IMG/VR virus record: IMGVR_UViG_3300048057_000022
Coordinates: 1 to 62,465 of that record
Strand: one strand, 5' to 3'
Length of the DNA: 62,465 nucleotides
Origin: a virus
Shown here: piece by piece, positions 1 to 62,465 of the stretch
How the letters are laid out: each line of letters starts with the position of its first letter
Numbering within the stretch: position 1 is the first letter of the stretch
Program-made: the position numbers and the translations under genes
The notes under the pieces: model-generated
What the model saw: only the letters and a program-made list of their open reading frames with translations
Told to the model about the DNA's origin: nothing
Databases searched by the model: none

Positions 1-293
1 GGGCAGGCTTCTTCCTTTGTTTAGTCTTGGTCCTTCTTTGGGTTGAAGTGTCCAGCTGGAAAGGCGAGGACCGACGGGCAATGGACCAGTGGGCCGCCTC
101 GGTTCGGGCCTATCAAGTCTGGGACATGCGAACAGGCTGGACGTTGGGACGGTTTGATGCGGGCACGGGATTCGGCCATTCCTTGCGTTGCATCCTGTGG
201 GAAGCGGCACTAGGGGCCCGCCGTCGCATGGGTTTGGAAGGGCCGAAGGGCGAGGTCCTACATTCTTTCAAGGAAAAGGAAGGTTCGGAATGA
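1..293 (+). CDS. Membrane-anchored hypothetical protein, 5' end cut by window edge
   Basis: The frame is open from base 3 to the stop at 291-293. The first visible residues are hydrophobic (AGFFLCLVLVLLWVEV), like a signal anchor, followed by a soluble part rich in Trp and Arg. A TTG at 27 could be a start, but it would cut the hydrophobic helix in half, so the gene more likely begins outside the window. The stop overlaps the next ATG (ATGA at 290-293), so the genes are translationally coupled. If the genome is circular, the ATG at 62452 may be its start. I do not recognise the family. Confidence 0.6.
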   Translation, partial: AGFFLCLVLVLLWVEVSSWKGEDRRAMDQWAASVRAYQVWDMRTGWTLGRFDAGTGFGHSLRCILWEAALGARRRMGLEGPKGEVLHSFKEKEGSE

Positions 294-535
294 CTATTGA
301 AGACAGGGCCCGCGCCATTGGGCAGGTTGAGCTTTTCGCAGTGGTCCAGGCTCCGGGGCCTAGTTCGCTTCTAGTTCCTCGGGATTGCGGCCCGGACCTA
401 CGCCAGTTGGAAAGGATCGTCGGCGAGGCGGCACTCTTAAGGCTGGCTAGTGGGCGTCAAAAGGTCGGCGTGTGTGCGTGTGGGGGTCGGTGTCGAACCT
501 GTCCACGGAAAGGTGGTGGGGAAAATCATGTGTGA
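290..535 (+). CDS. Hypothetical protein, 81 aa, Cys-rich C-terminus
   Basis: An ATG overlaps the upstream stop (ATGA). The protein ends with four clustered cysteines in CACGGRCRTC, which could bind a metal. The N-terminus is mildly amphipathic. It lies in a chain of four overlapping genes at 1-3340 and shares their G-rich codon style (GGG, GGT, TTG). No family recognised. Confidence 0.55.
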   Translation: MTIEDRARAIGQVELFAVVQAPGPSSLLVPRDCGPDLRQLERIVGEAALLRLASGRQKVGVCACGGRCRTCPRKGGGENHV

Positions 536-2189
536 TGACCGAAACGAGGCTGCGGCCATTCCTCCGGGGGAACCCACGGAAAAAGAGGGCGCTATAGCCA
601 TCGAGATCGAGCGGTGCCAGGCGATCCTTGACAGGCATAACTCCGTGATTGGAAGCGGTGCGAGGGATCTAGAAAATCATGTGCGGCGTTCGTGGGATCG
701 TTCCGAGGGCCTCCGGGAGTTATTTGGGGGGTGGCGTTGGGTCTGGACGGGGGAGGTAGACGGGGGCCTTAGCGAGGGTGTGGTTCGGTCACTATGGGAA
801 CAGTCGGTCCGGGAGGTGGAAACGTATAACGGTGGTTCCTGGTTCAACCTGGCCAGTGAAACGGAGACACGAAGGTTTTTACATGTTGGGCCTAATACCT
901 CTGCCTTCCGTTTTTCTGATGCCAGGGCGGCGGGCCCGGTTCTTTGGGGGGAATCCTCTGCGGTCGGAAGTCTATCGCTTCAGCCTCCTTCGCTTATGGC
1001 GGAGTTGGAGGACTATCGGGGCCGCGTAGATTCGTGGTTTGAGGCCGCGGAAAGGGAAGTTAAAGTCCTGGACCCTTGTGCCACGGTTAGACTCAAGGGC
1101 ACGGGTGAAAGACCTACGCGGGTCCTAGGTCGGGCATTGGAAAAGGTCGTCAAGGCGGCGGGCTCTCCTGTCGAGGGTGCCAAACTTCAAGATGCGGGAC
1201 GGCGTTTCAGTGAAAAGCTAGGCCAGGCTTGGCTATCGGGTCGGCGCCCTTGGCGGGTCCTTTTCAGTGTGGCGCCATCGACCTTTCTCCGCCTCGGAAA
1301 CGTCGGCGAAAGGGATAGTTGCTATCAATTCGGGGGCGCATATCAAAGGTCGAAAACTGCGCTCCCCTCCATGCCCGGCGGGGTCTGCGCGTTCGTGTAT
1401 CCGGAGGCGGAAGGGGACCAGGGCGTCACAAGAGGGGCCGTTCCTCCGTCGGGGAAGATTGGGGGGCGTGCGGTTGGTTTCATGTCCTATAATCCTGATG
1501 TTCCGGGCGCCACATTTTCGAACCATTATTTGATACAAAGGGAAACCCAACGCGAGGTAATTGGGGCGGCCCTGGTTAAGCTCTTTGGCGGCCCTGGCGT
1601 CCTTCACCCTGACGAAGATCTCTTTGGAGATTGGGCCAATCCTCGGGATGGCACCAGCCTTTATTCCAATGGGGATGGGTGGTCCTGGACGGGCCCCGGT
1701 GTGGTGACGGGCCCCGGTGTGAAGGGTGTTTTGGATTTGAGGTGCGCCCTCAGGGATCAACGGGGAACTTGCGATTGCTATGCTGTGGCGGTTCCGGGCG
1801 ATGATACCCGGCGCGAGTGCTATTCTTGCGGGGATCGGGTCGAGGATGGTTTTTGGTGTATTGATTGCGACCAGTGGACGTGCCGTTCTTGTGGGTTCCG
1901 TGACAGTGAGAGCGGGGTGTCAGCTTGCCTACACTGTCGGACGCCTGCCGAGTGTATTTGTGGGCGCGAGGGATCGGAAGAAAGTCTCACCAGGTGCGTC
2001 GACTGTGATGATTTCCTTTGTTCCAATTGTCGAGAGTGGGACGAAAACGAGGTCGTCTGCTCGTCGTGTAACGATTGCCGAATTGAGGAAAAGGAAACAC
2101 TGGAAGGGCTCGCGGCGGAAGCGGCGGCCGTGGGGGTCTTGGTGGCGGCCATAGAATCAAACATTGAAGCGGAAGGGGTAGCGACATGA
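528..2189 (+). CDS. Large phage protein with C-terminal double zinc-finger region, 553 aa
   Basis: I chose the ATG at 528, which overlaps the upstream stop; a GTG at 450 would add 26 Arg/Val-rich residues. Residues up to about 410 hold an unknown domain containing the stretch FLRLGNVGERDSCYQF followed by a beta-rich part. This spacing resembles an uncharacterised phage family in which an LRMG-type strand precedes a Ser-Cys pair. From about residue 430 to 520 there are some 20 Cys in CxxC pairs (CYSCG, CIDC, CRSC, CLHC, CVDC, CSNC, CSSC), which looks like two B-box or RING-type zinc folds. A short Ala-rich helix ends the protein. It may bind nucleic acid or protein; function unknown. The downstream peptidase starts inside its stop. 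Confidence 0.75.
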   Translation: MCDDRNEAAAIPPGEPTEKEGAIAIEIERCQAILDRHNSVIGSGARDLENHVRRSWDRSEGLRELFGGWRWVWTGEVDGGLSEGVVRSLWEQSVREVETYNGGSWFNLASETETRRFLHVGPNTSAFRFSDARAAGPVLWGESSAVGSLSLQPPSLMAELEDYRGRVDSWFEAAEREVKVLDPCATVRLKGTGERPTRVLGRALEKVVKAAGSPVEGAKLQDAGRRFSEKLGQAWLSGRRPWRVLFSVAPSTFLRLGNVGERDSCYQFGGAYQRSKTALPSMPGGVCAFVYPEAEGDQGVTRGAVPPSGKIGGRAVGFMSYNPDVPGATFSNHYLIQRETQREVIGAALVKLFGGPGVLHPDEDLFGDWANPRDGTSLYSNGDGWSWTGPGVVTGPGVKGVLDLRCALRDQRGTCDCYAVAVPGDDTRRECYSCGDRVEDGFWCIDCDQWTCRSCGFRDSESGVSACLHCRTPAECICGREGSEESLTRCVDCDDFLCSNCREWDENEVVCSSCNDCRIEEKETLEGLAAEAAAVGVLVAAIESNIEAEGVAT

Positions 2190-3340
2190 AACGGAAAGAT
2201 GCATTAAAATGGTGGCACGAGATCCCATCGGAAAAAGTTCTCGGGGTCTTCGCTGGATTGCCCGGCGCCCGTCGTTCGAAAACCTGGGTTTACGTCGAGG
2301 GTGAACGGGCCCCGGATTCCAGGCTTCTCCTCGTGGCGCATTCGGACACGGTTCAACCCGAGCCGCCGCCCGGCCTCCGCTGGGAAGGAAACGTCCTAAC
2401 GGGGAACCAGGGGACCGGGTCGGACGATAGGGCGGGTTGCGCCATCCTTTGGGAGCTTCAAGGGTCCGGCCATTCTCTTCTCATCTGTGACTTGGAAGAA
2501 TCCGGCGGGATTGGTGCCTCTGATGCCTTGCGGGAATTGGGGAAGGAAGTCTTGGGGAAGCATTGTTTCGCTTTGGAGTTCGATAGGCGGGGGGATGGAG
2601 AGCTCGTGACCTATCCGGGAACGTCTTCGGAAGCGTTTGGCGCATATCTCAAGGAAACTTTTCCCGGCTGGACGGTGGGCACGGGGTCTTATACGGACAT
2701 CTGTGACCTATGCCCCGGTGTCGGGATCTGCGGGGCCAATATCGGGGTGGGGTATCTCTTCCAGCACACTTCCTCGGAGATCTTGATCCTCGACGCATGG
2801 GAAAGAACCCTGGAAACGGTGGGCGCCATTCTCGGGAGATCCACATTTCCGAGGCACGAACCGGAGGCCCGGACAGCCTGGAAGTCGGGCCAATGGAGGG
2901 CGGGTGTCCATGGTTACGGGGAATGGTGGGACCGTCCAGGGTATTCCCACGGTTCCAAGCGCTCCGGGGGTAGGTCCCAATCGGACGAAAGATTCTTATG
3001 GGGTGAAACTTCAGTGTTCCCGGATAGGTCACTGGAAGAGGCGGGGACCGATATTATCCGGGCCCCGTCGGACGATTTGCCCGTTGTGGGTAGCAACGGG
3101 AAAGCGGTTTATTCTATCCGACGGGAAGATGTGCCCGCGTGGGTCGTGGGGGACGACGGGACAATAGAGGAAAGGCTCCTTCTCTTGTACTGGGAACGGG
3201 TCGGAACGGACCCCGAAGATGTGGACGTCTACGGGGACGATTGGGAAGCCGAGGACGATTTAGGGGGCGATCCTGATTTTTGGGGTGATGTAGCCACATG
3301 GAAACGGGAAAGCGGGGCGGACGATTTACCGAAAACCTGA
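2186..3340 (+). CDS. M20/M28-like di-zinc peptidase, 384 aa
   Basis: The N-terminal ~210 residues carry a full set of co-catalytic zinc ligands: H52 and D54 in VAHSDTV, D80/D81 in GSDDRAG, E104/E105 in DLEESGG, D133 in EFDRRG and H194 in LFQHTSSE. This order matches M20/M28 metallo-aminopeptidases. The remaining ~170 residues are acidic and Trp-rich with no recognised domain. The substrate is unknown; it could process a host or phage peptide or an amidated metabolite. It is coupled by ATGA to the Cys-rich protein gene and ends the module. Family assignment is fairly sure; role is inference. Confidence 0.8.
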   Translation: MKRKDALKWWHEIPSEKVLGVFAGLPGARRSKTWVYVEGERAPDSRLLLVAHSDTVQPEPPPGLRWEGNVLTGNQGTGSDDRAGCAILWELQGSGHSLLICDLEESGGIGASDALRELGKEVLGKHCFALEFDRRGDGELVTYPGTSSEAFGAYLKETFPGWTVGTGSYTDICDLCPGVGICGANIGVGYLFQHTSSEILILDAWERTLETVGAILGRSTFPRHEPEARTAWKSGQWRAGVHGYGEWWDRPGYSHGSKRSGGRSQSDERFLWGETSVFPDRSLEEAGTDIIRAPSDDLPVVGSNGKAVYSIRREDVPAWVVGDDGTIEERLLLLYWERVGTDPEDVDVYGDDWEAEDDLGGDPDFWGDVATWKRESGADDLPKT

Positions 3341-3616
3341 GTTTTCCCTCCGTTCGGATACCCTCCGGCCCTTCCTGGGTCGGGGGGTTTTCCCCCTCTG
3401 GTAGCTAATTTAAGGCCCGCCTAGGTCCGCCATGGGCCTCGGGTCCCGCTTGGGGCCTCGGGGCCTCCTGTGGGCCTCCTGGTGGCCTTCTCCGTGGTGT
3501 TCGGTTCGTCCACCGTGGGGCGTCCAGGTGGGCCCGTGGGCCCCGTGGGTCCGTGATGGGTCCATGTGGGCCCGTCCAGGCCTCCGGGGCCTCTAAGGGG
3601 CATTCTGAGCATGTTT

Positions 3617-3638
3617 GCGTGCGGTGTGCGTGCGGTGT
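3617..3638 (+). repeat. Tandem 11-bp repeat GCGTGCGGTGT (2 copies)
   Basis: Two exact copies lie at 3617-3627 and 3628-3638, followed by a degenerate GCGTTCGGGGT. The unit length equals that of the neighbouring array, about one helical turn. Confidence 0.8.
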
Positions 3639-3667
3639 GCGTTCGGGGTTCGCCTGATCGTTCGTCG

Positions 3668-3779
3668 TGGTCCGAGTTTGGTCCGAGTTTGGTCCGAGTT
3701 TGGTCCGTCCATGGTGCCGAGTTTGGTCCGAGTTTGGTCCGAGTTTGGTCCGTCCATGGTGCCGAGTTTGGTCCGATTG
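3668..3779 (+). repeat. 11-bp phased tandem array, TGGTCCGAGTT unit
   Basis: Successive units start at 3668, 3679, 3690, 3701, 3712, 3724, 3735, 3746, 3757 and 3769. Most read TGGTCCGAGTT, with variants TGGTCCGTCCA and TGGTGCCGAGTT. The four-unit block of 45 bp at 3679-3723 is repeated at 3724-3768. The one-turn period would place the same face of the helix in register, as in iteron or phased-binding arrays. Confidence 0.9.
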
Positions 3780-3945
3780 GGGCCTCGTGTGGGGAACCTG
3801 CGGGCCAGCTATGGGCCCTGGTCCGGGCCCTAGGGGCGGATGGGCAAGGCCCGTGCCAAATAGGTTGTCCGCAAGATTTCGCCGTTTCGGGTCCGTTTTC
3901 TAGGCTCCGAATGTAAAAGAATTGTAAACGGATTTCCGGGCGTCC

Positions 3946-3965
3946 GTGTCCACTAATGGGGACAC
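3946..3965 (+). promoter_or_regulatory. Operator-like inverted repeat GTGTCC-N8-GGACAC
   Basis: The 6-bp arms are perfect around ACTAATGG. A near copy with the same ACT-N2-TGG core lies at 4051-4066, so the pair may bind one dimeric regulator or an initiator. Confidence 0.55.
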
Positions 3966-4033
3966 GCGAGGCGTCCACACTACACTCATAAACGGATGTT
4001 TTTGCCTATCGCAAAATGCGAATCCATAATTTG

Positions 4034-4151
4034 TGTTGCACTCACGCAACGTCCACTTTTGGGGACGGAGGCCATGTTGCGTCCACGCCACATGTTGCGC
4101 CAGCGCCACACTGTGTTGCGTCCACGCCACACCTGTTGCGTCGGCGCAACA
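4034..4151 (+). repeat. Five iteron-like 18-bp palindromes (candidate origin or operator array)
   Basis: Copies lie at 4034-4051, 4075-4092, 4093-4110, 4114-4131 and 4134-4151. The last is a perfect inverted repeat, TGTTGCGTCGGCGCAACA; the others have one degenerate half (for example TGTTGCGTCCACGCCACA, present twice). Starts are 41, 18, 21 and 20 bp apart. Such short palindromic repeats upstream of the early promoter fit either initiator-binding iterons or a repressor array. No initiator gene is adjacent; a DnaD-like candidate lies at 19491-19865. Confidence 0.8.
4051..4066 (+). promoter_or_regulatory. Second operator-like inverted repeat GTCC-N8-GGAC
   Basis: GTCCACTTTTGGGGAC lies between the first and second 18-bp palindromes. 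It shares arms and core layout with the site at 3946-3965. Confidence 0.5.
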
Positions 4152-4197
4152 CCCCGGCTCCAGCCTCCTCCGGCCCCTCTCCGGCTCCCGTTTGGGC

Positions 4198-4325
4198 TAG
4201 TACGAGCGACCCTTCACAATAGTACGGGCGATCCTTCCGGCCCCGAAGCGTCAAGGCTTCTCGGCCCTCCCGAAAACCTGGACTCAACCACTCGCTTCCC
4301 TCTTGGCTAGTACGGCCATTCCTTC
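4198..4325 (+). repeat. Three direct repeats, TAGTACGGGCGATCCTTC type
   Basis: Copies lie at 4198-4215, 4220-4237 and 4308-4325; all keep TAGTACG at the left and CCTTC at the right. They sit 50-170 bp upstream of the early promoter -35 box, in a place suited to activator or repressor binding. Confidence 0.7.
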
Positions 4326-4373
4326 CCTATCTCTAGTAATAGTAAGGGCTTACGGTTCCAGCGTGTTATAGTG

Positions 4374-4402
4374 TTGACGCCCCACTCTAATTCTGTTATC
4401 CT
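4374..4402 (+). promoter_or_regulatory. Sigma70-like early promoter
   Basis: TTGACG (4374-4379), a 17-bp spacer, then TATCCT (4397-4402). It stands 40 bp before the first gene of a run of overlapping plus-strand genes that extends to 16377. Confidence 0.6.
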
Positions 4403-4442
4403 TCTAACGTGGCGAAAGAATCAAGCGGAGTCAACTTCCAAG

Positions 4443-4772
4443 ATGAGAGTGTCCAACGTGAGACTGTACCACCTCGATGAAACGGCAACAGTAGTGGACC
4501 TGGGAAGGGTAGAGATTCTATTCTTCCACGGGGTTCCCGTGCTGGCCGTAAACCACAAAACGAAAGAGGTGCAGTCAGTAGACCCAAAGAAGGACGGGTC
4601 ACTTGGGGTTCTGATCGAGGGAGTGCTGGCCCCGAACGACGCCATGGCGAGAAAGGTCGCAACACGCGATTCATTGGAAAAATTCATAGTCCTTGGCATG
4701 GCGGAACCCTACCCCCATGACAGGTACGCCAGGGACGCACGGACCCCGGAAGGGGCAAAAGGAGAAGAGTAA
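4443..4772 (+). CDS. Hypothetical protein, 109 aa
   Basis: The ATG at 4443 is the first start after the early promoter; the 24 codons open upstream would overlap the promoter. The N-terminal two thirds look like a small beta-rich domain (VRLYHLDETATVVDLGRVE), and the C-terminus is polar and acidic. It is separated from the next gene by one base. No function is recognised. Confidence 0.65.
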   Translation: MRVSNVRLYHLDETATVVDLGRVEILFFHGVPVLAVNHKTKEVQSVDPKKDGSLGVLIEGVLAPNDAMARKVATRDSLEKFIVLGMAEPYPHDRYARDARTPEGAKGEE

Positions 4773-4773
4773 A

Positions 4774-5031
4774 ATGAGAGTGAAGCAAACGAAGTACGGG
4801 ACAGTGGTTCAGCTATCGGCCAGGGACACCCAAAGGTGGGCTTCGAGGTGGCCGTGTTCTACACTGGGGGGCAAGCGGGTATCCGCTCAGTATGACGAGA
4901 AGGGCGACCTGGTGGACCTAATGGTGGACGGCAGGGCCAACGCCGCCACCTTGGACCACATCGACGGCGCGGAGTTAGACGCCATCATGGATGATTTGGC
5001 GCCCGAAGCCAGGAAGGGGGTGGCGGCCTAA
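4774..5031 (+). CDS. Conserved small phage protein, 85 aa
   Basis: The pattern TVVQLSARDTQRWASR followed by WPCSTLGGKR recalls small proteins I associate with phage operons that also encode a DUF932 protein. No catalytic motif is visible. The stop overlaps the next ATG by one base (TAATG). Function unknown. Confidence 0.7.
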   Translation: MRVKQTKYGTVVQLSARDTQRWASRWPCSTLGGKRVSAQYDEKGDLVDLMVDGRANAATLDHIDGAELDAIMDDLAPEARKGVAA

Positions 5032-5390
5032 TGTTCGAAAATATTTTCTCTATGGTGGGCAATTACGAAGATCGGAAGGTCGGGCGGTTCGACGACGAAG
5101 CCACCGGCCTAGTGGTCAGCACCGCCAGGGTATCGGACTCTGACCGCCCCTATGAAACGGCTATTGGACATCCGGGCTACAATGACGGGAAGTATGTGAT
5201 TGTTGAAATGTACGACACTCACGAAGAGGCCGAAGCGGGACACGCGCGTTGGGTGGGCGCCATGACCGGAGGCGACCTACCGAAGAGTCTACGGGACGTC
5301 AGTGAGGCTGAGATCGCTAAACTGGTTGACGCCGCCTCCCCCGAGGACGGTTGGCGTGAATTCCCCCTAACGGAGGGGGGGGATGCGTAA
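5031..5390 (+). CDS. Conserved phage protein of the DUF932 module, 119 aa
   Basis: The N-terminal stretch SMVGNYEDRKVGRFDD and the middle GKYVIVEMYDTHEEAE match a small family that I recall lying beside DUF932 genes in phages. It is acidic and cytoplasmic, with no membrane segment. It is sandwiched with no gap between the 85-aa protein and the DUF932 gene, so the three are probably one functional unit. Role unknown. Confidence 0.75.
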   Translation: MFENIFSMVGNYEDRKVGRFDDEATGLVVSTARVSDSDRPYETAIGHPGYNDGKYVIVEMYDTHEEAEAGHARWVGAMTGGDLPKSLRDVSEAEIAKLVDAASPEDGWREFPLTEGGDA

Positions 5391-6245
5391 ATGGCTAACA
5401 AGCTGATGTTACACGCCGGAGCGCACCACGCCACGCTGGAAGAGGTCCTGGACGTCACGACGCCCGAACCTACCGACACGCACTTTCCCATTCCCCACAA
5501 TACCCTCATCGACTCCGTAGTTGGCAACCTGGAGGGTATCGGATTGACAGTGAAGGACGCGGATTATGGGCTCTGGGGTGACGACGGAGAAATGATGTTC
5601 GCCGTCATGAGTCTTCAGAATGGCAATTCCGGGATGGCTCAGGACGACTACGAAACGATTCTCGGACTCCGTAACGCCCACAACAAGCGGTTCTCTGCTG
5701 GCCTGGCCTGCGGTAGTAGGGTGTTCGTTTGCGACAACCTGGCCATGAGTGGGGACGTCGTGGTTTTCAGGAAGCACACGAAGTTCATCATGCGGGACCT
5801 GGACCGGCTCTTGTTCGAGGCGCTGGGCCGACTACATGAGGCCAAGATTGCGCAGGATCTGAGGATCGCGAACTACAAAGCCACCCCATTGACCGATTCG
5901 GCGGCCCACGACGTTTTAATCCGCTCTGTGGACGCTCAGGTGATGGCTAACGCCACTATCGCTAAGGTCCTGAAGGAATGGAGAGAGCCCACGTTCGAGG
6001 ATTTCGATCCCCGGACGGCCTGGAGCTTGTTCAATTCCTTCACTCAGGTACTCAAGGAAGGCAACCCGCTGGACCTGACCCGGAAGACCACCAGGCTTCA
6101 CGGCCTACTGGATCTCGTAGTGGAGGCCACGGAGAACCGGGGCCTAGTAGACGACCTGGTAAATGGGCGTGCGATTCTACCAGCCGTTGAGGTGGACCAC
6201 GGGGTGAGTGGGTTGATCGGCACGGGGGAGGTACAAGATGCCTAA
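5391..6245 (+). CDS. DUF932 family protein, 284 aa
   Basis: The signature GLRNAHNKRFSAGLACGSRV followed by FVCDNLAMSGDVV is typical of DUF932 (phage/plasmid-related protein family). The length is within the family range. The biochemical role of the family is not established; it occurs on plasmids and phages. The ATG directly follows the upstream TAA. Its last codons overlap the next gene by 8 bases. Confidence 0.85.
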   Translation: MANKLMLHAGAHHATLEEVLDVTTPEPTDTHFPIPHNTLIDSVVGNLEGIGLTVKDADYGLWGDDGEMMFAVMSLQNGNSGMAQDDYETILGLRNAHNKRFSAGLACGSRVFVCDNLAMSGDVVVFRKHTKFIMRDLDRLLFEALGRLHEAKIAQDLRIANYKATPLTDSAAHDVLIRSVDAQVMANATIAKVLKEWREPTFEDFDPRTAWSLFNSFTQVLKEGNPLDLTRKTTRLHGLLDLVVEATENRGLVDDLVNGRAILPAVEVDHGVSGLIGTGEVQDA

Positions 6246-6438
6246 GATTACAGCCAAGCTGTACCGCTGTACCGAGTGCGGGCACGTAACGGTGCAAAGT
6301 ACCAACCACCACGGCCCAACATGGTCCTGGGGGCGGGTCAACACTTGCCCGGAGTGCCCACCGTTCAAGAAATACCCGGAGTTCGGGGGCGCGACAACCT
6401 GGGAGTGCGTGGAGCAACCGGAGGTGAACCATGGGTAA
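6238..6438 (+). CDS. Small zinc-ribbon protein, 66 aa
   Basis: Two Cys pairs, CTEC near residue 10 and CPEC near residue 38, frame a compact zinc ribbon with His residues in STNHHGPTW. It is one of several small Zn-binding proteins in this operon. It overlaps both neighbours. No specific function can be given. Confidence 0.7.
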   Translation: MPKITAKLYRCTECGHVTVQSTNHHGPTWSWGRVNTCPECPPFKKYPEFGGATTWECVEQPEVNHG

Positions 6439-6643
6439 GCACGTATGCGACAACCGCGAGGCCGTCCATGAGTACGAGGCCATCGTCGCAGATGTCATTG
6501 CCCTTGTCCACGCGGCGCGGGACCTTCTGGCAAACCGGGTGCCGATACCCGATAAGGGGTCGGATTATGTGCCCAGGGTCTTCATTATGAACCTGCGGGA
6601 CGCGGTGGAGAAGGTGACTGGAGAGAAGGTGAACCCATGCTGA
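6431..6643 (+). CDS. Hypothetical protein, 70 aa
   Basis: A helical small protein (EAVHEYEAIVADVIALVHAA) that overlaps the stop of the zinc-ribbon gene by 8 bases. Its own stop overlaps the next ATG by 7. No family recognised. Confidence 0.6.
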   Translation: MGKHVCDNREAVHEYEAIVADVIALVHAARDLLANRVPIPDKGSDYVPRVFIMNLRDAVEKVTGEKVNPC

Positions 6644-7068
6644 GGGGCCTAGTCCAGTACGTCCTCGACCACACGGAACGCGGGGCTTGCCGGTGCGGTC
6701 AGTGCATCGACGCCCCCCAGGACCCGGAGAACCGGCAGCCGCCGTTCCATACGGTGGACATGGTATTCTTTGAGGTCTGCCTAGTAGGGGAGCCCGATCC
6801 CAACGTTTTCCGCAAGCTCGTCGCTGACAACATCCAAGGGGAGTTTTGCAGGGTCGATGTTCTTGATGGTGACGAACACGGCTACATAGAGCTAGGCGGT
6901 TGGATCGGGGACCAGGGCGTCGCCATGCAGTTTATGGCGCTGGGGTGCCTCCTGGGGCTATTCACCTTGTTTGAGCCCAAGGCCCTGGGCATCACCGGCA
7001 ACGCACGAATGACCATGGCCCAAAACGGATTCATGTCCGTGCGACTGAGGAGGCCGGACCCATGTTGA
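6637..7068 (+). CDS. Hypothetical protein, 143 aa
   Basis: The N-terminus has CRCGQC (residues ~18-23), which may hold a metal. The middle part is acidic and the C-terminal half is hydrophobic (MQFMALGCLLGLFTLF) but too interrupted to be a clear membrane helix. Overlaps with both neighbours indicate coupled translation. Function unknown. Confidence 0.65.
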   Translation: MLRGLVQYVLDHTERGACRCGQCIDAPQDPENRQPPFHTVDMVFFEVCLVGEPDPNVFRKLVADNIQGEFCRVDVLDGDEHGYIELGGWIGDQGVAMQFMALGCLLGLFTLFEPKALGITGNARMTMAQNGFMSVRLRRPDPC

Positions 7069-7487
7069 TTTGGGGACTGACGCAACAAGAGATTATCCAG
7101 GCGGCGGAGCGTGCGGACGTACGCATCGCCGGGGGCAACGGCGGGGCCGTAGACGACCACGGGACGCCCGCCAAGCAGGGTAGGGCATTCAACTTCACCC
7201 TCAAGACGACTCGCGTCCCCCCGGCGTGGACGCGCCGGTCGCAGAACATCAAGAACAAGGACGGCCAGTACAGGAGAGTCGTCGGGGCCGTATGCTGGCA
7301 CGGACACCGGGAATTCATGCGGGAGGTCTTCAAGATCAATCCCGAGGCCCGCATCAAAACGGGGATCGCAGACTACCGTGGCTCCAAACACTTCGAGGAC
7401 ACCCACGGGACCACCCATTCCCAGGGCGGCAACCAATACGGTCGCCGGGGGTTCGGTGAAGCCTGCGACTGTCCGAGGGAGGCTTAG
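7062..7487 (+). CDS. Hypothetical protein, 141 aa
   Basis: Soluble, basic, with WGLTQQEIIQAAERADVRI at the start resembling a small helical domain and a C-terminal Gly/His/Cys tail. HGHREFMREVFKINPEARI suggests an alpha/beta fold. It overlaps the upstream stop by 7 bases. No named family recognised. Confidence 0.65.
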   Translation: MLIWGLTQQEIIQAAERADVRIAGGNGGAVDDHGTPAKQGRAFNFTLKTTRVPPAWTRRSQNIKNKDGQYRRVVGAVCWHGHREFMREVFKINPEARIKTGIADYRGSKHFEDTHGTTHSQGGNQYGRRGFGEACDCPREA

Positions 7488-7491
7488 TACA

Positions 7492-8094
7492 ATGAGTTAC
7501 GCCGACGAAATGGAACGTATGCGGGAGAGACTGGAAGAGCCGGAAGACACGAGGCTGGAGCGGGACGCCGACGAAGAGTACGAAACCCGGCATTTCGACA
7601 AGCTCGACGAGGCAAAGATGAGTGAGCGCGAGAAGGTGGCGTGGTGGCTACACGGCTGGCGTTTCTTTAAATGCACGGACGCACAGTGGACAGACTCAGT
7701 CAGGGATTCCATGCTTAAAATGGCCGACGAACTCCTCGCGCTTCTTGGCGATGGGGAGCCGGAGCCGGTGGCGTGGGCTATCACCTACGGAGGGGACATT
7801 GTGGGATTCTCCTCTAACCACATGGCCAGAGATCAAATTGAGTTCATCGGTCCCTGGGGAACCGTTGATCTCTTCGATCGCCCACCCACAGAGAGCCGGG
7901 AGCGGGAGGCGTTGGAGGAATTGGCGAAGTGTGGAGGCATCCTCAAGTTGGCTGCTCGTATCAACGAGGGCGATCCTCCATCGTGGGCCTACGTAGCACG
8001 AGGAAGGATTGGTGTAGGTTCATCACCAACCGAGGCCGTTCTGAGGTGGAAGGACGAACGCCGCGCAATCCTGGGAGGCAAAGATGATGAGTAA
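7492..8094 (+). CDS. Small-gene-island protein with TESREREALE motif, 200 aa
   Basis: The ATG at 7492 is preceded by GAGGGAGG, a good Shine-Dalgarno site. The N-terminus is charged and coiled-coil-like (EMERMRERLEEPEDTRLER). The rest shares three landmarks in the same order with the leftward gene at 57103-57717: ADELLALL, TESREREALEE and a C-terminal ILGGKDDE. The two genes are therefore distant paralogs on opposite arms. Function unknown. Confidence 0.75.
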   Translation: MSYADEMERMRERLEEPEDTRLERDADEEYETRHFDKLDEAKMSEREKVAWWLHGWRFFKCTDAQWTDSVRDSMLKMADELLALLGDGEPEPVAWAITYGGDIVGFSSNHMARDQIEFIGPWGTVDLFDRPPTESREREALEELAKCGGILKLAARINEGDPPSWAYVARGRIGVGSSPTEAVLRWKDERRAILGGKDDE

Positions 8095-8548
8095 ACCAAT
8101 CGGCTGGACCGACCCCGCCAACATTCCGTGCCCCGCTGGCAGCAGGCCGTTCTGGCCCACGCGGGAGGAGCCGACAGACGTGCCACTTTATGCAGAGGCC
8201 CAACCCGAGAGCCAGGAGCGGGAGGCGCTGGACCCCTATGAGGGGATCAAGCAACACAACTTCGGAGACGGCTATCACTGTCTGGATTGCGGAACCACCG
8301 TTGATGATGCGCCCGACCAGTTTTGCAAACCGAAGTACCTTCCTGGGTATCCGAAGGCCACCCCAGCGGTGCGGGAGGCGTTGACGGGTGTCACCGCCTA
8401 CCAGTGTCTCAATGGTGACTTGTACATCGTGACGGACGAAAACCTTATTGGGGCCGTCCATCATTTTTATCGCCGGTTCCCAGAACACACAGAGCAATTC
8501 GGACCACTAAAGCCGTTGACCATCCTGTCCGAAGGGGGTGAGAAGTGA
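8084..8548 (+). CDS. Hypothetical protein with Zn-ribbon core, 154 aa
   Basis: Two in-frame ATGs (8084, 8087) overlap the upstream stop. ESQEREALDPYEGI near residue 45 shares the motif and the DNA of the upstream gene. HCLDCGTTVDDAPDQFC follows as a likely zinc knuckle. The protein ends with ILSEGGEK, a tail shared with the next two genes. Function unknown. Confidence 0.65.
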   Translation: MMSKPIGWTDPANIPCPAGSRPFWPTREEPTDVPLYAEAQPESQEREALDPYEGIKQHNFGDGYHCLDCGTTVDDAPDQFCKPKYLPGYPKATPAVREALTGVTAYQCLNGDLYIVTDENLIGAVHHFYRRFPEHTEQFGPLKPLTILSEGGEK

Positions 8549-8865
8549 AGACGAGTGACCTGAAGCCGTGCCCGTTTTGCGGGACGACCCCAAACATCCG
8601 CCCGTGGCATGGCGGTGGACCCATGAAGCGCCTGGTGCGGTGTCGGGACGAAAACTGCCTCGTAGTGCCGATGGTTTCCGGAACTACGCGATCCAGAGCC
8701 ATCGCCGCTTGGAACCAACGAGCCACACCCCCCACCCCCAGCCGGGAGGGGAGGGCGCAAATCTTGGACGCCCTCAACCATGTAAAAGAGTACGAAACGA
8801 GGTATGACTTGGCGGCATCCATCCGCGCCATCCTGTCCGAAGGAGGTGAGAACGATGGCCCTTAG
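8545..8865 (+). CDS. Lar-like restriction alleviation family protein, 106 aa
   Basis: GTG start at 8545 overlapping the upstream stop, preceded by GGGGGTGAGAA. LKPCPFCGTTP, a second Cys pair (CRDENC) and the closing AIAAWNQR match the Lar family zinc ribbon. Lar from the Rac prophage modulates type I restriction; most phage members are untested. After residue ~60 there is an unrelated tail ending AILSEGGENDGP, shared with its neighbours. Family call is good; an anti-restriction role is inference. Confidence 0.8.
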   Translation: MKTSDLKPCPFCGTTPNIRPWHGGGPMKRLVRCRDENCLVVPMVSGTTRSRAIAAWNQRATPPTPSREGRAQILDALNHVKEYETRYDLAASIRAILSEGGENDGP

Positions 8866-9052
8866 CGCAAAATGGCTTGAGCCTACCAACTGGATCGAGG
8901 TCCCATTCAATCTACGACCCGATTTTGTGGCCTATGTGCAAGTCCCCAAAGACCTCACCAGGGCCGAGGCCGAACGGCTGTCTGAGATGGTCCTGGCCTT
9001 GGGGCTTCCCAACGCCATCCTGTCCGAAGGGGGTGAGAAGAATGGGAACTAA
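8855..9052 (+). CDS. Small hypothetical protein, 65 aa
   Basis: The ATG at 8855 follows GAAGGAGGTGAGAACG, a near-perfect Shine-Dalgarno site. Central helix LTRAEAERLSEMVLALG; the C-terminus AILSEGGEKNGN is the shared junction tail. Function unknown. Confidence 0.7.
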   Translation: MALSAKWLEPTNWIEVPFNLRPDFVAYVQVPKDLTRAEAERLSEMVLALGLPNAILSEGGEKNGN

Positions 9053-9371
9053 CTATTACCACCACATTGATGTCTGCGAGTGTTGTGGGCGAGCGGGTGA
9101 GGTGGTGCATGTCGGCAAGTCCTCTGCTGGCTGGACCTTCACGTTCCAGGGGACCGAAGAGATCAGGTCGTACCAAGATTGGCTGGATGCAATGGAGGCT
9201 GACCCCGCCAGTAAGATCCTAGATGAATACGGGAGGGAGATCTCACTGGAAGACTTCAAGGCAATCGTCGAATTAAAGCGGGACGAGAACCGCAACCATG
9301 CGAGGGACTACCCAGACGGCTCGTGGCTTGATCCTGATGGACACTCGTTTTCTGGGCATGATTTTTCATGA
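9042..9371 (+). CDS. Conserved MGTNYY-family phage protein, 109 aa
   Basis: Begins MGTNYYHHIDVCECCGRAG and continues HVGKSSAGWTFTFQG, a pattern common in phage small-gene regions with no assigned function. The CECC pair and nearby His may bind zinc. The ATG overlaps the upstream stop; the stop overlaps a short downstream frame. Confidence 0.8.
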   Translation: MGTNYYHHIDVCECCGRAGEVVHVGKSSAGWTFTFQGTEEIRSYQDWLDAMEADPASKILDEYGREISLEDFKAIVELKRDENRNHARDYPDGSWLDPDGHSFSGHDFS

Positions 9372-9436
9372 AGCACCTATCCGAAGGCGGTGATGCGATG
9401 ACCCCCGGCCTGCTGGAGGCCAGAGATGCCTCATGA
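9368..9436 (+). CDS. Remnant-like 22-aa ORF carrying the SEGG tail
   Basis: The ATG overlaps the stop of the previous gene (ATGA). It reads MKHLSEGGDAMTPGLLEARD and then AS, so its start repeats the junction tail LSEGG of the neighbours. It may be the residue of a deleted gene rather than a functional peptide. Confidence 0.35.
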   Translation: MKHLSEGGDAMTPGLLEARDAS

Positions 9437-9542
9437 TGCCATCCTCCTGGTGGGGTTCACAGCTCTGATCTGGGGGGCCACCATCATCATGAGCTGGTGG
9501 TGCTCAGAGCACCTGAGAGACAATGAGGTAGACGATGATTAG
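9426..9542 (+). CDS. 38-aa membrane microprotein
   Basis: Not found by length-filtered gene calling. It has a single hydrophobic helix (AILLVGFTALIWGATIIM) followed by WWCSEHLRDNEVDDD, giving an N-out or N-in anchor with an acidic tail. It overlaps the upstream and downstream short frames. Role unknown; small membrane proteins of phage early regions can act in superinfection control or membrane takeover, but nothing here shows it. Confidence 0.55.
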   Translation: MPHDAILLVGFTALIWGATIIMSWWCSEHLRDNEVDDD

Positions 9543-9583
9543 TGACGAGACGGGTGCTTGGGAATGGTTGAGGGAGGTGCGAG

Positions 9584-9778
9584 ATGAATGCGCCATCTAA
9601 CGCTAAACGTAAGGCAACGCACAAAGTCCGTCCGGGCGGGCTGATGAGGTGCTGTAACCCGCAAACCATCCAAGATCGTATCGACGAGGACCGGCCACCC
9701 GAGGAAGGTGAGGTTCTGACGTGCTCGATCTGTGATGGCAAGATTATCTTTCGTGTGCTGGTGCTTGGGAATGGTTAA
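9584..9778 (+). CDS. Small Cys-rich protein, 64 aa
   Basis: CC near residue 23 and CSIC near residue 47 give a likely zinc ribbon; the N-terminus is basic. The start lies in a junction repeat with strong Shine-Dalgarno (AGGGAGGTGCGAG). Function unknown. Confidence 0.65.
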   Translation: MNAPSNAKRKATHKVRPGGLMRCCNPQTIQDRIDEDRPPEEGEVLTCSICDGKIIFRVLVLGNG

Positions 9779-9790
9779 GTGAGGTGCGAG

Positions 9791-10015
9791 ATGAAAGCTG
9801 AAGAGATGTTGGAGCGGATGGCGAGTAAGGCACTTGGGTATTATCACAGTCCCTACCCTGGAGGTGTCCCGACAGAAAACACCTTCAAGCCCAACCAACA
9901 CGGACTTAAAACCATCCAAGCCGCCCTACGGGAGTTGGTGGACAAGACGGTGGCTGACTATACGCCGGAAGATTTGGCCGCACTGTTGGTAGAGATCACG
10001 GAGCTAGAGCTATGA
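9791..10015 (+). CDS. Small hypothetical protein, 74 aa
   Basis: ATG at 9791 directly after GAGGTGCGAG; a longer GTG start at 9779 would lie inside the repeat and is less likely. Mostly helical (AEEMLERMASKALGYY), with C-terminal YTPEDLAALLVEITELEL. No family recognised. Confidence 0.65.
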   Translation: MKAEEMLERMASKALGYYHSPYPGGVPTENTFKPNQHGLKTIQAALRELVDKTVADYTPEDLAALLVEITELEL

Positions 10016-10027
10016 GGGAGGTGCGAG

Positions 10028-10291
10028 ATGGGTAGTGCAATTTGCGGAGCGTACCTGCTCCAGGCTGATCTTCGGACCACGTTCTGTCCGACCTGCAAGA
10101 AGGACACCCTCAAACTCTGTCAATACTTCGAGTGGTACGGCCCAAGCGTGGTTTGCCTGGAGTGCGGCGAGCGGTGGGAAGGCGGCGAGCGGTTACCTCG
10201 ACCGTTCGCCCCAAAGTGGAGAGAGAAAAGTGTCGAGCGAGCCAGGAATAGAATGGCCGCACTCGACCTTAACGAGAAAGGAGAAGGCTAA
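10028..10291 (+). CDS. Zinc-ribbon protein, 87 aa
   Basis: CPTCKK near residue 20 and CLECGERW near residue 43 form a classical two-knuckle zinc ribbon. The C-terminus is basic and helical (REKSVERARNRMAALD). It could bind nucleic acid; no target is apparent. The stop abuts the next ATG. Confidence 0.7.
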   Translation: MGSAICGAYLLQADLRTTFCPTCKKDTLKLCQYFEWYGPSVVCLECGERWEGGERLPRPFAPKWREKSVERARNRMAALDLNEKGEG

Positions 10292-10347
10292 TGGTGAAAG
10301 TGCTTTTGATTCTTAGTATTGTCGCTCTGTTCGGGGCAGCAGAGTAA
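10291..10347 (+). CDS. 18-aa hydrophobic microprotein
   Basis: MVKVLLILSIVALFGAAE preceded by AAGGAGAAGG, a strong Shine-Dalgarno site. The stop TAA overlaps the next ATG (TAATG). It could be a tiny membrane peptide or a translational leader coupling the next gene. Confidence 0.45.
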   Translation: MVKVLLILSIVALFGAAE

Positions 10348-10688
10348 TGCCGGAGAGAGTGTTCGTGCTGGACATGCGTGGGGACTTGCCGGACGCGGGC
10401 GACCCTAGAGTTGCGATGGTGGATGAAATCAAGGACGCCATCCTAAACACCACCGACAGGGTGGTGGTCTACCCCGTGAGCGACGCCCTGGACGAGGAGA
10501 ACGCGGAAGACTTCAGGCTGCTCCTCGTCGCTATCGTGGGTGGCGTCAACCTTATCAAGCTCCTCTGCTTCTATCACGGGGTAGGGAGCCTGAGTGCGGA
10601 GGACTCCAAGAGGACCAAGAACGCCCTGTGCTTCCTGAACCAGAGGAACGTCGAGATCAGAAAGGCGGAGCCGTGGATGTTGGCCTAG
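10347..10688 (+). CDS. Hypothetical protein, 113 aa
   Basis: Alpha/beta layout: RVFVLDMRG strand, a long acidic middle and the hydrophobic LLLVAIVGGVNLIKLLCFY. It may be a small nucleotide-binding-like fold, but no P-loop is visible. The ATG overlaps the microprotein stop. Function unknown. Confidence 0.6.
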   Translation: MPERVFVLDMRGDLPDAGDPRVAMVDEIKDAILNTTDRVVVYPVSDALDEENAEDFRLLLVAIVGGVNLIKLLCFYHGVGSLSAEDSKRTKNALCFLNQRNVEIRKAEPWMLA

Positions 10689-10951
10689 TAGTCGCGCTCG
10701 TTTCCGGCATCGTGGCGCCCCTATTATTCTGGGGATGGCTACGATACCATCGAAGGGATGATCCGTCCGTGCCGCTGGGGTGGACCGGACACGTTGTGAT
10801 TCTCAAGAACGGCAAGGGAAGCGGGGAGCGTCATGAGATCGTCGATCACCGGGGCGGCACCATCACCGTTGATGGGGTGTTCGTGGAAAGGGCTGAACCA
10901 AGCTCAACCTTCACCGGCGAGATCAGGGAGCCAAGTGGCGATCACGATTAG
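10673..10951 (+). CDS. Membrane-anchored small protein, 92 aa
   Basis: GTG at 10673 chosen because the upstream codons are antisense-like and GGCGGAG lies 5 bases before it. N-terminal helix GLVVALVSGIVAPLLFWGW is a signal anchor, followed by a soluble beta-rich tail. It overlaps both neighbours. Confidence 0.6.
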   Translation: MDVGLVVALVSGIVAPLLFWGWLRYHRRDDPSVPLGWTGHVVILKNGKGSGERHEIVDHRGGTITVDGVFVERAEPSSTFTGEIREPSGDHD

Positions 10952-11150
10952 TACAAAGCGGTGGGAGGAGGCGCACGGGAAGGCGCCCAGGGGGAGGCAT
11001 TTCTGGGAGTTCTCGGTGTCGCACCCGACCAAGGGGGTCGTCCTGTACTCAACGGACGGAGAATTCGCCAGCGCTAGGGACCGGGCGCTAGTAGCGTTCC
11101 GTAGAACCCTGGGGGCACGCGCCAAGCTGGAAGGGGAGTTGCGGCTATAG
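10935..11150 (+). CDS. Small hypothetical protein, 71 aa
   Basis: GTG start at 10935 with CAGGGAG upstream, overlapping the previous gene by 17 bases. Sequence features: KRWEEAHGKAPRGRHFWEFS, then a Ser/Arg helix at the end. It resembles small beta-sheet nucleic-acid-binding folds only in general composition. Unknown. Confidence 0.6.
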   Translation: MAITISTKRWEEAHGKAPRGRHFWEFSVSHPTKGVVLYSTDGEFASARDRALVAFRRTLGARAKLEGELRL

Positions 11151-11356
11151 AGAATCACGAATTCGAATGCCCCTGGTCCGAAGGCAAGACCGTAATCCTT
11201 GTGGCCGACGCATCGAAGGGCCGCGACGCCAGCCTCGAAGTCGTCATCCAGAAGGTCAGGGGCGACAAAGTGCTAGTAGAGGTGCTCGTTTGGGGCCTTG
11301 CGGCCCGCAAGAGGTGGGTCCGTTTCACTGAACTAAGAGAGGTAGGTTGGCAATGA
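11147..11356 (+). CDS. 69-aa protein with apparent ATA start
   Basis: The frame is open from 11105 to the TGA at 11354-11356 but contains no ATG, GTG or TTG before position 11201. A strong GGGGAG (11133-11138) stands nine bases before an ATA codon at 11147 that overlaps the upstream stop, the usual geometry of this operon. The product would read IENHEFECPWSEGKTVILVA onward, beta-rich and basic at the end. Codon use is as in its neighbours. A GTG at 11201 would give 51 residues without a ribosome site. ATA initiation is rare but documented in bacteria. Confidence 0.6.
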   Translation: MENHEFECPWSEGKTVILVADASKGRDASLEVVIQKVRGDKVLVEVLVWGLAARKRWVRFTELREVGWQ

Positions 11357-11469
11357 TTTCAGAACTAGACACACTGTCCCTCGTCGTTGGGTTCCTCGCC
11401 GGGATAGCCACGCCGTTCGTGATCGTGATCGTCGTCATGGGGCTGAATAAGTGGCTACAAAGTGAATAA
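11353..11469 (+). CDS. 38-aa membrane microprotein
   Basis: ATG overlaps the upstream TGA (ATGA); GAGAGGTAGG lies upstream. One long helix, VVGFLAGIATPFVIVIVVMG, ends with NKWLQSE. It is followed by another membrane protein gene with an 8-base overlap, so the pair may work together in the host membrane. Confidence 0.6.
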   Translation: MISELDTLSLVVGFLAGIATPFVIVIVVMGLNKWLQSE

Positions 11470-11725
11470 GCGCGACGTCATCTACTATCTCTACTATCTG
11501 GCCGTGGGCTGGATCATAACGGTGGTCATTACGGTGGGGGCCACCAAAAGACCCGAGGCATGTCGAAGGCGCGGGGTCGAGGCCCTAGGGGCCACGCTTG
11601 AGGTCGCCGTACAGCAAACGACCATCGACTCCCTACAAGCGTTGCTGCACGTCCAGGAAGTGGACATGGAAGGTCTACGAACTCTGTGCTACATCAAAAC
11701 CCCAGCCAAGGGGGAAGGGGGGTAG
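11462..11725 (+). CDS. Single-pass membrane protein, 87 aa
   Basis: GTG start overlapping the upstream gene by 8 bases. The helix YYLYYLAVGWIITVVITVGA spans residues ~8-27; the rest (VEALGATLEVAVQQTTIDSL) is a likely coiled helix outside or inside the membrane. The topology resembles small lysis-accessory or spanin-like proteins, but the lysis genes are elsewhere and it lies in the early operon. Unknown. Confidence 0.6.
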   Translation: MNKRDVIYYLYYLAVGWIITVVITVGATKRPEACRRRGVEALGATLEVAVQQTTIDSLQALLHVQEVDMEGLRTLCYIKTPAKGEGG

Positions 11726-11729
11726 GACC

Positions 11730-12008
11730 ATGCAGGTGGAATTAGGGGACAAGGTCTTCATGGGGGAACAAAGGACGGCGTTCCGGGTGGCGAAGCACGG
11801 CAAGGTCAGGGGAGAGAGGGCGGTCGGTCTGTGCTCCAGCGGCGACGCTGCCAAACTCAACCAATGGATGCGTGACCGCAGGCTCGATGCCGTAGGTGAC
11901 GTTGACGAGTACGTCCCCATCAAGTGCTGGGTCCAGATAGCTGACCTAGTACGAGACAAGCGTAGACGCGGTTGGCGCGAACGCTGGCAGCAAACAACAC
12001 TTTTTTAG
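11730..12008 (+). CDS. Hypothetical protein, 92 aa
   Basis: ATG at 11730, four bases after the upstream stop, with AAGGGGGG upstream. Beta-rich first half (LGDKVFMGEQRTAFRVAKHG), very basic C-terminus (VRDKRRRGWRERW). A nucleic-acid-binding role is possible from charge only. Confidence 0.6.
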   Translation: MQVELGDKVFMGEQRTAFRVAKHGKVRGERAVGLCSSGDAAKLNQWMRDRRLDAVGDVDEYVPIKCWVQIADLVRDKRRRGWRERWQQTTLF

Positions 12009-12022
12009 GGGGAAAACCGAAC

Positions 12023-12250
12023 ATGGATGTAAAACTGAACCCCGTGCGGTGCGGTCAGTGCGATGGTACTGGGCGGACCCCCACCCTTGAGCCCTGCGAA
12101 CGCTGCAACGGCATCGGCCACACCTACGAGATGAAGGTGGACGCAGTGAATCTCCTGAAGCTCGTCACCCCTACGGTCAAGGGTACGGCGACCTCCAGGC
12201 CACCGATAAACCACAGAGAGGACAAAGATGAAGCTGACGAAGAAAAATAA
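12023..12250 (+). CDS. DnaJ-type zinc-finger mini protein, 75 aa
   Basis: Two CxxCxGxG motifs, CGQCDGTGRT and CERCNGIGHT, as in the cysteine-rich domain of DnaJ, without a J domain. Phages often carry such minimal CxxCxGxG proteins; they may bind unfolded or host proteins, but the role is unproven. The gene end overlaps the next start by 23 bases. Confidence 0.75.
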   Translation: MDVKLNPVRCGQCDGTGRTPTLEPCERCNGIGHTYEMKVDAVNLLKLVTPTVKGTATSRPPINHREDKDEADEEK

Positions 12251-12428
12251 GGAACACATCGACAGCCTAGGCTACGAGTCCCTGTTGCGCCACAGCCGCT
12301 TTGCACCTGTGGGTGACCACTGGTTCCAGGGCGAGACGGGGGACTATTGGCTGAAGAGGATGGGCGAACTGAAGGACCAGGACCCTGCCGGTGCTGTTGC
12401 GGCCTCGAAGAATATAGGCTTCGACTGA
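12228..12428 (+). CDS. Conserved small phage protein, 66 aa
   Basis: The pattern HIDSLGYESLLRHSRFAPVG, then FQGETGDYW and AVAASKNIGFD, is one I recall from many phages without assigned function. AAGATG context with GGACAAAG upstream. The stop overlaps the ATG of the first sulfotransferase-like gene (TGATG). Confidence 0.75.
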   Translation: MKLTKKNKEHIDSLGYESLLRHSRFAPVGDHWFQGETGDYWLKRMGELKDQDPAGAVAASKNIGFD

Positions 12429-13030
12429 TGCTGATTCACCCGGAGAAAAAGCTGGTATTCGGCCTTCATGCGAAAGCGGCGGCGAGATGGCTGGAGCGAG
12501 TCTTCATACGAAGGGGGTTCAAGATCGTGGGCTCCCTCCACGAAGGGCCCATGAACCTGACCACGGTCCTGAAGGTGCCGCCCGAGAAGGTGTGGTGGGA
12601 GGCTGACCCCAGCGAATGGGACTACGCCTATGTGGTACGGAACCACGGTGATGCTCTGTTGTCCTGGTGGACCACGTTCAGGGGGGCGGTGCCGGAGGCG
12701 GACCAGGAAAAGGTGTGCCCCGTGTTCCTACGGGAGTGGCCTCGCCAGTACGCCAGACTCTTCCCGTGTTCCCGCCGCCTGTGGAGGTTCGTCTGGGAGA
12801 TGCCGCAAGCCAGCATCCTCCGCTTCGAGGCGCTGGGCCAGGACGTACACCGCTACCTAGAAGCCTACGACCTGGGGCTCTTGGAACCGTGGGAGATGGA
12901 GAGGGACCACAAGCACGTCACCGTAGGCAAGCCGGTGGGCGACTGGCGGCAGCACTACCACCCGGAGGCCGTAGAATATCTGAAGGAAGTCTATCACGTC
13001 GAGGCGTACCGGCTGGGATACAGGTTTTAG
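12428..13030 (+). CDS. Sulfotransferase-like P-loop protein A, 200 aa
   Basis: The N-terminal strand and loop KLVFGLHAKAAARWLERVF (residues 8-26) fit the 5'-phosphosulfate-binding region, and YAYVVRNHGDALLSWW (66-81) fits the 3'-phosphate motif with R71 and S79. The C-terminal part EMERDHKHVTVGKP and the Tyr/His-rich helix also occur in the gene at 13280, so the two are paralogs. Sulfotransferases move sulfate from PAPS to a sugar, lipid or protein. The loop here is AKAAARW instead of a classical KxGTT, so binding may be weakened. The substrate is unknown; cell-surface glycans are a guess. Confidence 0.65.
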   Translation: MLIHPEKKLVFGLHAKAAARWLERVFIRRGFKIVGSLHEGPMNLTTVLKVPPEKVWWEADPSEWDYAYVVRNHGDALLSWWTTFRGAVPEADQEKVCPVFLREWPRQYARLFPCSRRLWRFVWEMPQASILRFEALGQDVHRYLEAYDLGLLEPWEMERDHKHVTVGKPVGDWRQHYHPEAVEYLKEVYHVEAYRLGYRF

Positions 13031-13043
13031 GTGGAGGGCCCAG

Positions 13044-13283
13044 GTGAGCCAAAAAACGAAAATGCGTCGCCCTTCCACGAGTAAGCGTGTGCTGCGTGCC
13101 CTCGAACTCGGACTCGACGCCGTGAATATAGAGGAACTGGACCAATACCAAAAAGAGGAGCACAAGCGGGCCTCGGCGTGGATCGCGAACATCCGTGAGT
13201 ACAACCGATTCAGGACCAAGCTAAGGGCCAAGTGGCACCTACTGAAAATCCGGGCGGAGAGAAAAGAGAAGCGAGGCAAATGA
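13044..13283 (+). CDS. Basic helical protein, 79 aa
   Basis: GTG start, 13 bases after the upstream stop, with GGAGGGCCCAG before it. Very rich in Lys/Arg with helices LRALELGLDAVNIEELDQY and a C-terminal RAERKEKRGK. It lies between the two sulfotransferase paralogs. A nucleic-acid-binding or scaffold role is only suggested by charge. Confidence 0.6.
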   Translation: MSQKTKMRRPSTSKRVLRALELGLDAVNIEELDQYQKEEHKRASAWIANIREYNRFRTKLRAKWHLLKIRAERKEKRGK

Positions 13284-13885
13284 ACGTTCACTTCGAGAAG
13301 AAGATCGTATTCATGCACCATCAGTGCGTGGGGTCCACGGCCACCGTGCCCCCCCTGAAGGCTCGTGGGTTCGAGAACCTGGGCGGTCACCACGATGGGC
13401 CGTGGTCTTTGCGGCCCCACCGGGACCAGAACTACTACGGTTGGTGGAAGTCGGACCCGAGGAAGTACACCTATTGCTGCACCGTTCGGAACCCCTTCTC
13501 GGTCATCCTCTCCCATTGGTGGCAGTACGGCGAACCGGACGGGGGCAGGGGTCCGGTGACGGTCGAGTTCCTGGAAGATTTCCTGGTTCGTGGAATCAAG
13601 TATTTCCCGAACCGGGGGAAGCTGTTCAGGTTCGCATGGGAGGGGACGCCTGGTCCGCTCCTGGTCCTCCACGCCGAGGACTTACAGTCGCACCTCAACC
13701 TCCTATTCGACGAGTTCGGCCTCCCCCTGCTCCAGGCCAACGAGATGGAGCGCAAAAACGTGACACCAGGCAAGCCCGCCGTGAACCTGGGGGGCCACTT
13801 CACCGAGGAGGCCCTCGCCTGGATTGAGAAGTACCACGCCGAGGAGCTAAAGCGCTTCGTCTACAGCCTGGAGGACCTGCCATAA
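13280..13885 (+). CDS. Sulfotransferase-like P-loop protein B, 201 aa
   Basis: KKIVFMHHQCVGSTATVPPL (residues 7-26) contains a CxGST core expected of a PAPS-binding P-loop. YTYCCTVRNPFSVILSHWW (63-81) has the R70...S78 pair of the 3'-phosphate site. LVLHAEDLQSHLNLLFDEFG and a C-terminal EAL-helix ending EELKRFVYSL complete the fold pattern. It shares EMER...VTPGKP and the RN-x(6)-LS-HWW block with the gene at 12428. It overlaps both neighbours by 1-4 bases. Substrate unknown. Confidence 0.7.
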   Translation: MNVHFEKKIVFMHHQCVGSTATVPPLKARGFENLGGHHDGPWSLRPHRDQNYYGWWKSDPRKYTYCCTVRNPFSVILSHWWQYGEPDGGRGPVTVEFLEDFLVRGIKYFPNRGKLFRFAWEGTPGPLLVLHAEDLQSHLNLLFDEFGLPLLQANEMERKNVTPGKPAVNLGGHFTEEALAWIEKYHAEELKRFVYSLEDLP

Positions 13886-14187
13886 TGGGGACCAAGAGCA
13901 GGCGTAGGAAGATGCTGAGGCTCCAGGAGAAGATGCGAAAGGAAGAGGCCAGGCGAAAGGTATCGAACCGCCGCCTAGCCCCTGACCACATTCAACGGCT
14001 GAAGGCCCTCAAGATGGAGGGCGAGGCCACGTTTGTTCACCCGAGCACGATGCCCAAGGACTCGCCGAACTACCGGCGCTGGGCTGAGGAAAACTGCTCA
14101 TGTCCATGCCACAACTGCGCCAGCGCGGGGGAGGAAGACTTCCTTGACCCCGGCTGTCCGGTCCACAACGAGGAGGAACGAGAATGA
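13885..14187 (+). CDS. Hypothetical protein, basic N-terminus and CxCxxC motif, 100 aa
   Basis: MGTKSRRRKMLRLQEKMRKE forms a highly basic helix. The middle is neutral, and the end holds CSCPCHNCASAG and CPVH, likely a zinc site. ATG overlaps the upstream stop by one base. Function unknown. Confidence 0.65.
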   Translation: MGTKSRRRKMLRLQEKMRKEEARRKVSNRRLAPDHIQRLKALKMEGEATFVHPSTMPKDSPNYRRWAEENCSCPCHNCASAGEEDFLDPGCPVHNEEERE

Positions 14188-14594
14188 GGTATTATCGCAG
14201 GCTGTTTTTGGGAATCGTCTTAGCCCTACTGGCCGTAGGCTGCAAGGGCGACATGGGGCCGGTCGGCCCCTCGGGAGCGGAGGGTCCACAAGGACCCCGT
14301 GGAACCCAAGGGGTGGCCGGACCCGCTGGTCAGGATTTTCAATACTTCATCGGCTCAGGCCACGTTGCGTCAAACGGAACGTCCATCATCAACCTACCTG
14401 TGGGGGCCGGGAGCCTTGGGCAGCAGCCACTCGTGACTTGCTACCACGGTCACGACGGGGCGTACCTCATCATCGGAACCGACGTTGGCTATGGCGGAGT
14501 GTCCTGCGGAATGGTTTGGAGCGATGGGAGGTGGAAGGTCACACTGATAGGTGGCGTGCCCGGCTGGGTCTTTCGCGTCGTGGCGGTTTGGTGA
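14184..14594 (+). CDS. Collagen-like lipoprotein, 136 aa
   Basis: The signal peptide MRYYRRLFLGIVLALLAVGC ends in a lipobox (LAVGC), so the mature protein should be lipid-anchored at Cys20. Residues 22-50 are Gly-X-Y triplets (GPVGPSGAEGPQGPRGTQG), a short collagen-like stalk, followed by a ~85-residue beta-rich domain. The layout is that of a surface-displayed trimer on the host envelope. Expression from the early operon suggests superinfection exclusion or surface remodelling, which is inference. Confidence 0.75.
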   Translation: MRYYRRLFLGIVLALLAVGCKGDMGPVGPSGAEGPQGPRGTQGVAGPAGQDFQYFIGSGHVASNGTSIINLPVGAGSLGQQPLVTCYHGHDGAYLIIGTDVGYGGVSCGMVWSDGRWKVTLIGGVPGWVFRVVAVW

Positions 14595-15031
14595 TGGGGG
14601 CCCCAAGGGACAAGGCGGCGATGGACGCAGTGGGGAAGTTCCTCGCCGCCTACCCGCCCCTTCATAATCCCTCACATGACACCGAACGCTATGCCGCTGA
14701 TAAGTTGGCCACGTTCGGCGCACTCAAGATACGCGAAATGTGCCTAATGATGTTGTACTCCAGAGGGGTCAGGGGGATGACGGGCGCAGAGGCGGTGAAG
14801 ATACTTCGCGGCTCGATCAATCGGTCGCTGAAGGAATCTACGGTGCGCACCCGGTTCACCGAATTGGTGGACATTGGTCTAGCTCGAAACTCAGACGAGC
14901 GCCGAGATAACGACAGCGGCAACCCGGAGATTGTGAGAGTGCTTCGCCCCGAAACCATTGCCGCACTGGATCAGCTCTCCCTTATTTCCACCGTACTCAC
15001 GGGCGTCTCACCGGAGGGTTGGGAAGAGTGA
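14594..15031 (+). CDS. Winged-helix-like regulator, 145 aa
   Basis: The ATG overlaps the upstream TGA. Residues ~55-110 read like a winged helix: a helix pair, SLKESTVRTRFTELVDIGLA as recognition helix region, then a basic wing (RNSDERRDND). It may regulate or modulate an enzyme; the DNA target is unknown. Longer frames upstream are out-of-frame readings of the lipoprotein gene. Confidence 0.55.
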   Translation: MGAPRDKAAMDAVGKFLAAYPPLHNPSHDTERYAADKLATFGALKIREMCLMMLYSRGVRGMTGAEAVKILRGSINRSLKESTVRTRFTELVDIGLARNSDERRDNDSGNPEIVRVLRPETIAALDQLSLISTVLTGVSPEGWEE

Positions 15032-15372
15032 GGGCCTGGATCGGAGTAGACTTGGACGGCACCCTGGCGGAGTACCACGGCTGGCAGGGCGTAGACCATG
15101 TCGGCCCACCCATACCAAAGATGCTAGAACGGGTGAAGGGCTGGATCAAGGCTGGCAAGGAAGTCCGCATCTTCACGGCCAGGGTTGGTCCCCAGCCTGA
15201 CGATGTGAACGTACACTACGTACGCAGCGTTATCCGGAGTTGGTGCGAGAAGCACGTTGGCTGCGCCCTGACGGTCACCGCGACCAAGGACTTCAGCATG
15301 GTCGAACTCTGGGACGATCGGTGCGTTCAGGTGATACCGAATACAGGAGAACGGGTCGATGGGAAAGACTGA
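15028..15372 (+). CDS. HAD-superfamily phosphatase, 114 aa
   Basis: GTG start overlapping the previous stop. WIGVDLDGTLAEYHGW (residues 4-19) has the DxDGT nucleophile motif, VRIFTARV is motif II-like, and ELWDDRCVQVIPNTG ends with the acidic motif IV. The short length means no cap domain. Small phage HAD proteins act on nucleotides or polynucleotide 3'-phosphates. It directly precedes a nucleotidyltransferase with a 14-base overlap, so the two may share a nucleic-acid end-processing job. Confidence 0.8.
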   Translation: MRAWIGVDLDGTLAEYHGWQGVDHVGPPIPKMLERVKGWIKAGKEVRIFTARVGPQPDDVNVHYVRSVIRSWCEKHVGCALTVTATKDFSMVELWDDRCVQVIPNTGERVDGKD

Positions 15373-16168
15373 AGTAACGGGACGAGAAGGCGCCCTCGCG
15401 GCGATACTGGAGGAGCGGCCCTCGTGGGCCAACAACCTTATCCTGGCCGGGATTCGCGGGTCTGACGCCCATGGCACGAAGCTCCCACCGTATCACCCGA
15501 TGGCCACGGACGACACCGACACCTTTGGTGTCTCAGTCCAGACAACGGACTGGTACCTGGGCCTAGGGGGTTACCACAACTCCGGGCGGCAGCATTGGGA
15601 CACGGCTGGCGACGACTACGACCATCTGATCTACGACGTGCGGAATCTGTTTGGCCTGCTCTCCAAGGGAAACCCTAACGTCCAAGGCTGGCTGTGGTCG
15701 GAGCCAGAGGACCACCTCCTGGTGACGGGTCCGGGGCGGCTGATCCTAGAGAATCGGAAGCTATTCCTCTCCAGGGCGTGCATCAAGGCCCTGACCGGCT
15801 ACGCCTACGCCCAGATGAAGAAGATGGACAAGTCCCAGTACCAAGGATACATGGGCGAGAAGCGGAAGAGGATCGTCGATAAGATGGGTTATGACGTCAA
15901 GCACGCGGCCCACTGCGTCCGGCTCCTCCAGATGGGCATCGAACTAATGGAAACGGGAGAGATGCGAACCCGGAGGCCAGCCGACGAAGCCGAGACTTTG
16001 AAGGACATTAAAGCCGGGGAGTGGGGGTTTAGGGATGCCGAAGCACTGATCCAAGTCCTCTGGGACAGAAGCCGAGAGCGTGAGGGCGATCTTGACCTAC
16101 CCGACTTGCCCGACAGGGACACCGTGAACGACCTGCTGGTTCACGTTATTTCCTGGGCCAACAAATGA
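15359..16168 (+). CDS. RlaP-type nucleotidyltransferase, 269 aa
   Basis: GIRGSDAHGTKLP (31-43) followed by DDTDTFGV (51-58) is the GS...D-x-D signature of Pol-beta-type nucleotidyltransferases, in the arrangement of the RlaP/YcgL-type family often found in phages. YDVRNLFGLLSKGNPNV and GYDVKHAAHCVRLLQMGIEL are also typical of that group. Members are associated with RNA repair genes, but their substrate is uncertain. No RNA ligase is visible in this window. Confidence 0.75.
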   Translation: MGKTEVTGREGALAAILEERPSWANNLILAGIRGSDAHGTKLPPYHPMATDDTDTFGVSVQTTDWYLGLGGYHNSGRQHWDTAGDDYDHLIYDVRNLFGLLSKGNPNVQGWLWSEPEDHLLVTGPGRLILENRKLFLSRACIKALTGYAYAQMKKMDKSQYQGYMGEKRKRIVDKMGYDVKHAAHCVRLLQMGIELMETGEMRTRRPADEAETLKDIKAGEWGFRDAEALIQVLWDRSREREGDLDLPDLPDRDTVNDLLVHVISWANK

Positions 16169-16377
16169 TGGGCACGTTGAATCGAGATGTTGACGTACCG
16201 TCGTCTCGTCCCGGCACCATGATGCACGTCCCCAAGGGAACCAGGGTAGGGTTGATCTGGTGGATCACTATCGACACCCGGCCACCCACGAAAGGCGCCG
16301 TAGTTGAAACTGACTTCGGCGCAGAACTTTGTGTTCCAGGTGGGACCGTTGACTGGGACCTCCCATCACTGTTATAA
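16165..16377 (+). CDS. Small hypothetical protein, 70 aa
   Basis: ATG overlaps the previous stop (ATGATG); beta-rich, with WWITIDTRPPTKGAVVETDF. It ends the early operon; its last codons contain the -35 and -10 boxes of the recombinase promoter. Unknown. Confidence 0.6.
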   Translation: MMGTLNRDVDVPSSRPGTMMHVPKGTRVGLIWWITIDTRPPTKGAVVETDFGAELCVPGGTVDWDLPSLL

Positions 16378-16378
16378 T
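16349..16378 (+). promoter_or_regulatory. Strong sigma70-like promoter of the recombinase gene
   Basis: TTGACT (16349-16354), 18-bp spacer, TATAAT (16373-16378). It lies 20 bp upstream of the recombinase ATG, so the mRNA would have a very short leader. Confidence 0.75.
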
Positions 16379-16384
16379 TATAAC
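16371..16384 (+). promoter_or_regulatory. Perfect 14-bp palindrome over the -10 box
   Basis: GTTATAATTATAAC is identical to its reverse complement and covers the -10 element. A dimeric repressor here would switch off the recombinase. Confidence 0.55.
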
Positions 16385-16397
16385 ACGGAACTTCTAA

Positions 16398-17579
16398 ATG
16401 GGGGAAGAAATGTTTGGGCCATCTGAGATCAGGGAGCGAATTCAAGGGGACAAGGACCCGATGCGACGAGCGATAGCTTACCTAAGCTACGCTGGCCTCG
16501 GTGCCGGGGAGATCCACCGACTCGGGTGGAACTCGATGCAGGCACAGTCAGTAAGGTTACCACGACCCTCTGACAGTCACGGTCTGGGGATCAGTTACGA
16601 CCAGGCGAGGGCGCTGCTTTCTTCTGTGGAGGAGGCCGGGAACCTCCGGGATCAGATCATCGTGGAGGCCGGGCTGGCGTGCGGGCTGCGACAGATCGAG
16701 CTTCGGCGCCTCCTGATCGTGGACATTCAACGCAGGAACGGCCGGATGTTCCTGTCCGTTAAGGGGAAGGGGGGAGGCAGGCGGGTTGTGTATGTTCCTA
16801 GGCCCCTCCAGGAACGGATCACCCGCCTTGTGACTAGCGGTGAGCGCTACCTAAAACGAACCAAGACGGTCGGCGGTTCTCACCCTAGTCGCCCCCTCTT
16901 CCAGTCCTACACTGGTGGGCCCCTCTCCGAATGTGGGATGAGGCGCATCATCAACCGCCATCTGAAGAAGGTGGCCCCCGACGCTACGGCCCACGGACTG
17001 AGGCACACCTGCGTCACCTGGCTCCTGAATAGCGGCGCGACCCTGGAGCAGGCCATGGAGATCGCGGGCCACACTGAGGCCGGTAGTCACGAACTCTATG
17101 CGGCTGCCGGCGGCGACTGGTTCGTGGGGGCCTGGAGAAAGGCTCATCCGATCGCACAGTGGGGGGTCGGTGTGGGATACGCCCACGTTGCCGGGAGAGA
17201 GTACACTCGTCGCATGTCCAGGGGCACCGAGAGGGTGGTGCCCGTCCCCACGGAGATAGTAAGCGCCGTCCTTGCGGGCTTTCACGAGGGAGGGCTCCCG
17301 AGGGACACCGTGTCCAAGAAAATGATGGCCTGGATCTTCAGCGACCTGGACTACGACCCGTCGATGCTACGGAAGGCTGGGGCCATTCACATGGCAGAGG
17401 CCGGGGCGCACCCGTTCCTAATTTCCCTGGTCCTGGGGGTCACTCCCGGCTATGTGGTGGACAGCAAGTTCGATAGGATGGGGCCGAAGGCCGAGGAGGA
17501 GAGGGTGGACGCCATCGAGCGGGCCTGTGAGCGCCTCTATGAGGCCGAGAACGTTGACCTAGAGCTTAGGTCGGCCTAA
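16398..17579 (+). CDS. Tyrosine recombinase/integrase with flanking degenerate repeats, 393 aa
   Basis: The central catalytic domain has R98 (CGLRQIELRRL), K124 region (VKGKGGGRR), H199/R202 (AHGLRHT), H225 (AGHTE) and Y234 (HELYA), a full tyrosine recombinase set. The N-terminus (PMRRAIAYLSYAGLGAGEIH) looks like a decayed copy of the domain start. Residues 324-358 (LRKAGAIHMAEAGAHPFLIS onwards, with Y352) look like a decayed copy of the second half. There is no classical SAM-like arm-binding N-terminus. It may integrate the phage or resolve multimers. The ATG follows GGGGGAAG. Confidence 0.85.
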   Translation: MGEEMFGPSEIRERIQGDKDPMRRAIAYLSYAGLGAGEIHRLGWNSMQAQSVRLPRPSDSHGLGISYDQARALLSSVEEAGNLRDQIIVEAGLACGLRQIELRRLLIVDIQRRNGRMFLSVKGKGGGRRVVYVPRPLQERITRLVTSGERYLKRTKTVGGSHPSRPLFQSYTGGPLSECGMRRIINRHLKKVAPDATAHGLRHTCVTWLLNSGATLEQAMEIAGHTEAGSHELYAAAGGDWFVGAWRKAHPIAQWGVGVGYAHVAGREYTRRMSRGTERVVPVPTEIVSAVLAGFHEGGLPRDTVSKKMMAWIFSDLDYDPSMLRKAGAIHMAEAGAHPFLISLVLGVTPGYVVDSKFDRMGPKAEEERVDAIERACERLYEAENVDLELRSA

Positions 17580-17619
17580 TTTTACTCAGTGGTCGGCGCC
17601 CCTTCCCCTATGCCGACTC

Positions 17620-17651
17620 GGCCCTGACGTTATCCCTCTGACGTCGGGGCC
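17620..17651. terminator. Hairpin between convergent operons
   Basis: GGCCCTGACGT (17620-17630) pairs with ACGTCGGGGCC (17641-17651) with one G-U pair and a 10-base loop; CTTTCCTTA follows on the plus strand. A second stem GTCGGC/GCCGAC (17592-17617) precedes it. The position between two stop codons (17579 and 17658) supports bidirectional termination, though the T-run is weak. Confidence 0.6.
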
Positions 17652-17657
17652 CTTTCC

Positions 17658-18164
17658 TTACTGTCCCACCCATCCGTGATGGGCAGCCCACAGCGCGTCA
17701 GCCATGTTGTCGGTAAGCCTCTTCCGCTTATCCCACGGCCTTGGCTGCCTGAAACCACCGTGCCTCTGCCAGCGCCACTCCACCGACGCCATAACGTGGT
17801 ACTTCTTCGCCTTTCCGTGCCCCGCAGCCCACTTCTTCAGCGTCCCAATCGGTAGGCCGTAGTACGGGATGCCCCTGTCCTCAAGCTCGGCCAGTAGGAT
17901 TCCCTTCTGGCCCTCAATGTAGGATTGCCCACGGGTGAACCGGACGGACTCGTACACCAGCAGGTTGGGCTCCTCTCGGTCCAGGAATCCCCTCAGCCAG
18001 TTCCGGTAGGTGTGGTAGATCATCCCAGCACTGGCGTTAGTGAGGGCGTCGTTCCCTGCGCTCTCTTCGCCGAAGCCAATGTCCGGGGTGCCGCCCCTAG
18101 TGAGAGCGAGCAACGCCCAACCCCAGGTCTTCCCTAGATCCTGCCCCGCAACCTTGAGCTTCAT
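17658..18164 (-). CDS. RuvC-like Holliday junction resolvase, 168 aa
   Basis: RNase H-type fold with the acidic residues in place: D in VAGQDLGKTWG (N-terminal strand), E in LLVYESVRF, and D in LTDNMADALWAAHHG. GTLKKWAAGHGKAKK is the usual connecting segment. Length suits phage RuvC-type resolvases that cleave branched DNA before packaging. It ends the recombination/replication operon. Confidence 0.8.
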   Translation of the reverse strand: MKLKVAGQDLGKTWGWALLALTRGGTPDIGFGEESAGNDALTNASAGMIYHTYRNWLRGFLDREEPNLLVYESVRFTRGQSYIEGQKGILLAELEDRGIPYYGLPIGTLKKWAAGHGKAKKYHVMASVEWRWQRHGGFRQPRPWDKRKRLTDNMADALWAAHHGWVGQ

Positions 18165-18166
18165 GG

Positions 18167-19507
18167 CTACTCCTTATGAGTCTCTAGGAACTTCATCGTC
18201 TTGTCCCGGAACATCATGTGGACCGTTCCGGTTGGGCCATTCCGGTTCTTCGCCAGGTGCAACTCGGCCTTGCCTTCCGTGCTGTTCCCCGTGTGTGGGT
18301 CGTTAGCAAAGTAGTAGCCGGGGCGATAGAGGAACATCGCCAGATCCGCGTCCTGCTCGATAGACCCCGACTCACGCAGGTCGGATAACTGTGGCCTCTT
18401 ATTCTCGCGCTGCTCCGGGGATCGGTTTAGCTGACTGACGGCGATCACTGGTATGCCCAACTCCCTGGCCATGGCCTTGAGCCCCCTGGATATGTAGCCC
18501 ACCTCCTCGTTTCGGTTGTCCACCTTGCGGGGTCCGTCCATCAACTGAAGGTAGTCTACGATCAGTAGCTTGAAGTTGCATTTTGCCATTTCTCGCCTGG
18601 CCTTCGCCCTCATCTCCAGAACCCTGGCTCCCGGATGGTCGTCCATCAGTATCATGCTTTTGTCCAAGACCTGGCTCGCCCTGTAAAGCTGCATGGTGTC
18701 GTCACCACGTAAGCGGTTGGGGTTCTTTAGCTTCTGCGCGTCGAGCCCCGTCCTCAGAGACAGTAGGCGCATCATAAGCTCGTCCTTGCTCATCTCTAGG
18801 GAGAAGATCATCACCGGCTCCTCCAGGACCGTGCCGACGTAGTCCATGATGTTCATAACCAGGGCCGTCTTTCCCATGGAGGGTCGGGCCGCAATGACAA
18901 TGAGTTCCCCAGGCTGGAAGCCCCCGGTCATGTGGTCGAGGAACTTGTACCCGGAAGGGAGCCCCCAAAGCTCACGGTCGGACTTTGACCGCTCCTCTAT
19001 CCGCTCCACCACGTTGTAGATGAGTGACGACACCATCTGAGGGCGCCCAGCCGACACGTTGTGGGCGATCTTGTAAATCTCCTGCTCGGTCTTCTCAAGT
19101 ATCTCCGAGACGGGGCCTCCGGCGTCGTCCTCTAGGTCCATTATCGCTGAACGGCAAGCTCTGGCCAGGGCCCGACGTGATGCGGCCTCTTTGACCAGGT
19201 TGGCGTGGTGCGTGACGTTGTCCGAGGTTGGGACGCCGCCAATGAGTTCGGACACGAGGCCAGCAACGTTGATCTCCTCCGAAAGGCCCTTGGTTCTGAG
19301 CGCGTCCAGCAGGGTAATCGGATCAACAGGGACGCCCCTCTCGAATAGGCCCTGCATGGCCTCGAAGGCTGCCTCGTGCCGCTTCCAGGCGAAGTCGGAG
19401 GGCTGGAGAACCTCGATGGCCTCCATCAGGGGCTCGTCGCCCATGAGCATGGCCGCCAGGACAGAGAACTCGGCACGCTCTACGTGCTCGTCAGGCTGGT
19501 GGCTCAC
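18167..19507 (-). CDS. dnaB: Replicative DNA helicase DnaB, 446 aa
   Basis: The N-terminal domain (residues 1-150) is the DnaB N-domain, and the RecA-like core has Walker A ARPSMGKT (207-214), Walker B KLLIVDYLQL (about 313-322) and the typical LSDLRESGSIEQDADLAMFL motif. Full length for the family. It unwinds DNA at the fork as a hexamer. It overlaps the DnaD-like gene by 17 bases, so initiator and helicase are made together. Confidence 0.95.
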   Translation of the reverse strand: MSHQPDEHVERAEFSVLAAMLMGDEPLMEAIEVLQPSDFAWKRHEAAFEAMQGLFERGVPVDPITLLDALRTKGLSEEINVAGLVSELIGGVPTSDNVTHHANLVKEAASRRALARACRSAIMDLEDDAGGPVSEILEKTEQEIYKIAHNVSAGRPQMVSSLIYNVVERIEERSKSDRELWGLPSGYKFLDHMTGGFQPGELIVIAARPSMGKTALVMNIMDYVGTVLEEPVMIFSLEMSKDELMMRLLSLRTGLDAQKLKNPNRLRGDDTMQLYRASQVLDKSMILMDDHPGARVLEMRAKARREMAKCNFKLLIVDYLQLMDGPRKVDNRNEEVGYISRGLKAMARELGIPVIAVSQLNRSPEQRENKRPQLSDLRESGSIEQDADLAMFLYRPGYYFANDPHTGNSTEGKAELHLAKNRNGPTGTVHMMFRDKTMKFLETHKE

Positions 19508-19865
19508 CCGTGAAGCCCTCCCTTTGGTAAGAGTCGTAATTGATGATAAAGATTATCTTCCCGGTCTGGTTGGATGTCTCGTGGTCTATGCAGTCGATCC
19601 TCTCTTCAATCTCTAGTTTTTTAAGGAATAAGCGAACCTTGTTGCGGCTCCATCGCCAGCGTCTCGTGAGATACGAGTCGGAGGCCACAAGTTCGCCACG
19701 CCGGAGGGGTACTTCGAACCCGACGACCAACCGCGTGGTCTTGCGATGTGCTGCCAAGAAGAGGAGGTCTATCCACGCCTCCGCTTTGGAGAAAACCCTA
19801 CTCTCCGTCCACATCTCGCTGGTCACGAACTTCCGGCTCATCTTCATGAAGCCGAAGTTCTTCAC
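19491..19865 (-). CDS. DnaD-like replication initiation protein, 124 aa
   Basis: GTG start at 19865 with GGGAGAG six bases upstream; an ATG at 19847 is the alternative. The layout AWIDLLFLAAHRKTTRLVVG, then RRGELVASDSYLTRRWRWSR, then VRLFLKKLEIEERIDCI is the winged helix of phage replisome organisers. The C-terminal DnaD2-type domain is absent, so it is a short form. It lies directly upstream of dnaB and probably loads it at the origin. Confidence 0.75.
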   Translation of the reverse strand: MKNFGFMKMSRKFVTSEMWTESRVFSKAEAWIDLLFLAAHRKTTRLVVGFEVPLRRGELVASDSYLTRRWRWSRNKVRLFLKKLEIEERIDCIDHETSNQTGKIIFIINYDSYQREGFTGEPPA

Positions 19866-19878
19866 TTACTCTCCCGAA

Positions 19879-19934
19879 GGTACAGCGTTCGTGTAGGTAG
19901 TGGTTGGGTTTACCGCCCATTGGGGTACAGCGTT
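19879..19934 (-). promoter_or_regulatory. Direct repeats AACGCTGTACC upstream of the replication genes
   Basis: Two exact copies (plus strand GGTACAGCGTT at 19879-19889 and 19924-19934) lie 45 bp apart in the short gap between the Gp3-like gene and the initiator gene. Possible binding sites for a regulator or the initiator itself. Confidence 0.45.
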
Positions 19935-19946
19935 TCCGTTGTCCAC

Positions 19947-21272
19947 TTAGGAGGCGTTTTCGACGGCCTGCTGGGGCTGGTAAAGCTCCCATAGCACCCT
20001 CTTTAGGTCGTTCTCCGCCTTCCTCGCAGTGATCCCCGCGCTGAGTCTCATCCCCACAAACTCCTGGGTCTGTTCGGACACCTTCGGGGCGTACTTTCTG
20101 AGGTACTTGGTGAGGGTGGCCAGGGCCTCGTCCTCGCCCATGTCTTGGACCGAGTTCATGATCTTGGCGTGCAGCGCCTTCGCCTCCTCCTTCCAGGCGT
20201 TCGCGTCCACCACCACCTCCTCCTCCTCCTCGGCCGGCCCCCCCCCTTCCCCCGAGTCGGCCGCATCGCCCGGCTTGTCGGCGCTATTCTCGGCGTCCCA
20301 ATACTCACGAGATAGTTTTTCACTCTCCTCGACGGCAGCGACAAACTCGGGGCCTTCGCTCTCCCCCTCGGCACCCACGACCTCGTAGTCTGCGTCCAGG
20401 GCAACGCCAAGCTCCTCCTTCAGTGTATCGAGCGTCTCTTGGCTCTGGACCGACGCCTCGACGCCCTCCTCCGGGAAGAACTCGCCCGCGATGTCCTCGA
20501 CCTCCTCTAGGTCGCGCTCTTGCTGGTCCTTCAGCACCTCCCCAGCGAGAAGCCTTAGTTCTCCCCTGGCCAGGTCCAGTTGACGCTTGGAGTCCACCAT
20601 CCTCATTGCCGCGTCTTCGAGGGACATGGCCAACACGAGGCCAACCTTCCAGGACGTGCTGACTAGTGCCTTGCCGCCGTCCTTGTATTGGTCCTCAGAC
20701 GGGTACATCACGAGTTTGACGGGAGCCTGGAAGAGGGTACCGAACCGCTCAAATATCTCCTGGAGGGCGGTCTGAATGTTGTTTACCGACTCCCAGGAGG
20801 TCGTGCGGAAAGTGTGGTAGCCCATGACGTGGCCCGACGCCCACAACTGAAGATGAAGGCGACCGTAGGGCTTACATGGGCATTCACCACCCTCCAGCTT
20901 CTTGCATGGCGTGGCCTTCCCGCTCCCCAGTTCGGTTCGCACCTCGCCGTCACAGGTAGACTCTTTCTTGGTCTTCCCTTTATAGAAGGCCATCTCGGAA
21001 TGGAAGTTCTCCTCCGGCGTCTCGTACATGAGCACGCCAGCAAGCTCCAGGGGGCTATCGCCAACGTCGGGGTGGCTGTGGACGGCGTCGTCCCTGACGA
21101 AGTTGCCGTCAGCGCCGCGTGCCCTGGACGTCACCTGGAAGTGGTCGTACTTAACGGGCAGTTGGTACTTCACGCCCCCCTGTCCCGCCCTTTCCGCCCC
21201 CTTCCCGCCGATCTTGATCTTCCCTAGCTCCTGTGGACGACGCTTCAGCATCTTCCTACTAATGAGAGCCAT
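19947..21272 (-). CDS. Gp3-like recombination directionality factor family protein, 441 aa
   Basis: The start MALISRKMLKRRPQELGKIK, the LPVKYDHFQVTSRARG block, the Cys cluster (CDGE...CKKLEGGECPCKP) and FRTTSWESVNNI are features of the family that includes phiC31 Gp3. The C-terminal ~200 residues are a long acidic, Glu-rich coiled region (AEEEEEVVVDANAWKEEA). In phiC31 Gp3 controls a serine integrase; here the only recombinase seen is a tyrosine type, so the function could differ, for example DNA binding in recombination. Confidence 0.7.
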   Translation of the reverse strand: MALISRKMLKRRPQELGKIKIGGKGAERAGQGGVKYQLPVKYDHFQVTSRARGADGNFVRDDAVHSHPDVGDSPLELAGVLMYETPEENFHSEMAFYKGKTKKESTCDGEVRTELGSGKATPCKKLEGGECPCKPYGRLHLQLWASGHVMGYHTFRTTSWESVNNIQTALQEIFERFGTLFQAPVKLVMYPSEDQYKDGGKALVSTSWKVGLVLAMSLEDAAMRMVDSKRQLDLARGELRLLAGEVLKDQQERDLEEVEDIAGEFFPEEGVEASVQSQETLDTLKEELGVALDADYEVVGAEGESEGPEFVAAVEESEKLSREYWDAENSADKPGDAADSGEGGGPAEEEEEVVVDANAWKEEAKALHAKIMNSVQDMGEDEALATLTKYLRKYAPKVSEQTQEFVGMRLSAGITARKAENDLKRVLWELYQPQQAVENAS

Positions 21273-22387
21273 TAGAATTCCTCCGGGTTTGGTGCGAACA
21301 CGTCTACCTTAACCTTCTCGCTGGTAGCAGTGCTGTACTTGAAATCGTCTGAGTCTGGGTCCAGGAACTTCAGCGCCCGGAGGTCCATCCTCCTCTGCGC
21401 GAGCTTATAGGCGGCACGGAATTTCTTCCAGTCCGTCCTACGTTGGGACGCGGTACTTTTTCGGGTCACCTTCACACCGTTACCGGCGACGTGCTGGTCC
21501 CCCTCGCCAAGCAGCGCCACCAGCTTCTCTTCCGACTCGGTTCGGATCTCCTCCGCCTCTATGGCCTCGTAGTGCTTCTGAATCAGGACAGAGGACCACA
21601 TCATCCACTCCTCGTCGTCCCGAACTGTAGCCTCCCCAGGGATGGGGTCTGGCCACTTGGCCGGAGGTGGCGCCTCTCTCTCTGGGCGCACTTCTTTGTC
21701 TACGTGCTGCTCCAACCACTCGTTGGCAGATTTCAGCAGCCACGCACAAAAATCCCAGTCCGTCAGGACCGGGAAGGCGACCAGGTCATCGTACTCTGGG
21801 GTGTAGAAAGAGAAGAAGCCCCAGTCTAGGCCCGTGACGAGGCCGTGGGTCTGCGCCTGGATGATGTGAGCGCGGGGCAGCCCCTCTTCCTTGAACCGAT
21901 AGAAGCGTGGGATTCTCGGCACCTTCAGTTCCATCCAGCCGTGGCCGGAGAACTTGGTCACGGGGCTCCACAACTCCGACTCCCTCACGGCCTCTGGCCA
22001 CTTCCCCTCGCCAGGGTTGATGACGAGCCCGTCCGTATCGGTGACGATCCTCGGATTGTCCGGGTGGTGAACCATCGGCAGGGCTATGGCTTCGAGGCCC
22101 GTGCGCTCCACAAACGTCTGCCGTGCAATCTTCTCCTGTTTGATCCCACGGCGTATGTCCCCGCCTTCCGCGTCATCCCAATCGCCGAGAACAATCCGGT
22201 CCCAGATGTTCCACGGCTCCCGGTACTCGTCCTGTCCGAAGATCGCTGGCATGTCCGAAGATCCAAGGCACGGCCTACGCGCCACCTTCCACGCCTCCCG
22301 GTTCACCATCGGGTTCACCTGGTTACCACGGCCGTCCCTTACAATACGCCTCAGCAGTTCTCCTGCTGGATGGGCTGCGTCACTCAC
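21272..22387 (-). CDS. YqaJ-type viral exonuclease, 371 aa
   Basis: GTG start with GGGGGAG upstream. Nuclease landmarks in order: CLGSSDMPAIFG, GIKQEKIARQTF (acidic residue on the bridging helix), TDTDGL, WMELKVPR (the E-x-K core) and HIIQAQTHGLV. This is the PD-(D/E)XK fold of lambda-type and YqaJ exonucleases, which resect dsDNA ends for recombination. Stop and start overlap the Gp3-like gene by one base. Confidence 0.85.
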   Translation of the reverse strand: MSDAAHPAGELLRRIVRDGRGNQVNPMVNREAWKVARRPCLGSSDMPAIFGQDEYREPWNIWDRIVLGDWDDAEGGDIRRGIKQEKIARQTFVERTGLEAIALPMVHHPDNPRIVTDTDGLVINPGEGKWPEAVRESELWSPVTKFSGHGWMELKVPRIPRFYRFKEEGLPRAHIIQAQTHGLVTGLDWGFFSFYTPEYDDLVAFPVLTDWDFCAWLLKSANEWLEQHVDKEVRPEREAPPPAKWPDPIPGEATVRDDEEWMMWSSVLIQKHYEAIEAEEIRTESEEKLVALLGEGDQHVAGNGVKVTRKSTASQRRTDWKKFRAAYKLAQRRMDLRALKFLDPDSDDFKYSTATSEKVKVDVFAPNPEEF

Positions 22388-22456
22388 TGTAGCTCCCCCT
22401 AATGGGACCGCTGACGGCTTGCGGGCTCGTCCCGAAGCGCCCCCGGCCTCCCCCTC

Positions 22457-22750
22457 CTACTTGCCGTCCGCGCCTGCGTGCTCCCTGTGGACGTCAATGA
22501 GGCTGTCTATCTGCTCGATCTTCAGCCCCAGCACCTTGGCCAACCTCTTCCGCACCTTGGGCAGCCTCCGCCCGGAGTATCCGAGTAAGCACATCGACAC
22601 CTCTTCCTGTCGGAAGCCGTACCGCCTCGCAAACTCGGCAAGCGACACGTCCAGGAGCATCCTGACCGTTTCGGTCAAGGTGAACCCGGATTTGATTGAA
22701 TCGGCGATTGTGGCAAGGGTCCTGGCCTGCTTTTCCTCGTGGGTAGTCAT
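22457..22750 (-). CDS. Small HTH regulator, 97 aa
   Basis: A helix-turn-helix can be read in LLDVSLAEFARRYGFRQEEV followed by SMCLLGYSGRRLPKVRKRLA, as in Cro/C1-type or phage regulatory proteins. GGGGGGAGA precedes the ATG. A promoter with an inverted repeat lies just upstream, so autoregulation is likely. It begins the recombination/replication operon and is probably its repressor or activator. Confidence 0.65.
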   Translation of the reverse strand: MTTHEEKQARTLATIADSIKSGFTLTETVRMLLDVSLAEFARRYGFRQEEVSMCLLGYSGRRLPKVRKRLAKVLGLKIEQIDSLIDVHREHAGADGK

Positions 22751-22769
22751 TCTCCCCCCATGTGGCAGT

Positions 22770-22798
22770 GTTCAACGTATGTATGTTATACGTCTAAC
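22770..22798 (-). promoter_or_regulatory. Promoter-operator of the HTH gene
   Basis: Inverted repeat GTT-ca-ACGTAT-N7-ATACGT-ct-AAC, centred at 22784. On the minus strand a TTGACG (plus CGTCAA, 22806-22811) stands about 17 bp before TAACAT inside the repeat, forming a sigma70-like promoter. The operator would overlap the -10 box. Confidence 0.6.
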
Positions 22799-22856
22799 GC
22801 CCGCCCGTCAACTGGACGATGCGCCACTGCCACACCCACGGATGTCGCTTCTAGTC

Positions 22857-23084
22857 CTACTTGGGCTTACTACAGAACTGGTCTGCCAGGGCCGTCAGGC
22901 ACGCGGCGGCCACGTTGAGCCCAGGCTTTACCCACCACCTCCAGAACGGCAGGCCCTCGCCAGCCTTCTTTAGGATTGCGGCGGCCTCCCTCAGCCCCCT
23001 GCACCACCCCTTGTCTGGGGACACCTCGTCTGGAGCAACATTGATGGCAATGGCCAAGCCCAGCTTTTTCTCAGACGTCTTCAT
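22857..23084 (-). CDS. Small hypothetical protein, 75 aa
   Basis: Ala-rich helices (GLREAAAILKKAGEGLPFWR) and a hydrophobic stretch LNVAAACLTALADQF. It overlaps the 77-aa gene and belongs to the end of the lysis block. A lysis-related or tail-adjacent function cannot be shown. Confidence 0.55.
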   Translation of the reverse strand: MKTSEKKLGLAIAINVAPDEVSPDKGWCRGLREAAAILKKAGEGLPFWRWWVKPGLNVAAACLTALADQFCSKPK

Positions 23085-23304
23085 CGTCCTCCCTTTGTAA
23101 GAGCTTCTCGATGGGATCTAAAATTATCCCAGGCAGTGCCTTGTCGAGTTGCCGCCTGATGAACCACAAAGACACCCTGTTCTTTACGGTCCCAGGAATG
23201 TTTTCGTTGTCCTCGATCCACTTGATGATGATGTCGATGAGTTCGTCCGTGCGGTCCTCGGACACCACCTTCCGCAGATACCCCATTACCTCCGTGCGTT
23301 TCAT
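23071..23304 (-). CDS. Small hypothetical protein, 77 aa
   Basis: Charged helical protein (ELIDIIIKWIEDNENIPGTV) with acidic C-terminus. It overlaps the holin candidate upstream by 4 bases. No family recognised. Confidence 0.6.
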   Translation of the reverse strand: MKRTEVMGYLRKVVSEDRTDELIDIIIKWIEDNENIPGTVKNRVSLWFIRRQLDKALPGIILDPIEKLLQREDDEDV

Positions 23305-23663
23305 GGCTTCTTCTTAATCGCGGCTGGCTTGCTTACTGGACCAGGTGGCGTCTTTTTGATGTATTTGTGCCCAACTGTCGCGACAACCCAGGTCAGCAGC
23401 GCGGTCAGTAGGGCGCCCAAGTCGGCCTGGGTAATGGCTCCAATATCGGTGTTGATGGCAATCTGCAAAAAACCGGCCAGGGCCGTCAGGATGGTCGAGC
23501 CTATGAAGGTTAGGGCCCTCTGCGTGGCCCTGCTCTGTTGGTCAACCCAAACCAGAAGCTGTTTTAATTTGTTGAAGAGAGGAATCAGTAGCAGGCCCAC
23601 TATGATGGCGGTTACGCCGTACTGCTGCCACATACCAATAAGAAATTCGGGAACAGCGTCCAT
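23301..23663 (-). CDS. Holin-like membrane protein, 120 aa
   Basis: Hydrophobic segments at about residues 16-30 (GVTAIIVGLLLIPLF), 52-70 (FIGSTILTALAGFLQIAI) and 82-97 (LGALLTALLTWVVATVG), with a basic Lys-rich tail (YIKKTPPGPVSKPAAIKKKP). Size, helices, charged end and position beside the endolysin fit a class I holin. The identification rests on topology and context. Confidence 0.65.
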   Translation of the reverse strand: MDAVPEFLIGMWQQYGVTAIIVGLLLIPLFNKLKQLLVWVDQQSRATQRALTFIGSTILTALAGFLQIAINTDIGAITQADLGALLTALLTWVVATVGHKYIKKTPPGPVSKPAAIKKKP

Positions 23664-23755
23664 TACTTCCTCCTGTTTTTGTCGGGCCAGAACCAGCGCT
23701 TCAGGCCACGGAACACTCCAACCCAGCTTGCATAATACCTCTTCACCAATCTCAT
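23663..23755 (-). CDS. 30-aa basic microprotein between lysis genes
   Basis: ATG preceded by TAAGGAGGTTGTAG, a very strong Shine-Dalgarno site. It reads MRLVKRYYASWVGVFRGLKR and ends WFWPDKNRRK, an amphipathic, aromatic, cationic peptide. The stop TAA overlaps the holin ATG by one base and the start overlaps the endolysin stop. It could be a membrane-active lysis peptide or a coupling leader. Confidence 0.55.
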   Translation of the reverse strand: MRLVKRYYASWVGVFRGLKRWFWPDKNRRK

Positions 23756-24229
23756 CTACAACCTCCTTAGCTCCAGGTGGCCGAGGTCAAAAAATGTCTG
23801 GTCCGTGAGGCTCTGGTCGCCGTCCCAGTCACCGCCGTAACGCCAGCGATAGCCCCAGTCAGCCAGAAACTCCCGAGTCTCCCCCATGATGAGCCCAGCC
23901 ATGTGGTAGAACTCGTGCCCGTTGTTCCATCTCAAGTGGGGAGGATTGGGGAACCACGGGGCAAAATCAAAGGCCAGCGAGAGGGGCACCCCCACTTCCG
24001 TAGCGTGGCCCCTGACGATGTCCGCCTCCGTGGAGAGGTGGTTGTGCATACTCGTGGGCCAAGGGGTCTTACTCACCCCCTGTGCCACCAGTGAGTTCTG
24101 CAACTCCTCATCACGGAAGCAACTAATCACCGTGAAGTCGTAATACTTAATCGCCATGCCCGTCGTGTACCGAATCATCGGGTGGGCGGTGGCGAGGTTG
24201 GCCTTAGACCTCGAACCAAAGTTTGGCAT
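23756..24229 (-). CDS. Endolysin, M15-type D-Ala-D-Ala or L-Ala-D-Glu peptidase, 157 aa
   Basis: VanY-like layout with SMHNHLSTEADI (H62/H64), AFDFAPWF (D88), WGYRWRYGGDWDGD and the closing FDLGHLEL (H151), which together supply the zinc ligands and catalytic acid. The length is normal for a single-domain phage lysin without a cell-wall-binding domain. It cuts peptidoglycan cross-bridges at the end of infection. Confidence 0.8.
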   Translation of the reverse strand: MPNFGSRSKANLATAHPMIRYTTGMAIKYYDFTVISCFRDEELQNSLVAQGVSKTPWPTSMHNHLSTEADIVRGHATEVGVPLSLAFDFAPWFPNPPHLRWNNGHEFYHMAGLIMGETREFLADWGYRWRYGGDWDGDQSLTDQTFFDLGHLELRRL

Positions 24230-24231
24230 GG

Positions 24232-24549
24232 CTAATCGTCGTCTTTCGTCACCTTCAGCTTGATCTCAGAGTAAGTACGTGAGCCGCTGGCAGCGATCAC
24301 CTCGCACTGCGCCACCAGTACGTGCCCTGGGTCCGCGGTAATGTCGTAAGGAAGGTCGAGTTCGTAGACACCATCCCCTATCTCGGTAGCCTCAGTCTCA
24401 GCTTGGATGGTCACCCCGAGTCTGACGATGGTCACGTTGATCGTGGCTCCCGTAAGGTCCTGCCAGACGTCGCTTATGTCGAGGTACTGGGCCGTCAGGA
24501 CCAGGGTTCCGTCTGACTTGTACTTCAGCGTCAATGGATTAGCTGTCAT
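24232..24549 (-). CDS. Virion-associated beta-sandwich protein, 105 aa
   Basis: Beta-strand-rich with LTLKYKSDGTLVLTAQYLD and DLTGATINVTIVRLG, resembling Ig-like or BppU-type N-terminal domains of tail-fibre adaptors. It is coupled to the next gene by an 11-base overlap and lies between fibres and endolysin. Structural role is inference. Confidence 0.5.
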   Translation of the reverse strand: MTANPLTLKYKSDGTLVLTAQYLDISDVWQDLTGATINVTIVRLGVTIQAETEATEIGDGVYELDLPYDITADPGHVLVAQCEVIAASGSRTYSEIKLKVTKDDD

Positions 24550-24817
24550 TTTCTTGTTCCCTTACCTCTAGGTCCAGGTCCAGGTCGTGCTGGATCTCGG
24601 CACCCACCCTTAAGTCGTGTTTGATTGCTGCGTCCACCCGTACCGGCTGCCCATAGGACGCATGGACAAGGGTGAGGTAGTCGTCTACTACCAATCCAAC
24701 CAGGTCGGCGGCTGGATCGAGAGCTAGGTAGCCGCCAGTGACCGCGAAGTAATCACCCTGGGGGTCGCCATCGACAGCCAGGAAGTCGCCGGTCACTAGT
24801 GGCCACACAACGCTCAT
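24539..24817 (-). CDS. Small virion-type protein with KHDL motifs, 92 aa
   Basis: Contains AAIKHDLRVGAEIQHDLDLD, a doubled IxHDLxV hairpin. The same motif ends the large repeat protein at 28339-30990 (TIKHDLTLSALVKY). The shared motif suggests contact with a common partner in the tail. Confidence 0.5.
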   Translation of the reverse strand: MSVVWPLVTGDFLAVDGDPQGDYFAVTGGYLALDPAADLVGLVVDDYLTLVHASYGQPVRVDAAIKHDLRVGAEIQHDLDLDLEVREQENDS

Positions 24818-24820
24818 CGC

Positions 24821-25288
24821 TTACTCCTCATCGTCCCCCTCGTCGTCCTTGTTCTCATCGTCGCCCCAGTCGTACAGTGGCCCCAGGCCGACGTAGACCC
24901 CTGGCTCGGGCTTGACCTTGCAGGACTTGAAGTCCGTGTCGGTCAGTTGGACGCCGTTGGTGGGGTTCTCCTCGTCCAGCAGTTTCTTGACTTCGTCGTC
25001 GAAAGCCTCCTGGTCCTCGAACGTGACTGTCCCCTCGACGTCCTGCCACTCCCCCGTCTCTTGACTCCTCTCGCGCCGAGGAACCTTCTTCCCGTCCTCC
25101 TTTATGGCGTGGCCCTCGATCAACAGCTTTCGGGCCTCGACAAAGGCTTCCTGGTGCTTCCTCGCCCACCTGAACATCCGGGCGATCTTCTTACTGGCTT
25201 CCGCACTCTTGTAGCCCCTCCCGCTGAGGATCTCCAGGGCAGAGTGGGCTTCCAGGATCTCCCTGGTCGTCATGGTTCCGTGCGACAT
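24821..25288 (-). CDS. Hypothetical acidic protein, 155 aa
   Basis: Helical first half (REILEAHSALEILSGRGYKS) and a very acidic C-terminus (WGDDENKDDEGDDEE). Such proteins next to fibres can be chaperones, but no motif confirms it. Starts with ATG 25288 or the internal ATG six codons later. Confidence 0.5.
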   Translation of the reverse strand: MSHGTMTTREILEAHSALEILSGRGYKSAEASKKIARMFRWARKHQEAFVEARKLLIEGHAIKEDGKKVPRRERSQETGEWQDVEGTVTFEDQEAFDDEVKKLLDEENPTNGVQLTDTDFKSCKVKPEPGVYVGLGPLYDWGDDENKDDEGDDEE

Positions 25289-25323
25289 TACAACTCTCCA
25301 TCAGGAGTAAAGATGTCCCGTGT

Positions 25324-25614
25324 CTACGGGAGGGTGGTTTCTGCGGCCACCAGTACTTTGTCCAGCAAGCCTTGGAGGCCATTAAACTCTGCGGACGTGA
25401 GCCCCACGATCCCGGTCACGGGCGTCAGGTGCGGGATGGCATTTCCGCCACGCACCGGATTGACCCTGACCCCGTTCTGATCCAGGATGTAGAACTCATA
25501 CGTTGCCCGGTAACTGTTGTTCGGGTCCCCCTTATCAACATGGAGCCGAAGCTCGACCGATCCGATGCTGGTGGGGATCTGTGAAGGCTGTTCACCGAAA
25601 CTGTCTGAGGCCAT
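25324..25614 (-). CDS. Virion-associated hypothetical protein, 96 aa
   Basis: Beta-rich N-terminus (VELRLHVDKGD, YRATYEFYILDQNG) and a helical end (LQGLLDKVLVAAETTL). Located immediately downstream of the fibre gene; a fibre adaptor or chaperone is possible. Confidence 0.5.
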   Translation of the reverse strand: MASDSFGEQPSQIPTSIGSVELRLHVDKGDPNNSYRATYEFYILDQNGVRVNPVRGGNAIPHLTPVTGIVGLTSAEFNGLQGLLDKVLVAAETTLP

Positions 25615-25632
25615 GATACATTCTCCTTCGGG

Positions 25633-28305
25633 TCAACTCATAATCCCATTGGCCACCAGGGCCGCCCTCATTGCTACCACCATGGCATGCAGGGCGCTCA
25701 TGTTAGCCCCGCTGTCTAGTCCATTTGCCCCGGCTCCATAGGCCGCTAGGGCACCCCCGGAGGCGTAGGCCGTTTGGGGTGATGCGGCATTACAGCCAAA
25801 CGCACCGACCACCTCCAAAGCGTCATCGGTCTTCAAAACGTCAGCCGCGCCCCGATACAGGTTCGTGTCGCCAGCCGCACCGAAAACCAGCTTGGCGGCA
25901 TTAGCCCGGATGCGGACCTCAGTGATAGTGGAACCGCCGAGGGCGACCTGGTAGCTGGCGTCTGTGTAGGAGTGGGCCCCGATGGCCGTGGAGTCAATCG
26001 CGTCCACCTTCTGGTTCACGGCGTCGAACCCAGCATAGTAGCCCAAGAACGTGTTGTAATTGCCGGAAGTGAGGGTCCTGCCAGCGTTGTGCCCAACGCC
26101 CACCACCCCCGTGGCTGAAATAGCCTCAAAGGACTGTACTCCAACGGCGATGTTGTTTTTGCCCGTAACATTCGAACCCAAAGCCAGGTAGCCGAGGGCG
26201 ACGTTGGAGCCCCCCTCAGTCAAGGAGTCCAAGGCATCCCGCCCGAGGGCGATGTTGTTTCCTCCAGTAGTACACTCTCCCAAGGCGCTCAAGCCGATGC
26301 CGACGTTGTAGTCGCCGTCCGTCAGGTCGTAGAGGGCACTTGGACCGATGCCGACATTCGAGCTTCCCGTGACGACGCCGAGGCCCATGGCGTTGTAGCC
26401 CACGGCCACATTGTTGCTTCCGGTCGTGAGGTTGGCCGAGGCTCCGTATCCCATGGCGAAATTGCGAAAGCCGCTCGTGACATCGTCCATCGCCTGGTAA
26501 CCGATGGCCGTGTTGTTGTCTCCGGTTGCGATGCCGGTTCCCATGGCTTTATAGCCGATGGCGGTAGAGTTATTGGCCTCCGTCAGGTTCGTGGCCGCAT
26601 AGCTCCCAATGGCGGTGTTCCGGGCTCCCGTGGTGAGGTCTTGGAGGGCCTGGTAGCCGAAGGCGTGGTTGTCGTCACTCTCTACCGCTCCCCCACTCAT
26701 GGCCTGGTAGCCCACGGCCATCGTTCGTCCTGCGGCATCGACCACGTTCTGCATGGCCTGGTAGCCAATGGCGATCCGACCATTGGCCGTGGTGATGGCC
26801 TGAAGGGTTTGGTAGCCGATGGCTACGTTGTAGTCACCCGTGGTGAGGGCTCCAAGGGCACCCTGTCCGACCGCAGTGTTGAAGCTGCCAGTGGTCAGGA
26901 CATCAAGGGTGTACGCCCCAACGGCTACGTTCCTGTCCCCCTCGGTACAAGCTGAGAGCGCGTTGACTCCCAACGCCATGTTGTATATGCCGGTCGTGGT
27001 CCCATCCAGGGCACCTGTCCCCACGCCCAGGGAGTTTGCATCTGCGGCCAACCCCTTCCAGATCCAGATGTCTCCGAGGACTTTCAGCGCATCGTCGGTG
27101 GCCAAGACGTCCGCCGCGCCCCGATACAGGTTCGTGTCGCCAGCCGCACCGAAGACGAGCTTCGCCGAGTCTGAACGAAAGCGGACCTCGGTGATGCTGA
27201 GATTCCCGAGTACCACCTGATTCGAGGCGTCAGTGTAGGCCGCGTACCCGATTCCAGTGGAGTTGGCGGCAGTCACTAACTGGCTGGCCTGATTTCCAGC
27301 ATCGTAGCCGATGAAGACGTTCTGACTCCCAGTCGTGAGATCCATCCCGGCCTGGTAACCAAAGGCTGCGTTCCCGTCTCCGGTAGCTACCGTCAGGGTG
27401 GACGTACCGATGGCTACGTTGTTGTTACAGTCCGTGCCCGTACCGAGAGCCGAGGTACCGATAGCAAGGTTGTTTGCTCCGGTGGTAAGTTGCTTCCCTG
27501 AATTGGCTCCCATCCCGGCGTTGTTGTACCCGGACGTCACGTCCTGGAGGGCGCGAAAACCGACCGCCGTATTTGAGTTGCCGGTCACCACCCCCTGCAA
27601 GGTCTGGTAACCGACTGCGGTTAGGGCGTACCCACCGTTGTCGTTATTGAGCGCGCCGCCTCCCAGAACCGTATTTCGGTACTCTTCGTTATTCCCGCTC
27701 CCAACCGTTACCCCATTTACATTGATGTCATCCGTGAAGATGAAGGCCCCGGCAGGGAAGGTTCCGGCTCCGACGTCTGCGGCTGTGATGGCCCCGCCGC
27801 CTCCGCTTTGGTCTACCCAGGCCAAGGCTCCGCCAGAGACGCCCAGGACCTTGTCGTTCGCCCCAATGGCCAACGCAGCAAGACTGTCCGCACCGTCAGC
27901 ATAGAGGAGGTCGCCCTCGGTCACTGTGGTCAGCCCAGTGCCTCCCTGGTCCACGGCGACGGTCGTACCTTCCCAGACCCCCGTCCCGATAGTCCCAAGC
28001 GTTGTGAGGGCCCCTGAGCCCGTCCAGTTGGGCAGAGAGCCGTCCTTGATGAGCAGGCTGTCTACGGTCACGCCCGAACCTGGGGTAGCCTCATCTATCG
28101 CATCAGCCTTCAGGCCGTTCAGAAGCGTGAGTAAGGGGGTAATCTCCCATGCCGCAGCACCGAAGTCGCCTTTCTTCACGCCACCAATACTCAGCCCCAC
28201 GTTATCCGCACCGATCCGATAGAAACCAGTATCCGGGTCGTCCACGTAGGTATACGCTGGCGCGTCTACCGCTCCGTCCAGGGTCTGGACCTTAAAGTCT
28301 GTCAT
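25633..28305 (-). CDS. Tail fibre with YadA-like head repeats, 890 aa
   Basis: After ~190 residues of shaft-type sequence (VGLSIGGVKKGDFGAAAW, GTIGTGVWEGTTVAVDQG) the protein is a long series of NxAxGxxAL-type turns (NNTAIGYQAMDDVTSG, NVAIGYQTLQAIT), the left-handed beta-roll repeat of trimeric autotransporter heads. A VRFRSDSAKLVFGAAGDTNL insert occurs twice with near-identical DNA (around 25805-25930 and 27060-27190). Such trimeric fibres bind host surfaces. No chaperone domain is seen at the C-terminus. Confidence 0.8.
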   Translation of the reverse strand: MTDFKVQTLDGAVDAPAYTYVDDPDTGFYRIGADNVGLSIGGVKKGDFGAAAWEITPLLTLLNGLKADAIDEATPGSGVTVDSLLIKDGSLPNWTGSGALTTLGTIGTGVWEGTTVAVDQGGTGLTTVTEGDLLYADGADSLAALAIGANDKVLGVSGGALAWVDQSGGGGAITAADVGAGTFPAGAFIFTDDINVNGVTVGSGNNEEYRNTVLGGGALNNDNGGYALTAVGYQTLQGVVTGNSNTAVGFRALQDVTSGYNNAGMGANSGKQLTTGANNLAIGTSALGTGTDCNNNVAIGTSTLTVATGDGNAAFGYQAGMDLTTGSQNVFIGYDAGNQASQLVTAANSTGIGYAAYTDASNQVVLGNLSITEVRFRSDSAKLVFGAAGDTNLYRGAADVLATDDALKVLGDIWIWKGLAADANSLGVGTGALDGTTTGIYNMALGVNALSACTEGDRNVAVGAYTLDVLTTGSFNTAVGQGALGALTTGDYNVAIGYQTLQAITTANGRIAIGYQAMQNVVDAAGRTMAVGYQAMSGGAVESDDNHAFGYQALQDLTTGARNTAIGSYAATNLTEANNSTAIGYKAMGTGIATGDNNTAIGYQAMDDVTSGFRNFAMGYGASANLTTGSNNVAVGYNAMGLGVVTGSSNVGIGPSALYDLTDGDYNVGIGLSALGECTTGGNNIALGRDALDSLTEGGSNVALGYLALGSNVTGKNNIAVGVQSFEAISATGVVGVGHNAGRTLTSGNYNTFLGYYAGFDAVNQKVDAIDSTAIGAHSYTDASYQVALGGSTITEVRIRANAAKLVFGAAGDTNLYRGAADVLKTDDALEVVGAFGCNAASPQTAYASGGALAAYGAGANGLDSGANMSALHAMVVAMRAALVANGIMS

Positions 28306-28338
28306 CGTAGGCCCCTCTTCCTTTCCTGGTGCCCTAAA

Positions 28339-30990
28339 CTACACCCCTCTCGTGTACTTAACCAAGGCACTTAGGGTCAGGTCGTGTTTAATCGTAGCGT
28401 TCATGTCCAGTGGCCTCCCTTCAGTGGGGTCGCTCACCTCACCGACCGCCGCCAGGGCTGGCAGGGTCAGGTCCGCTGTCGCCGACACCTCGGGCTTGAC
28501 GAACGTAGCTGTCCCGCTGGCCTGAAGCGATGGCAGGGTTATATCTGCCGTCGCCTGATCCGGGTGCTGCGCCGTGCCTGACGCAGTTAGAGCGGGCAGG
28601 GAAATGGAGGCCGTGGCCTGGACCTCCGGCTTCACGAACGTAGCTGTACCGGACGCCTGGAGCGCGGGCAGAGCGACTCCCGCAGTGGCGCTAAACTCGG
28701 GCTTAACGAAGGTCGCGGTACCCGCAGCCACTAGCGCTGGCAATGTCAGGGCCGCCGTAGCCTGGTCGGGGTGCTGCACCGTACCCGTGGCCGTTAGCGC
28801 GGGCAATGTGAGCGAGGCGGTCGCCGACACCTCTGGCTTAACGAACGTCGCCGTGCCAGACGCCAGGAGGGCAGGAAGGTCCAGGGCCGCCGTCGCGTCG
28901 TGCTGCTGGAGGGCGTGGGTGGCGGTCCCGGAAGCGGTCAAGGCCGGTAGCGATAGGGCTGCGGTCGCCTGGACCTCCGGCTTCACGAACGTAGCTGTGC
29001 CAGAGGCCGTTAGCGCAGGTAGGCTAAGGTCTGCGTTCCCTACGTTGTCCGCGAGTATGTGTGAAGCCAAGCCAGAGGCCGTCAAGGCTGGCAGGGTTAG
29101 TGATGCCGTCGCCTGAACCTCGGGCTTAACAAAAGTTGCGGTGCCCGCCACAGTCAGGGCGGGCAGGGCTACGGAGGCCGTCCCCTGCGAGTGGGGGAAC
29201 TCCGCGGTACCGGACACCTGGAGCGCAGGAAGGCCGAGGCTCGCTGTGGCGCTGAGTTCAGGTTTGACGAAGGTGGCCGTACCGCTGGCGGTAAGTGCGG
29301 GAAGTGCCACCGACGCCGTGGCCTGAACCTCCGGCTTCACAAACGTAGCTGTACCCGCAGCCGTGAGTGCCGGGAGGTCCGGTGTGGCCGTGGCCTGAGA
29401 ATGAGGAAATTCAGCCGTCCCCGCAGCCGTCAAGGCCGGGAGCGTGAGGTTGGCCGAAGCCGAAGACTCGGGCTTCACAAATGTTGCCGTACCGCCTGCT
29501 GTGAGGGCTGGCAGTAGAAGGGCAGCGGAAGCCTGGTCTGGATGCTCGACAGTCCCGCTGGCTGTCAGTGCGGGGAGGCTGAGTGATGCCGTGGCCTGAA
29601 CTTCTGGTTTAACGAAGGTCACTGTACCGCTGGCAGTGAGCGCCGGAAGTGATACGGACGCCGTGCCGTTCGACTCTGGAGCCGCAGACGTCACCGTACC
29701 AGACGCAGTCAGCGCCGGTAGGTCGAGCGACGTGGTCGCCGACACCTCTGGCTTAACGAACGTCGCCGTGCCCGCCGCCGTGAGGGCGGGCAGGTCGAGC
29801 GACGCGGTGGCGTCATGGTCTGGGGGTACGTGGGTCGCCGTACCGGAGGCGGTCAACGAAGGAAGTGCGACAGAGGCCGTAGCGTTGTTTTCGCTACCCT
29901 CCGTGTACTCCAGGACCAGCGTGACTTGGCCGACCCCAAGGGCGGCGTGTTGAACCTCGGGGAAATCACACCCGCCCTGATGGTCGTCGGTCGTTTCGAC
30001 CATCCCAAAAGCCATCCTACCGACCGCCGTCTTGGCCGCTTCGATGATGGCATAGGACCCACCGGGGAGGGTGATAACCGCCTCGCCTTGGGTGCGAAAT
30101 GCAGTGATCCCAGTAACGGCTGGAGTGCCACCCTCTGCGCGAGAGTAGGCATTGGTGGCGCTGTCGTTTTCGGCGTCCCCCTGACCGTCGCTGTCATAAT
30201 AGTGCAGATTCCATAGGGAGTTCGCCGCTTCGGCAACGTTCCAGTGTCCCCACATATAAAAAGCGAGTTTCGCGCTGGTGATCTCCGCGTCGGCGGGTAG
30301 GTCGGTCAGATCGAACTGCCAGATACCTTTGACCTGGCCGTCGAGAGAATCGTTATAGCCTACATAATCGCCATCATCAGCGGGATGCTTGCCTGGGTTC
30401 GCGATTTCAACGTCCGCGCTATACTCCATCAGAACAGCGAGATCGTAGGACGGGGTTCCGACTGTGTAGTCGATGTCCAGCGTAGCCGCTGTTCCGTCAG
30501 AGGCGTCATCGAAATAAATGAAATCGTCACCAGCCGACCCACGGTTGTCCAGAAGCAACAGGTTGAGGGCGTTGTCGGGTACCCAAGCGATCAGGTCAAT
30601 AACGTCCTGCACCTCATCCGTGAAGTCCTCGGTCACGCTCCCGGTTGTGGTGCCATTGGTGTAAGCGTGGCTGGCCGCAACCGGGGTCCGATCATTGGGC
30701 GGTGTTGAACCATTACCAACCGGCCCTGCACCGTGGCTCAATTCAGCCGTACAAACGATCTGGGAGTTTGGGTCACCTGACGCAGCAAATACATTTATAG
30801 TTAGCGTGGCATCCGTGATCGTATCGCCATGCTCAATGTCGGGGATAATGAACCGCAGGGCCGTGTCCAGGGTGGCAGTTTGGGTTCCATAATACCCGGC
30901 AAAGAGGTAGGCATAGGCTCCGTACCATGCACCGCCCCATGCCCAGCGGTCATTGGCGTCTATGACGGTTTGGGTGGCGATGGAGGCCAT
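28339..30990 (-). CDS. Repeat-rich virion protein, 883 aa (21 LPAL repeats)
   Basis: Residues 1-370 hold two DNRLRE/CBM-like beta-sandwich domains (RFIIPDIEHGDTITDATLTI; GIWQFDLTDLPADAEITSAK). Residues ~370-850 are 21 copies of LPALTASGTA, joined alternately by long FVKPEVQATA linkers and short HPDQA or FPHSQ linkers. The C-terminus ends TIKHDLTLSALVKYTRGV. Beta-sandwich plus a long elastic repeat suggests a fibre or side-tail decoration that reaches to glycans. The repeat family is not one I can name. Confidence 0.7.
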   Translation of the reverse strand: MASIATQTVIDANDRWAWGGAWYGAYAYLFAGYYGTQTATLDTALRFIIPDIEHGDTITDATLTINVFAASGDPNSQIVCTAELSHGAGPVGNGSTPPNDRTPVAASHAYTNGTTTGSVTEDFTDEVQDVIDLIAWVPDNALNLLLLDNRGSAGDDFIYFDDASDGTAATLDIDYTVGTPSYDLAVLMEYSADVEIANPGKHPADDGDYVGYNDSLDGQVKGIWQFDLTDLPADAEITSAKLAFYMWGHWNVAEAANSLWNLHYYDSDGQGDAENDSATNAYSRAEGGTPAVTGITAFRTQGEAVITLPGGSYAIIEAAKTAVGRMAFGMVETTDDHQGGCDFPEVQHAALGVGQVTLVLEYTEGSENNATASVALPSLTASGTATHVPPDHDATASLDLPALTAAGTATFVKPEVSATTSLDLPALTASGTVTSAAPESNGTASVSLPALTASGTVTFVKPEVQATASLSLPALTASGTVEHPDQASAALLLPALTAGGTATFVKPESSASANLTLPALTAAGTAEFPHSQATATPDLPALTAAGTATFVKPEVQATASVALPALTASGTATFVKPELSATASLGLPALQVSGTAEFPHSQGTASVALPALTVAGTATFVKPEVQATASLTLPALTASGLASHILADNVGNADLSLPALTASGTATFVKPEVQATAALSLPALTASGTATHALQQHDATAALDLPALLASGTATFVKPEVSATASLTLPALTATGTVQHPDQATAALTLPALVAAGTATFVKPEFSATAGVALPALQASGTATFVKPEVQATASISLPALTASGTAQHPDQATADITLPSLQASGTATFVKPEVSATADLTLPALAAVGEVSDPTEGRPLDMNATIKHDLTLSALVKYTRGV
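28420..29890 (-). repeat. In-gene repeat array, 19- and 23-codon units
   Basis: The DNA encoding LPALTASGTA-(long or short linker) repeats 21 times. Codons vary among copies although protein is conserved, so the array is old and under selection rather than freshly amplified. Confidence 0.8.
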
Positions 30991-31739
30991 TAGACCCGAA
31001 GCTCCAGCGGATAGATGACGTCGGTGCTAGGCGTAGCCAAATGAGTCGCCAGGTCTAACACCAAGACCTGAACGTCACCGCCATCGGAAAGGATGAAGTC
31101 CGTCGTCGTGGTGATGGTTTTTGTGCCGTCGCCGTTGTCTACCTCGGCAAGCCCATAGGATACGTGGAGCCGCCGTCGTGTATTGAGAGATCGCCGTGTC
31201 GGGTCCGTGACGACCCGGTCCACGTTATCCCGCCCGTAGTCGTCCCCGCCCCGGTCCAGGACCAGCCCAGACCCCACAGGCAGGATCACGGTAGAGGAGA
31301 AGCTAAGGGGGTGCCCCGGCCCCTTCAGGATCTTGAAGACGTCCACCCCATGGGGAGTTAGGGTCATCTTCACATCTAGGTTCGCTGCGACGTCCCTCCA
31401 GATCAGAACCTTCCCGTCAATAAGCGGCTTGTTCGATGGGGAAACGGATAGGCCCGAATCAACATCAACCCTCTCCCCGATGTCGGACGTGAACTGGTAA
31501 ACCCCAGGCCCGGTCGCCTCGATGTGATAAGGGACCTTCTCGGCCTCCCAGCGGTTCCCTACCCTCACCCAAGCGGGATCGAGATCCTGCCAAGCACTGT
31601 CCTTCCAGTGGCTCGTGGGGGCGACGGACGTGCTGACCCGCCGCTTTTTCTGCCCGGAGATGGCGTCGGTCCACTCGTAAATCTTGTGGTTCCTGCCACG
31701 TCCAACCATGACGGCACCGGGAGGGATAGGCTTCGCCAT
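30990..31739 (-). CDS. Virion-associated protein, 249 aa
   Basis: ATG at 31739 overlaps the sulfotransferase stop (TAATG). Beta-rich: KIYEWTDAISGQKKRRVSTS, AWQDLDPAWVRVGNRWEAEK, VLIWRDVAANLDVKMTLTPH. Probably a tail or fibre structural domain; no enzyme motif is visible. Confidence 0.6.
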   Translation of the reverse strand: MAKPIPPGAVMVGRGRNHKIYEWTDAISGQKKRRVSTSVAPTSHWKDSAWQDLDPAWVRVGNRWEAEKVPYHIEATGPGVYQFTSDIGERVDVDSGLSVSPSNKPLIDGKVLIWRDVAANLDVKMTLTPHGVDVFKILKGPGHPLSFSSTVILPVGSGLVLDRGGDDYGRDNVDRVVTDPTRRSLNTRRRLHVSYGLAEVDNGDGTKTITTTTDFILSDGGDVQVLVLDLATHLATPSTDVIYPLELRV

Positions 31740-32359
31740 TAGGCCCCCAGCGTCAGATGTTCGAGCTTGAAGCGGCACTTGGCCTGATCTATTTCAGCCG
31801 CCGCCTTCTCTGGGTCAATCGGCCAGCCCAGCGACCGATAGACGCCCAAGGGGTCAGCCAGGAGGTCTTCCCGATAGCGAACTGTGGCAACGTGAACCAT
31901 GTCCCTCCTGGCCCGGATGTGGTTTTCCATGCTTCGAATCCGCGCTGCGTACCGCTCCATTTGAGCCTCAGCGGTGTCGAAGGTGAGCCAGGCCGGTGCC
32001 CGGTTCCGATCTCCCATCTGGGCAAACATCGCGTTCCAGCTTTGGCGGATTTCTTCCGGGTGGCGGGTGAGGATAACGACCTCGTAGGCGGCTGGTTCTA
32101 GGATACAGAACCTCTTCTCGTGCAGCTTCAGCGCCACACCACCAGGCCGGTCGTGGGCCAAGGGGAAGTCCGGTTCCGCAACCTGCCCCATGCCTGGCTC
32201 CCAATAGCGTTCATTGGCCCTGAAGGTCGCCGTGTCGAGTGCCCGGTTCCGGCGCTCGTCCACGGCAGGATCGAAGATGACGGGAAGCCCCCCGGCGTGC
32301 AGCCCTTCCACGAACCCCGAGGTGCCGCTTTTCTCAATCCCACCCGTCAGGTAAAACAA
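31739..32359 (-). CDS. Sulfotransferase family protein C, 206 aa
   Basis: TTG start with AGGAG seven bases upstream. GGIEKSGTSGFVEGL (residues 6-20) is a good PAPS P-loop, and VVILTRHPEEIRQSW (94-108) carries R99 and S107 of the 3'-phosphate site. GVYRSLGWPIDP and KCRFKLEHL are typical of the C-terminal half. It differs from the two early paralogs and sits among fibre genes, directly after a terminator. It could sulfate a virion glycan, a fibre or a host polymer. Confidence 0.75.
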   Translation of the reverse strand: MFYLTGGIEKSGTSGFVEGLHAGGLPVIFDPAVDERRNRALDTATFRANERYWEPGMGQVAEPDFPLAHDRPGGVALKLHEKRFCILEPAAYEVVILTRHPEEIRQSWNAMFAQMGDRNRAPAWLTFDTAEAQMERYAARIRSMENHIRARRDMVHVATVRYREDLLADPLGVYRSLGWPIDPEKAAAEIDQAKCRFKLEHLTLGA

Positions 32360-32370
32360 ACGACGCTCCT

Positions 32371-32403
32371 AAAAAAAGGACAGACGAGTCCCCCCGTCTG
32401 CCC
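32371..32403 (-). terminator. Rho-independent terminator before sulfotransferase C
   Basis: On the minus strand GGGCAGACG pairs with CGTCTGTCC (one G-U) around an 8-base loop, followed by seven T. It lies 12 bases upstream of the TTG start and after the stop at 32447, so downstream fibre genes need read-through or another promoter. Confidence 0.8.
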
Positions 32404-32446
32404 TTGATGTGGTGTGTTTCTCAACATCCTAGCTGCCCACCTGGTC

Positions 32447-32842
32447 TTAGGATTCAGGCATGGTCACCGTAAACGCGGTCACCGTGACGACTCCACCAGC
32501 CACGATCGAAGAGTCGTCAAAGCTCAAGTCCCCCGAACCCTGTCCGCAGGACCCATCTAGGCGATACGTGTCGCCCGCATCCCTCAATCTGAACCAGGTT
32601 GTGGTACCAGAGGCGTTGGCGCTCGCGTCCTGCCAGGTGCCGTTCTTAGCTACCGCACCTGCCGCTGCGGCACCAAAGGCCGTGGCTGGCAGGGTGATGC
32701 TCGCAAGCAGCGACCCGGATGCGGCCGTGTCGGCGTCAGCGGGCTGCGCCCCGTCTCTGACCTCCAGGACCCCGCTGTCAAAGAACGCGGCGAACGCATC
32801 TGCGAGGGCGTTTACAACGCTGGTGTCAACTCTTACCGTCAT
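32447..32842 (-). CDS. Virion protein of a common phage family, 131 aa
   Basis: VDTSVVNALADAFAAFFDSG, LEVRDGAQPAD, GSLLASITLP, TTWFRLRDAGDTYRLDGSCG and GGVVTVTAFTVTMPES follow the layout of a small structural family frequent in siphovirus tail-fibre regions. Function not established. Its Shine-Dalgarno/start region is tandemly duplicated (32826-32901). Confidence 0.65.
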   Translation of the reverse strand: MTVRVDTSVVNALADAFAAFFDSGVLEVRDGAQPADADTAASGSLLASITLPATAFGAAAAGAVAKNGTWQDASANASGTTTWFRLRDAGDTYRLDGSCGQGSGDLSFDDSSIVAGGVVTVTAFTVTMPES

Positions 32843-32901
32843 GATTCCCCTCCTGGGGTTGGGTCAACTCTTACCGTCATGATTCCCCTCCTGGGGTTGG
32901 G
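32826..32901 (-). repeat. Exact 38-bp tandem duplication over a gene start
   Basis: Two identical 38-bp units (32826-32863 and 32864-32901) each contain GGAGGGGAATCATGACGG on the minus strand. The upstream copy opens a 13-codon frame ending in the second unit, so a short upstream peptide now precedes the real start at 32842. Confidence 0.9.
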
Positions 32902-32951
32902 TCAACTCTTCCGTCTTAATCTACGCCCGACACGTCGTCGGCAAAAGCGAT

Positions 32952-33371
32952 TTACGGACCGCGCCCTCCGGCGATCAACGTGTCCGGTGCGATATGGGCC
33001 TGCCCGACCGTCTGGCGCATGTGCTCTGCGAGGTTCGCGTCGATCCTGTCCACCTTTGCCTCGAAGGACGGGGGTGGAATCTGAAGTGTATCGATGGTGG
33101 CCTGAATCTTGTCGATGGCAGTTGAGTCACGAGCGAAGTTTCTTTCCACATCCTCCCTGAAGCGCTCTACGTTCATTATCAGGCTATCAATGTCCCGCAT
33201 GGCAGACAGGCTGGCGTTGGCGCCGCCGATTATCGCGGCGGTGACCAGCATCGCCACGATTCCCAGGGCCCACTTCGCAAGGTACCTTCCCCAACTGTCC
33301 CCGTTTCGTGACATGCTTTCCCTCACTGTCTTCGTGGGAGCGTCCGCCAGGGGGGTGGCGTTGGTGCCCAT
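32952..33371 (-). CDS. Membrane protein with coiled coil, 139 aa
   Basis: Transmembrane helix YLAKWALGIVAMLVTAAIIG at residues ~30-50, then a charged helical region (NVERFREDVERNFARDSTAI) likely to form a coiled coil. Similar layouts occur among phage lysis accessory proteins and membrane-bound tail-associated factors. Position among fibre genes gives no clear role. Confidence 0.6.
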   Translation of the reverse strand: MGTNATPLADAPTKTVRESMSRNGDSWGRYLAKWALGIVAMLVTAAIIGGANASLSAMRDIDSLIMNVERFREDVERNFARDSTAIDKIQATIDTLQIPPPSFEAKVDRIDANLAEHMRQTVGQAHIAPDTLIAGGRGP

Positions 33372-33383
33372 GCTTGCCTCCAG

Positions 33384-35246
33384 TTAGGCGGGGCAGTTCA
33401 GGCCCTTCATCTTTGTAGCCCAAGAGCCATCACCGCCCGTGTTAAATTTAATTCGATACCAGTTGTCACCAGTAGAGGGAGTGAGGTGATTGTAATACTC
33501 AACCCCGGCCCCGATAGCGGATTCCAACAATGTCATGTCCCCAGGATCGGCAGAGATGTCCGACCACTCCAACCGGAAGGTGCTGCTAGTGTTTCCACCG
33601 TTGTCCCAGGTCAGGTCAGCCCGCTCGCTCGTCGGGCAATTAGAGTCGTCGAGCACACAGTCGAAGTCGAGCGGCGCGTTCGGCCAGGTGGTGCCAGACA
33701 CCGCAGAGGAGGGGGCGGACAGCACGTCGTCCAGCGTGTCCGAGTCCTCATTCGACGGGGAACTGGACTTGCCGCAGTCATTGAGCGCAATCGCACGGTA
33801 GAAGAACGTCGGCCCCTCAAATGTCACAATCAACTTGTAGAAATATTCCGTCTCTGGACTGAGCCCACCCCCACCGTCGTCGTCGTCGTAGGGGAAGTCC
33901 ACGAAGTCCAACCCGTCCTCGACCAGATTTCCAGGACCGGGCGTGAACCCGGAGGACAAGTCTCGGTACAGGGCGTATTCTAAGGCGTCCGGGTGGGCCG
34001 AAATGTCAACCTGGAGCGTGTCACTAGCAATCGGGTCCACGGAGTCGATGGTCGCTGTTCCAGCCGCCGTTCCGAGTCCGTTGTCGTCGTAATGCTCTAC
34101 GGCGGGCTCAATCGTGTTCGACAACAGTGTCCCGGTCCCTGGAGGCGTAAACGTGGAAGGGTGCCGATAAAGGGCGATGTTGTGGAACAGCCCGGCAACC
34201 GGATCGGTCCAATCAATGTCCATGTCGTCGTCTGGGTCGCCAGAGTCCTTGACTACCGTAAGGCCGGTAGGTGCGTCGGGCGAGCTACTGTACTGAACCG
34301 CCTCGCCGTCCCCCATCGTGTCGTAAGCCGATTCCCCTACTGCGTTCTCCGCCCTCACCTGGAACACGTACTCGTATCCGTCCGATGGCGTGAAGTCGTA
34401 AGACTCGTCTTCGGCGGCTGGCTCATCCTCGAAGAACCAGGAACCAAAGGCACCGCCGCACTCCCGCTCTTTGTATTCAAGGCGGAAGTTGTCTTCGTTA
34501 TCCGACATGTCCGTCCAGGTGACCTGCAAGACGGAGCCCACCTGAGAGGCAGCGACGTCCTCTGGAGCGTTCGGGGCCAGCCCTACTACGGTGGTGTTTC
34601 CGGTGACGCACGGCCCCTGCGAGTCGGGGTTGTATCCGCAGACGGCGTAGTAGATGATGTCGCCATCAACGAAGCCACCAGCATGGTCGTACTCCGTCGT
34701 CGGATCGCCTCCACCGGCTGGCCATGGATCGAAGGTCCCGTCAGCGTTTGTGGGAGGATCTCCGGTGAGGGCCGCATTCTTTTTCCAATAGACCTTGTAA
34801 TCCAACGCCTCGGGCACCATCGAATTCATTCGGATGAGAGTCGAGACGGCGTCAGAGATGTCGTCTTTCGGGTAGTCGGTCCACCAGGTCGGGGGAGCCG
34901 TGACCGGCGAGTACTCGGTGGTGCCGGTTGCCTGACCCGAGACTGCCCCTATGTGACCATAATTGAAGGGAGTCACCCGATACCAATACTTCGTGTTGTC
35001 CTGACGCCCACCGTCAACGTAAGGGCTTCCGGCCATCACGGTATCAATGAGAGCCCAAGATCCAGGCGATCCACCGGAGTCCGGTGCCCGTTCAATGTAA
35101 TGATAGGGGGCGAAGCTTGGGTGCGATACTGACCACGTTAGGGTCAGAGAGTTGTCCTCGTCGCCTACTGTGGGGTTGACGGCCAGGCCAGATGGCTGCT
35201 CTGGGACAGGATGGAAGAAGGCCGGTCCCTGCGCTGGAAACACCAT
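33384..35246 (-). CDS. Tail protein with fibronectin type III repeats, 620 aa
   Basis: ATG at 35246 overlaps the hub stop (ATGA); upstream codons belong to the hub gene in another frame. At least five FN3-like domains can be read from AVNPTVGDEDNSLTLTWSVS, VLQVTWTDMSDNEDNFRLEY, DSGDPDDDMDIDWTDP and TSERADLTWDNGGNTSSTF. FN3 domains are common in phage tail tips and may bind carbohydrate on the host. Confidence 0.75.
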   Translation of the reverse strand: MVFPAQGPAFFHPVPEQPSGLAVNPTVGDEDNSLTLTWSVSHPSFAPYHYIERAPDSGGSPGSWALIDTVMAGSPYVDGGRQDNTKYWYRVTPFNYGHIGAVSGQATGTTEYSPVTAPPTWWTDYPKDDISDAVSTLIRMNSMVPEALDYKVYWKKNAALTGDPPTNADGTFDPWPAGGGDPTTEYDHAGGFVDGDIIYYAVCGYNPDSQGPCVTGNTTVVGLAPNAPEDVAASQVGSVLQVTWTDMSDNEDNFRLEYKERECGGAFGSWFFEDEPAAEDESYDFTPSDGYEYVFQVRAENAVGESAYDTMGDGEAVQYSSSPDAPTGLTVVKDSGDPDDDMDIDWTDPVAGLFHNIALYRHPSTFTPPGTGTLLSNTIEPAVEHYDDNGLGTAAGTATIDSVDPIASDTLQVDISAHPDALEYALYRDLSSGFTPGPGNLVEDGLDFVDFPYDDDDGGGGLSPETEYFYKLIVTFEGPTFFYRAIALNDCGKSSSPSNEDSDTLDDVLSAPSSAVSGTTWPNAPLDFDCVLDDSNCPTSERADLTWDNGGNTSSTFRLEWSDISADPGDMTLLESAIGAGVEYYNHLTPSTGDNWYRIKFNTGGDGSWATKMKGLNCPA

Positions 35247-38200
35247 CAGCCGAACATGATTCCGGTAATGAGGGTGCCGCCTATATTCATGCAACAGAGG
35301 AGCATTATGTGATCGGCCCCGAGATTGTAAGGGGTGAACGGCCCATTCCCGTAAGCGCAGTTCCATCCACTCGCAAGCGTTAGATCAACGCCCGCCGTAT
35401 ATCCCAGGCACCTCAGCACAAAGGTTGCTCCATCCGGCACGTTCAAGGGGGCGGCGATGGTACGGTCTACGGTAAACGTCGTAGTCTGGACCGGGCCATC
35501 AGCGTAGTCGGGATTGTAGTCCGAGGTCGCGTTGGCGAAACTCGCTGGAACCCCAAGCACCTTCTCGTCGGTGCCAGACCTGGTGACCTCGAACATCCCG
35601 GCCAGGGTCAGGTTCGGCCCGCCGATTAGGGTGCCAGCTTGATTATAGATGTTCACCCCAGCACCGGACTCTTCCGCTGGGAAGACGTCGGCCTTTACCC
35701 ACGAGCCGGAGGTGCCCGTTCCACCAGCGCCGCTCCACCCTCTCACCCTCACCGGAATCGCTTCATCAGCCTGCGCTGAAGTGAAGTATCGAACGGCCAC
35801 GTACTCGTCTCGAAGCTCGTGGTCGGTGTCTGCCGCGATGTCACTCGTGTAGTTGTAGCCACCGGAGTCGGGAACTGGCGGGTCCTCGTCACCACCCTCT
35901 ACCTCGAACTCGATGGACGCAACGTCAGACCCGACAGCGAGGTGCAAGAGGATCGTGAAAGCGGCCCCGGTATAAAGTGACGGCTTCCAGTCGTAACCCA
36001 CCGCGACCGCCAACGGAGCCAGGGCGCCCGTCTCACCACCAGCGTTGTACTGGATCTCGCCCGTGAAGTCGCTCGCAGCGGGCGAAGACGTGCCCGTACC
36101 ACCGGCCCCGGTCCAAGCCCTGGCCCTGACGAAGAGGGTCTGACCGTCAGTCAGGACGCCTCCGCAGTTCGTCACTCCACTCTGGCCGTTCACCGGAGTC
36201 TCTGGGGTGCCGTCTGTGAAGTCGGCTGGCATGTCCGTAGCGTCGATGATGAACTCAACGGAGCCGCTGGACATATCTGGATCACCCGACCAAGACAGGC
36301 GAGGCTGGGTGCCGACCAGAGTCAGGCTGAACTTGGCGTCGGGGATAGCGTCCAGGCCGAAGTTGTGGGAGCCGATGATCCAGGCGTCCCCGTTACCGTC
36401 CTGTAGGTCCACGCGATAGGCGTAGAACAGGATCGCCGAGTGCTTCCCGCCCAACGCTACCCCCGTAGTGCTGGTGTACGTGTAGGGATCGGATTCGTCC
36501 ACCTCTCCGCCGTTACCGGCCCAGTCGTCTCCACCCGCCTCTGGGTCGTCGCCGGGGTCGAAGTCTCCGCTCCCGTTGAAGGGGAGGAACGCGGTGCCCG
36601 TAATGAGTCCACTCGGGTCATTCGGGAGGAGGGTGATTTTCCCGTAATTGGAGGCCCGGAAAGCCTGGACGCCCATGGTGGGCGGAACGGTGTCGTTAGC
36701 CTTGACCGTGTGTCGCCAATCGTCATCGCACTGATTCCCCCCCGCCGCCACTTCGCTCCACGCTCTGACCCTGATATGGAGAGCCTCTGTCGGCAGTAGG
36801 TCCACCACGAGCGTAGTCAGGCCCGAACGGGAGTTGACGATGGTTCCGCCGCCGTCCAACTCGACCTCGCTCGGCATGTCGTCTGGCGGCTCCCTCGCAA
36901 TCAGGTATTCGACACTTTTCGTGTCCTCATCACCATCATGGCGGAGGTAGACCACCGGGCCAACCACCGTCGCGGAGCATTTGATACTGGGGATGAAGTC
37001 CTTGTCGAACTCGAAGCTGTCCACCACCCACGTACTGGTGACACCACCGTCCGTGCTGTACCGGAAGGCGTAAAACAGCGTGGACTTCCTGCCCTCGACC
37101 AGGGCAACGCCCGTAGAACTGGTCAGGTTGTAGCCGGGATCTGCGGTGACGTCCCGTTCGTCCCACGGATCGTCCGGGTCACCTGGATCGAGTTCGTTTC
37201 CGCCCTGGATCGGCTGGAACGCCGTTCCGTTGATGAGATTCTGGGGGTCGTTTAGCTCCAGCACGACGTTGCCGACAGCGCCGACCTGAGTTGGGATCGC
37301 CTTCACGGTCGGGACGATGGTATCGGACCCGAGGTAGATGACGAACTGCATGGCCTCGCTGGCCATGGAGGCTTCCTGGGTTGTGTCGTCCGTGGCCGAG
37401 GTCCGGTAGAACTGGCCCTCCACACACAAACACTCCCCGGAGGCCAGCACATACGACTCAAGGTCCTGGTAGTTGAACGTGTTGCCGCTGTACTCTGAGC
37501 CCAGGCCGTCGTCGAATGCGATGCTGTCCCAGGACTCGCTCCCGACGTCCACCTTCTTGACCCTGAACCTCCAACTCATGCAGTCGGAGTCGATGGCCTG
37601 CGGGATGATGACGGGGGTGCCGTCCTCCTCGGTGGAGTAGTTGAAGAACCCAGCGGGGCGAGCGTTCCCGTCAACGTAGACGCGGCCGGGGTCGTCGGCG
37701 GGCCTGAACATGAAGCCGGTGGCGTCCACGGCGTTGAATAGGATCACCTTCCTCGTGCCGCCCTCTGCTGGCTTCACGACTTCCACACTGATGTCGTAGG
37801 GGTCCGCTACTAGGCCGGAGGTGGTGTAGTCACCGGGCCAGGTGGGTTCAGCGTCGCCCTCGTCGATGACGATGTATCCGAAGTTCACCTGCGCGGAATC
37901 GTCCGTAGCGACAAACCGGACGCCCTCCTTGGTCACATCGTCGGGGATGTATGGGAACCAGACGACCCTCGGGTTGTTGTCCGCCTCGTGATAGGTGTAC
38001 CGGAGGACTGTTATTCCGCTTTCCCCCTGCGTGCAGGCATCGTCCAAGTAGAAGACGATCCCCACGTACCTTATCTCACCGTCCGCAGTAAAGGTGTGGA
38101 TGTTTTCGCCTCCGACAGCCACACCGTCCTCGGTTAGGATGTTGCCCGTGGTTTGGACGTCGTTTTCGGTGGGCTCTGTATCAGAGTCCAGGTACTTACA

Positions 38201-41200
38201 GCCTGTCCCGAGGAGCCACCCAGGGGATAGATAGAGGTCGCCGTCGTCCTCGTCCAAGTGGGGGTTGCCGAACCCGATACCCGCTGTGATCTGCTCCTGC
38301 ACCACGGGGGCCGCAACATAAATGTCGTACTCCGAGGTACCATCTGGAGTGACGTCCCACGCTTCAGTGACGGTGAGTTCCGTGGCCGTGTTCGATGCAA
38401 TCACGCGAATCTGAGGATCGTCGGCATCGTACCCCGTGCCCGCGATGATCTCCACTGAGCACCCGTACCACTCATCAGTCGCCCACGCCTTCGCCGTATC
38501 GTTCAGGGTCGTGCTCGTGTTGCCCCCAGACGAGGTGCCATTGTCGATCGGGGCGTCTCCCCTAACCCCGACAGCGCTGGTCAGAACTGGGCGCACCTCA
38601 ACCATGCCGACCCTAGAAGCACGGAAGGAGTGCTTCCTGGTCTTCGATATGCCCAACTCCGACCAGCTTGTCCAGGCTAAGGTCTGGGGATTCCGGTAAC
38701 GCATCTCGATGATGACGTACCAGTTGGCATACTGCCACTCTGGCTGGTCCCAGTCCACCGTCACCAAGGGCTGCTCACCATCGAAATCTATATCGTGGTC
38801 GATGGCCACCGTGGTAACGTGAGGAGGAATCCCGTGAGGCGGCTTGAGCGTCGAGGAAATGTCAACTGAGTCGAAGTCGTCGGTCGGAAAATTCAGATAG
38901 ACGTGGTCCCTTATGACCTCGCAGGTCAGCGAGTATGCAAGGCCCCCACCGTCCTCTATCCTTACAACACGGGCAACCTCGTTGGCGATGCCGCTAATGT
39001 CGTGATTGATGAGGACGATGTCGCCAATCTCCAGAACCATCCCCTCGATATTCAGGCCGGGGACGTAGAACTCGAAGTTCTGATCCAGGCCCTTTCGAAG
39101 CTCGTACCACCCGTTCCTGACGGCCTGTTGCCACTCGGTGGTGGCCTCCATTTTGACCGACTTCTCATTCAGGCCGAACTTGTCGTAGTGGTAATTGCCC
39201 TGGTCGTCTTCGTAGGTATCGGGAATAGGAACCGTCGCGTCCCTACCCTGGTCTTTCGTGGACTGGTAGCTCGCCACTACCTGGTTAGTTAGTTCGTGCA
39301 GGGCCGTCTTGTGGCGCACCTTGATGGGGCCGACGTTGTCGATGTTTAGTTCCAGGGCGTAGATGGCGAAGGTGCCGCCTACGCTCGGCGTCGGGCTAAA
39401 CGCGCTCGATACGGTAAGGGTGCTGGCCGTGTTCGATGCGATGGTCCTCACCTGACCAGCCCCGGTCCCGGTGAGGATCTTCACCCTCAACCCCGTCAGG
39501 AGGCCGCTCACCCCACCATCTGGCCACGTAGAGTCCGTCAGGCCGTTCCTGGTACTCTCCGTGATAATAGTGGACGTTGCCCCCGTAATAGTGCCCTTAC
39601 CCCCCGTGGGGGCGTCCAGCACGATACCGACCTTACCGTCCTTGGCCACCAAGGAACCACGGCAAGCCTGGAGGAGCATAGCCAGCACGTCGGCACGCTT
39701 CCCGGACTTCACGTACAAGTCAGACCTATACCTCTCGACAGAGATAAGACTCTTGTCGAAATCGTAGACCGAGATGGTGTCCTCAGCGTAGTCGGCCCAG
39801 TCGATAAAAGAACCGAGGTCCACAGAGCTTGTGGCAAGGCCAGCCGACCACCGATCGCTCTCATCTTCACGTTCGGGGGCCGTCAGGACGTCGAGGATCT
39901 GCCAGACGGGGTTCCGTGAGTATTCGTAGGCACCCGTTATGGGCGTGCTGCCGGAATACGCGTACTTTTGGACCTTCTTCCCCTTGTACTTGCACTGGAT
40001 GTCGGGAGCCCTGACCGCCCAATAGCGAGTCCTCGCAAGGTATTTCCCAGGCACGGGTCCGAAGAATGGGTTCCACCCCACCGGGTACTGGTTCTCCCAG
40101 ACTACGTTCGTGACCTGGGGCTCAAGGTCGTAATTCTCGGGAAGCTCCATGATGAAGTACCCGACATTCCTGAGCCCGCCATGCCCTGGGATCTCCTTGT
40201 CCCGGTCCCACTGTGGAAAGAAGTCCGAGGGAGCCTGAGTTTTCGTCCCCACGAGGATGTCGAACTTATCGTCCCAGCCCTGGTTGACGTAATACTGTGT
40301 GCTACGGAGCGTCGCCCCGTCCAAAAGGACGTCTTCCTCGACAGTGTCGATGGCGGTATCCAGCAGCCCCTCGCCAATCACACAGACAGCAAACGGCCCG
40401 TCCCTGGTCGAGTTCCAGGCTGCCCACGCCTTCGTGCCACCGCCAGCGCGTGAGTGAACGCCCACGACCAAGGGAGTCGTCCAGCGCGTACCGTAGGGGA
40501 TCGGGATAATATTGCCAACCACCCCGTCCATTTGGGCCACAACGCCCTGCCGGGGCTCGGCGTACCCGAACTGCTCCCGGAAGTAGTCCATGCCGCCGAA
40601 CTTGTCCTGCTGCCGAGTGGCCTCTGCGAACTTCCAGCGCCTACCGCACTCGCGGATTATGTCACGCGGACACCCCTGGTAGACGATATAGTCACCGGCC
40701 TGAAGGGTGCCGCTCCAGGACAGGGTTGAGTTCAGTTTGATCTGGGAGTTGGCCAAGTCGGCCTCGGTCACGCGGAGGTTCGAGTAAATCTCGGTCCCGC
40801 CCGTCTCAGCGCTGTACCCGCCCCGCCAGATCGACACGTAGTTGGACGGGTAGTCGCTCGGCTCCAGGGTCACCCCGGCCTGTCCTGTCTCCGCCGACCC
40901 CGTCAGTGGAATCCACGAGGTGTGGGTGTACGCGGCCCCGGTCTGGACCTGCGCGGACGAGGTGTATCCACAGTTCGAGTCCGCGCTGCCGAACTCCCAC
41001 CCGCAGTGGTTCGTGATGATCCGACCGATGCTCCCGCCCCTGGCCATCCTGGCATCGGCCATGACGTTGATCGTCATCACCTCGGCGTCCACCTCGGGCC
41101 GGAAAATCGTGCCAGTGAACAGTTGGACGGGGCCCTCGAAGGTCGTGTAGCCGGGGTTCGTGGCGAAATACTGGCTTACCTCAACCAGGGCTCCATCGAA

Positions 41201-41467
41201 ATCGTTCGCGTTATGGTACGAGGAGAAGGACCAGTCCGCGTTGTTCAGCTTCACCACGATATGGTCGAGGCCGTCCGCCGCGCTCACAACGATGCGGGGC
41301 ATCTCCATGATGTCGCCAGTGTACGGCTGTGCGGAGATCGTCACGGCGTGCGTGGCCACAAAAAGCTCGGTGGCCCCGGAATCGACTAGCGTGATCTTGG
41401 CGACCACGACGGGGCGGCTCTGGTCCGCGTCCAGGATCGTCTGGATGGCCGCGCTGACGGATCTCAT
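35246..41467 (-). CDS. Giant tail hub/tip protein, gpL- and gpJ-like fusion, 2073 aa
   Basis: Residues 1-280 resemble minor tail protein L/DUF2163: beta-rich start, then C155 (NHCGWEFG), C166 (SNCGY), C266 and C274 (GCPRDIIRECGRRW), which could hold an iron-sulfur or zinc site. Residues ~300-900 contain hub-type sequence (LDVLTAPEREDESDRWSAGL). Two insert domains share GQVRTIASNTASTLTV and IRVIASNTATELTV. From ~1000 to the end come many FN3/Ig-like domains. It is a baseplate hub that joins tape measure, tail tip and fibres and probably touches the host receptor. Confidence 0.8.
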   Translation of the reverse strand: MRSVSAAIQTILDADQSRPVVVAKITLVDSGATELFVATHAVTISAQPYTGDIMEMPRIVVSAADGLDHIVVKLNNADWSFSSYHNANDFDGALVEVSQYFATNPGYTTFEGPVQLFTGTIFRPEVDAEVMTINVMADARMARGGSIGRIITNHCGWEFGSADSNCGYTSSAQVQTGAAYTHTSWIPLTGSAETGQAGVTLEPSDYPSNYVSIWRGGYSAETGGTEIYSNLRVTEADLANSQIKLNSTLSWSGTLQAGDYIVYQGCPRDIIRECGRRWKFAEATRQQDKFGGMDYFREQFGYAEPRQGVVAQMDGVVGNIIPIPYGTRWTTPLVVGVHSRAGGGTKAWAAWNSTRDGPFAVCVIGEGLLDTAIDTVEEDVLLDGATLRSTQYYVNQGWDDKFDILVGTKTQAPSDFFPQWDRDKEIPGHGGLRNVGYFIMELPENYDLEPQVTNVVWENQYPVGWNPFFGPVPGKYLARTRYWAVRAPDIQCKYKGKKVQKYAYSGSTPITGAYEYSRNPVWQILDVLTAPEREDESDRWSAGLATSSVDLGSFIDWADYAEDTISVYDFDKSLISVERYRSDLYVKSGKRADVLAMLLQACRGSLVAKDGKVGIVLDAPTGGKGTITGATSTIITESTRNGLTDSTWPDGGVSGLLTGLRVKILTGTGAGQVRTIASNTASTLTVSSAFSPTPSVGGTFAIYALELNIDNVGPIKVRHKTALHELTNQVVASYQSTKDQGRDATVPIPDTYEDDQGNYHYDKFGLNEKSVKMEATTEWQQAVRNGWYELRKGLDQNFEFYVPGLNIEGMVLEIGDIVLINHDISGIANEVARVVRIEDGGGLAYSLTCEVIRDHVYLNFPTDDFDSVDISSTLKPPHGIPPHVTTVAIDHDIDFDGEQPLVTVDWDQPEWQYANWYVIIEMRYRNPQTLAWTSWSELGISKTRKHSFRASRVGMVEVRPVLTSAVGVRGDAPIDNGTSSGGNTSTTLNDTAKAWATDEWYGCSVEIIAGTGYDADDPQIRVIASNTATELTVTEAWDVTPDGTSEYDIYVAAPVVQEQITAGIGFGNPHLDEDDGDLYLSPGWLLGTGCKYLDSDTEPTENDVQTTGNILTEDGVAVGGENIHTFTADGEIRYVGIVFYLDDACTQGESGITVLRYTYHEADNNPRVVWFPYIPDDVTKEGVRFVATDDSAQVNFGYIVIDEGDAEPTWPGDYTTSGLVADPYDISVEVVKPAEGGTRKVILFNAVDATGFMFRPADDPGRVYVDGNARPAGFFNYSTEEDGTPVIIPQAIDSDCMSWRFRVKKVDVGSESWDSIAFDDGLGSEYSGNTFNYQDLESYVLASGECLCVEGQFYRTSATDDTTQEASMASEAMQFVIYLGSDTIVPTVKAIPTQVGAVGNVVLELNDPQNLINGTAFQPIQGGNELDPGDPDDPWDERDVTADPGYNLTSSTGVALVEGRKSTLFYAFRYSTDGGVTSTWVVDSFEFDKDFIPSIKCSATVVGPVVYLRHDGDEDTKSVEYLIAREPPDDMPSEVELDGGGTIVNSRSGLTTLVVDLLPTEALHIRVRAWSEVAAGGNQCDDDWRHTVKANDTVPPTMGVQAFRASNYGKITLLPNDPSGLITGTAFLPFNGSGDFDPGDDPEAGGDDWAGNGGEVDESDPYTYTSTTGVALGGKHSAILFYAYRVDLQDGNGDAWIIGSHNFGLDAIPDAKFSLTLVGTQPRLSWSGDPDMSSGSVEFIIDATDMPADFTDGTPETPVNGQSGVTNCGGVLTDGQTLFVRARAWTGAGGTGTSSPAASDFTGEIQYNAGGETGALAPLAVAVGYDWKPSLYTGAAFTILLHLAVGSDVASIEFEVEGGDEDPPVPDSGGYNYTSDIAADTDHELRDEYVAVRYFTSAQADEAIPVRVRGWSGAGGTGTSGSWVKADVFPAEESGAGVNIYNQAGTLIGGPNLTLAGMFEVTRSGTDEKVLGVPASFANATSDYNPDYADGPVQTTTFTVDRTIAAPLNVPDGATFVLRCLGYTAGVDLTLASGWNCAYGNGPFTPYNLGADHIMLLCCMNIGGTLITGIMFG

Positions 41468-41889
41468 TACAGAACCTCAATCAATTCCAGGCCCACCTTT
41501 TCCGCCTCGTACAGGAACGTTTCCCGATCCATGCTGTCCATGTTGTAACGGCAGTCGTAGGCAACGTCGCTCAGGTATTCGTAATAATCGAAGTTGTAAA
41601 GCCTGCCCTCCTGGGCCAGGAAGTGTCCCCAGAGCGCGTCTGCGGCTGCTGGCGTAAGTTGGTCGAAGAGGATCTTGAAGATGCGCCTCACGGGCGCCTT
41701 CGCCGTCCGCTTCTCCTTGCCACCCCAGGACGTGTTCACGATTGTCTCGTGCGTCGCCTCGACCGAGTAGGAGTAGTCGGCCTCAACGGCGTCCACCCCT
41801 ATCGGCAGGGTCACCGCAACGGCGGTGGACGGGAAGTCGTCCTGCGGATCAAACGGGTTCGACCCCTGTAGATAATCAGGTGCAGCCAT
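41467..41889 (-). CDS. Minor tail protein, distal-tail type, 140 aa
   Basis: ATG preceded by TAGGAGGCTTAA. FKILFDQLTPAAADALWGHF followed by LYNFDYYEYLSDVAYDCRYN fits minor tail proteins between tape measure and hub (DUF2460 or gpM-like place). The identity rests on gene order and size; it probably forms the distal tail ring. Confidence 0.65.
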   Translation of the reverse strand: MAAPDYLQGSNPFDPQDDFPSTAVAVTLPIGVDAVEADYSYSVEATHETIVNTSWGGKEKRTAKAPVRRIFKILFDQLTPAAADALWGHFLAQEGRLYNFDYYEYLSDVAYDCRYNMDSMDRETFLYEAEKVGLELIEVL

Positions 41890-41898
41890 TTAAGCCTC

Positions 41899-44700
41899 CT
41901 AGGCTGGCACGAAGGCCCCGTGGGCCTGCCCGCCTGTTGCCTTGTCCTCTCGGGCCACCAGGGAGATGCCCCGCCCGAACGCCACGGGGTTCCTGAGAAC
42001 CAACTGCTCGAAGCTCGCCGCGTCCACGGCGTTGATCTCCACGTACCACGACCGCTTGTCCCCATAGGCTCCGGGACTAAACTGAGGGTAGTTCATGGGG
42101 CCTGGGGCCCCAGCACCCCCACTGCCGCCACTCTTGGCCGATTCCTTCATCCTCCCACCGATCGCCTTGGCCATGGCCTTTAGGACGATGCCACCAGCGA
42201 TGAGCGCCGCAGCAGACGCCGGATTCGTGATGTCCTTGAAGAGTTCGCTGAGGAGGAGGGCGCCGATACCAATCTGCACCATGGCATCACCCATGATCTG
42301 GAGCATACCAGAGAACAACTGACCCACCGCCTGCGACAGGCTCACTCCCATGTCCGGCGTTATCATCGCAGCCAGGGCCTCGGCCACAACGTCGGAGCCC
42401 TGCTTGATAATCATCCTCAGAGTCTGCTCCAGCGCCTGGCTCAGGTCGTCTGGCTTAAGGCCCTCAATCGCACTGTTGATCCCACTCAGGATGCCCTTGA
42501 ACGCATCCTTCATCGCAGGGGTCAGGGTGTCCTCTAGGATCTCCATCTGCTTCATGATTTTGTCTTTGAGGGCGAGGAGGGCTGTTGTCGCAACCTCGTC
42601 GTCCATACCCAGTTCCATCTGGAGCTTCAGTTCGGTGAACTCCTGGTTGAACCCATCGGTGATCTGGGAGTTTAAGTCCGCTATGAACTCCTCCAGGTTG
42701 GTGACGTGGGGCTTCAGGTTCATCCCTATGGCCTGGTCCAGTGGGTCTGTGGACCCGATAAGCTGCTCGAACGTGTCCTTCCAGTTGTCCAGCAGCGACT
42801 GCGCCCCACTCCTGGCCGCATCGGGGTCAATCAATCCAGCAGACAACCTGGCCCCCAGAAGTTCCAGCGGGGCGTCGATGCCTTCACTAAACACCTTCCC
42901 CCACCTGGCCATCAGGGCCTTGAACCAGTCTGTTATCTTGCCTTCGTCACCGCCACTAGTGTCACCAATACTGGTCGGAGCAAGCTCCATGTTTGCCATA
43001 ATGTCACGGGACTGCTGCTCCATAAACGACCCCTGCGCGGAGTACACCCCGGCTATCTCCATCATGGCGGCCTTGATGTCGTCCGTCGTCTGCTTCAGAA
43101 CTTCCTGATTGCCAGCCCTTTGGGCCTGACGCGCCCTGTTGATTTCTCTGGTGATGACCGCTAGTTCCTCCCTAACCTTCTGTTGGGCCAGCTTATCCGG
43201 GAGGCCCATGGCGAGAGTCCTGGCCCGGTCAACGAGTGGGCCCGCCCTCTCGGACTTGAAGTCCGCACGGGACGCTTCAACGCCGAGAGCGACCCCGAGT
43301 CCCCTCACCGACTGCCCTTGCTGGGCTCGGGTCTGGGCGTCCACTAGCTGGATGTTCTTTTCCAGTTGCTTGTTCGTGGTGCCAAGCTGGTTCGCGAAGT
43401 CTTGGTTACGAAGCGTCGCAACCCGAACCGCGTCGCCCTGGGACCTATGCCTCGCATAAAGAGCACCGAGGAGTCCGAGGACAACGCCAGCGCCCGTGAT
43501 CCACGGATTGAAGCCCCTAACTACCCACGCAGCCATGCCAACCTGAGCCGTCTTGACGGCGGCAGAGATCGCGAGAATCTTCAGCACCAAGGCCCGCCCC
43601 ACGATATAACTGAGTAGGCCAGCAATCGCGACATTGAGTCCGCCGATAGCGTCAGTGAACTTCATGACCACCACGACGGCGTTCCACATGGCCTCCACCA
43701 TCCTGACAAGCTCGTCCCCGACCAGCATCACCTTATCCTGCAATTCACGGAGCCTAGCGGGGCTGCTCCTCAGTTCCATCAGCCAGTCCATGATGGCCTG
43801 AGTAGACTCGCGCAGCGGCACCATGAGGGCCTCCCCGATGTCGGCCATTACCACGAAATAGGCATCCTTGATATTGGAGATCACACCAATAACGGTAGTG
43901 GCTGACTCTTTAGCGAAGCCCTCGAATTTCTCTTCGATCAACTGGAAGATCGCCTCGGACCTGGACCCCAGTTCGGCCGCCAGCGCCTTGAACTCGGCAG
44001 GGGCGATAGCCAGGGTAGGGAGCGACCGAGTGATGGCCGTTGGGGAGCCCGCGATCACCTTACCTATCACCTCCGCAACTTCTTGGAACGTCCTCCCGGC
44101 CACGGCAGCAAGGTCGGTGATGAGGGGTAGGGTACGCTCCGAAATCTCAACGTTGAACGCCTGGAGGGTGGTCAGCCCCTGGAAAAGGTCGGGAAGCTCC
44201 AGCGGCGTCTCAATGGCCACCCGCTTTAGGAGTTCAAGCCGCTCGGCGGCGAGGGTCGCGTTCCCGCTCAAGACCACAAGCTGCTTGTTCCATAGCTCCA
44301 TCTGCATGGGAGCCTGGGCAAGGGTAGTCGTGAACTCCCTCACCGCCCGCGTAACAGCGGTGATAACGAAGAACGCCGCCATGATGCGGACCATACGTCG
44401 GAACAGTGTTCCGAAGTTGTCCAGGGCGTTGCCCGCCCCCTTGATCTTGGTGCCGAACCTGTCGGTCCTAGCGCCCGCGTTCGCTACGCCCCTCTCGTAG
44501 GTTTTCGCGTTCGCGGTGACCTTCTTAATTTGACCACCGAAGTTCTTCATTCCGGCAGTAGCCGCCTGAAGCGGCGCCGACGAAAACGCCTTATGCACCC
44601 TACTGACGGACGTCGCCAGTCGGTCGAGCGCGTTCGCCCTCGCGGTAATCGTCTTTGCTGCGGAGCCCCCAAGATTGATAACAATGTCAGTCTTTGGCAT
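41899..44700 (-). CDS. Tape measure protein, 933 aa
   Basis: Start ATG at 44700 (MPKTDIVINLGGS); nine codons upstream are in frame but lack a ribosome site. The long helical protein has heptads near the N-terminus, hydrophobic patches (MVRIMAAFFVITAVT; INPWITGAGVVLGLLGALYA-like region near 430-450; SYIVGRALVLKILAISAAVK) and a Gly-rich end. At roughly 0.15 nm per residue it would set a tail near 140 nm. Located between the chaperones and the hub, as usual. Confidence 0.9.
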   Translation of the reverse strand: MPKTDIVINLGGSAAKTITARANALDRLATSVSRVHKAFSSAPLQAATAGMKNFGGQIKKVTANAKTYERGVANAGARTDRFGTKIKGAGNALDNFGTLFRRMVRIMAAFFVITAVTRAVREFTTTLAQAPMQMELWNKQLVVLSGNATLAAERLELLKRVAIETPLELPDLFQGLTTLQAFNVEISERTLPLITDLAAVAGRTFQEVAEVIGKVIAGSPTAITRSLPTLAIAPAEFKALAAELGSRSEAIFQLIEEKFEGFAKESATTVIGVISNIKDAYFVVMADIGEALMVPLRESTQAIMDWLMELRSSPARLRELQDKVMLVGDELVRMVEAMWNAVVVVMKFTDAIGGLNVAIAGLLSYIVGRALVLKILAISAAVKTAQVGMAAWVVRGFNPWITGAGVVLGLLGALYARHRSQGDAVRVATLRNQDFANQLGTTNKQLEKNIQLVDAQTRAQQGQSVRGLGVALGVEASRADFKSERAGPLVDRARTLAMGLPDKLAQQKVREELAVITREINRARQAQRAGNQEVLKQTTDDIKAAMMEIAGVYSAQGSFMEQQSRDIMANMELAPTSIGDTSGGDEGKITDWFKALMARWGKVFSEGIDAPLELLGARLSAGLIDPDAARSGAQSLLDNWKDTFEQLIGSTDPLDQAIGMNLKPHVTNLEEFIADLNSQITDGFNQEFTELKLQMELGMDDEVATTALLALKDKIMKQMEILEDTLTPAMKDAFKGILSGINSAIEGLKPDDLSQALEQTLRMIIKQGSDVVAEALAAMITPDMGVSLSQAVGQLFSGMLQIMGDAMVQIGIGALLLSELFKDITNPASAAALIAGGIVLKAMAKAIGGRMKESAKSGGSGGAGAPGPMNYPQFSPGAYGDKRSWYVEINAVDAASFEQLVLRNPVAFGRGISLVAREDKATGGQAHGAFVPA

Positions 44701-44708
44701 GGCTGCTC

Positions 44709-45281
44709 CTAAAGCGGGATGACCCACGTATGCGAGGTATGGGTCGCATCACCCACGAGGAACGCCTTCTCCCAAAACCGGAAGACGGCGTCTGCGGTCT
44801 TCTGGTTGTACCCAATGGGGTTCCTGGGAGGCACCTCCGCGCCCGGAACCTTGGCGCCCAGCGACTTCCTCAGCGTCTCGAACCGCTCCAGGTTTAGCGC
44901 AGCGAGCGTGCCGTAGTTGAGTTCGATGCACCTTCTCGCCTTGTGCGTAGTCCCGCCAACATGAATCGACGTCGCGTCACCCAGCCTGCCGCCGATGTGC
45001 TTGTAGGTGTGCCCAGTGGCGTAATAGGGTCGGGTACTCGAAATGCCGCCGTCCTTGCGGATGCCAAGCGTGGCCTTCGAAGGGGGGAGCATGGGACCAC
45101 CTGGATTTGGGGCCCCTTCCGCAACGAAGCCTTGGGCGTTGCGACCCATGTCGATGTTCCTCCTGATCCCCGCAGCGACGCGCTCGGCAGACTTCTCCAG
45201 GAAGAGTTTCGTTTCGCGGTGGTGGCGTGCGAGCGACCTAACCGCCTGAACGAAAGGGTCTTCCATGGGTTGGAGCGCCAC
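44709..45281 (-). CDS. Tail morphogenesis protein, 190 aa
   Basis: Helical N-terminus (RSLARHHRETKLFLEKSAER), then GGPMLPPSKATLGIRKDGG and YYATGHTYKHIGGRLGDATS, like virion-morphogenesis or head-tail joining proteins. It overlaps the chaperone extension by 44 bases and sits just before the tape measure. Exact role not certain. Confidence 0.55.
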   Translation of the reverse strand: MALQPMEDPFVQAVRSLARHHRETKLFLEKSAERVAAGIRRNIDMGRNAQGFVAEGAPNPGGPMLPPSKATLGIRKDGGISSTRPYYATGHTYKHIGGRLGDATSIHVGGTTHKARRCIELNYGTLAALNLERFETLRKSLGAKVPGAEVPPRNPIGYNQKTADAVFRFWEKAFLVGDATHTSHTWVIPL

Positions 45282-45789
45282 TGTGTCCCTCCCGCTTCTT
45301 CCTGCGTTCCTCTAGCCAGTCGTCTACGAGCCTCTTCGCCTCCGAGACGACCATGTAGCACGAGCAATAAATGGCGGGCTGCTCTAACCAGGGCTTCTCG
45401 TTGTAGAAGAACCGTGGCTGCATCCCCGAAATGTCCATCGTGATCTGCTCGATCACGGCCCGCGCCCACGCTGGCGTCGGAAACGACGCTGGGCAGAAGG
45501 TGCCGACCTTCCTCCCGCGCTTCACTCTAAGAAACGCCCTAGGGTGAACCTGTACCCCAGGGCGTTTAAGTACGGCGAACACCTGCTCGGTGAACTCCGT
45601 TAGTGCTGGAAGCATCTCTGCCTTGCTTTCAATCTGGACCTCCACCCCACCGTCCGCAAGGGTCATGGGGAAGGTGTCCGGGTCATCAAGACAGATCCTA
45701 CTTGTTTGCACCCCGTCCAGTGGACAGCCGTCGCACGTCCCCTCCTTGCTCGTGGCAAGGAAGTATGCCGTCGCTGCCCACTTTAGGAG
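45238..45789 (-). CDS. Tail assembly chaperone, T-like part made by -1 frameshift
   Basis: This frame is open without a start from 45789. It reads LLKWAATAYFLATSKEGTC just after the slippery site, then CDGCPLDGVQTSRICLDD, so the GTG at 45711 is inside a Cys-containing domain and is not needed. With the 131-residue upstream protein it gives a fusion of about 313 residues, the layout of lambda G and GT. Cysteines (CDGC, C, CSC) suggest a metal site. It folds the tape measure. Confidence 0.75.
   Translation of the reverse strand, partial: LLKWAATAYFLATSKEGTCDGCPLDGVQTSRICLDDPDTFPMTLADGGVEVQIESKAEMLPALTEFTEQVFAVLKRPGVQVHPRAFLRVKRGRKVGTFCPASFPTPAWARAVIEQITMDISGMQPRFFYNEKPWLEQPAIYCSCYMVVSEAKRLVDDWLEERRKKREGHSGAPTHGRPFRSGG
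45741..45763 (-). promoter_or_regulatory. Stem-loop downstream of the slippery site
   Basis: On the minus strand CTTCCTTGC pairs with GCAAGGAGG (one U-G) around CACGA. It begins 25 bases after the heptamer. This is longer than the usual 5-9 base spacer, so its stimulating effect is uncertain. Confidence 0.4.
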
Positions 45790-46178
45790 TTTTTTTCCTC
45801 CATCTCCAGATCGGTAGACCCCAGGATATGGGAGTCTACCCGGTCGGTAATCTCCGTGGGCATGACGTTCATGATGGCCACGATCTTCGGAGACTCCTCA
45901 ACCGGGCTGTCGGTCGGGATGGGTGTCCCGTCTGCATAGCTCGCCTGAAAGCCCCTAATCAGATGGATGGACCTGACGGTCTGGGTGTAGAGGCGCTCAA
46001 GGTCTGGTATTTCCTTGGCCCTACGGCCTTTCCCGATCGTCTTGGTCATGGTCATGGACTGCTGGCGTGTCAGCCGCCTCTTGAACTCGAAACGAATCTC
46101 AAATTCGTCCCCGTCCTCATCCTCGCCACGAAACGTGAGAGGAGCGAGCCCTTCCTGCGTCAGGTCTAGCTTAATCAC
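45783..46178 (-). CDS. Tail assembly chaperone, G-like part, 131 aa
   Basis: Small protein with LTFRGEDEDGDEFEIRFEFK and MTKTIGKGRRAKEIPDLERL, between tube and tape-measure genes. Its last codons are GAA AAA AAC TCC TAA. The -1 slippery heptamer A AAA AAC (minus strand of 45789-45795) is in the correct zero-frame phase, three bases before the stop. Normal termination gives this short chaperone; slippage gives the long form. Confidence 0.8.
   Translation of the reverse strand: MIKLDLTQEGLAPLTFRGEDEDGDEFEIRFEFKRRLTRQQSMTMTKTIGKGRRAKEIPDLERLYTQTVRSIHLIRGFQASYADGTPIPTDSPVEESPKIVAIMNVMPTEITDRVDSHILGSTDLEMEEKNS
45789..45795 (-). promoter_or_regulatory. Programmed -1 frameshift site, A AAA AAC
   Basis: Canonical X XXY YYZ heptamer in the right phase at the end of the chaperone gene, with an overlapping open -1 frame downstream. 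Confidence 0.85.
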
Positions 46179-46411
46179 TTACTTCCCCCTTCGGGTTCTT
46201 CCTTCTTCTTCGCCGGGGCCTTCGTGGCCCCTGGCTTAGATTCAGGCTCCGATACTGCGTCCTCCTTCTTGGCTGACGCAGCCTCCATCTTCTTTCTCGC
46301 GGCCGCCACTTGAGCAGCGAACCGTACCCTGATGTGCTTGGGTTCAAGCTCAAACACATCAGGGTACGCCGCCCAAGTCTCGACCAACGCTTCGGGTCGG
46401 ACCTTGGTCAT
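46175..46411 (-). CDS. Small tail-operon protein, Lys/Glu/Pro-rich, 78 aa
   Basis: N-terminal 40 residues (VRPEALVETWAAYPDVFELE) form a helix pair; the rest is a disordered Ala/Lys/Glu/Pro tail (KSKPGATKAPAKKKEEPEGG region). It lies between tube and chaperone genes; it could be a further chaperone or tail completion factor. Confidence 0.55.
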   Translation of the reverse strand: MTKVRPEALVETWAAYPDVFELEPKHIRVRFAAQVAAARKKMEAASAKKEDAVSEPESKPGATKAPAKKKEEPEGGSK

Positions 46412-46419
46412 GTCGCCTC

Positions 46420-47616
46420 CTAAGCGGTGTACGTTGAGGCGAGGGCCAACGTGGTGGCCCGGAAGAACGAGTTTGTCCTCGTATCGAAAACAGTGTCCAA
46501 CTGTACCTCGACCAGTGGCGCCACCACGGTCGGATCAATTACGGCACGGAAGGGCACCTCCAAGGTCACGTCGGCGCCAACGTCTCCAGACGTCGGGTTG
46601 AAGGACTCGTGCAGCTTGCAGTAAGGCAGCTTGATGGTCAGATCCTGATTGGTCCCGCCCGAAAACACGACTTCAATCTCAAACTTGAGCCCGCCCACTA
46701 GGGCGTCCAGGAAGTCGCTCCCGACGTGGGCCATCCCAATGGTGCCCGTCACGGACGGACGGCCTGCTGTGGCCAGCGCGTTGTTCTCGTCGTACCCCAG
46801 CGCGTCCCGACCACTAATGCCGTTCACCATCTCAATGGTAAGGGAGTCCAGGAAGGGTCCATAGGTTGAAGATACGTCCCCGGAGTTAAGCTCCAGGGTG
46901 GTCAGGGTCATGTCTTCTGGAGTCAAGACGGGCTGGTCTGAGAAATTGCCGTTGATGCCCGGACCCCATGCCGCCTCGACTATATCCTCCACTTCGTCAC
47001 CGGACCTACCGAAGCCGGAGAATGTGAAGTTGAGGTAGTTCTCCATCCCTCGCTGCACCTCAAACCGCAACATATTGGCAACGAAGTTCTCGATGAACGC
47101 GGCGTTGTCGGCGTCGCCAAGGTCGCCGTGGCCGTACAGGTACTCCAAACCTATGGAGTAAACGTCGGCCATCTCCACCTGCTCGTTGTAGGTGGCGGCA
47201 CCGTCGTCGTAGACCCCCATCACCGCTCCGATGTGGTCTGGCTTCGCATCCAACATCCCGAACTGGTAGGTGCCCACCTCGGTCCACGGGGTCGTGAAGG
47301 TCGGGCTTCCAGCCCCAGGCGTGACGACGGTGTATTTTCGGTTGTGGAAGAAGGACATCAGAGGGAGGATCATGTCCTCAGCCCTGGCGTCGATAGGTAT
47401 GGACGCTGTTGGAAACGTCCCGTGAACGCTCACTGTGCTCGCAGCCTGAGCGGCAGTCCCGGTGATTCGGTTCTCGGCATTGCGGATCGCCCTACCGACA
47501 TTTATCTCCGGCGCCCCGGACAGGGTCGGAAAAACGCCACGCACCTGCTTGGTCGCAGACGCTCTGCCCAGATAGTGCTCTACCATTCTCAGGCCCGATT
47601 CGAATCCTCCGGGCAT
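46420..47616 (-). CDS. Major tail (tube) protein, 398 aa
   Basis: Beta-rich protein with GVFPTLSGAPEINVGRAIRN, TTPWTEVGTYQFGMLDAKPD and LTTLELNSGDVSSTYGPFLD. The gene lies directly upstream (in mRNA order) of the chaperone pair, the fixed position of the tube gene. The size is above most tube proteins, which suggests an added Ig-like or loop domain. Confidence 0.75.
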   Translation of the reverse strand: MPGGFESGLRMVEHYLGRASATKQVRGVFPTLSGAPEINVGRAIRNAENRITGTAAQAASTVSVHGTFPTASIPIDARAEDMILPLMSFFHNRKYTVVTPGAGSPTFTTPWTEVGTYQFGMLDAKPDHIGAVMGVYDDGAATYNEQVEMADVYSIGLEYLYGHGDLGDADNAAFIENFVANMLRFEVQRGMENYLNFTFSGFGRSGDEVEDIVEAAWGPGINGNFSDQPVLTPEDMTLTTLELNSGDVSSTYGPFLDSLTIEMVNGISGRDALGYDENNALATAGRPSVTGTIGMAHVGSDFLDALVGGLKFEIEVVFSGGTNQDLTIKLPYCKLHESFNPTSGDVGADVTLEVPFRAVIDPTVVAPLVEVQLDTVFDTRTNSFFRATTLALASTYTA

Positions 47617-47618
47617 TT

Positions 47619-48092
47619 TTACCTCGCTTCTCTGGAGCTACCGCTCGCGGTGAAGATCATGGCTTGAAGACTACTGCCGTCCGTCACATAACTGGTCGGA
47701 CCACAGGAGACTCCGCCCTGGTTTAGGAGAGACAACCGCTGGCCCATGAGGCTGTCGATCACCTCTTTGGTCGTCACGGTAATGTCGCTCCCTTGGTCGT
47801 CTTTGGGTCTGCTACTCATCGCGCCCATTTTACGAAAGAGCACGACGATTAAAGCATGAAAATCCCAAAGGGTGGTCTGACCCAGGCCAGGTGAGGGAAC
47901 CATGGCGGGCGAGGCGGGCATGATGCGAACGCCGTAACGTCCCGTGCCCAACGCTTTTCTCAGCACCTCTGGGGCCGTGTCCGCGTCTGCGTCCACCACG
48001 TCCACCATGCCGCTGAGATATGCCACCTGATCTACGATCCTATCTTGAATCGCTTCTAGGAATTCGTGGAGTCTTACGTCGCCCTGTGGCAT
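47619..48092 (-). CDS. Tail terminator/completion protein, 157 aa
   Basis: ATG at 48092 with AGGAGGAG upstream; longer frames read through the connector gene. Alpha/beta order LHEFLEAIQDRIVDQVAYLS, GVRIMPASPA, TLWDFHALIVVLFRK matches tail terminators (gpU-like) in length and place. Confidence 0.6.
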   Translation of the reverse strand: MPQGDVRLHEFLEAIQDRIVDQVAYLSGMVDVVDADADTAPEVLRKALGTGRYGVRIMPASPAMVPSPGLGQTTLWDFHALIVVLFRKMGAMSSRPKDDQGSDITVTTKEVIDSLMGQRLSLLNQGGVSCGPTSYVTDGSSLQAMIFTASGSSREAR

Positions 48093-48106
48093 GGCTCCTC
48101 CTTCTC

Positions 48107-48520
48107 TTAGGGGGAGGACCTGTGGAGATAAACCGCCTTGCCCCCACCGGCCGCTGCCTCTGGTTCGGAACCGAACGAGAACGTGCCGTCCTCGACCCCG
48201 TTCCAGATTTGGTTGAGTCGAATGCGAATCCAGGCCCACTGCTCGTCGAACGCCTCGCCAGCATAAATGCCGGAGACGCGAGTCCACAGGGCCTCGTAGA
48301 CGTTTAGCTCCACGAGAATTTCGGCGTAGTCCCCGTCATCCTCTACCGCGATGGGAATGATCGTGAACCGCTCCATTCCAGAGAACCGCTCATTGACCTT
48401 CTTCGCCGACCTGCGTAGCGAGTCAGTAGCCTTGGTTTCGTCATGCTCCCACAGGTCATCTATCGCTGTGGGCACGTAAGCACGAACATCATCGACAGTT
48501 GCGTATGCCTCGAAAGACAT
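48107..48520 (-). CDS. Head-tail connector protein, 137 aa
   Basis: ATVDDVRAYVPTAIDDLWEH followed by helices (LRRSAKKVNERFSGMERF; ELNVYEALWTRVSGIYAG) resembles gp6/DUF1320-type adaptors. Position between capsid and terminator genes supports it. Confidence 0.65.
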   Translation of the reverse strand: MSFEAYATVDDVRAYVPTAIDDLWEHDETKATDSLRRSAKKVNERFSGMERFTIIPIAVEDDGDYAEILVELNVYEALWTRVSGIYAGEAFDEQWAWIRIRLNQIWNGVEDGTFSFGSEPEAAAGGGKAVYLHRSSP

Positions 48521-48529
48521 CGTCCGCCT

Positions 48530-48826
48530 TTACTCCTTCTTGGCCCTGGGCTTCATCGGGGCAGGCTTCCTCCTGGAGGGAGGCGCCTTCACCGGCTCCG
48601 GCTCGGGCTCCGGCTCGGGCTCCGGCTCCGGCTCGGGGGCTGGCCCCTCTGGTCGCTTGGTCACGTCCTCAAACTTCAGGACCATGTCACCAGACTGCCA
48701 CCGTTCGCAGAGATTCTGGGCGTCGATGCCCGCTAAGTCAAAGATGGCCTCCATCAGGATGCCATCGACGCGATCCTTAAACCTTGTATCGGCGCGGTAC
48801 CGTTCGTCAAACGTCAGTCTCGCCAT
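48530..48826 (-). CDS. Small protein with Pro-Glu repeat, 98 aa
   Basis: Helical N-terminal half (TFDERYRADTRFKDRVDGIL), then a PEPEPEPEPEPEPEP stretch and a basic end (SRRKPAPMKPRAKKE). The PE repeat is rigid and extended; the two ends may link charged partners at the head-tail joint. Unknown. Confidence 0.6.
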   Translation of the reverse strand: MARLTFDERYRADTRFKDRVDGILMEAIFDLAGIDAQNLCERWQSGDMVLKFEDVTKRPEGPAPEPEPEPEPEPEPEPVKAPPSRRKPAPMKPRAKKE

Positions 48827-48868
48827 CAGTCTTAATCCTCGGTGGCGCCCCAGGGGAGGGGCGGGAGT

Positions 48869-48893
48869 GGGGTGGGGGCTCGCCCCCCACCCC
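48869..48893 (-). terminator. GC-rich hairpin after the capsid gene
   Basis: GGGGTGGGGG pairs exactly with CCCCCACCCC around a 5-base loop, in the gap after the capsid stop. There is no T-run, so it may pause or stabilise mRNA rather than end it. Confidence 0.45.
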
Positions 48894-48906
48894 GTCCGGT
48901 TAAGGG

Positions 48907-50013
48907 TTAAGTGATGTCGGGCACAGCATAGGCACCGGCATCAACAAATCCGACCGCCGCCGAGATCCGGTTGTAGCAACCGAACCCGTAGAAGTCCACC
49001 CAATAGGAATCCTTGAGCGGGAACTCCCTGTCGTCGAACCGATGGATGCCCCTGAGAGCGGCCTCCTTCGGCACTCGCCGACGCAGCGGTGCAAAAGCGT
49101 TCCTCTGGCCAGGCTTTTCAACGGTGCTGGCGAACCCGATGTAATAATTGTCAGGCAACCACGGCACTTCGCGAATCCAGACCTTGGAGGCGCTGTTCCA
49201 CCCGAGGTACCTGTCGCCATCGACCTTCGCCCAGATTTTGTTGATGTCGGACACCATCTGGTCGTTGGCTTTGATGTGGTTCGTGAAGGCAATGACCGTT
49301 GACTTCAGGTTGGTGGGAATCCATACCTCGATGTGCCCACCGTAGCCACCGATGGACCGCGCTTCACCGAACCCATGCTCCCGGATCTCGGTGGCGAGGA
49401 GGGTTAGGTCGGCCTCATCAAAAGGCGTCCCATTGGCCATGTGGTGGTCGTGGGTACCGTCGAACGAGTTCCCCTGCCAAGGCGGAGGCGTGTAGTCAGC
49501 GTCGTTGCCAACCAGCGGCTTGACGGCGAGGTCCCCGTCCTCCTGGAAGAGGGTGTCGCTCCAGGTGTAGGCAGTGTTGCTAAACAATGCCCGCAGAGCG
49601 CCCTTGTAGAGGCCCATGAGGTGTCCACTCATGATCTCTTCAAAGGTGTTCAGAAGCTCCATGTTCGTGGCCTTCGCCAGGTAGTCGTAGCTCCAGCCGC
49701 TCCGCATCTCGTACTTGTAGATCGGGTACCCGACCCCAGTGAGGCCAGATACCTTCCGACGCCTGGGACGGCCCGTCTCGGTGGCGTCTTCCCACTCACC
49801 GATCTCGTTGTGCTGTCCGATAAGAGCAGCACGATCAGTGGTGGTAATGGCGAGCCCGCCAAGAATTAGGTCCGTAGCAGCGTTGCGTGCCTCCTGTCTC
49901 GCATCAATCATCTCGCGGATTCTCTCACGAGACAACTTCTCAATGTCCATCCCCTGGACAGTACCGCCGAGAAGATCCGGGGACAGGTGGATTCCATAAG
50001 ACGTGTCAGCCAT
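48907..50013 (-). CDS. Major capsid protein, HK97-like, 368 aa
   Basis: Placed after scaffold and decoration genes. Features include an N-terminal helical arm (LSRERIREMIDARQEARNAA), GYPIYKYEMRSGWSYDYLAK as E-loop/P-domain sequence and the C-terminal FPLKDSYWVDFYGFGCYNRI. Length is normal for an HK97-type capsid subunit. The separate scaffold gene implies that no delta domain is needed. Confidence 0.8.
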   Translation of the reverse strand: MADTSYGIHLSPDLLGGTVQGMDIEKLSRERIREMIDARQEARNAATDLILGGLAITTTDRAALIGQHNEIGEWEDATETGRPRRRKVSGLTGVGYPIYKYEMRSGWSYDYLAKATNMELLNTFEEIMSGHLMGLYKGALRALFSNTAYTWSDTLFQEDGDLAVKPLVGNDADYTPPPWQGNSFDGTHDHHMANGTPFDEADLTLLATEIREHGFGEARSIGGYGGHIEVWIPTNLKSTVIAFTNHIKANDQMVSDINKIWAKVDGDRYLGWNSASKVWIREVPWLPDNYYIGFASTVEKPGQRNAFAPLRRRVPKEAALRGIHRFDDREFPLKDSYWVDFYGFGCYNRISAAVGFVDAGAYAVPDIT

Positions 50014-50032
50014 GGTAATCTATCCTTTCCCC

Positions 50033-50881
50033 TTACAGGCTAGGCATGGCAAGCTCGATCTGCGTGGCGTTGATGGCCACTCCGATCGCCTTGCCGTTCT
50101 TGGTTCCTGCTACACCGTCGTAGAAATCGGCGGTGAGGCAGTCTGACGCATCGGTCATGTCATCGGTGTTCGCCGTCCAGGCCGAATCAGCTTTGGCGTT
50201 GATCGTGATGTAGCCGAGTGCGGCCTTATCAGCGTCAGCGGCGGGCAGTGCGGCGACCGCGAGTGCCTCCGAAGCATATACCTGGTCGGCGAGTCCACCG
50301 GCAGCCTTGGTGCTGACTGTACCGGAGATGTTCACCTGAACCAGCCATGCGCCCCAGAAATCACCTGTTGCGGGAGCCACATTGATGGTATCGGCCAGCG
50401 TGAACGTAATGTTGTCCGCAGCGGCCTTGGTAGCGGGCACCCCGTTGATAACGAACTCAGCGGTGGTGGTCGTCTTGAACTTCGTCGCGTCGGCCCCGGA
50501 AATAAGCAGGGTGCCGATGCTCACGAGCCCGTCCTCTGGATCTCCGTCAGCGATCGCGCCCGCAGTCAGCGAGTTATAGAGAACCGTTCCGGCCGTGAGG
50601 CCGGTAAAGCCCTCCATGATCCCACGCTTCCTTACGGTGACACGATAGCCCGCGCCCCCAGCGGTCGTCCTGACTGCCTTGAACGACTCTACCATTCCAA
50701 ACGGGTTAGAGAGCCCGCTGGAGAGAGCCGCGTCGCAAAGATCGACTTCGTCGTTTCCAGACACGGCGACGATCTTCCCGGCAGTGGGGGTGAAACCAGA
50801 GGCGGCATCCATCGTTGTAACCTCAGACGCAGCGCCTTCTACGGCACGCACCGAGGCTGCAACAACAGTAATGTCAGCCAT
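50033..50881 (-). CDS. Capsid decoration-type protein, 282 aa
   Basis: Ala/Gly/Thr-rich beta protein with TPTAGKIVAVSGNDEVDLCD, then GFTGLTAGTVLYNSLTAGAI (a DUF2190-like segment) and VGSIG-type turns. It lies between scaffold and capsid genes, the usual place for a decoration protein that caps the capsid. Confidence 0.7.
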   Translation of the reverse strand: MADITVVAASVRAVEGAASEVTTMDAASGFTPTAGKIVAVSGNDEVDLCDAALSSGLSNPFGMVESFKAVRTTAGGAGYRVTVRKRGIMEGFTGLTAGTVLYNSLTAGAIADGDPEDGLVSIGTLLISGADATKFKTTTTAEFVINGVPATKAAADNITFTLADTINVAPATGDFWGAWLVQVNISGTVSTKAAGGLADQVYASEALAVAALPAADADKAALGYITINAKADSAWTANTDDMTDASDCLTADFYDGVAGTKNGKAIGVAINATQIELAMPSL

Positions 50882-50892
50882 AGGTCAAACTC

Positions 50893-51567
50893 CTACTCGG
50901 ATTGTTTCGTTAGTCCAGCCAGTTCGGCTTCACTCTGCCCCATCGGGCTCCAAGCGAGGTCCTTCGCCACCGACCTGCTGGCGTCTCCAGTTCCCGTCTC
51001 GGCCGGGCTGCCCTCGTCTCCTTCGGACAACTCGGTCGCACTCCTCCCAGAACCAGACACGGACAAAACGGCGTTCACGATCTTCAGCCTTCCCAGGAAG
51101 TCGTCCTTGGGCATGTCCTCCAGAAGGGATTCGATGGGCTCCTTTACGGCGTCACCCATCTCCTTCACTTCCTTCATCCGTTTCAGGTAGGCCGCCTTCA
51201 CATGAGCTTGATACTTCTCAAGCAACGGAACCCTTTCGGCGGCCGCCTCCAACTCCATCAGCCGCTCGGTTTTCAGATCCTCCTCCGACTTGTCCTTGTC
51301 CTCAAGCTCCTTCAACTTCTCCTTGAGGCCGGGGACTTCCTCGACGAGTTTCTTCAGGTCCGTGTTCTCTTCACGCCTTGCCTTGGACTCAGCCCTGAGT
51401 TCCTTCACGTAGGCGATCAGTTCGTCATTTGAAGACTCCTCCAGCTTCTTCTTGCTCTGGCTCTCTTCGCCGTCACCACCGTCGCTGGTATCGGTGCTTG
51501 AGGTGCCATCGTCAGTGGCATCTCCCACCTCACCTTCTTCAGTCTTCTTTACTTCCTCTTCAGCCAT
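50893..51567 (-). CDS. Scaffolding protein, 224 aa
   Basis: Acidic disordered N-terminus followed by a long coiled coil (SNDELIAYVKELRAESKARR; LKEKLKELEDKDKSEEDLKT) and a C-terminal helix plus Ser/Gly tail. Located between portal and capsid genes. Coats the inside of the prohead and leaves on maturation. Confidence 0.8.
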   Translation of the reverse strand: MAEEEVKKTEEGEVGDATDDGTSSTDTSDGGDGEESQSKKKLEESSNDELIAYVKELRAESKARREENTDLKKLVEEVPGLKEKLKELEDKDKSEEDLKTERLMELEAAAERVPLLEKYQAHVKAAYLKRMKEVKEMGDAVKEPIESLLEDMPKDDFLGRLKIVNAVLSVSGSGRSATELSEGDEGSPAETGTGDASRSVAKDLAWSPMGQSEAELAGLTKQSE

Positions 51568-51584
51568 CGTGGCCTCCAGTTGGA

Positions 51585-53243
51585 CTAGCTTTCGGGCTGG
51601 GAATTAGACCTCGCCGTCGCGTTGGGGTCTGCGGTACGCCCAGCTTCCGGCTCACCTGCCTTTAGGTCCTCCTCGATCTCGTCCTGCATTTCATCAAGCT
51701 CTGCCTCAGACGCCTCGGGATGCCGCTTTCGTAGCTGCTCGCGACGCGCCTCCAGGCCAGCCTGCGTCTCGATCTGGTCCTTCTGGGCCTCGGTGTAGGT
51801 GTCTACTCCAAACCCCTCGGCGGGCCAGGTCACAACCACGCGGGAGTCGATCAACGTTTTCGCAGCAGCCTCTGGGAGACAGTGGAAGGCCGTCATGTCC
51901 CTTACCGACTGAAAGAGGTCGCTCTCTGCCTTGTTGGCCGCAAGAATCTTCCTACGCCGCCTCCGCTCGCTCCTGCCCTGTAGGCGACCCAGCGCCGGGG
52001 ATGACCGTAGCTGCCCGAGGCCGCCACCACCTTGGCCACCTCGCTCAACCTGCGACAACCCTAACGCCTCGTCCAGCATTTGGTGAATCCTGGAATCGTT
52101 GAGGCCGACATCCCCTAGGTCGGCAGGTGCAGCCACCTTCAGGATCTTCGCCAGCGGGTCCTGGGCCACGTAGGCCACGTTCGGGCCCCGCTCTAGGACT
52201 TGCCTGCCGCTCGCATCCTCCCGCATCGGGGGGTCGAACGCAACGTAGAGAGTCTCCGGGAACGCATGGCTCCTGGAGATTTCAGCGTTGGTATAGGTGT
52301 TCTCAAGGAGAAGCATCTGGGCCGCCATCGCGTCTTCGGAGTCTGCGATGTCGGACGGGTTGCGGAACCACGAGAAGAGGGTCCGCACGTCACCGTACCG
52401 ATTCACGCCCCTCCACGAGTGTTCCTCTTTCTTGCTGCCCAGCCACCGAAGCCAGAGGTCGTCCGTGATAAGTTCGGTGATCGTGCCCCTCTCGCCCGGA
52501 TAACAGTCGCCCTCGGTCAGCGAGGACATGGAGTCATTCATCGGCTTCTTGTACCAACGGATGACGGCACCTAGCTCGCGAGGGGTCTGCGGGTGGGGGA
52601 TGGGAATCACCTGGAGGTTGTCTAGGCGCTCCAGCCATACGCAACCACGAGCGCGGTGGGTCGCCCTGTCGGTATCCGTCTTGCCGAAAGACCGAAGGCG
52701 CCGCGCTGCGCCGTCGAGCCAGAGGTTCATGATGAGGGCGCCACGCTCGGAACCGACCACCCTCCACGAGTCCCACATAAAGCTGGAGATGTCGTTCTTC
52801 CTCCAGAAGCGGTGGGTGAAGTATTCCTCCAACCACTTCCTGTCCTCCTTCGAGGCGGTCGCCCACTCTTCCCACTCAACCCTACGATGCACAGAAACGC
52901 CGACCCCTGATGCGTACAGGGCGTCGGCATGGGTCAGGACTCCCTCGCGCAAGCGGTTCCACGCGAGGTCCCCCATCCTCTCCGCTCTTATTTCTTTGTC
53001 GCTGGGGTCTTCGTCGGGCCAGTCGGGAATGTAATAATCCCCGTGGTTCAGCCCCGTACCTTGAATCTGGTCGCCGTTGTAAAAGTCGCGGAGCTTCTGG
53101 ATCTCCTCACGGTAGTCGGCGTAACTTTGATACGCCTCGTCAACCACCTTGAAATAGGACCCATCGGGGTCGGATGTTGAAGTCCTAACGGCACCAAAGA
53201 CATTTCGCGAGATTTCAAGAGCCTTAGAAAGCAGACTGCCCAT
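51585..53243 (-). CDS. Portal protein, 552 aa
   Basis: N-terminal region KLRDFYNGDQIQGTG and ERMGDLAWNRLREGVLTHAD; the middle wing (RRLRSFGKTDTDRATHRARG; ITELITDDLWLRWLGSKKEE) and C-terminal helices (EAQKDQIETQAGLEARREQL) follow phage portals. Length and place after the terminase agree. The C-terminal acidic/disordered tail is long. Confidence 0.8.
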   Translation of the reverse strand: MGSLLSKALEISRNVFGAVRTSTSDPDGSYFKVVDEAYQSYADYREEIQKLRDFYNGDQIQGTGLNHGDYYIPDWPDEDPSDKEIRAERMGDLAWNRLREGVLTHADALYASGVGVSVHRRVEWEEWATASKEDRKWLEEYFTHRFWRKNDISSFMWDSWRVVGSERGALIMNLWLDGAARRLRSFGKTDTDRATHRARGCVWLERLDNLQVIPIPHPQTPRELGAVIRWYKKPMNDSMSSLTEGDCYPGERGTITELITDDLWLRWLGSKKEEHSWRGVNRYGDVRTLFSWFRNPSDIADSEDAMAAQMLLLENTYTNAEISRSHAFPETLYVAFDPPMREDASGRQVLERGPNVAYVAQDPLAKILKVAAPADLGDVGLNDSRIHQMLDEALGLSQVERGGQGGGGLGQLRSSPALGRLQGRSERRRRRKILAANKAESDLFQSVRDMTAFHCLPEAAAKTLIDSRVVVTWPAEGFGVDTYTEAQKDQIETQAGLEARREQLRKRHPEASEAELDEMQDEIEEDLKAGEPEAGRTADPNATARSNSQPES

Positions 53244-53323
53244 GCACGACTCACAATGTCTTTTCCGGCCAGGTTGCCACTGCCACGCTCACACGTTAAT
53301 GGCTCGCCCGTTGGCCTGCAAGG

Positions 53324-53563
53324 CTATCGGCGGCGGACGGCGTAGGACCGCCTCCCCGGCAGGGGCTCGTCCTTTCTCCAAAAACGCCACCTCCATTTAC
53401 GGAGCCGCAAGTAGACCACCAGGTCCTCCCCGACGTTCACCTCGCCTACCATCTCCCACCCGTGAGAGAGGTGGTGGGCTAGGCTCGCTTCGGCCTGAAC
53501 GTTGCCCTCCGACCCCACACCCTTGCCGGAGTTCAGCCGAATCTTCACGATCTCGTATCTCAT
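53324..53563 (-). CDS. Small protein between terminase and portal, 79 aa
   Basis: Beta-rich start (MRYEIVKIRLNSGKG), HHLSHGWEMVGEVNVGEDLV and a very basic end (KWRWRFWRKDEPLPGRRSYA). The HGWE motif recalls DUF4177-type small domains. Starts right after the terminase stop (TAAATG). Confidence 0.6.
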   Translation of the reverse strand: MRYEIVKIRLNSGKGVGSEGNVQAEASLAHHLSHGWEMVGEVNVGEDLVVYLRLRKWRWRFWRKDEPLPGRRSYAVRRR

Positions 53564-55285
53564 TTATCTCGGAATCCTCAGCGCGAACGCTGGCGCGGCC
53601 TGGACCCTGGAGCCGATGTACGCAAGCGCAGCAGCCATGAAGAAGTGGGGGTCGGTGCCGCCCATGGCGTCCTTGGGAAAGTCATATACCTCGTTGGCGA
53701 CCTGCTCGGCATAGGAGCGCACCATCACGGGAGCGCGGAAGTGGTCCTTCAGCGTCTCCTCGTCCCGCATGGTACCAAGCTCACGAACGATGCCAGCGCC
53801 AACATCCCACGCAGGGGCCGGGACGATAAGGCCCCTGCTCTCGATCCACGACTTAACGCCCTCCATCGCTACTGGCCGGTTCACGATAACGTGGTCCTTG
53901 TCCCCGCTGGGCTGCCACAGGGTGGAGGTACTCTTGGAGAACGTGGCCCTCCTCGCCCTGCGTCCGATAGCCCTAACGAGGGTGCGAGTCTCGTTCGTGT
54001 CCGGCATAGAGTCAATAACGAACACCGGCTTCCCGCGTCGGCGCCAATACTCCACAAGCTCCGTCGTGTCCCTCACCCAGCCCACGCCGACCACCAGGCT
54101 TTCGTGCTCGTTGAGCCTCTTGACCTCGAAAATGTGGTACTGTCCCGTCCTAACGTCCACGCCCATCCAATCCGGCTTCTTCCTCGCGATGTTGAACATG
54201 GTCCGGTACACAAAGTCCTGGAACCACCCGTCGTTGTACTGACTCGTGGTGGCCTTGGCCAAGACCGCCTCCGTCAACCGACCCTCCCTGGACAAGAACG
54301 GCATCCCGAGGGTTGAATTCCACCACCGCCTCACATGAATGGGGTCGGTCGCGTCCATAAGGCTCTGGCGAACCCGCCTAAGTACGGCTGGCGTCCCCCC
54401 GGTGTATAGCCTCTGGAAAATCTGTAGATGATACCCATGGACGACCGACCTCCGTGGGTGCTTGGCCACCCACCGCCCCCCACCAAGACTAGGCTTGGCC
54501 ATATCCAGGGGCACCACCGGATCTATGGGCTTACCACACTTCGAGCAGGGAATGAAGTAATCCTCCCACGACTTGAATGCGCTCCCATTCAAGAACTCGA
54601 CAAAGAAGTCGGCAATGTCCTCGATCACGTAGGGGCCGAACTGGGTGCTCAAGTCGTTCTCGTGGCCACAGTGGGCACACTTAATCAGCCACACGCGCTG
54701 GTCTGAGGCGAGATACGCCTTGTGAATCCCGAAGGACGGGAACGACGGAGTGGAGACTTCGAACCAAAAGGTGTCGCCCATGGCCCCTTGGGTTCTGGAC
54801 GTCTTCGCGCCGTACAGGGAGTCCTGGTTGTGATAGTCGTGCTCGTCCACCGTAACCCCGTCAGCGTCAAACGTGGCGATGGCCGTCTCGGTTGTGGTGT
54901 ATCGAAGGAAGATTTCGCGATCAAAGGCCGTGACGTTGCCCTCGTTCTCGGCGGTCGTCCTTCGACGCAGGTAGGGGTTGATGGCCAAGGCCCCCTTGAT
55001 TCTGGTCCTGAAGAAGTTCCTCATCGCCTGCTGGCTCGGGAAGAGGACCCCCCAGTTCACTCCTAGGTTGTCCACAGCCCAGAAGGGCCTCGCCAGCGTG
55101 AAGATTTCCGAGATCGCCATCTGGGCCGACTTCATCACCGCCTGCTGCGGGGCGTCGTCCCGGCAAATGTCAAGCTGGCAAGGGAAGGCGTCGAAGGTGT
55201 AGCGCCTCCCCCTCATCATCCCAGAGGAGATTTTCCAGTCACAGTCAGCAAAGAGCCACTCGTGAAAAGACGGCTTAGACGCCAT
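53564..55285 (-). CDS. terL: Terminase large subunit, GpA family, 573 aa
   Basis: ATPase: MKSAQMAISE (51-60) is the degenerate Walker A of the GpA group and VTVDEHDYHN (144-153) the Walker B with catalytic E. A zinc knuckle C203/C206...C247/C250 lies between the domains. The nuclease part has PDWMGVDVRTGQYH and VFVIDSMPDTNETR, with GGTDPHFFMAAALAY at the C-terminus. It pumps and cuts DNA into the prohead. GpA-type enzymes cut at cos sites in lambda, but I cannot see a cos site. Confidence 0.9.
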   Translation of the reverse strand: MASKPSFHEWLFADCDWKISSGMMRGRRYTFDAFPCQLDICRDDAPQQAVMKSAQMAISEIFTLARPFWAVDNLGVNWGVLFPSQQAMRNFFRTRIKGALAINPYLRRRTTAENEGNVTAFDREIFLRYTTTETAIATFDADGVTVDEHDYHNQDSLYGAKTSRTQGAMGDTFWFEVSTPSFPSFGIHKAYLASDQRVWLIKCAHCGHENDLSTQFGPYVIEDIADFFVEFLNGSAFKSWEDYFIPCSKCGKPIDPVVPLDMAKPSLGGGRWVAKHPRRSVVHGYHLQIFQRLYTGGTPAVLRRVRQSLMDATDPIHVRRWWNSTLGMPFLSREGRLTEAVLAKATTSQYNDGWFQDFVYRTMFNIARKKPDWMGVDVRTGQYHIFEVKRLNEHESLVVGVGWVRDTTELVEYWRRRGKPVFVIDSMPDTNETRTLVRAIGRRARRATFSKSTSTLWQPSGDKDHVIVNRPVAMEGVKSWIESRGLIVPAPAWDVGAGIVRELGTMRDEETLKDHFRAPVMVRSYAEQVANEVYDFPKDAMGGTDPHFFMAAALAYIGSRVQAAPAFALRIPR

Positions 55286-55649
55286 CCATTTCCTCCAGTG
55301 CCTCCAGGATCTCCTTCCTATGGATAATGCCGATGTGTTCGTTGGCCTTGAACATTTCCTTGGAGATCACGATGCCGTAGGACCACACCACGCTACAGTT
55401 GCAGCATTTCGCGTACACATCACAGCGATATGGGGTTGTGGCTGGGCCGCCCATCAGGAAGAACCTCATCCTGCGGAAGATCACGCCAAGGGAGTCGCAG
55501 CACGGGCACCGTGGGTCGAACTTGGGCACGGGGAACCTCTCCCCCAGGTGCCAGGCCGCCTCCACGTTCTCGTGGACTATCTCGATAGCGGGGACGCTCA
55601 ACAGGTCCCGGAGCTTCTCCCGTGCTACCGTATTACTTAAGCTCCCCAT
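55275..55649 (-). CDS. Cys-rich terminase-adjacent protein, 124 aa
   Basis: ATG at 55649 overlaps the stop of the previous gene; earlier codons belong to that gene in another frame. RCPCCDSLG (C-x-CC) and YRCDVYAKCCNCSVVW give six or more Cys, likely a zinc fold. It overlaps terL by 11 bases. It may assist DNA packaging. Confidence 0.6.
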   Translation of the reverse strand: MGSLSNTVAREKLRDLLSVPAIEIVHENVEAAWHLGERFPVPKFDPRCPCCDSLGVIFRRMRFFLMGGPATTPYRCDVYAKCCNCSVVWSYGIVISKEMFKANEHIGIIHRKEILEALEEMDGV

Positions 55650-56421
55650 GCCGCATCTTTCTGAGTATGTCAATTCGCTCCCCGTCGGTGATCTCGCCCG
55701 CCTCGTACCGATCCTCGACCGCCTCCTCTGCCTTGGTCCTAGATTGAGAGCGGACCTGGTCGGACGGGGTCCCAAGCAGTCTCGAAACGTCCTCGCTACT
55801 CATGAGTTGGTCGAAATACTTCATGTGGCGGTCTATGCTCTTATCGAGAGCGCTAATACGAGTCTCGCGCTCCCGCATCTTTACTCGCTTCAGCCCGTAA
55901 ACCTTGTGAATCTGCTGGCGGTAAAACTCAAGCATCCGGGCTCGGTAGATCAACCTAGCGGAGCCGGACACCAGCGGAGAGTACACCTCGACTGCGTCCA
56001 AAATGTCGGCGTGAATGGCCTCAACTATCTTCCTATGAGGCACAATGACCTTTGCTTGATATGAGTGGCGTGCGCGGTCGGGTGGCTCCTCCCCCGCATC
56101 GACCCTGCGCCGGGAAAGCTCGTCGGCGATGTCTGGAAAAGACACGCCGATGGCCCGACCCAGGATTACCAACGCCTTCTCTTCGGTGGACAGCATGTTG
56201 CACTGCTTGGCCCCAGGGGGGAGCCCGCGATTCCTGCGAATCTCCTGGCCCACCCTCTGCCCCACGGCAGCCACGTACTCGTAGATCTGCTCAATCGGGG
56301 CCTCGAAAGGCACAATCCCAGTGGCGACGAAGATGTTCTCCTCGCCTGGGTCACGCATTACGGCCGGGAGTACGGGCACGTCCTCCATGGAAACCAGTTT
56401 ACCGCCGACCGCTCGCCTCAT
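55633..56421 (-). CDS. Candidate small terminase subunit, 262 aa
   Basis: The middle STEEKALVILGRAIGVSFPDI followed by ADELSRR can be a DNA-binding helix-turn-helix, and the C-terminal half is a long charged coil (YGLKRVKMRERETRISALDK). Coiled-coil oligomer plus HTH and position upstream of terL fit TerS. No sequence signature is diagnostic. Confidence 0.55.
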   Translation of the reverse strand: MRRAVGGKLVSMEDVPVLPAVMRDPGEENIFVATGIVPFEAPIEQIYEYVAAVGQRVGQEIRRNRGLPPGAKQCNMLSTEEKALVILGRAIGVSFPDIADELSRRRVDAGEEPPDRARHSYQAKVIVPHRKIVEAIHADILDAVEVYSPLVSGSARLIYRARMLEFYRQQIHKVYGLKRVKMRERETRISALDKSIDRHMKYFDQLMSSEDVSRLLGTPSDQVRSQSRTKAEEAVEDRYEAGEITDGERIDILRKMRHGELK

Positions 56422-56435
56422 GGTTCCTCCTCGTG

Positions 56436-56756
56436 CTAGTGCCTAGGGCGACGAATGTGTGGCTTACCGGGAAGGGCTAGGTCCACCTTCCCGCGTTCGG
56501 CCTTCTCCATCGCCTCCATCGCCTCCGCCCGCTCCTCGGCCACCTCGGCATCGTACATGCGCTTAACGATCACAGCATAGTTTGGCGCACACCAGAGCTT
56601 CAGGAGATCGAAAGATTCCTTCGCGGTAAACCCTTCCTCCACAAACGAGTCCCTCATCCTCATCGACATCTTGGCCACCTGCTCGCCCAAGCTACCGGGG
56701 CTCTTGTCCTCCGTGGGACCGTCCTCCGTAGGAATGTCCCTCTCGTCTTCCTGCAT
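56436..56756 (-). CDS. Hypothetical protein, 106 aa
   Basis: Acidic start, then VAKMSMRMRDSFVEEGFTAK and ESFDLLKLWCAPNYAVIVKR, a short helical module like those of small phage Zn-less regulators; basic end. Located at the beginning of the packaging genes. Unknown. Confidence 0.6.
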   Translation of the reverse strand: MQEDERDIPTEDGPTEDKSPGSLGEQVAKMSMRMRDSFVEEGFTAKESFDLLKLWCAPNYAVIVKRMYDAEVAEERAEAMEAMEKAERGKVDLALPGKPHIRRPRH

Positions 56757-56757
56757 A

Positions 56758-56991
56758 TTACGCTCTCCTTTTAACGAAAAATACCCTCATGCCGCCAGGA
56801 CTCTTCCTGGTCACAGCACGAAGGTCAAGGTGTTGATTCCTCGACATCCAAGTCCGTGCGGCCCTAGCAGCCCTCTCCCCCTCCTCCGGGTCCTCGAACA
56901 AGAACTCCTCGGGCGGACTGATGCCTCTCAGCGCCCACGGATACTTGCGGTACCCCTCGGGCGGAATCACCATCGTATCCTTCTTTTTCAT
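56758..56991 (-). CDS. Small hypothetical protein, 77 aa
   Basis: Charged, EGERAARAARTWMSRNQHLD helix and a basic beta end (GGMRVFFVKRRA), like small DNA-binding or adapter domains. First gene after a candidate promoter at 57012-57040. Unknown. Confidence 0.6.
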   Translation of the reverse strand: MKKKDTMVIPPEGYRKYPWALRGISPPEEFLFEDPEEGERAARAARTWMSRNQHLDLRAVTRKSPGGMRVFFVKRRA

Positions 56992-57011
56992 GATACTTCC
57001 TCCTACCGAAC

Positions 57012-57040
57012 ACCATAACCAGCCACGAAGCGTGACACAA
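57012..57040 (-). promoter_or_regulatory. Weak candidate late promoter
   Basis: On the minus strand TTGTGT (57035-57040), 17-bp spacer, TATGGT (57012-57017), 20 bp upstream of the gene at 56991. It would drive the packaging and head genes. GCGTTTTTTT lies upstream (57047-57056) and may end the previous transcript. Confidence 0.35.
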
Positions 57041-57102
57041 GGGTATAAAAAAACGCCCGTGGAGAATCGTTCCTGAGAGCGTTCAGTGGTCCTACAATCC
57101 CT

Positions 57103-57717
57103 TCAGCACTCATCTTTGCCTCCCAGGATGACAGTTATGTCTTCCATGTCTTGGTTGAACAATGCTCGCTCGGCGTCCGTGAGTCTGTCGGAAAGACCTC
57201 GCCTCCACATTCTGATACGACCTAGCATTACGGGCACCTCCCACTCGTTCTCACTCATCTTCCGGCTCTCGCTGGGTGCGAGGTATTCCGGGTGCTCTCT
57301 GAGGATTCGCTCGACCTCGGCCCATACCTTTGCTTCAGAGTCTAGGGCCCTGGGAATCCCGGCATGACAAAGCGTGTCCGTGATGGTGTTGCGGATAATG
57401 GTGCGAAGTTCCAGCGCCTCCCGCTCCTGGCTCTCTGTGGGTGCTGCAAGGTAAAGCTCCTGCCCTGGCTTGAAGTCCGGCGAGTGCAGATAGAGCTTAA
57501 CGACCATTTCCCCGACGTCTTGATAGCCAAGAACTTCCCCCACCGGCTCCCCTGGCTGAAGCAGTGCGAGGAGTTCGTCGGCCAGCGACAAGAACTCACC
57601 CTGGCAAACGTCGTCCCAGTCAGCGGCCAATAATTCACCGCCCTCCTTGACTTGATTGTCGTGCCCACGTTTCCATGCTGCATGTAGCCCTCTCGCCACC
57701 CTTTCGCGCTCAATCAC
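57103..57717 (-). CDS. Paralog of the 7492 gene, TESQEREALE motif, 204 aa
   Basis: GTG start with AGGAGGG seven bases upstream, overlapping the previous stop. The order ADELLALLQPGEP, APTESQEREALELR and VILGGKDEC mirrors the early gene at 7492-8094, and the DNA around the motif is almost identical. The C-terminal half differs (SDRLTDAERALFNQDMEDIT). Unknown function. Confidence 0.7.
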   Translation of the reverse strand: MIERERVARGLHAAWKRGHDNQVKEGGELLAADWDDVCQGEFLSLADELLALLQPGEPVGEVLGYQDVGEMVVKLYLHSPDFKPGQELYLAAPTESQEREALELRTIIRNTITDTLCHAGIPRALDSEAKVWAEVERILREHPEYLAPSESRKMSENEWEVPVMLGRIRMWRRGLSDRLTDAERALFNQDMEDITVILGGKDEC

Positions 57718-57898
57718 CTCTCGCCCTCCTTACCTCGACAAACGTCCCCGGCTTCAGGTCGTCGCCCTTCACGGAAATCTCGGTCCAGGTGTCGCCAAAC
57801 AGCCCCCGGTGGGTACGGAGCACCCTCCCCGCCCAAGCCTCCCGCCGCCTGCCTACGATCCTCCTGGACACCTCAGCAAACCAGCTACGCCGACTCAT
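57710..57898 (-). CDS. Small basic protein, 62 aa
   Basis: ATG at 57898 has GGAGGG just upstream; a GTG at 57922 overlapping the previous stop is the alternative. Arg-rich (SRRIVGRRREAWAGRVLRTH) with a beta end GTFVEVRRARG. A nucleic-acid-binding fold is possible. Confidence 0.55.
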   Translation of the reverse strand: MSRRSWFAEVSRRIVGRRREAWAGRVLRTHRGLFGDTWTEISVKGDDLKPGTFVEVRRARGD

Positions 57899-57918
57899 TC
57901 CCTCCGGCCTACACTGCT

Positions 57919-58326
57919 TCACTTGACGCCCCCCGTCTTTGAGTCAATCGAGTAGATGTCTGAACCAATCTGAATCTGAATTTCGACCCGGTGCATCCAA
58001 CGCTTAATCTGCTTCTGCACTTTCCTTGCGTGGATCTCATGCACGCCGGGAGCGTGGAGGACCCACACCTTGCCGTCGCCCTTCAGGACCGGGAGAACCT
58101 TGGTCTGGTCTGGGCGAGTGCCGAAGTCCCCCCACAGGCCCAGAAGCCAGCCGCACTTAAAGCTCCCGCAGATGTCGGGACGGTCGCCGTAGGTCCCACA
58201 CCCCCTGCCCGGAATCAAGTGCGGGCAAGGGGTGTGTGCCGGTTTAGCAAGTTCCGGCACGTCCAGGACCACGCAGCACCAAGTACAGGCGCCGCAGGAC
58301 TTCCTTGGGGGGCGCTTACTCCTCAC
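57919..58326 (-). CDS. YkgJ-like Cys-cluster protein, 135 aa
   Basis: GTG at 58326 (or TTG 58344). CGACTWCCVVLDVPEL, CPHLIPGRGCGTYGDRPDIC and FKCGW match the YkgJ-type zinc/iron-chelating pattern CxxCC...C...RPxxC. The remainder is a beta-rich domain. Function of the family is unclear; such proteins may modify or mature others. Confidence 0.7.
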   Translation of the reverse strand: MRSKRPPRKSCGACTWCCVVLDVPELAKPAHTPCPHLIPGRGCGTYGDRPDICGSFKCGWLLGLWGDFGTRPDQTKVLPVLKGDGKVWVLHAPGVHEIHARKVQKQIKRWMHRVEIQIQIGSDIYSIDSKTGGVK

Positions 58327-58594
58327 CGACCCACTTCTCGTCAAAGAGCCACACGCGGAAACCCCCCTCGACCTTCCTGGTTTCGATCTTCCAGAGCGCC
58401 CGGCCGTTCCGCTTGAGCCAAGCCTTGCCCGACGCCATCACCGACCGGCGACGCTGGTTCAAGTGGGCGTCTTTCGTACCCGGCTTATCCACCGGCACGA
58501 GGAACGAACTTCCCGACTTCATTTGCCTCCAAGGAAACTGGCGGGCAGGCAGAAATTCTTCGCCCTCGACGGGCACGTTGTTTTCGACCTTCAT
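58316..58594 (-). CDS. Conserved small phage protein, 92 aa
   Basis: VEGEEFLPARQFPWRQMKSG, then SSFLVPVDKPGTKDAHLNQR and WKIETRKVEGGFRVW; a small family in phage genomes that begins with a xFPWxxMKxGxSFxV strand. ATG follows GGGGGAGTCTC. It may bind nucleic acids; not established. Confidence 0.65.
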   Translation of the reverse strand: MKVENNVPVEGEEFLPARQFPWRQMKSGSSFLVPVDKPGTKDAHLNQRRRSVMASGKAWLKRNGRALWKIETRKVEGGFRVWLFDEKWVGEE

Positions 58595-58992
58595 GAGACT
58601 CCCCCTTCTTGCTGGATTCCGGCCCTCGAAAAATCGGGCCCCTATACTGTACGGTTTAATAAGTTTTTATTTATATACTTATACTTGTGTCCCTTAGCGG
58701 TGTACCTTCTCCGAGGGTACCTGGCAGTCAAGTCGTTCTCCCTCTTTGTCTTACAGCGCCGTGGTGCTGTACCTTTACGGTGTTCCTACCGTTAAGGCGA
58801 TAACACACGGTAAAAACGTCCAGGAATCATGCGCGAAACAGCCCCAAAACCGAGATTTACGTTTCATTAGGAAAAATGGATGCATCTAACCTACGTTTTG
58901 CGGTAAAATAGGCCAAATCGCGTTCACGTTTCATTAGTGAAATAGACCGAAACGCAGGTTTACGTTTCATAGTGAATTTGCATGCATCTAAC
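58595..58992. other. 400-bp non-coding region with AT-rich island and repeats
   Basis: It contains an AT-rich stretch (58655-58690, TTATTTATATACTTATAC) in an otherwise GC-rich genome, several GGTGTACC/GGTACC elements (58699-58790), and an array of five similar repeats (58856-59012). Leftward transcription of the 58594 gene must start here. The AT-rich island beside repeats is compatible with an origin. Confidence 0.6.
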
Positions 58993-59012
58993 CTACGTTC
59001 CATAGTGAAATT
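58856..59012. repeat. Five ~20-bp repeats at ~34-bp spacing
   Basis: TACGTTTCATTAGTGAAAT-type copies anchor at 58858, 58892, 58925, 58961 and 58994 (steps 34, 33, 36, 33). The clearest copy (58923-58943) contains TTTCA-TTAG-TGAAA, an inverted repeat. Two copies carry an extra GCATCTAACC upstream. The last copy covers the stop codon of the SLOG gene. The spacing is about three helical turns, so bound proteins would line up. It is not a CRISPR array: repeats and gaps are too short and degenerate. Confidence 0.8.
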
Positions 59013-59382
59013 GACACGTCGTGACGATGCCAAGCTCCCCCTTAACCACCATTTCGAGGACAAGTTTTTGACGCTTGATGAACTCCGATCGGATACTCCA
59101 AGAACCTCGGCTGACGCCGTCCCAAATCAGAATCAGCGCATCTCCCTCTTTCGCCATCCAACAGTTACGAATCGGGCCTGCACCTTTGCCGAAAGCGTCC
59201 CAAAGCGGGGGATAGGTGCAGACCTGAACCGCGTTCTCTTTTGCCCACCTGTCACCCATCGCGTCCACGCCCTTGGAGCCACCCTGAATCACCAGATTGA
59301 TGTCGTGAGGGAACTCTTCGACAGCCCTCAAGAGAAGGTCGTAATCGGTGATGTGACGAGATCCTGCGATGACGACTTTCAT
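58993..59382 (-). CDS. SLOG/DUF2493-like protein, 129 aa
   Basis: MKVVIAGSRHITDYDLLLRA, then VIQGGSKGVDAMGDRWAKEN and RNCWMAKEGDALILIWDGVS are the Rossmann-like landmarks of the YspA/DUF2493 SLOG group, which bind nucleotides or nucleotide-derived ligands. The C-terminus is unusual (VKGELGIVTTCQFHYGT) because the stop lies within an intergenic repeat. Function unknown. Confidence 0.75.
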   Translation of the reverse strand: MKVVIAGSRHITDYDLLLRAVEEFPHDINLVIQGGSKGVDAMGDRWAKENAVQVCTYPPLWDAFGKGAGPIRNCWMAKEGDALILIWDGVSRGSWSIRSEFIKRQKLVLEMVVKGELGIVTTCQFHYGT

Positions 59383-59422
59383 CGTAAATCCGTCGTCGAG
59401 AAGAGATGCCAGACGTACGCAT

Positions 59423-59857
59423 TCATTTGTCGTACCTTTTGTGTAGGCCCCCGTGGCAACGCGAGCAAAGCCAGCTTACCTCAAGCGGTAGGTCGTAATT
59501 GGGGTGATGGCCCTCGCGACGATAAAAGGAAAAGTCGTGGTTGCACGCCTCACAAGCACTGGGTGGAATAACCCTACCGTCCCTAACTGCGTGGCAAAGA
59601 ATCACGTTCGCGGCCCGCTTCACTGGATCTAGCATTCGGTGGTGCTTGCCCATGGTTTTGGCGTGGTGGTACTTTGCTCGACCCCGAGCCCGCTCACGAC
59701 CAACCCACTCTGCATCACCCATCTTCACCCCATACCAACGCCGAGCGTAGTCCCGCCGACAATCCTTGCAGGAATTAAGGTGTCCGTCTGACATACCGGG
59801 ATGTTTGTAGAAGTTGGTCATTGCTTTTGTCTCGCCACAGTCTTTACAAGCTTTCAC
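59423..59857 (-). CDS. HNH/zinc-finger nuclease-like protein, 144 aa
   Basis: GTG start. N-terminal knuckle CKDCGETKAM...CKDCRRDYARR; C-terminal CEACNHDFSFYRREGHHPNY and VSWLCSRCHGGLHKRY place two Cys pairs around an HH motif, as in HNH-like domains found in phages. Whether it cuts DNA is unproven; it could be a homing-type or packaging nuclease. Confidence 0.65.
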   Translation of the reverse strand: MKACKDCGETKAMTNFYKHPGMSDGHLNSCKDCRRDYARRWYGVKMGDAEWVGRERARGRAKYHHAKTMGKHHRMLDPVKRAANVILCHAVRDGRVIPPSACEACNHDFSFYRREGHHPNYDLPLEVSWLCSRCHGGLHKRYDK

Positions 59858-59881
59858 TTCGCCCTCCCGCTTATGAGTGTC

Positions 59882-60361
59882 TTAATCTAAAACGGAAAGG
59901 CTAGAACTAAAAGGGAGGTCGTCGTCCTCCTCATCCAGAGGCTTGAGGTTTTCTTTAATAGGAGTGTGCTCAGAACTCTGAACGGGGTCCTTCGGCTGCC
60001 GATACCCAGCCTGTGCCTCCTCCTGGGACCTCGGATCGAGATTGATCCACTTCTCGACGATGACATCGGTGTAATACTTCTTCGAATCACCCTCCCCGAC
60101 CGTGCGGCTCTTGATGTAGCCCTCGATAGAGACGCGGGAGCCCTTACGAAGCCAGTCGTAAGCCTTCACGGCATCGCCGCCACGAAAAACGAGCCTGTGC
60201 CAGGTTGTCTCCTCACCGAACTCCTCAGAGCCCTTCTTTTTCCAATACCTGGTCGTCGCCAACGAGAGATTGGTGACCATGCCACCATCCTCGAAGGTGT
60301 GGGTGTCGGGATTGCTTCCAGCGTAACCGATGAGGAAGATTTTGTTCTGGTAGATGGCCAT
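59882..60361 (-). CDS. ssb: Single-stranded DNA-binding protein, 159 aa
   Basis: OB fold with MAIYQNKIFLIGYAGSNPDT, VTNLSLATTRYWKKK, TTWHRLVFRGGDAVKAYDWL and RVSIEGYIKSRTV, then a disordered Gln/Pro tail. The acidic motif EEDDDLPF, normally the very C-terminus, is followed by SSSLSVLD. ATG at 60361 chosen; a longer frame upstream overlaps the next gene. It protects ssDNA in replication and recombination. Confidence 0.9.
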   Translation of the reverse strand: MAIYQNKIFLIGYAGSNPDTHTFEDGGMVTNLSLATTRYWKKKGSEEFGEETTWHRLVFRGGDAVKAYDWLRKGSRVSIEGYIKSRTVGEGDSKKYYTDVIVEKWINLDPRSQEEAQAGYRQPKDPVQSSEHTPIKENLKPLDEEDDDLPFSSSLSVLD

Positions 60362-60558
60362 TAGTCTTGGGCCCCCATGTAGTTGGTAGCTGTGAGTGTC
60401 GCTGTAATGTCGGAAATTGAGATGATAGAAACGACGGGGATGGACATTTTGCCACATCCTATCAGACCAGTTGGTGTGCTGGACGGTTCAGCACACTCCA
60501 GCACACAGCACACTGGCCGGTCATTTAGGCGATTTACGATCTCTTCCTGCGTTCGCAT
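60361..60558 (-). CDS. Small hypothetical protein, 65 aa
   Basis: ATG at 60558 with GGGAG upstream; longer starts overlap the neighbour further. RTQEEIVNRLNDRPVCC and a hydrophobic Ile/Ser end (MSIPVVSIISISDITATLTA). Its last base is shared with the SSB start region. Confidence 0.5.
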   Translation of the reverse strand: MRTQEEIVNRLNDRPVCCVLECAEPSSTPTGLIGCGKMSIPVVSIISISDITATLTATNYMGAQD

Positions 60559-60814
60559 CAGGCACATCTCCCATTCTCGAATTAACACTGTTTTTGTGGA
60601 TAACTACGTCTTTTCGAAGGTGTACGACGGGTAGAATGGCAAGAATCGTGACCTCCGTGGCGGTCGTACACGTCAGGATCTCCTCGGCGACCAAAATGGC
60701 GGAATCCACGTCCTTCGTTACGGCGTAATCAATCAAATCAGGTCCACTAGGAGCAACGAGGTGGGTCATCTCCCACCAACCTTCCAACCTGAGTCCAGCA
60801 GGCTCGTTACTCAT
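60521..60814 (-). CDS. Hypothetical protein, 97 aa
   Basis: ATG at 60814 has AAGGAAG just upstream; ATG 60835 is an alternative. LRLEGWWEMTHLVAPSG, then DVDSAILVAEEILTCTTATE and VVHLRKDVVIHK. It overlaps the next gene by 38 bases. No family recognised. Confidence 0.55.
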   Translation of the reverse strand: MSNEPAGLRLEGWWEMTHLVAPSGPDLIDYAVTKDVDSAILVAEEILTCTTATEVTILAILPVVHLRKDVVIHKNSVNSRMGDVPDANAGRDRKSPK

Positions 60815-60836
60815 CGGCTTCCTTGTAGCGCTCATC

Positions 60837-61127
60837 CTAAAAATCCCATTCTGTTTCCTCGATGGTGGTGTGGCCGAACGACTCTATCCATGGAATGAAT
60901 TTGAATTCGAAGCACTCGGGGCAGAGGTCCACCAGCCATTGGGTACCCGAACCACCCTCTGGGTAGGCTTCACCTAAGCGCAGTTTTGCGTAAGACTCGC
61001 CCACCATGAAGGCCGACCCAGACCAGTTGCGATACGGCTTACTGCTCCGACCACAGACGTCGCAGACGGTGTACTCCAGCACCTCGATCGTGGTAGCTGG
61101 CCTCTCAACAACTTTGTGCTTTCTCAT
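60837..61127 (-). CDS. Zinc-binding small protein, 96 aa
   Basis: CDVCGRSSKPYRNWSGS near residue 22 and LCPECFEFKFIPWIESFGHT near 68 form a zinc ribbon around a beta domain. Small proteins with this CDxCG...DLCxECF layout are frequent in phages. Overlaps the upstream gene by 4 bases. Confidence 0.65.
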   Translation of the reverse strand: MRKHKVVERPATTIEVLEYTVCDVCGRSSKPYRNWSGSAFMVGESYAKLRLGEAYPEGGSGTQWLVDLCPECFEFKFIPWIESFGHTTIEETEWDF

Positions 61128-61369
61128 TCAACAGGCTCCTCGATGGCCATGACCCAGGCGTGATCTTCCTCGTTGCCATAGCTCCAGCAGGCCAAAAAAG
61201 GCGGGGCAGGATGCTCCTCGGCGATGTTGCGAGGATTAGCTACTGAGTCCTGAAAACGCTCCAACGTCCACTCCTTCGCAGACACGGACCCGTTGAACAG
61301 ACGGAACTCCGGGTCGTAGTGACGGTCAGCGACACAGGCTAGGTAGAACCAACGCGGGTTAGTCATCAT
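61124..61369 (-). CDS. Hypothetical protein, 81 aa
   Basis: RWFYLACVADRHYDPEFRLF and ACWSYGNEEDHAWVMAIEEP suggest a compact beta fold. Overlaps both neighbours by 4 bases. Unknown. Confidence 0.6.
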   Translation of the reverse strand: MMTNPRWFYLACVADRHYDPEFRLFNGSVSAKEWTLERFQDSVANPRNIAEEHPAPPFLACWSYGNEEDHAWVMAIEEPVE

Positions 61370-61761
61370 GGCCTTTCGTCCATTTCCTTGAAAGAATGTA
61401 GGACCTCTCTCCAGTCCCGAGACGTTGCCCCACCCGAGGCCCCACTGGGCGGCTCCTTTTTCATGTCCTCGTCACCCTGCCTCCACGTCTCCACGGGTTG
61501 GATCTCTTGTTCGGAGAAGTTGAGGCTACGCTTGAGGATGATGCGGGCGATTGGGTTGATTTCAAAAATCAAGACGGTGTCCCTACCTGGAGGACACTCG
61601 GGGTGTGCCAGGATCTCCGCCGCAACCTTACGCGCTTCCGCCAGGGTCGTCAGGAAAACGGCGTCCGGGGAATGGTGAGAGGCCCTTATTACGTCGTTCT
61701 GGGAGGGTTCACCTACTACCATGTACCCCATGTAAGTGAGGCTTCCTAAGCTATTTCCCAT
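61366..61761 (-). CDS. First gene of the leftward arm, 131 aa
   Basis: GYMVVGEPSQNDVIRASHHS, FLTTLAEARKVAAEILAHPE and TVLIFEINPIARIILKR form an alpha/beta domain with a charged C-terminus. It is the first gene after the leftward promoter at 61804-61832. Unknown. Confidence 0.6.
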   Translation of the reverse strand: MGNSLGSLTYMGYMVVGEPSQNDVIRASHHSPDAVFLTTLAEARKVAAEILAHPECPPGRDTVLIFEINPIARIILKRSLNFSEQEIQPVETWRQGDEDMKKEPPSGASGGATSRDWREVLHSFKEMDERP

Positions 61762-61803
61762 CGGTAACTCCTTTGGCTGTCCGCTGTGTTTGATGGTGTA
61801 ATC

Positions 61804-61832
61804 ATAATAACGAGTAGTTCGATGTAGTGCAA
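61804..61832 (-). promoter_or_regulatory. Leftward promoter, TTGCAC-17-TATTAT
   Basis: Minus-strand TTGCAC (61827-61832) and TATTAT (61804-61809) at 17 bp. It lies 43 bp before the ATG of the first leftward gene. The -35 box is the same as that of the rightward promoter at 62222. Confidence 0.65.
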
Positions 61833-62221
61833 TGGGTCCTTGGTAGGAACAAACCGGCTAAAAATGGAAAGTGTTGTGTAGGCAACATTTCTGGAGAACA
61901 GCCTTCGCCCGGCAAGACTGTAAAAAATCAGCGCGGTAAAAACAGGATTTTGGATTGAGATCGGAGAGAAATAGGCGAGAGGGTACCCTGGGGCCGTGGG
62001 GCCATCTGAGAACCCCATGCCCCGGTCCGGTCTTGGGTCTGCGGGTTTGGCTAGGGTTTGCAAAGTGCAAATGAGGGGTGAACGCGACGGGTCCGTTTTT
62101 CGGAATAATGGGTTTCGGTGGCCTTTGGCTTCCTCGGGCGCCAGTATGGGCGGACCTTCGGTGTGTCCCCATCTAGTGACACTTTCCCGTTCCAGTTTAC
62201 AAAACCCTGACAGTCGGTCCC

Positions 62222-62250
62222 TTGCACCCCGGTCCTTCAGTATGTATAAA
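62222..62250 (+). promoter_or_regulatory. Rightward promoter, TTGCAC-17-TATAAA
   Basis: TTGCAC (62222-62227) and TATAAA (62245-62250) at 17 bp, 77 bp upstream of the small membrane-protein gene. Confidence 0.7.
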
Positions 62251-62326
62251 CAAACCGCCGGACGATACTACCCGGCGTCCAGGGCATCGGCCCCGGACAT
62301 TTTTCCTAGTCGAAAGGATGGGACCC

Positions 62327-62455
62327 ATGACCAAGCTGATTCTAGTTGAGTTCTCTCCCCACTCGTTCCTTGTATCGGTTCCCTTTGCTTTTTGGGTCGT
62401 AGTGGGGGTCTTGGTGGCGCTCGCGGTTGTCACGGTCTGGGAGGTGACAAGATGA
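62327..62455 (+). CDS. 42-aa membrane protein
   Basis: ATG at 62327 with AAAGGATGG upstream; earlier in-frame codons overlap the promoter. Helix FLVSVPFAFWVVVGVLVALA with a short polar tail. It begins the rightward arm and overlaps the next ATG by 4 bases. Its G-rich codon style equals that of genes at 1-3340. Confidence 0.65.
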   Translation: MTKLILVEFSPHSFLVSVPFAFWVVVGVLVALAVVTVWEVTR

Positions 62456-62465
62456 ACGGCCAAGC
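62452..62465 (+). CDS. Start of a gene cut by the window edge (MNGQ...)
   Basis: ATG overlaps the upstream TGA. Only four codons are visible. If the ends join, it would need one base less at the junction to read into the frame open at base 3, giving a hydrophobic N-terminus; joined as given it stops after 18 residues. Confidence 0.4.

Follow-up and report, generated by a model that had tools for sequence, protein, structure and literature searches.

Two paralogous sulfotransferase-fold proteins with degenerate, differing P-loops are conserved around a small basic gene in a tailed phage lineage

Two similar genes in a 62,465-base IMG/VR virus record (IMGVR_UViG_3300048057_000022, taken in full and hereafter the window) raise the question of whether a phage carries a pair of PAPS-dependent sulfotransferases and whether both copies could work as enzymes. 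The window encodes a terminase, a major head protein, tail proteins, a DnaB helicase, a YqaJ recombinase and a tyrosine integrase, a gene content indicating a tailed phage with temperate features. Copy A (200 aa, 12428-13030) and copy B (201 aa, 13280-13885) are located on the plus strand, in a module that ends with the integrase, and the virion genes lie on the minus strand. Between A and B, positions 13044-13283 (plus strand) encode a 79-aa basic protein (pI 10.8), here called the linker, which had no match in Pfam or PHROG. Start and stop codons of the A and B frames overlap with those of adjacent genes (TGATG at 12426, ATGA at 13280 and TAATG at 13883). Neither protein contains a long hydrophobic stretch, so both are probably cytosolic. 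PAPS is made in the cytosol; the window proteins that were scanned included no enzyme of PAPS synthesis.

A sequence-only reading of this DNA had described A and B as tandem paralogs. Their paralogy was confirmed by 31% identity across 197 residues (E 2e-23) and by a local alignment score of 213, against a maximum of 63 among 1000 shuffles; their direct adjacency was not, and because of the intervening 79-aa gene the word tandem requires a qualifier. Likewise, the EMER...VTxGKP motif and the long C-terminal helix that closes both models were found in both copies as proposed, but the R-N...L-S block (RNHGDALLSWW in A, RNPFSVILSHWW in B) has five intervening residues, R-N-x5-L-S, and not six.

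Three related viruses were found, IMGVR_UViG_3300033153_003825 (G001), 3300009506_000027 (G002, from Mai Po wetland sediment, sample MaiPo-8; PMC6461988) and 3300033388_002168 (G005). Each of the three carries one A, one B and the linker, which in every case sits between the two copies, with further genes also occupying the A-B interval in G001 and G005; in these viruses and in the window, the integrase gene is found downstream of the set. A and B from the four viruses formed separate clades (support 99/98 and 97/96), indicating that the duplication predates these four viruses. Pairwise dN/dS was about 0.2-0.45 for A and B where dS was unsaturated, a rough estimate since many dS values exceeded 1, and both copies are under purifying selection (dN/dS < 1). 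In the more distantly related G003, whose terminase is 56% identical, a related integrase was present and no A, linker or B was seen; this record is a fragment, in which absence is weak evidence. Of such more distant viruses, the records L014 and L015 (terminase 55-56% identical) yielded neither A nor B, and no linker was found in L014. A tblastn search with A, B and two orthologs returned no meaningful match in named phages, the plasmids searched with A/B gave weak partial matches only, and no relative was revealed when 84,980 prokaryote species, each represented by a single genome, were scanned with A/B and the terminase. The virus lineage has no close relative among named phages.

The surroundings of the set were also inspected. 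A short way upstream of A, 12011-12250 (plus strand) encodes a small protein resembling a zinc finger, in which a DnaJ-like CxxCxGxG repeat scored below the cut-off (E 1.6e-4) and which matched antitermination Q-like PHROGs weakly. Near A and B, 14184-14594 (plus) encodes a 136-aa predicted lipoprotein whose LAVGC lipobox was recognised by eye. Its GxY repeats resemble collagen (Pfam Collagen, E 4.3e-5, below the cut-off), and no such gene was seen at the same place in the three relatives. A 117-aa HAD-like protein (15019-15372, plus; PHROG 415 polynucleotide kinase, E 2.3e-7, and also PHROG 1238) is kept in the three relatives, in G002 at a different genome location, and 15359-16168 (plus) encodes an RlaP-type nucleotidyltransferase (PF10127, E 6e-17). 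The integrase (393 aa, 16398-17579, plus) has a Pfam match confined to residues 68-236; its C-terminal part, which the relatives also have, might represent another domain in degenerate form. Elsewhere in the window are a DUF932 protein (5391-6245, plus; PF06067, E 4.1e-6) and a 2073-aa open frame (35246-41467, minus) on the same strand as the virion genes.

The sulfotransferase fold proposed for both copies was borne out, with evidence that was weak protein by protein and became strong once relatives were added to the profiles. In Pfam, A exceeded the Sulfotransfer_1 (PF00685) cut-off by 0.3 bits (22.3 against 22), B, which had no hit, passed none of the cut-offs of PF00685, PF13469 and PF03567, and no A/B ortholog was seen passing. 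The eight best hmmsearch matches in PDB were sulfotransferases, with weak E-values (0.014-0.24), and the B ortholog of G002 (P0007) matched PHROG 3347, galactose-3-O-sulfotransferase, over residues 6-138 (E 6.6e-4), a family that the other seven A/B proteins did not reach. Compared as profiles with annotated sulfotransferases, both A (hhalign 97%, E 1.6e-10) and B (97%, E 1.6e-11) aligned over their full length, and so did a six-protein A/B profile with seven distant sulfotransferases (185 columns, 98.4%, E 9.6e-15). Across all A/B profile comparisons the probabilities were 96.9-98.4%, whereas a terminase profile, also of a P-loop protein, gave 0.2% against the sulfotransferases as a negative control. 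The seven references consisted of one annotated bacterial sulfotransferase and six proteins found by similarity to it; the three scanned with Pfam were all Sulfotransfer_2. A Foldseek comparison, one of the checks that the sequence-only reading had suggested, recovered sulfotransferase superfamily members exclusively among the best 50 PDB matches of each model and no unrelated family, at TM-scores of only about 0.5. The AlphaFold model of A was of moderate confidence (pLDDT 71.5, pTM 0.63) and that of B of low confidence (pLDDT 60.7, pTM 0.61). Viral Foldseek matches of A included SIO1 gp5.1, P-SSM7, RSL1 and giant viruses. We consider it almost certain that A and B belong to the sulfotransferase superfamily.

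Could the two copies bind and use PAPS? In Arabidopsis SOT18, Lys93, Gly95, Thr96 and Thr97 contact the 5'-phosphate, Arg177 and Ser185 contact the 3'-phosphate and His155 is the base; activity was undetectable in the Lys93Ala, Thr97Ala and His155Ala mutants (PMC5482895). We take the equivalent sites to be positions 16, 18, 19, 20, 71, 79 and 38 (A numbering), as mapped by motif order and the reference set, SOT18 itself being outside the alignment. This alignment comprised 16 sequences, the eight A/B proteins of the four viruses and eight references (the seven above plus SIO1 gp5.1), and the intactness of the PAPS pocket was judged by sequence alone. Profile alignments and this alignment placed the 5'-phosphosulfate-binding loop equivalent at residues 16-20 in both copies: K-A-A-A-R in A (codons 12473-12487, plus strand; region HAKAAARW) and C-V-G-S-T in B (codons 13325-13339, plus; region HHQCVGST, with Cys16 for Lys). 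The A proteins have Lys at position 16 in three of the four viruses and Thr in G002, and in all four the Gly and the final Thr are lost: position 18 is Ala, position 19 either Ala or Ser, and position 20 Arg. In B, position 16 is Cys or Ser (C/S/S/C) and never Lys or Arg, position 18 is Gly and position 19 Ser or Thr in all four viruses, and position 20 is Thr with one Ile. Both copies thus depart from the full [KR]-x-G-[GST]-T loop, and neither combines a Lys or Arg with the following Gly and Thr/Ser. These results corrected the idea of a weak P-loop in A only: A lacks the Gly-Thr part and, judged from the alignment, the residue missing from B is the one under stricter conservation, since all eight references have Lys or Arg at position 16 and vary at positions 18-20. 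A clean split, with the Lys in A and G-T-T in B, was considered and is weakened by the Thr at the Lys site of the G002 A, a virus in which neither copy has a lysine at position 16.

The rest of the site is better kept. By alignment, the putative active-site His38 is present in all A/B proteins and in 15 of the 16 aligned sequences, Arg71 in 8/8 and 16/16, respectively, and Ser or Thr at position 79 in the eight A/B proteins. The 3'-phosphate motif reads R71-N72...S79 in A and R70-N71-P72...S78 in B; B preserves its RNP form, and the A proteins have RNH, RHH or RKH instead. Copy A of the window also has GKPVGDW at 167-173.

Our leading reading, held tentatively at somewhat below even probability, is that a temperate phage carries two sulfotransferase-fold proteins, of which A would be the more capable catalyst and B its impaired companion. 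In this reading the two compact, probably cytosolic proteins stem from an ancient duplication, and a temperate tailed-phage lineage has their genes as morons (accessory genes) upstream of its integrase. A has the P-loop Lys in most viruses, and it also retains the active-site His, the Arg/Ser for the 3'-phosphate and, near the C-terminus, a GKPxGxW-like motif; it would thus bind PAPS and sulfate some molecule of the host or the phage. A surface glycan or a glycan precursor is a plausible acceptor, and the effect could be lysogenic conversion or superinfection exclusion. Surface glycans are often modified by bacterial sulfotransferases of this family. B, which has no Lys in any of the viruses, would be catalytically impaired and could shape substrate binding or regulate A. 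The kept fold, His and 3'-phosphate site argue that the cofactor site is still used, and binding of PAPS or PAP by at least one copy appears probable. Conservation of the Lys/Arg column in 8/8 references, together with the variable Thr97-equivalent column, favours A over B as the catalyst, and we judge catalysis by A to be evenly balanced; that B is a non-catalytic partner seems plausible but falls a little short of an even chance, and a surface glycan or lipid as the target is possible though rather doubtful. That the two copies lost different loop residues, always occur together and flank the linker gene speaks for unequal roles within one set, so that A and B may act as a specialised pair and not as two ordinary enzymes. 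The homology of A and B, their predicted fold, the co-conservation of the linker and the purifying selection are direct results; that the genes function as a set is inferred, as are the target, the time of expression, complex formation and activity. The main obstacle to A as the catalyst is the G002 protein without the lysine; the Ala in place of the loop Gly and the Arg at the Thr97-equivalent position, as well as the low-confidence B model, TM-scores of about 0.5 and the lack of a PAPS synthesis gene among the window proteins covered, also count against this reading.

Instead, A and B might each be an active PAPS-dependent sulfotransferase in its own right, with an atypical P-loop, an acceptor of its own and another residue replacing the missing ones, an alternative that we regard as unlikely. 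A candidate for such a residue is His14, two positions before the Lys site, which is invariant in the eight A/B proteins and found in none of the references, and the loop does vary in other sulfotransferases (KTATI in SIO1 gp5.1, RAGSV in DLP_6, KVACT in Gloeothece); purifying selection on A and B alike would also fit. Nevertheless, the positive charge at the Lys site is lost in all four B proteins, and the corresponding Lys93Ala exchange in AtSOT18 left no detectable activity (PMC5482895).

That both are pseudo-sulfotransferases, keeping the fold to bind a nucleotide (PAP, PAPS or other), a protein or a glycan and not to transfer sulfate, is again improbable in our view. It would account for the incomplete loop of both copies and for the missing Lys in both G002 proteins, and has a precedent in SULT4A1, conserved without known physiological enzymatic activity (PMC11275347), but the retention of the active-site His, the 3'-phosphate Arg and the Ser/Thr in 8/8 proteins suggests cofactor/acceptor sites in use. 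Less probable still, A, the basic linker and B could form an obligate complex whose active site is split or rebuilt, the Lys-bearing and Gly/Thr-bearing parts of the P-loop lying on different subunits, or both copies could have been repurposed to bind nucleotide; to our knowledge, no such phage effector has been described. Finally, chance or general P-loop similarity to sulfotransferases, with which the weak or absent Pfam matches of most A/B members and the lack of tblastn matches in named phages would agree, was rejected as very improbable on the shuffle test, the profile-profile E-values of 1e-10 to 1e-15 against 0.2% for the terminase control, the uniform Foldseek results and the PHROG 3347 match of P0007.

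A phage-encoded sulfotransferase had been thought unusual, yet PHROG 3347, SIO1, DLP_6 and P-SSM7 are already known (PMC10580990; PMC8290583), phage sulfotransferases having been described (PMC8290583) and their role called unclear (PMC10580990). We regard A and B as a variant on known phage sulfotransferases rather than a proven sulfotransferase pair. What is new is the conserved A-linker-B set with degenerate, differing P-loops, in a lineage to which no named phage is closely related. Because the two copies are conserved together with the small gene and differ in what their active sites have lost, they provide a defined set for joint expression, which could reveal whether phages add sulfate to their own or host molecules and whether the fold also serves non-catalytic purposes.

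Among the closest known systems are bacterial and phage Sulfotransfer_2 (PF03567) proteins, including AAY80_051 of Stenotrophomonas phage DLP_6, which match A/B as full-length profiles and share the order P-loop, His, RN(P)...(S/T) and C-terminal block. AAY80_051 is also a phage protein of similarly compact size (204 aa), and no A-linker-B set was seen around its gene; these relatives keep the P-loop Lys or Arg, whereas B never does and A not always. Roseobacter phage SIO1 gp5.1 (188 aa), a Foldseek match of the same length as A/B, resembles A in its PKTATIAI loop without the usual Gly, and also has an R-N-P motif and an H-E-P near the HEGP/HDGP of A/B, but it is a single gene, keeps the Lys and is only about 19% identical to A, with a long branch and uncertain placement in the tree. 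PHROG 3347 falls in the category of moron, auxiliary metabolic gene and host takeover, its galactose substrate being known from the family name only. The best PDB structural matches of A/B were the cytosolic SULTs SULT2A8, SULT2A1 and SULT7A1 (Sulfotransfer_1, PF00685). Solved SULT chains have roughly 280-300 aa and typically an intact K-S-G-T-T loop, in contrast to the about 200 aa and altered loops of A/B. The orphan sulfotransferase SULT4A1, among the Foldseek matches of A (1zd1), likewise has a conserved fold without shown physiological activity (PMC11275347), but it retains the PAPS-binding motifs and differs in loop 3, whereas A and B are altered in the P-loop itself.
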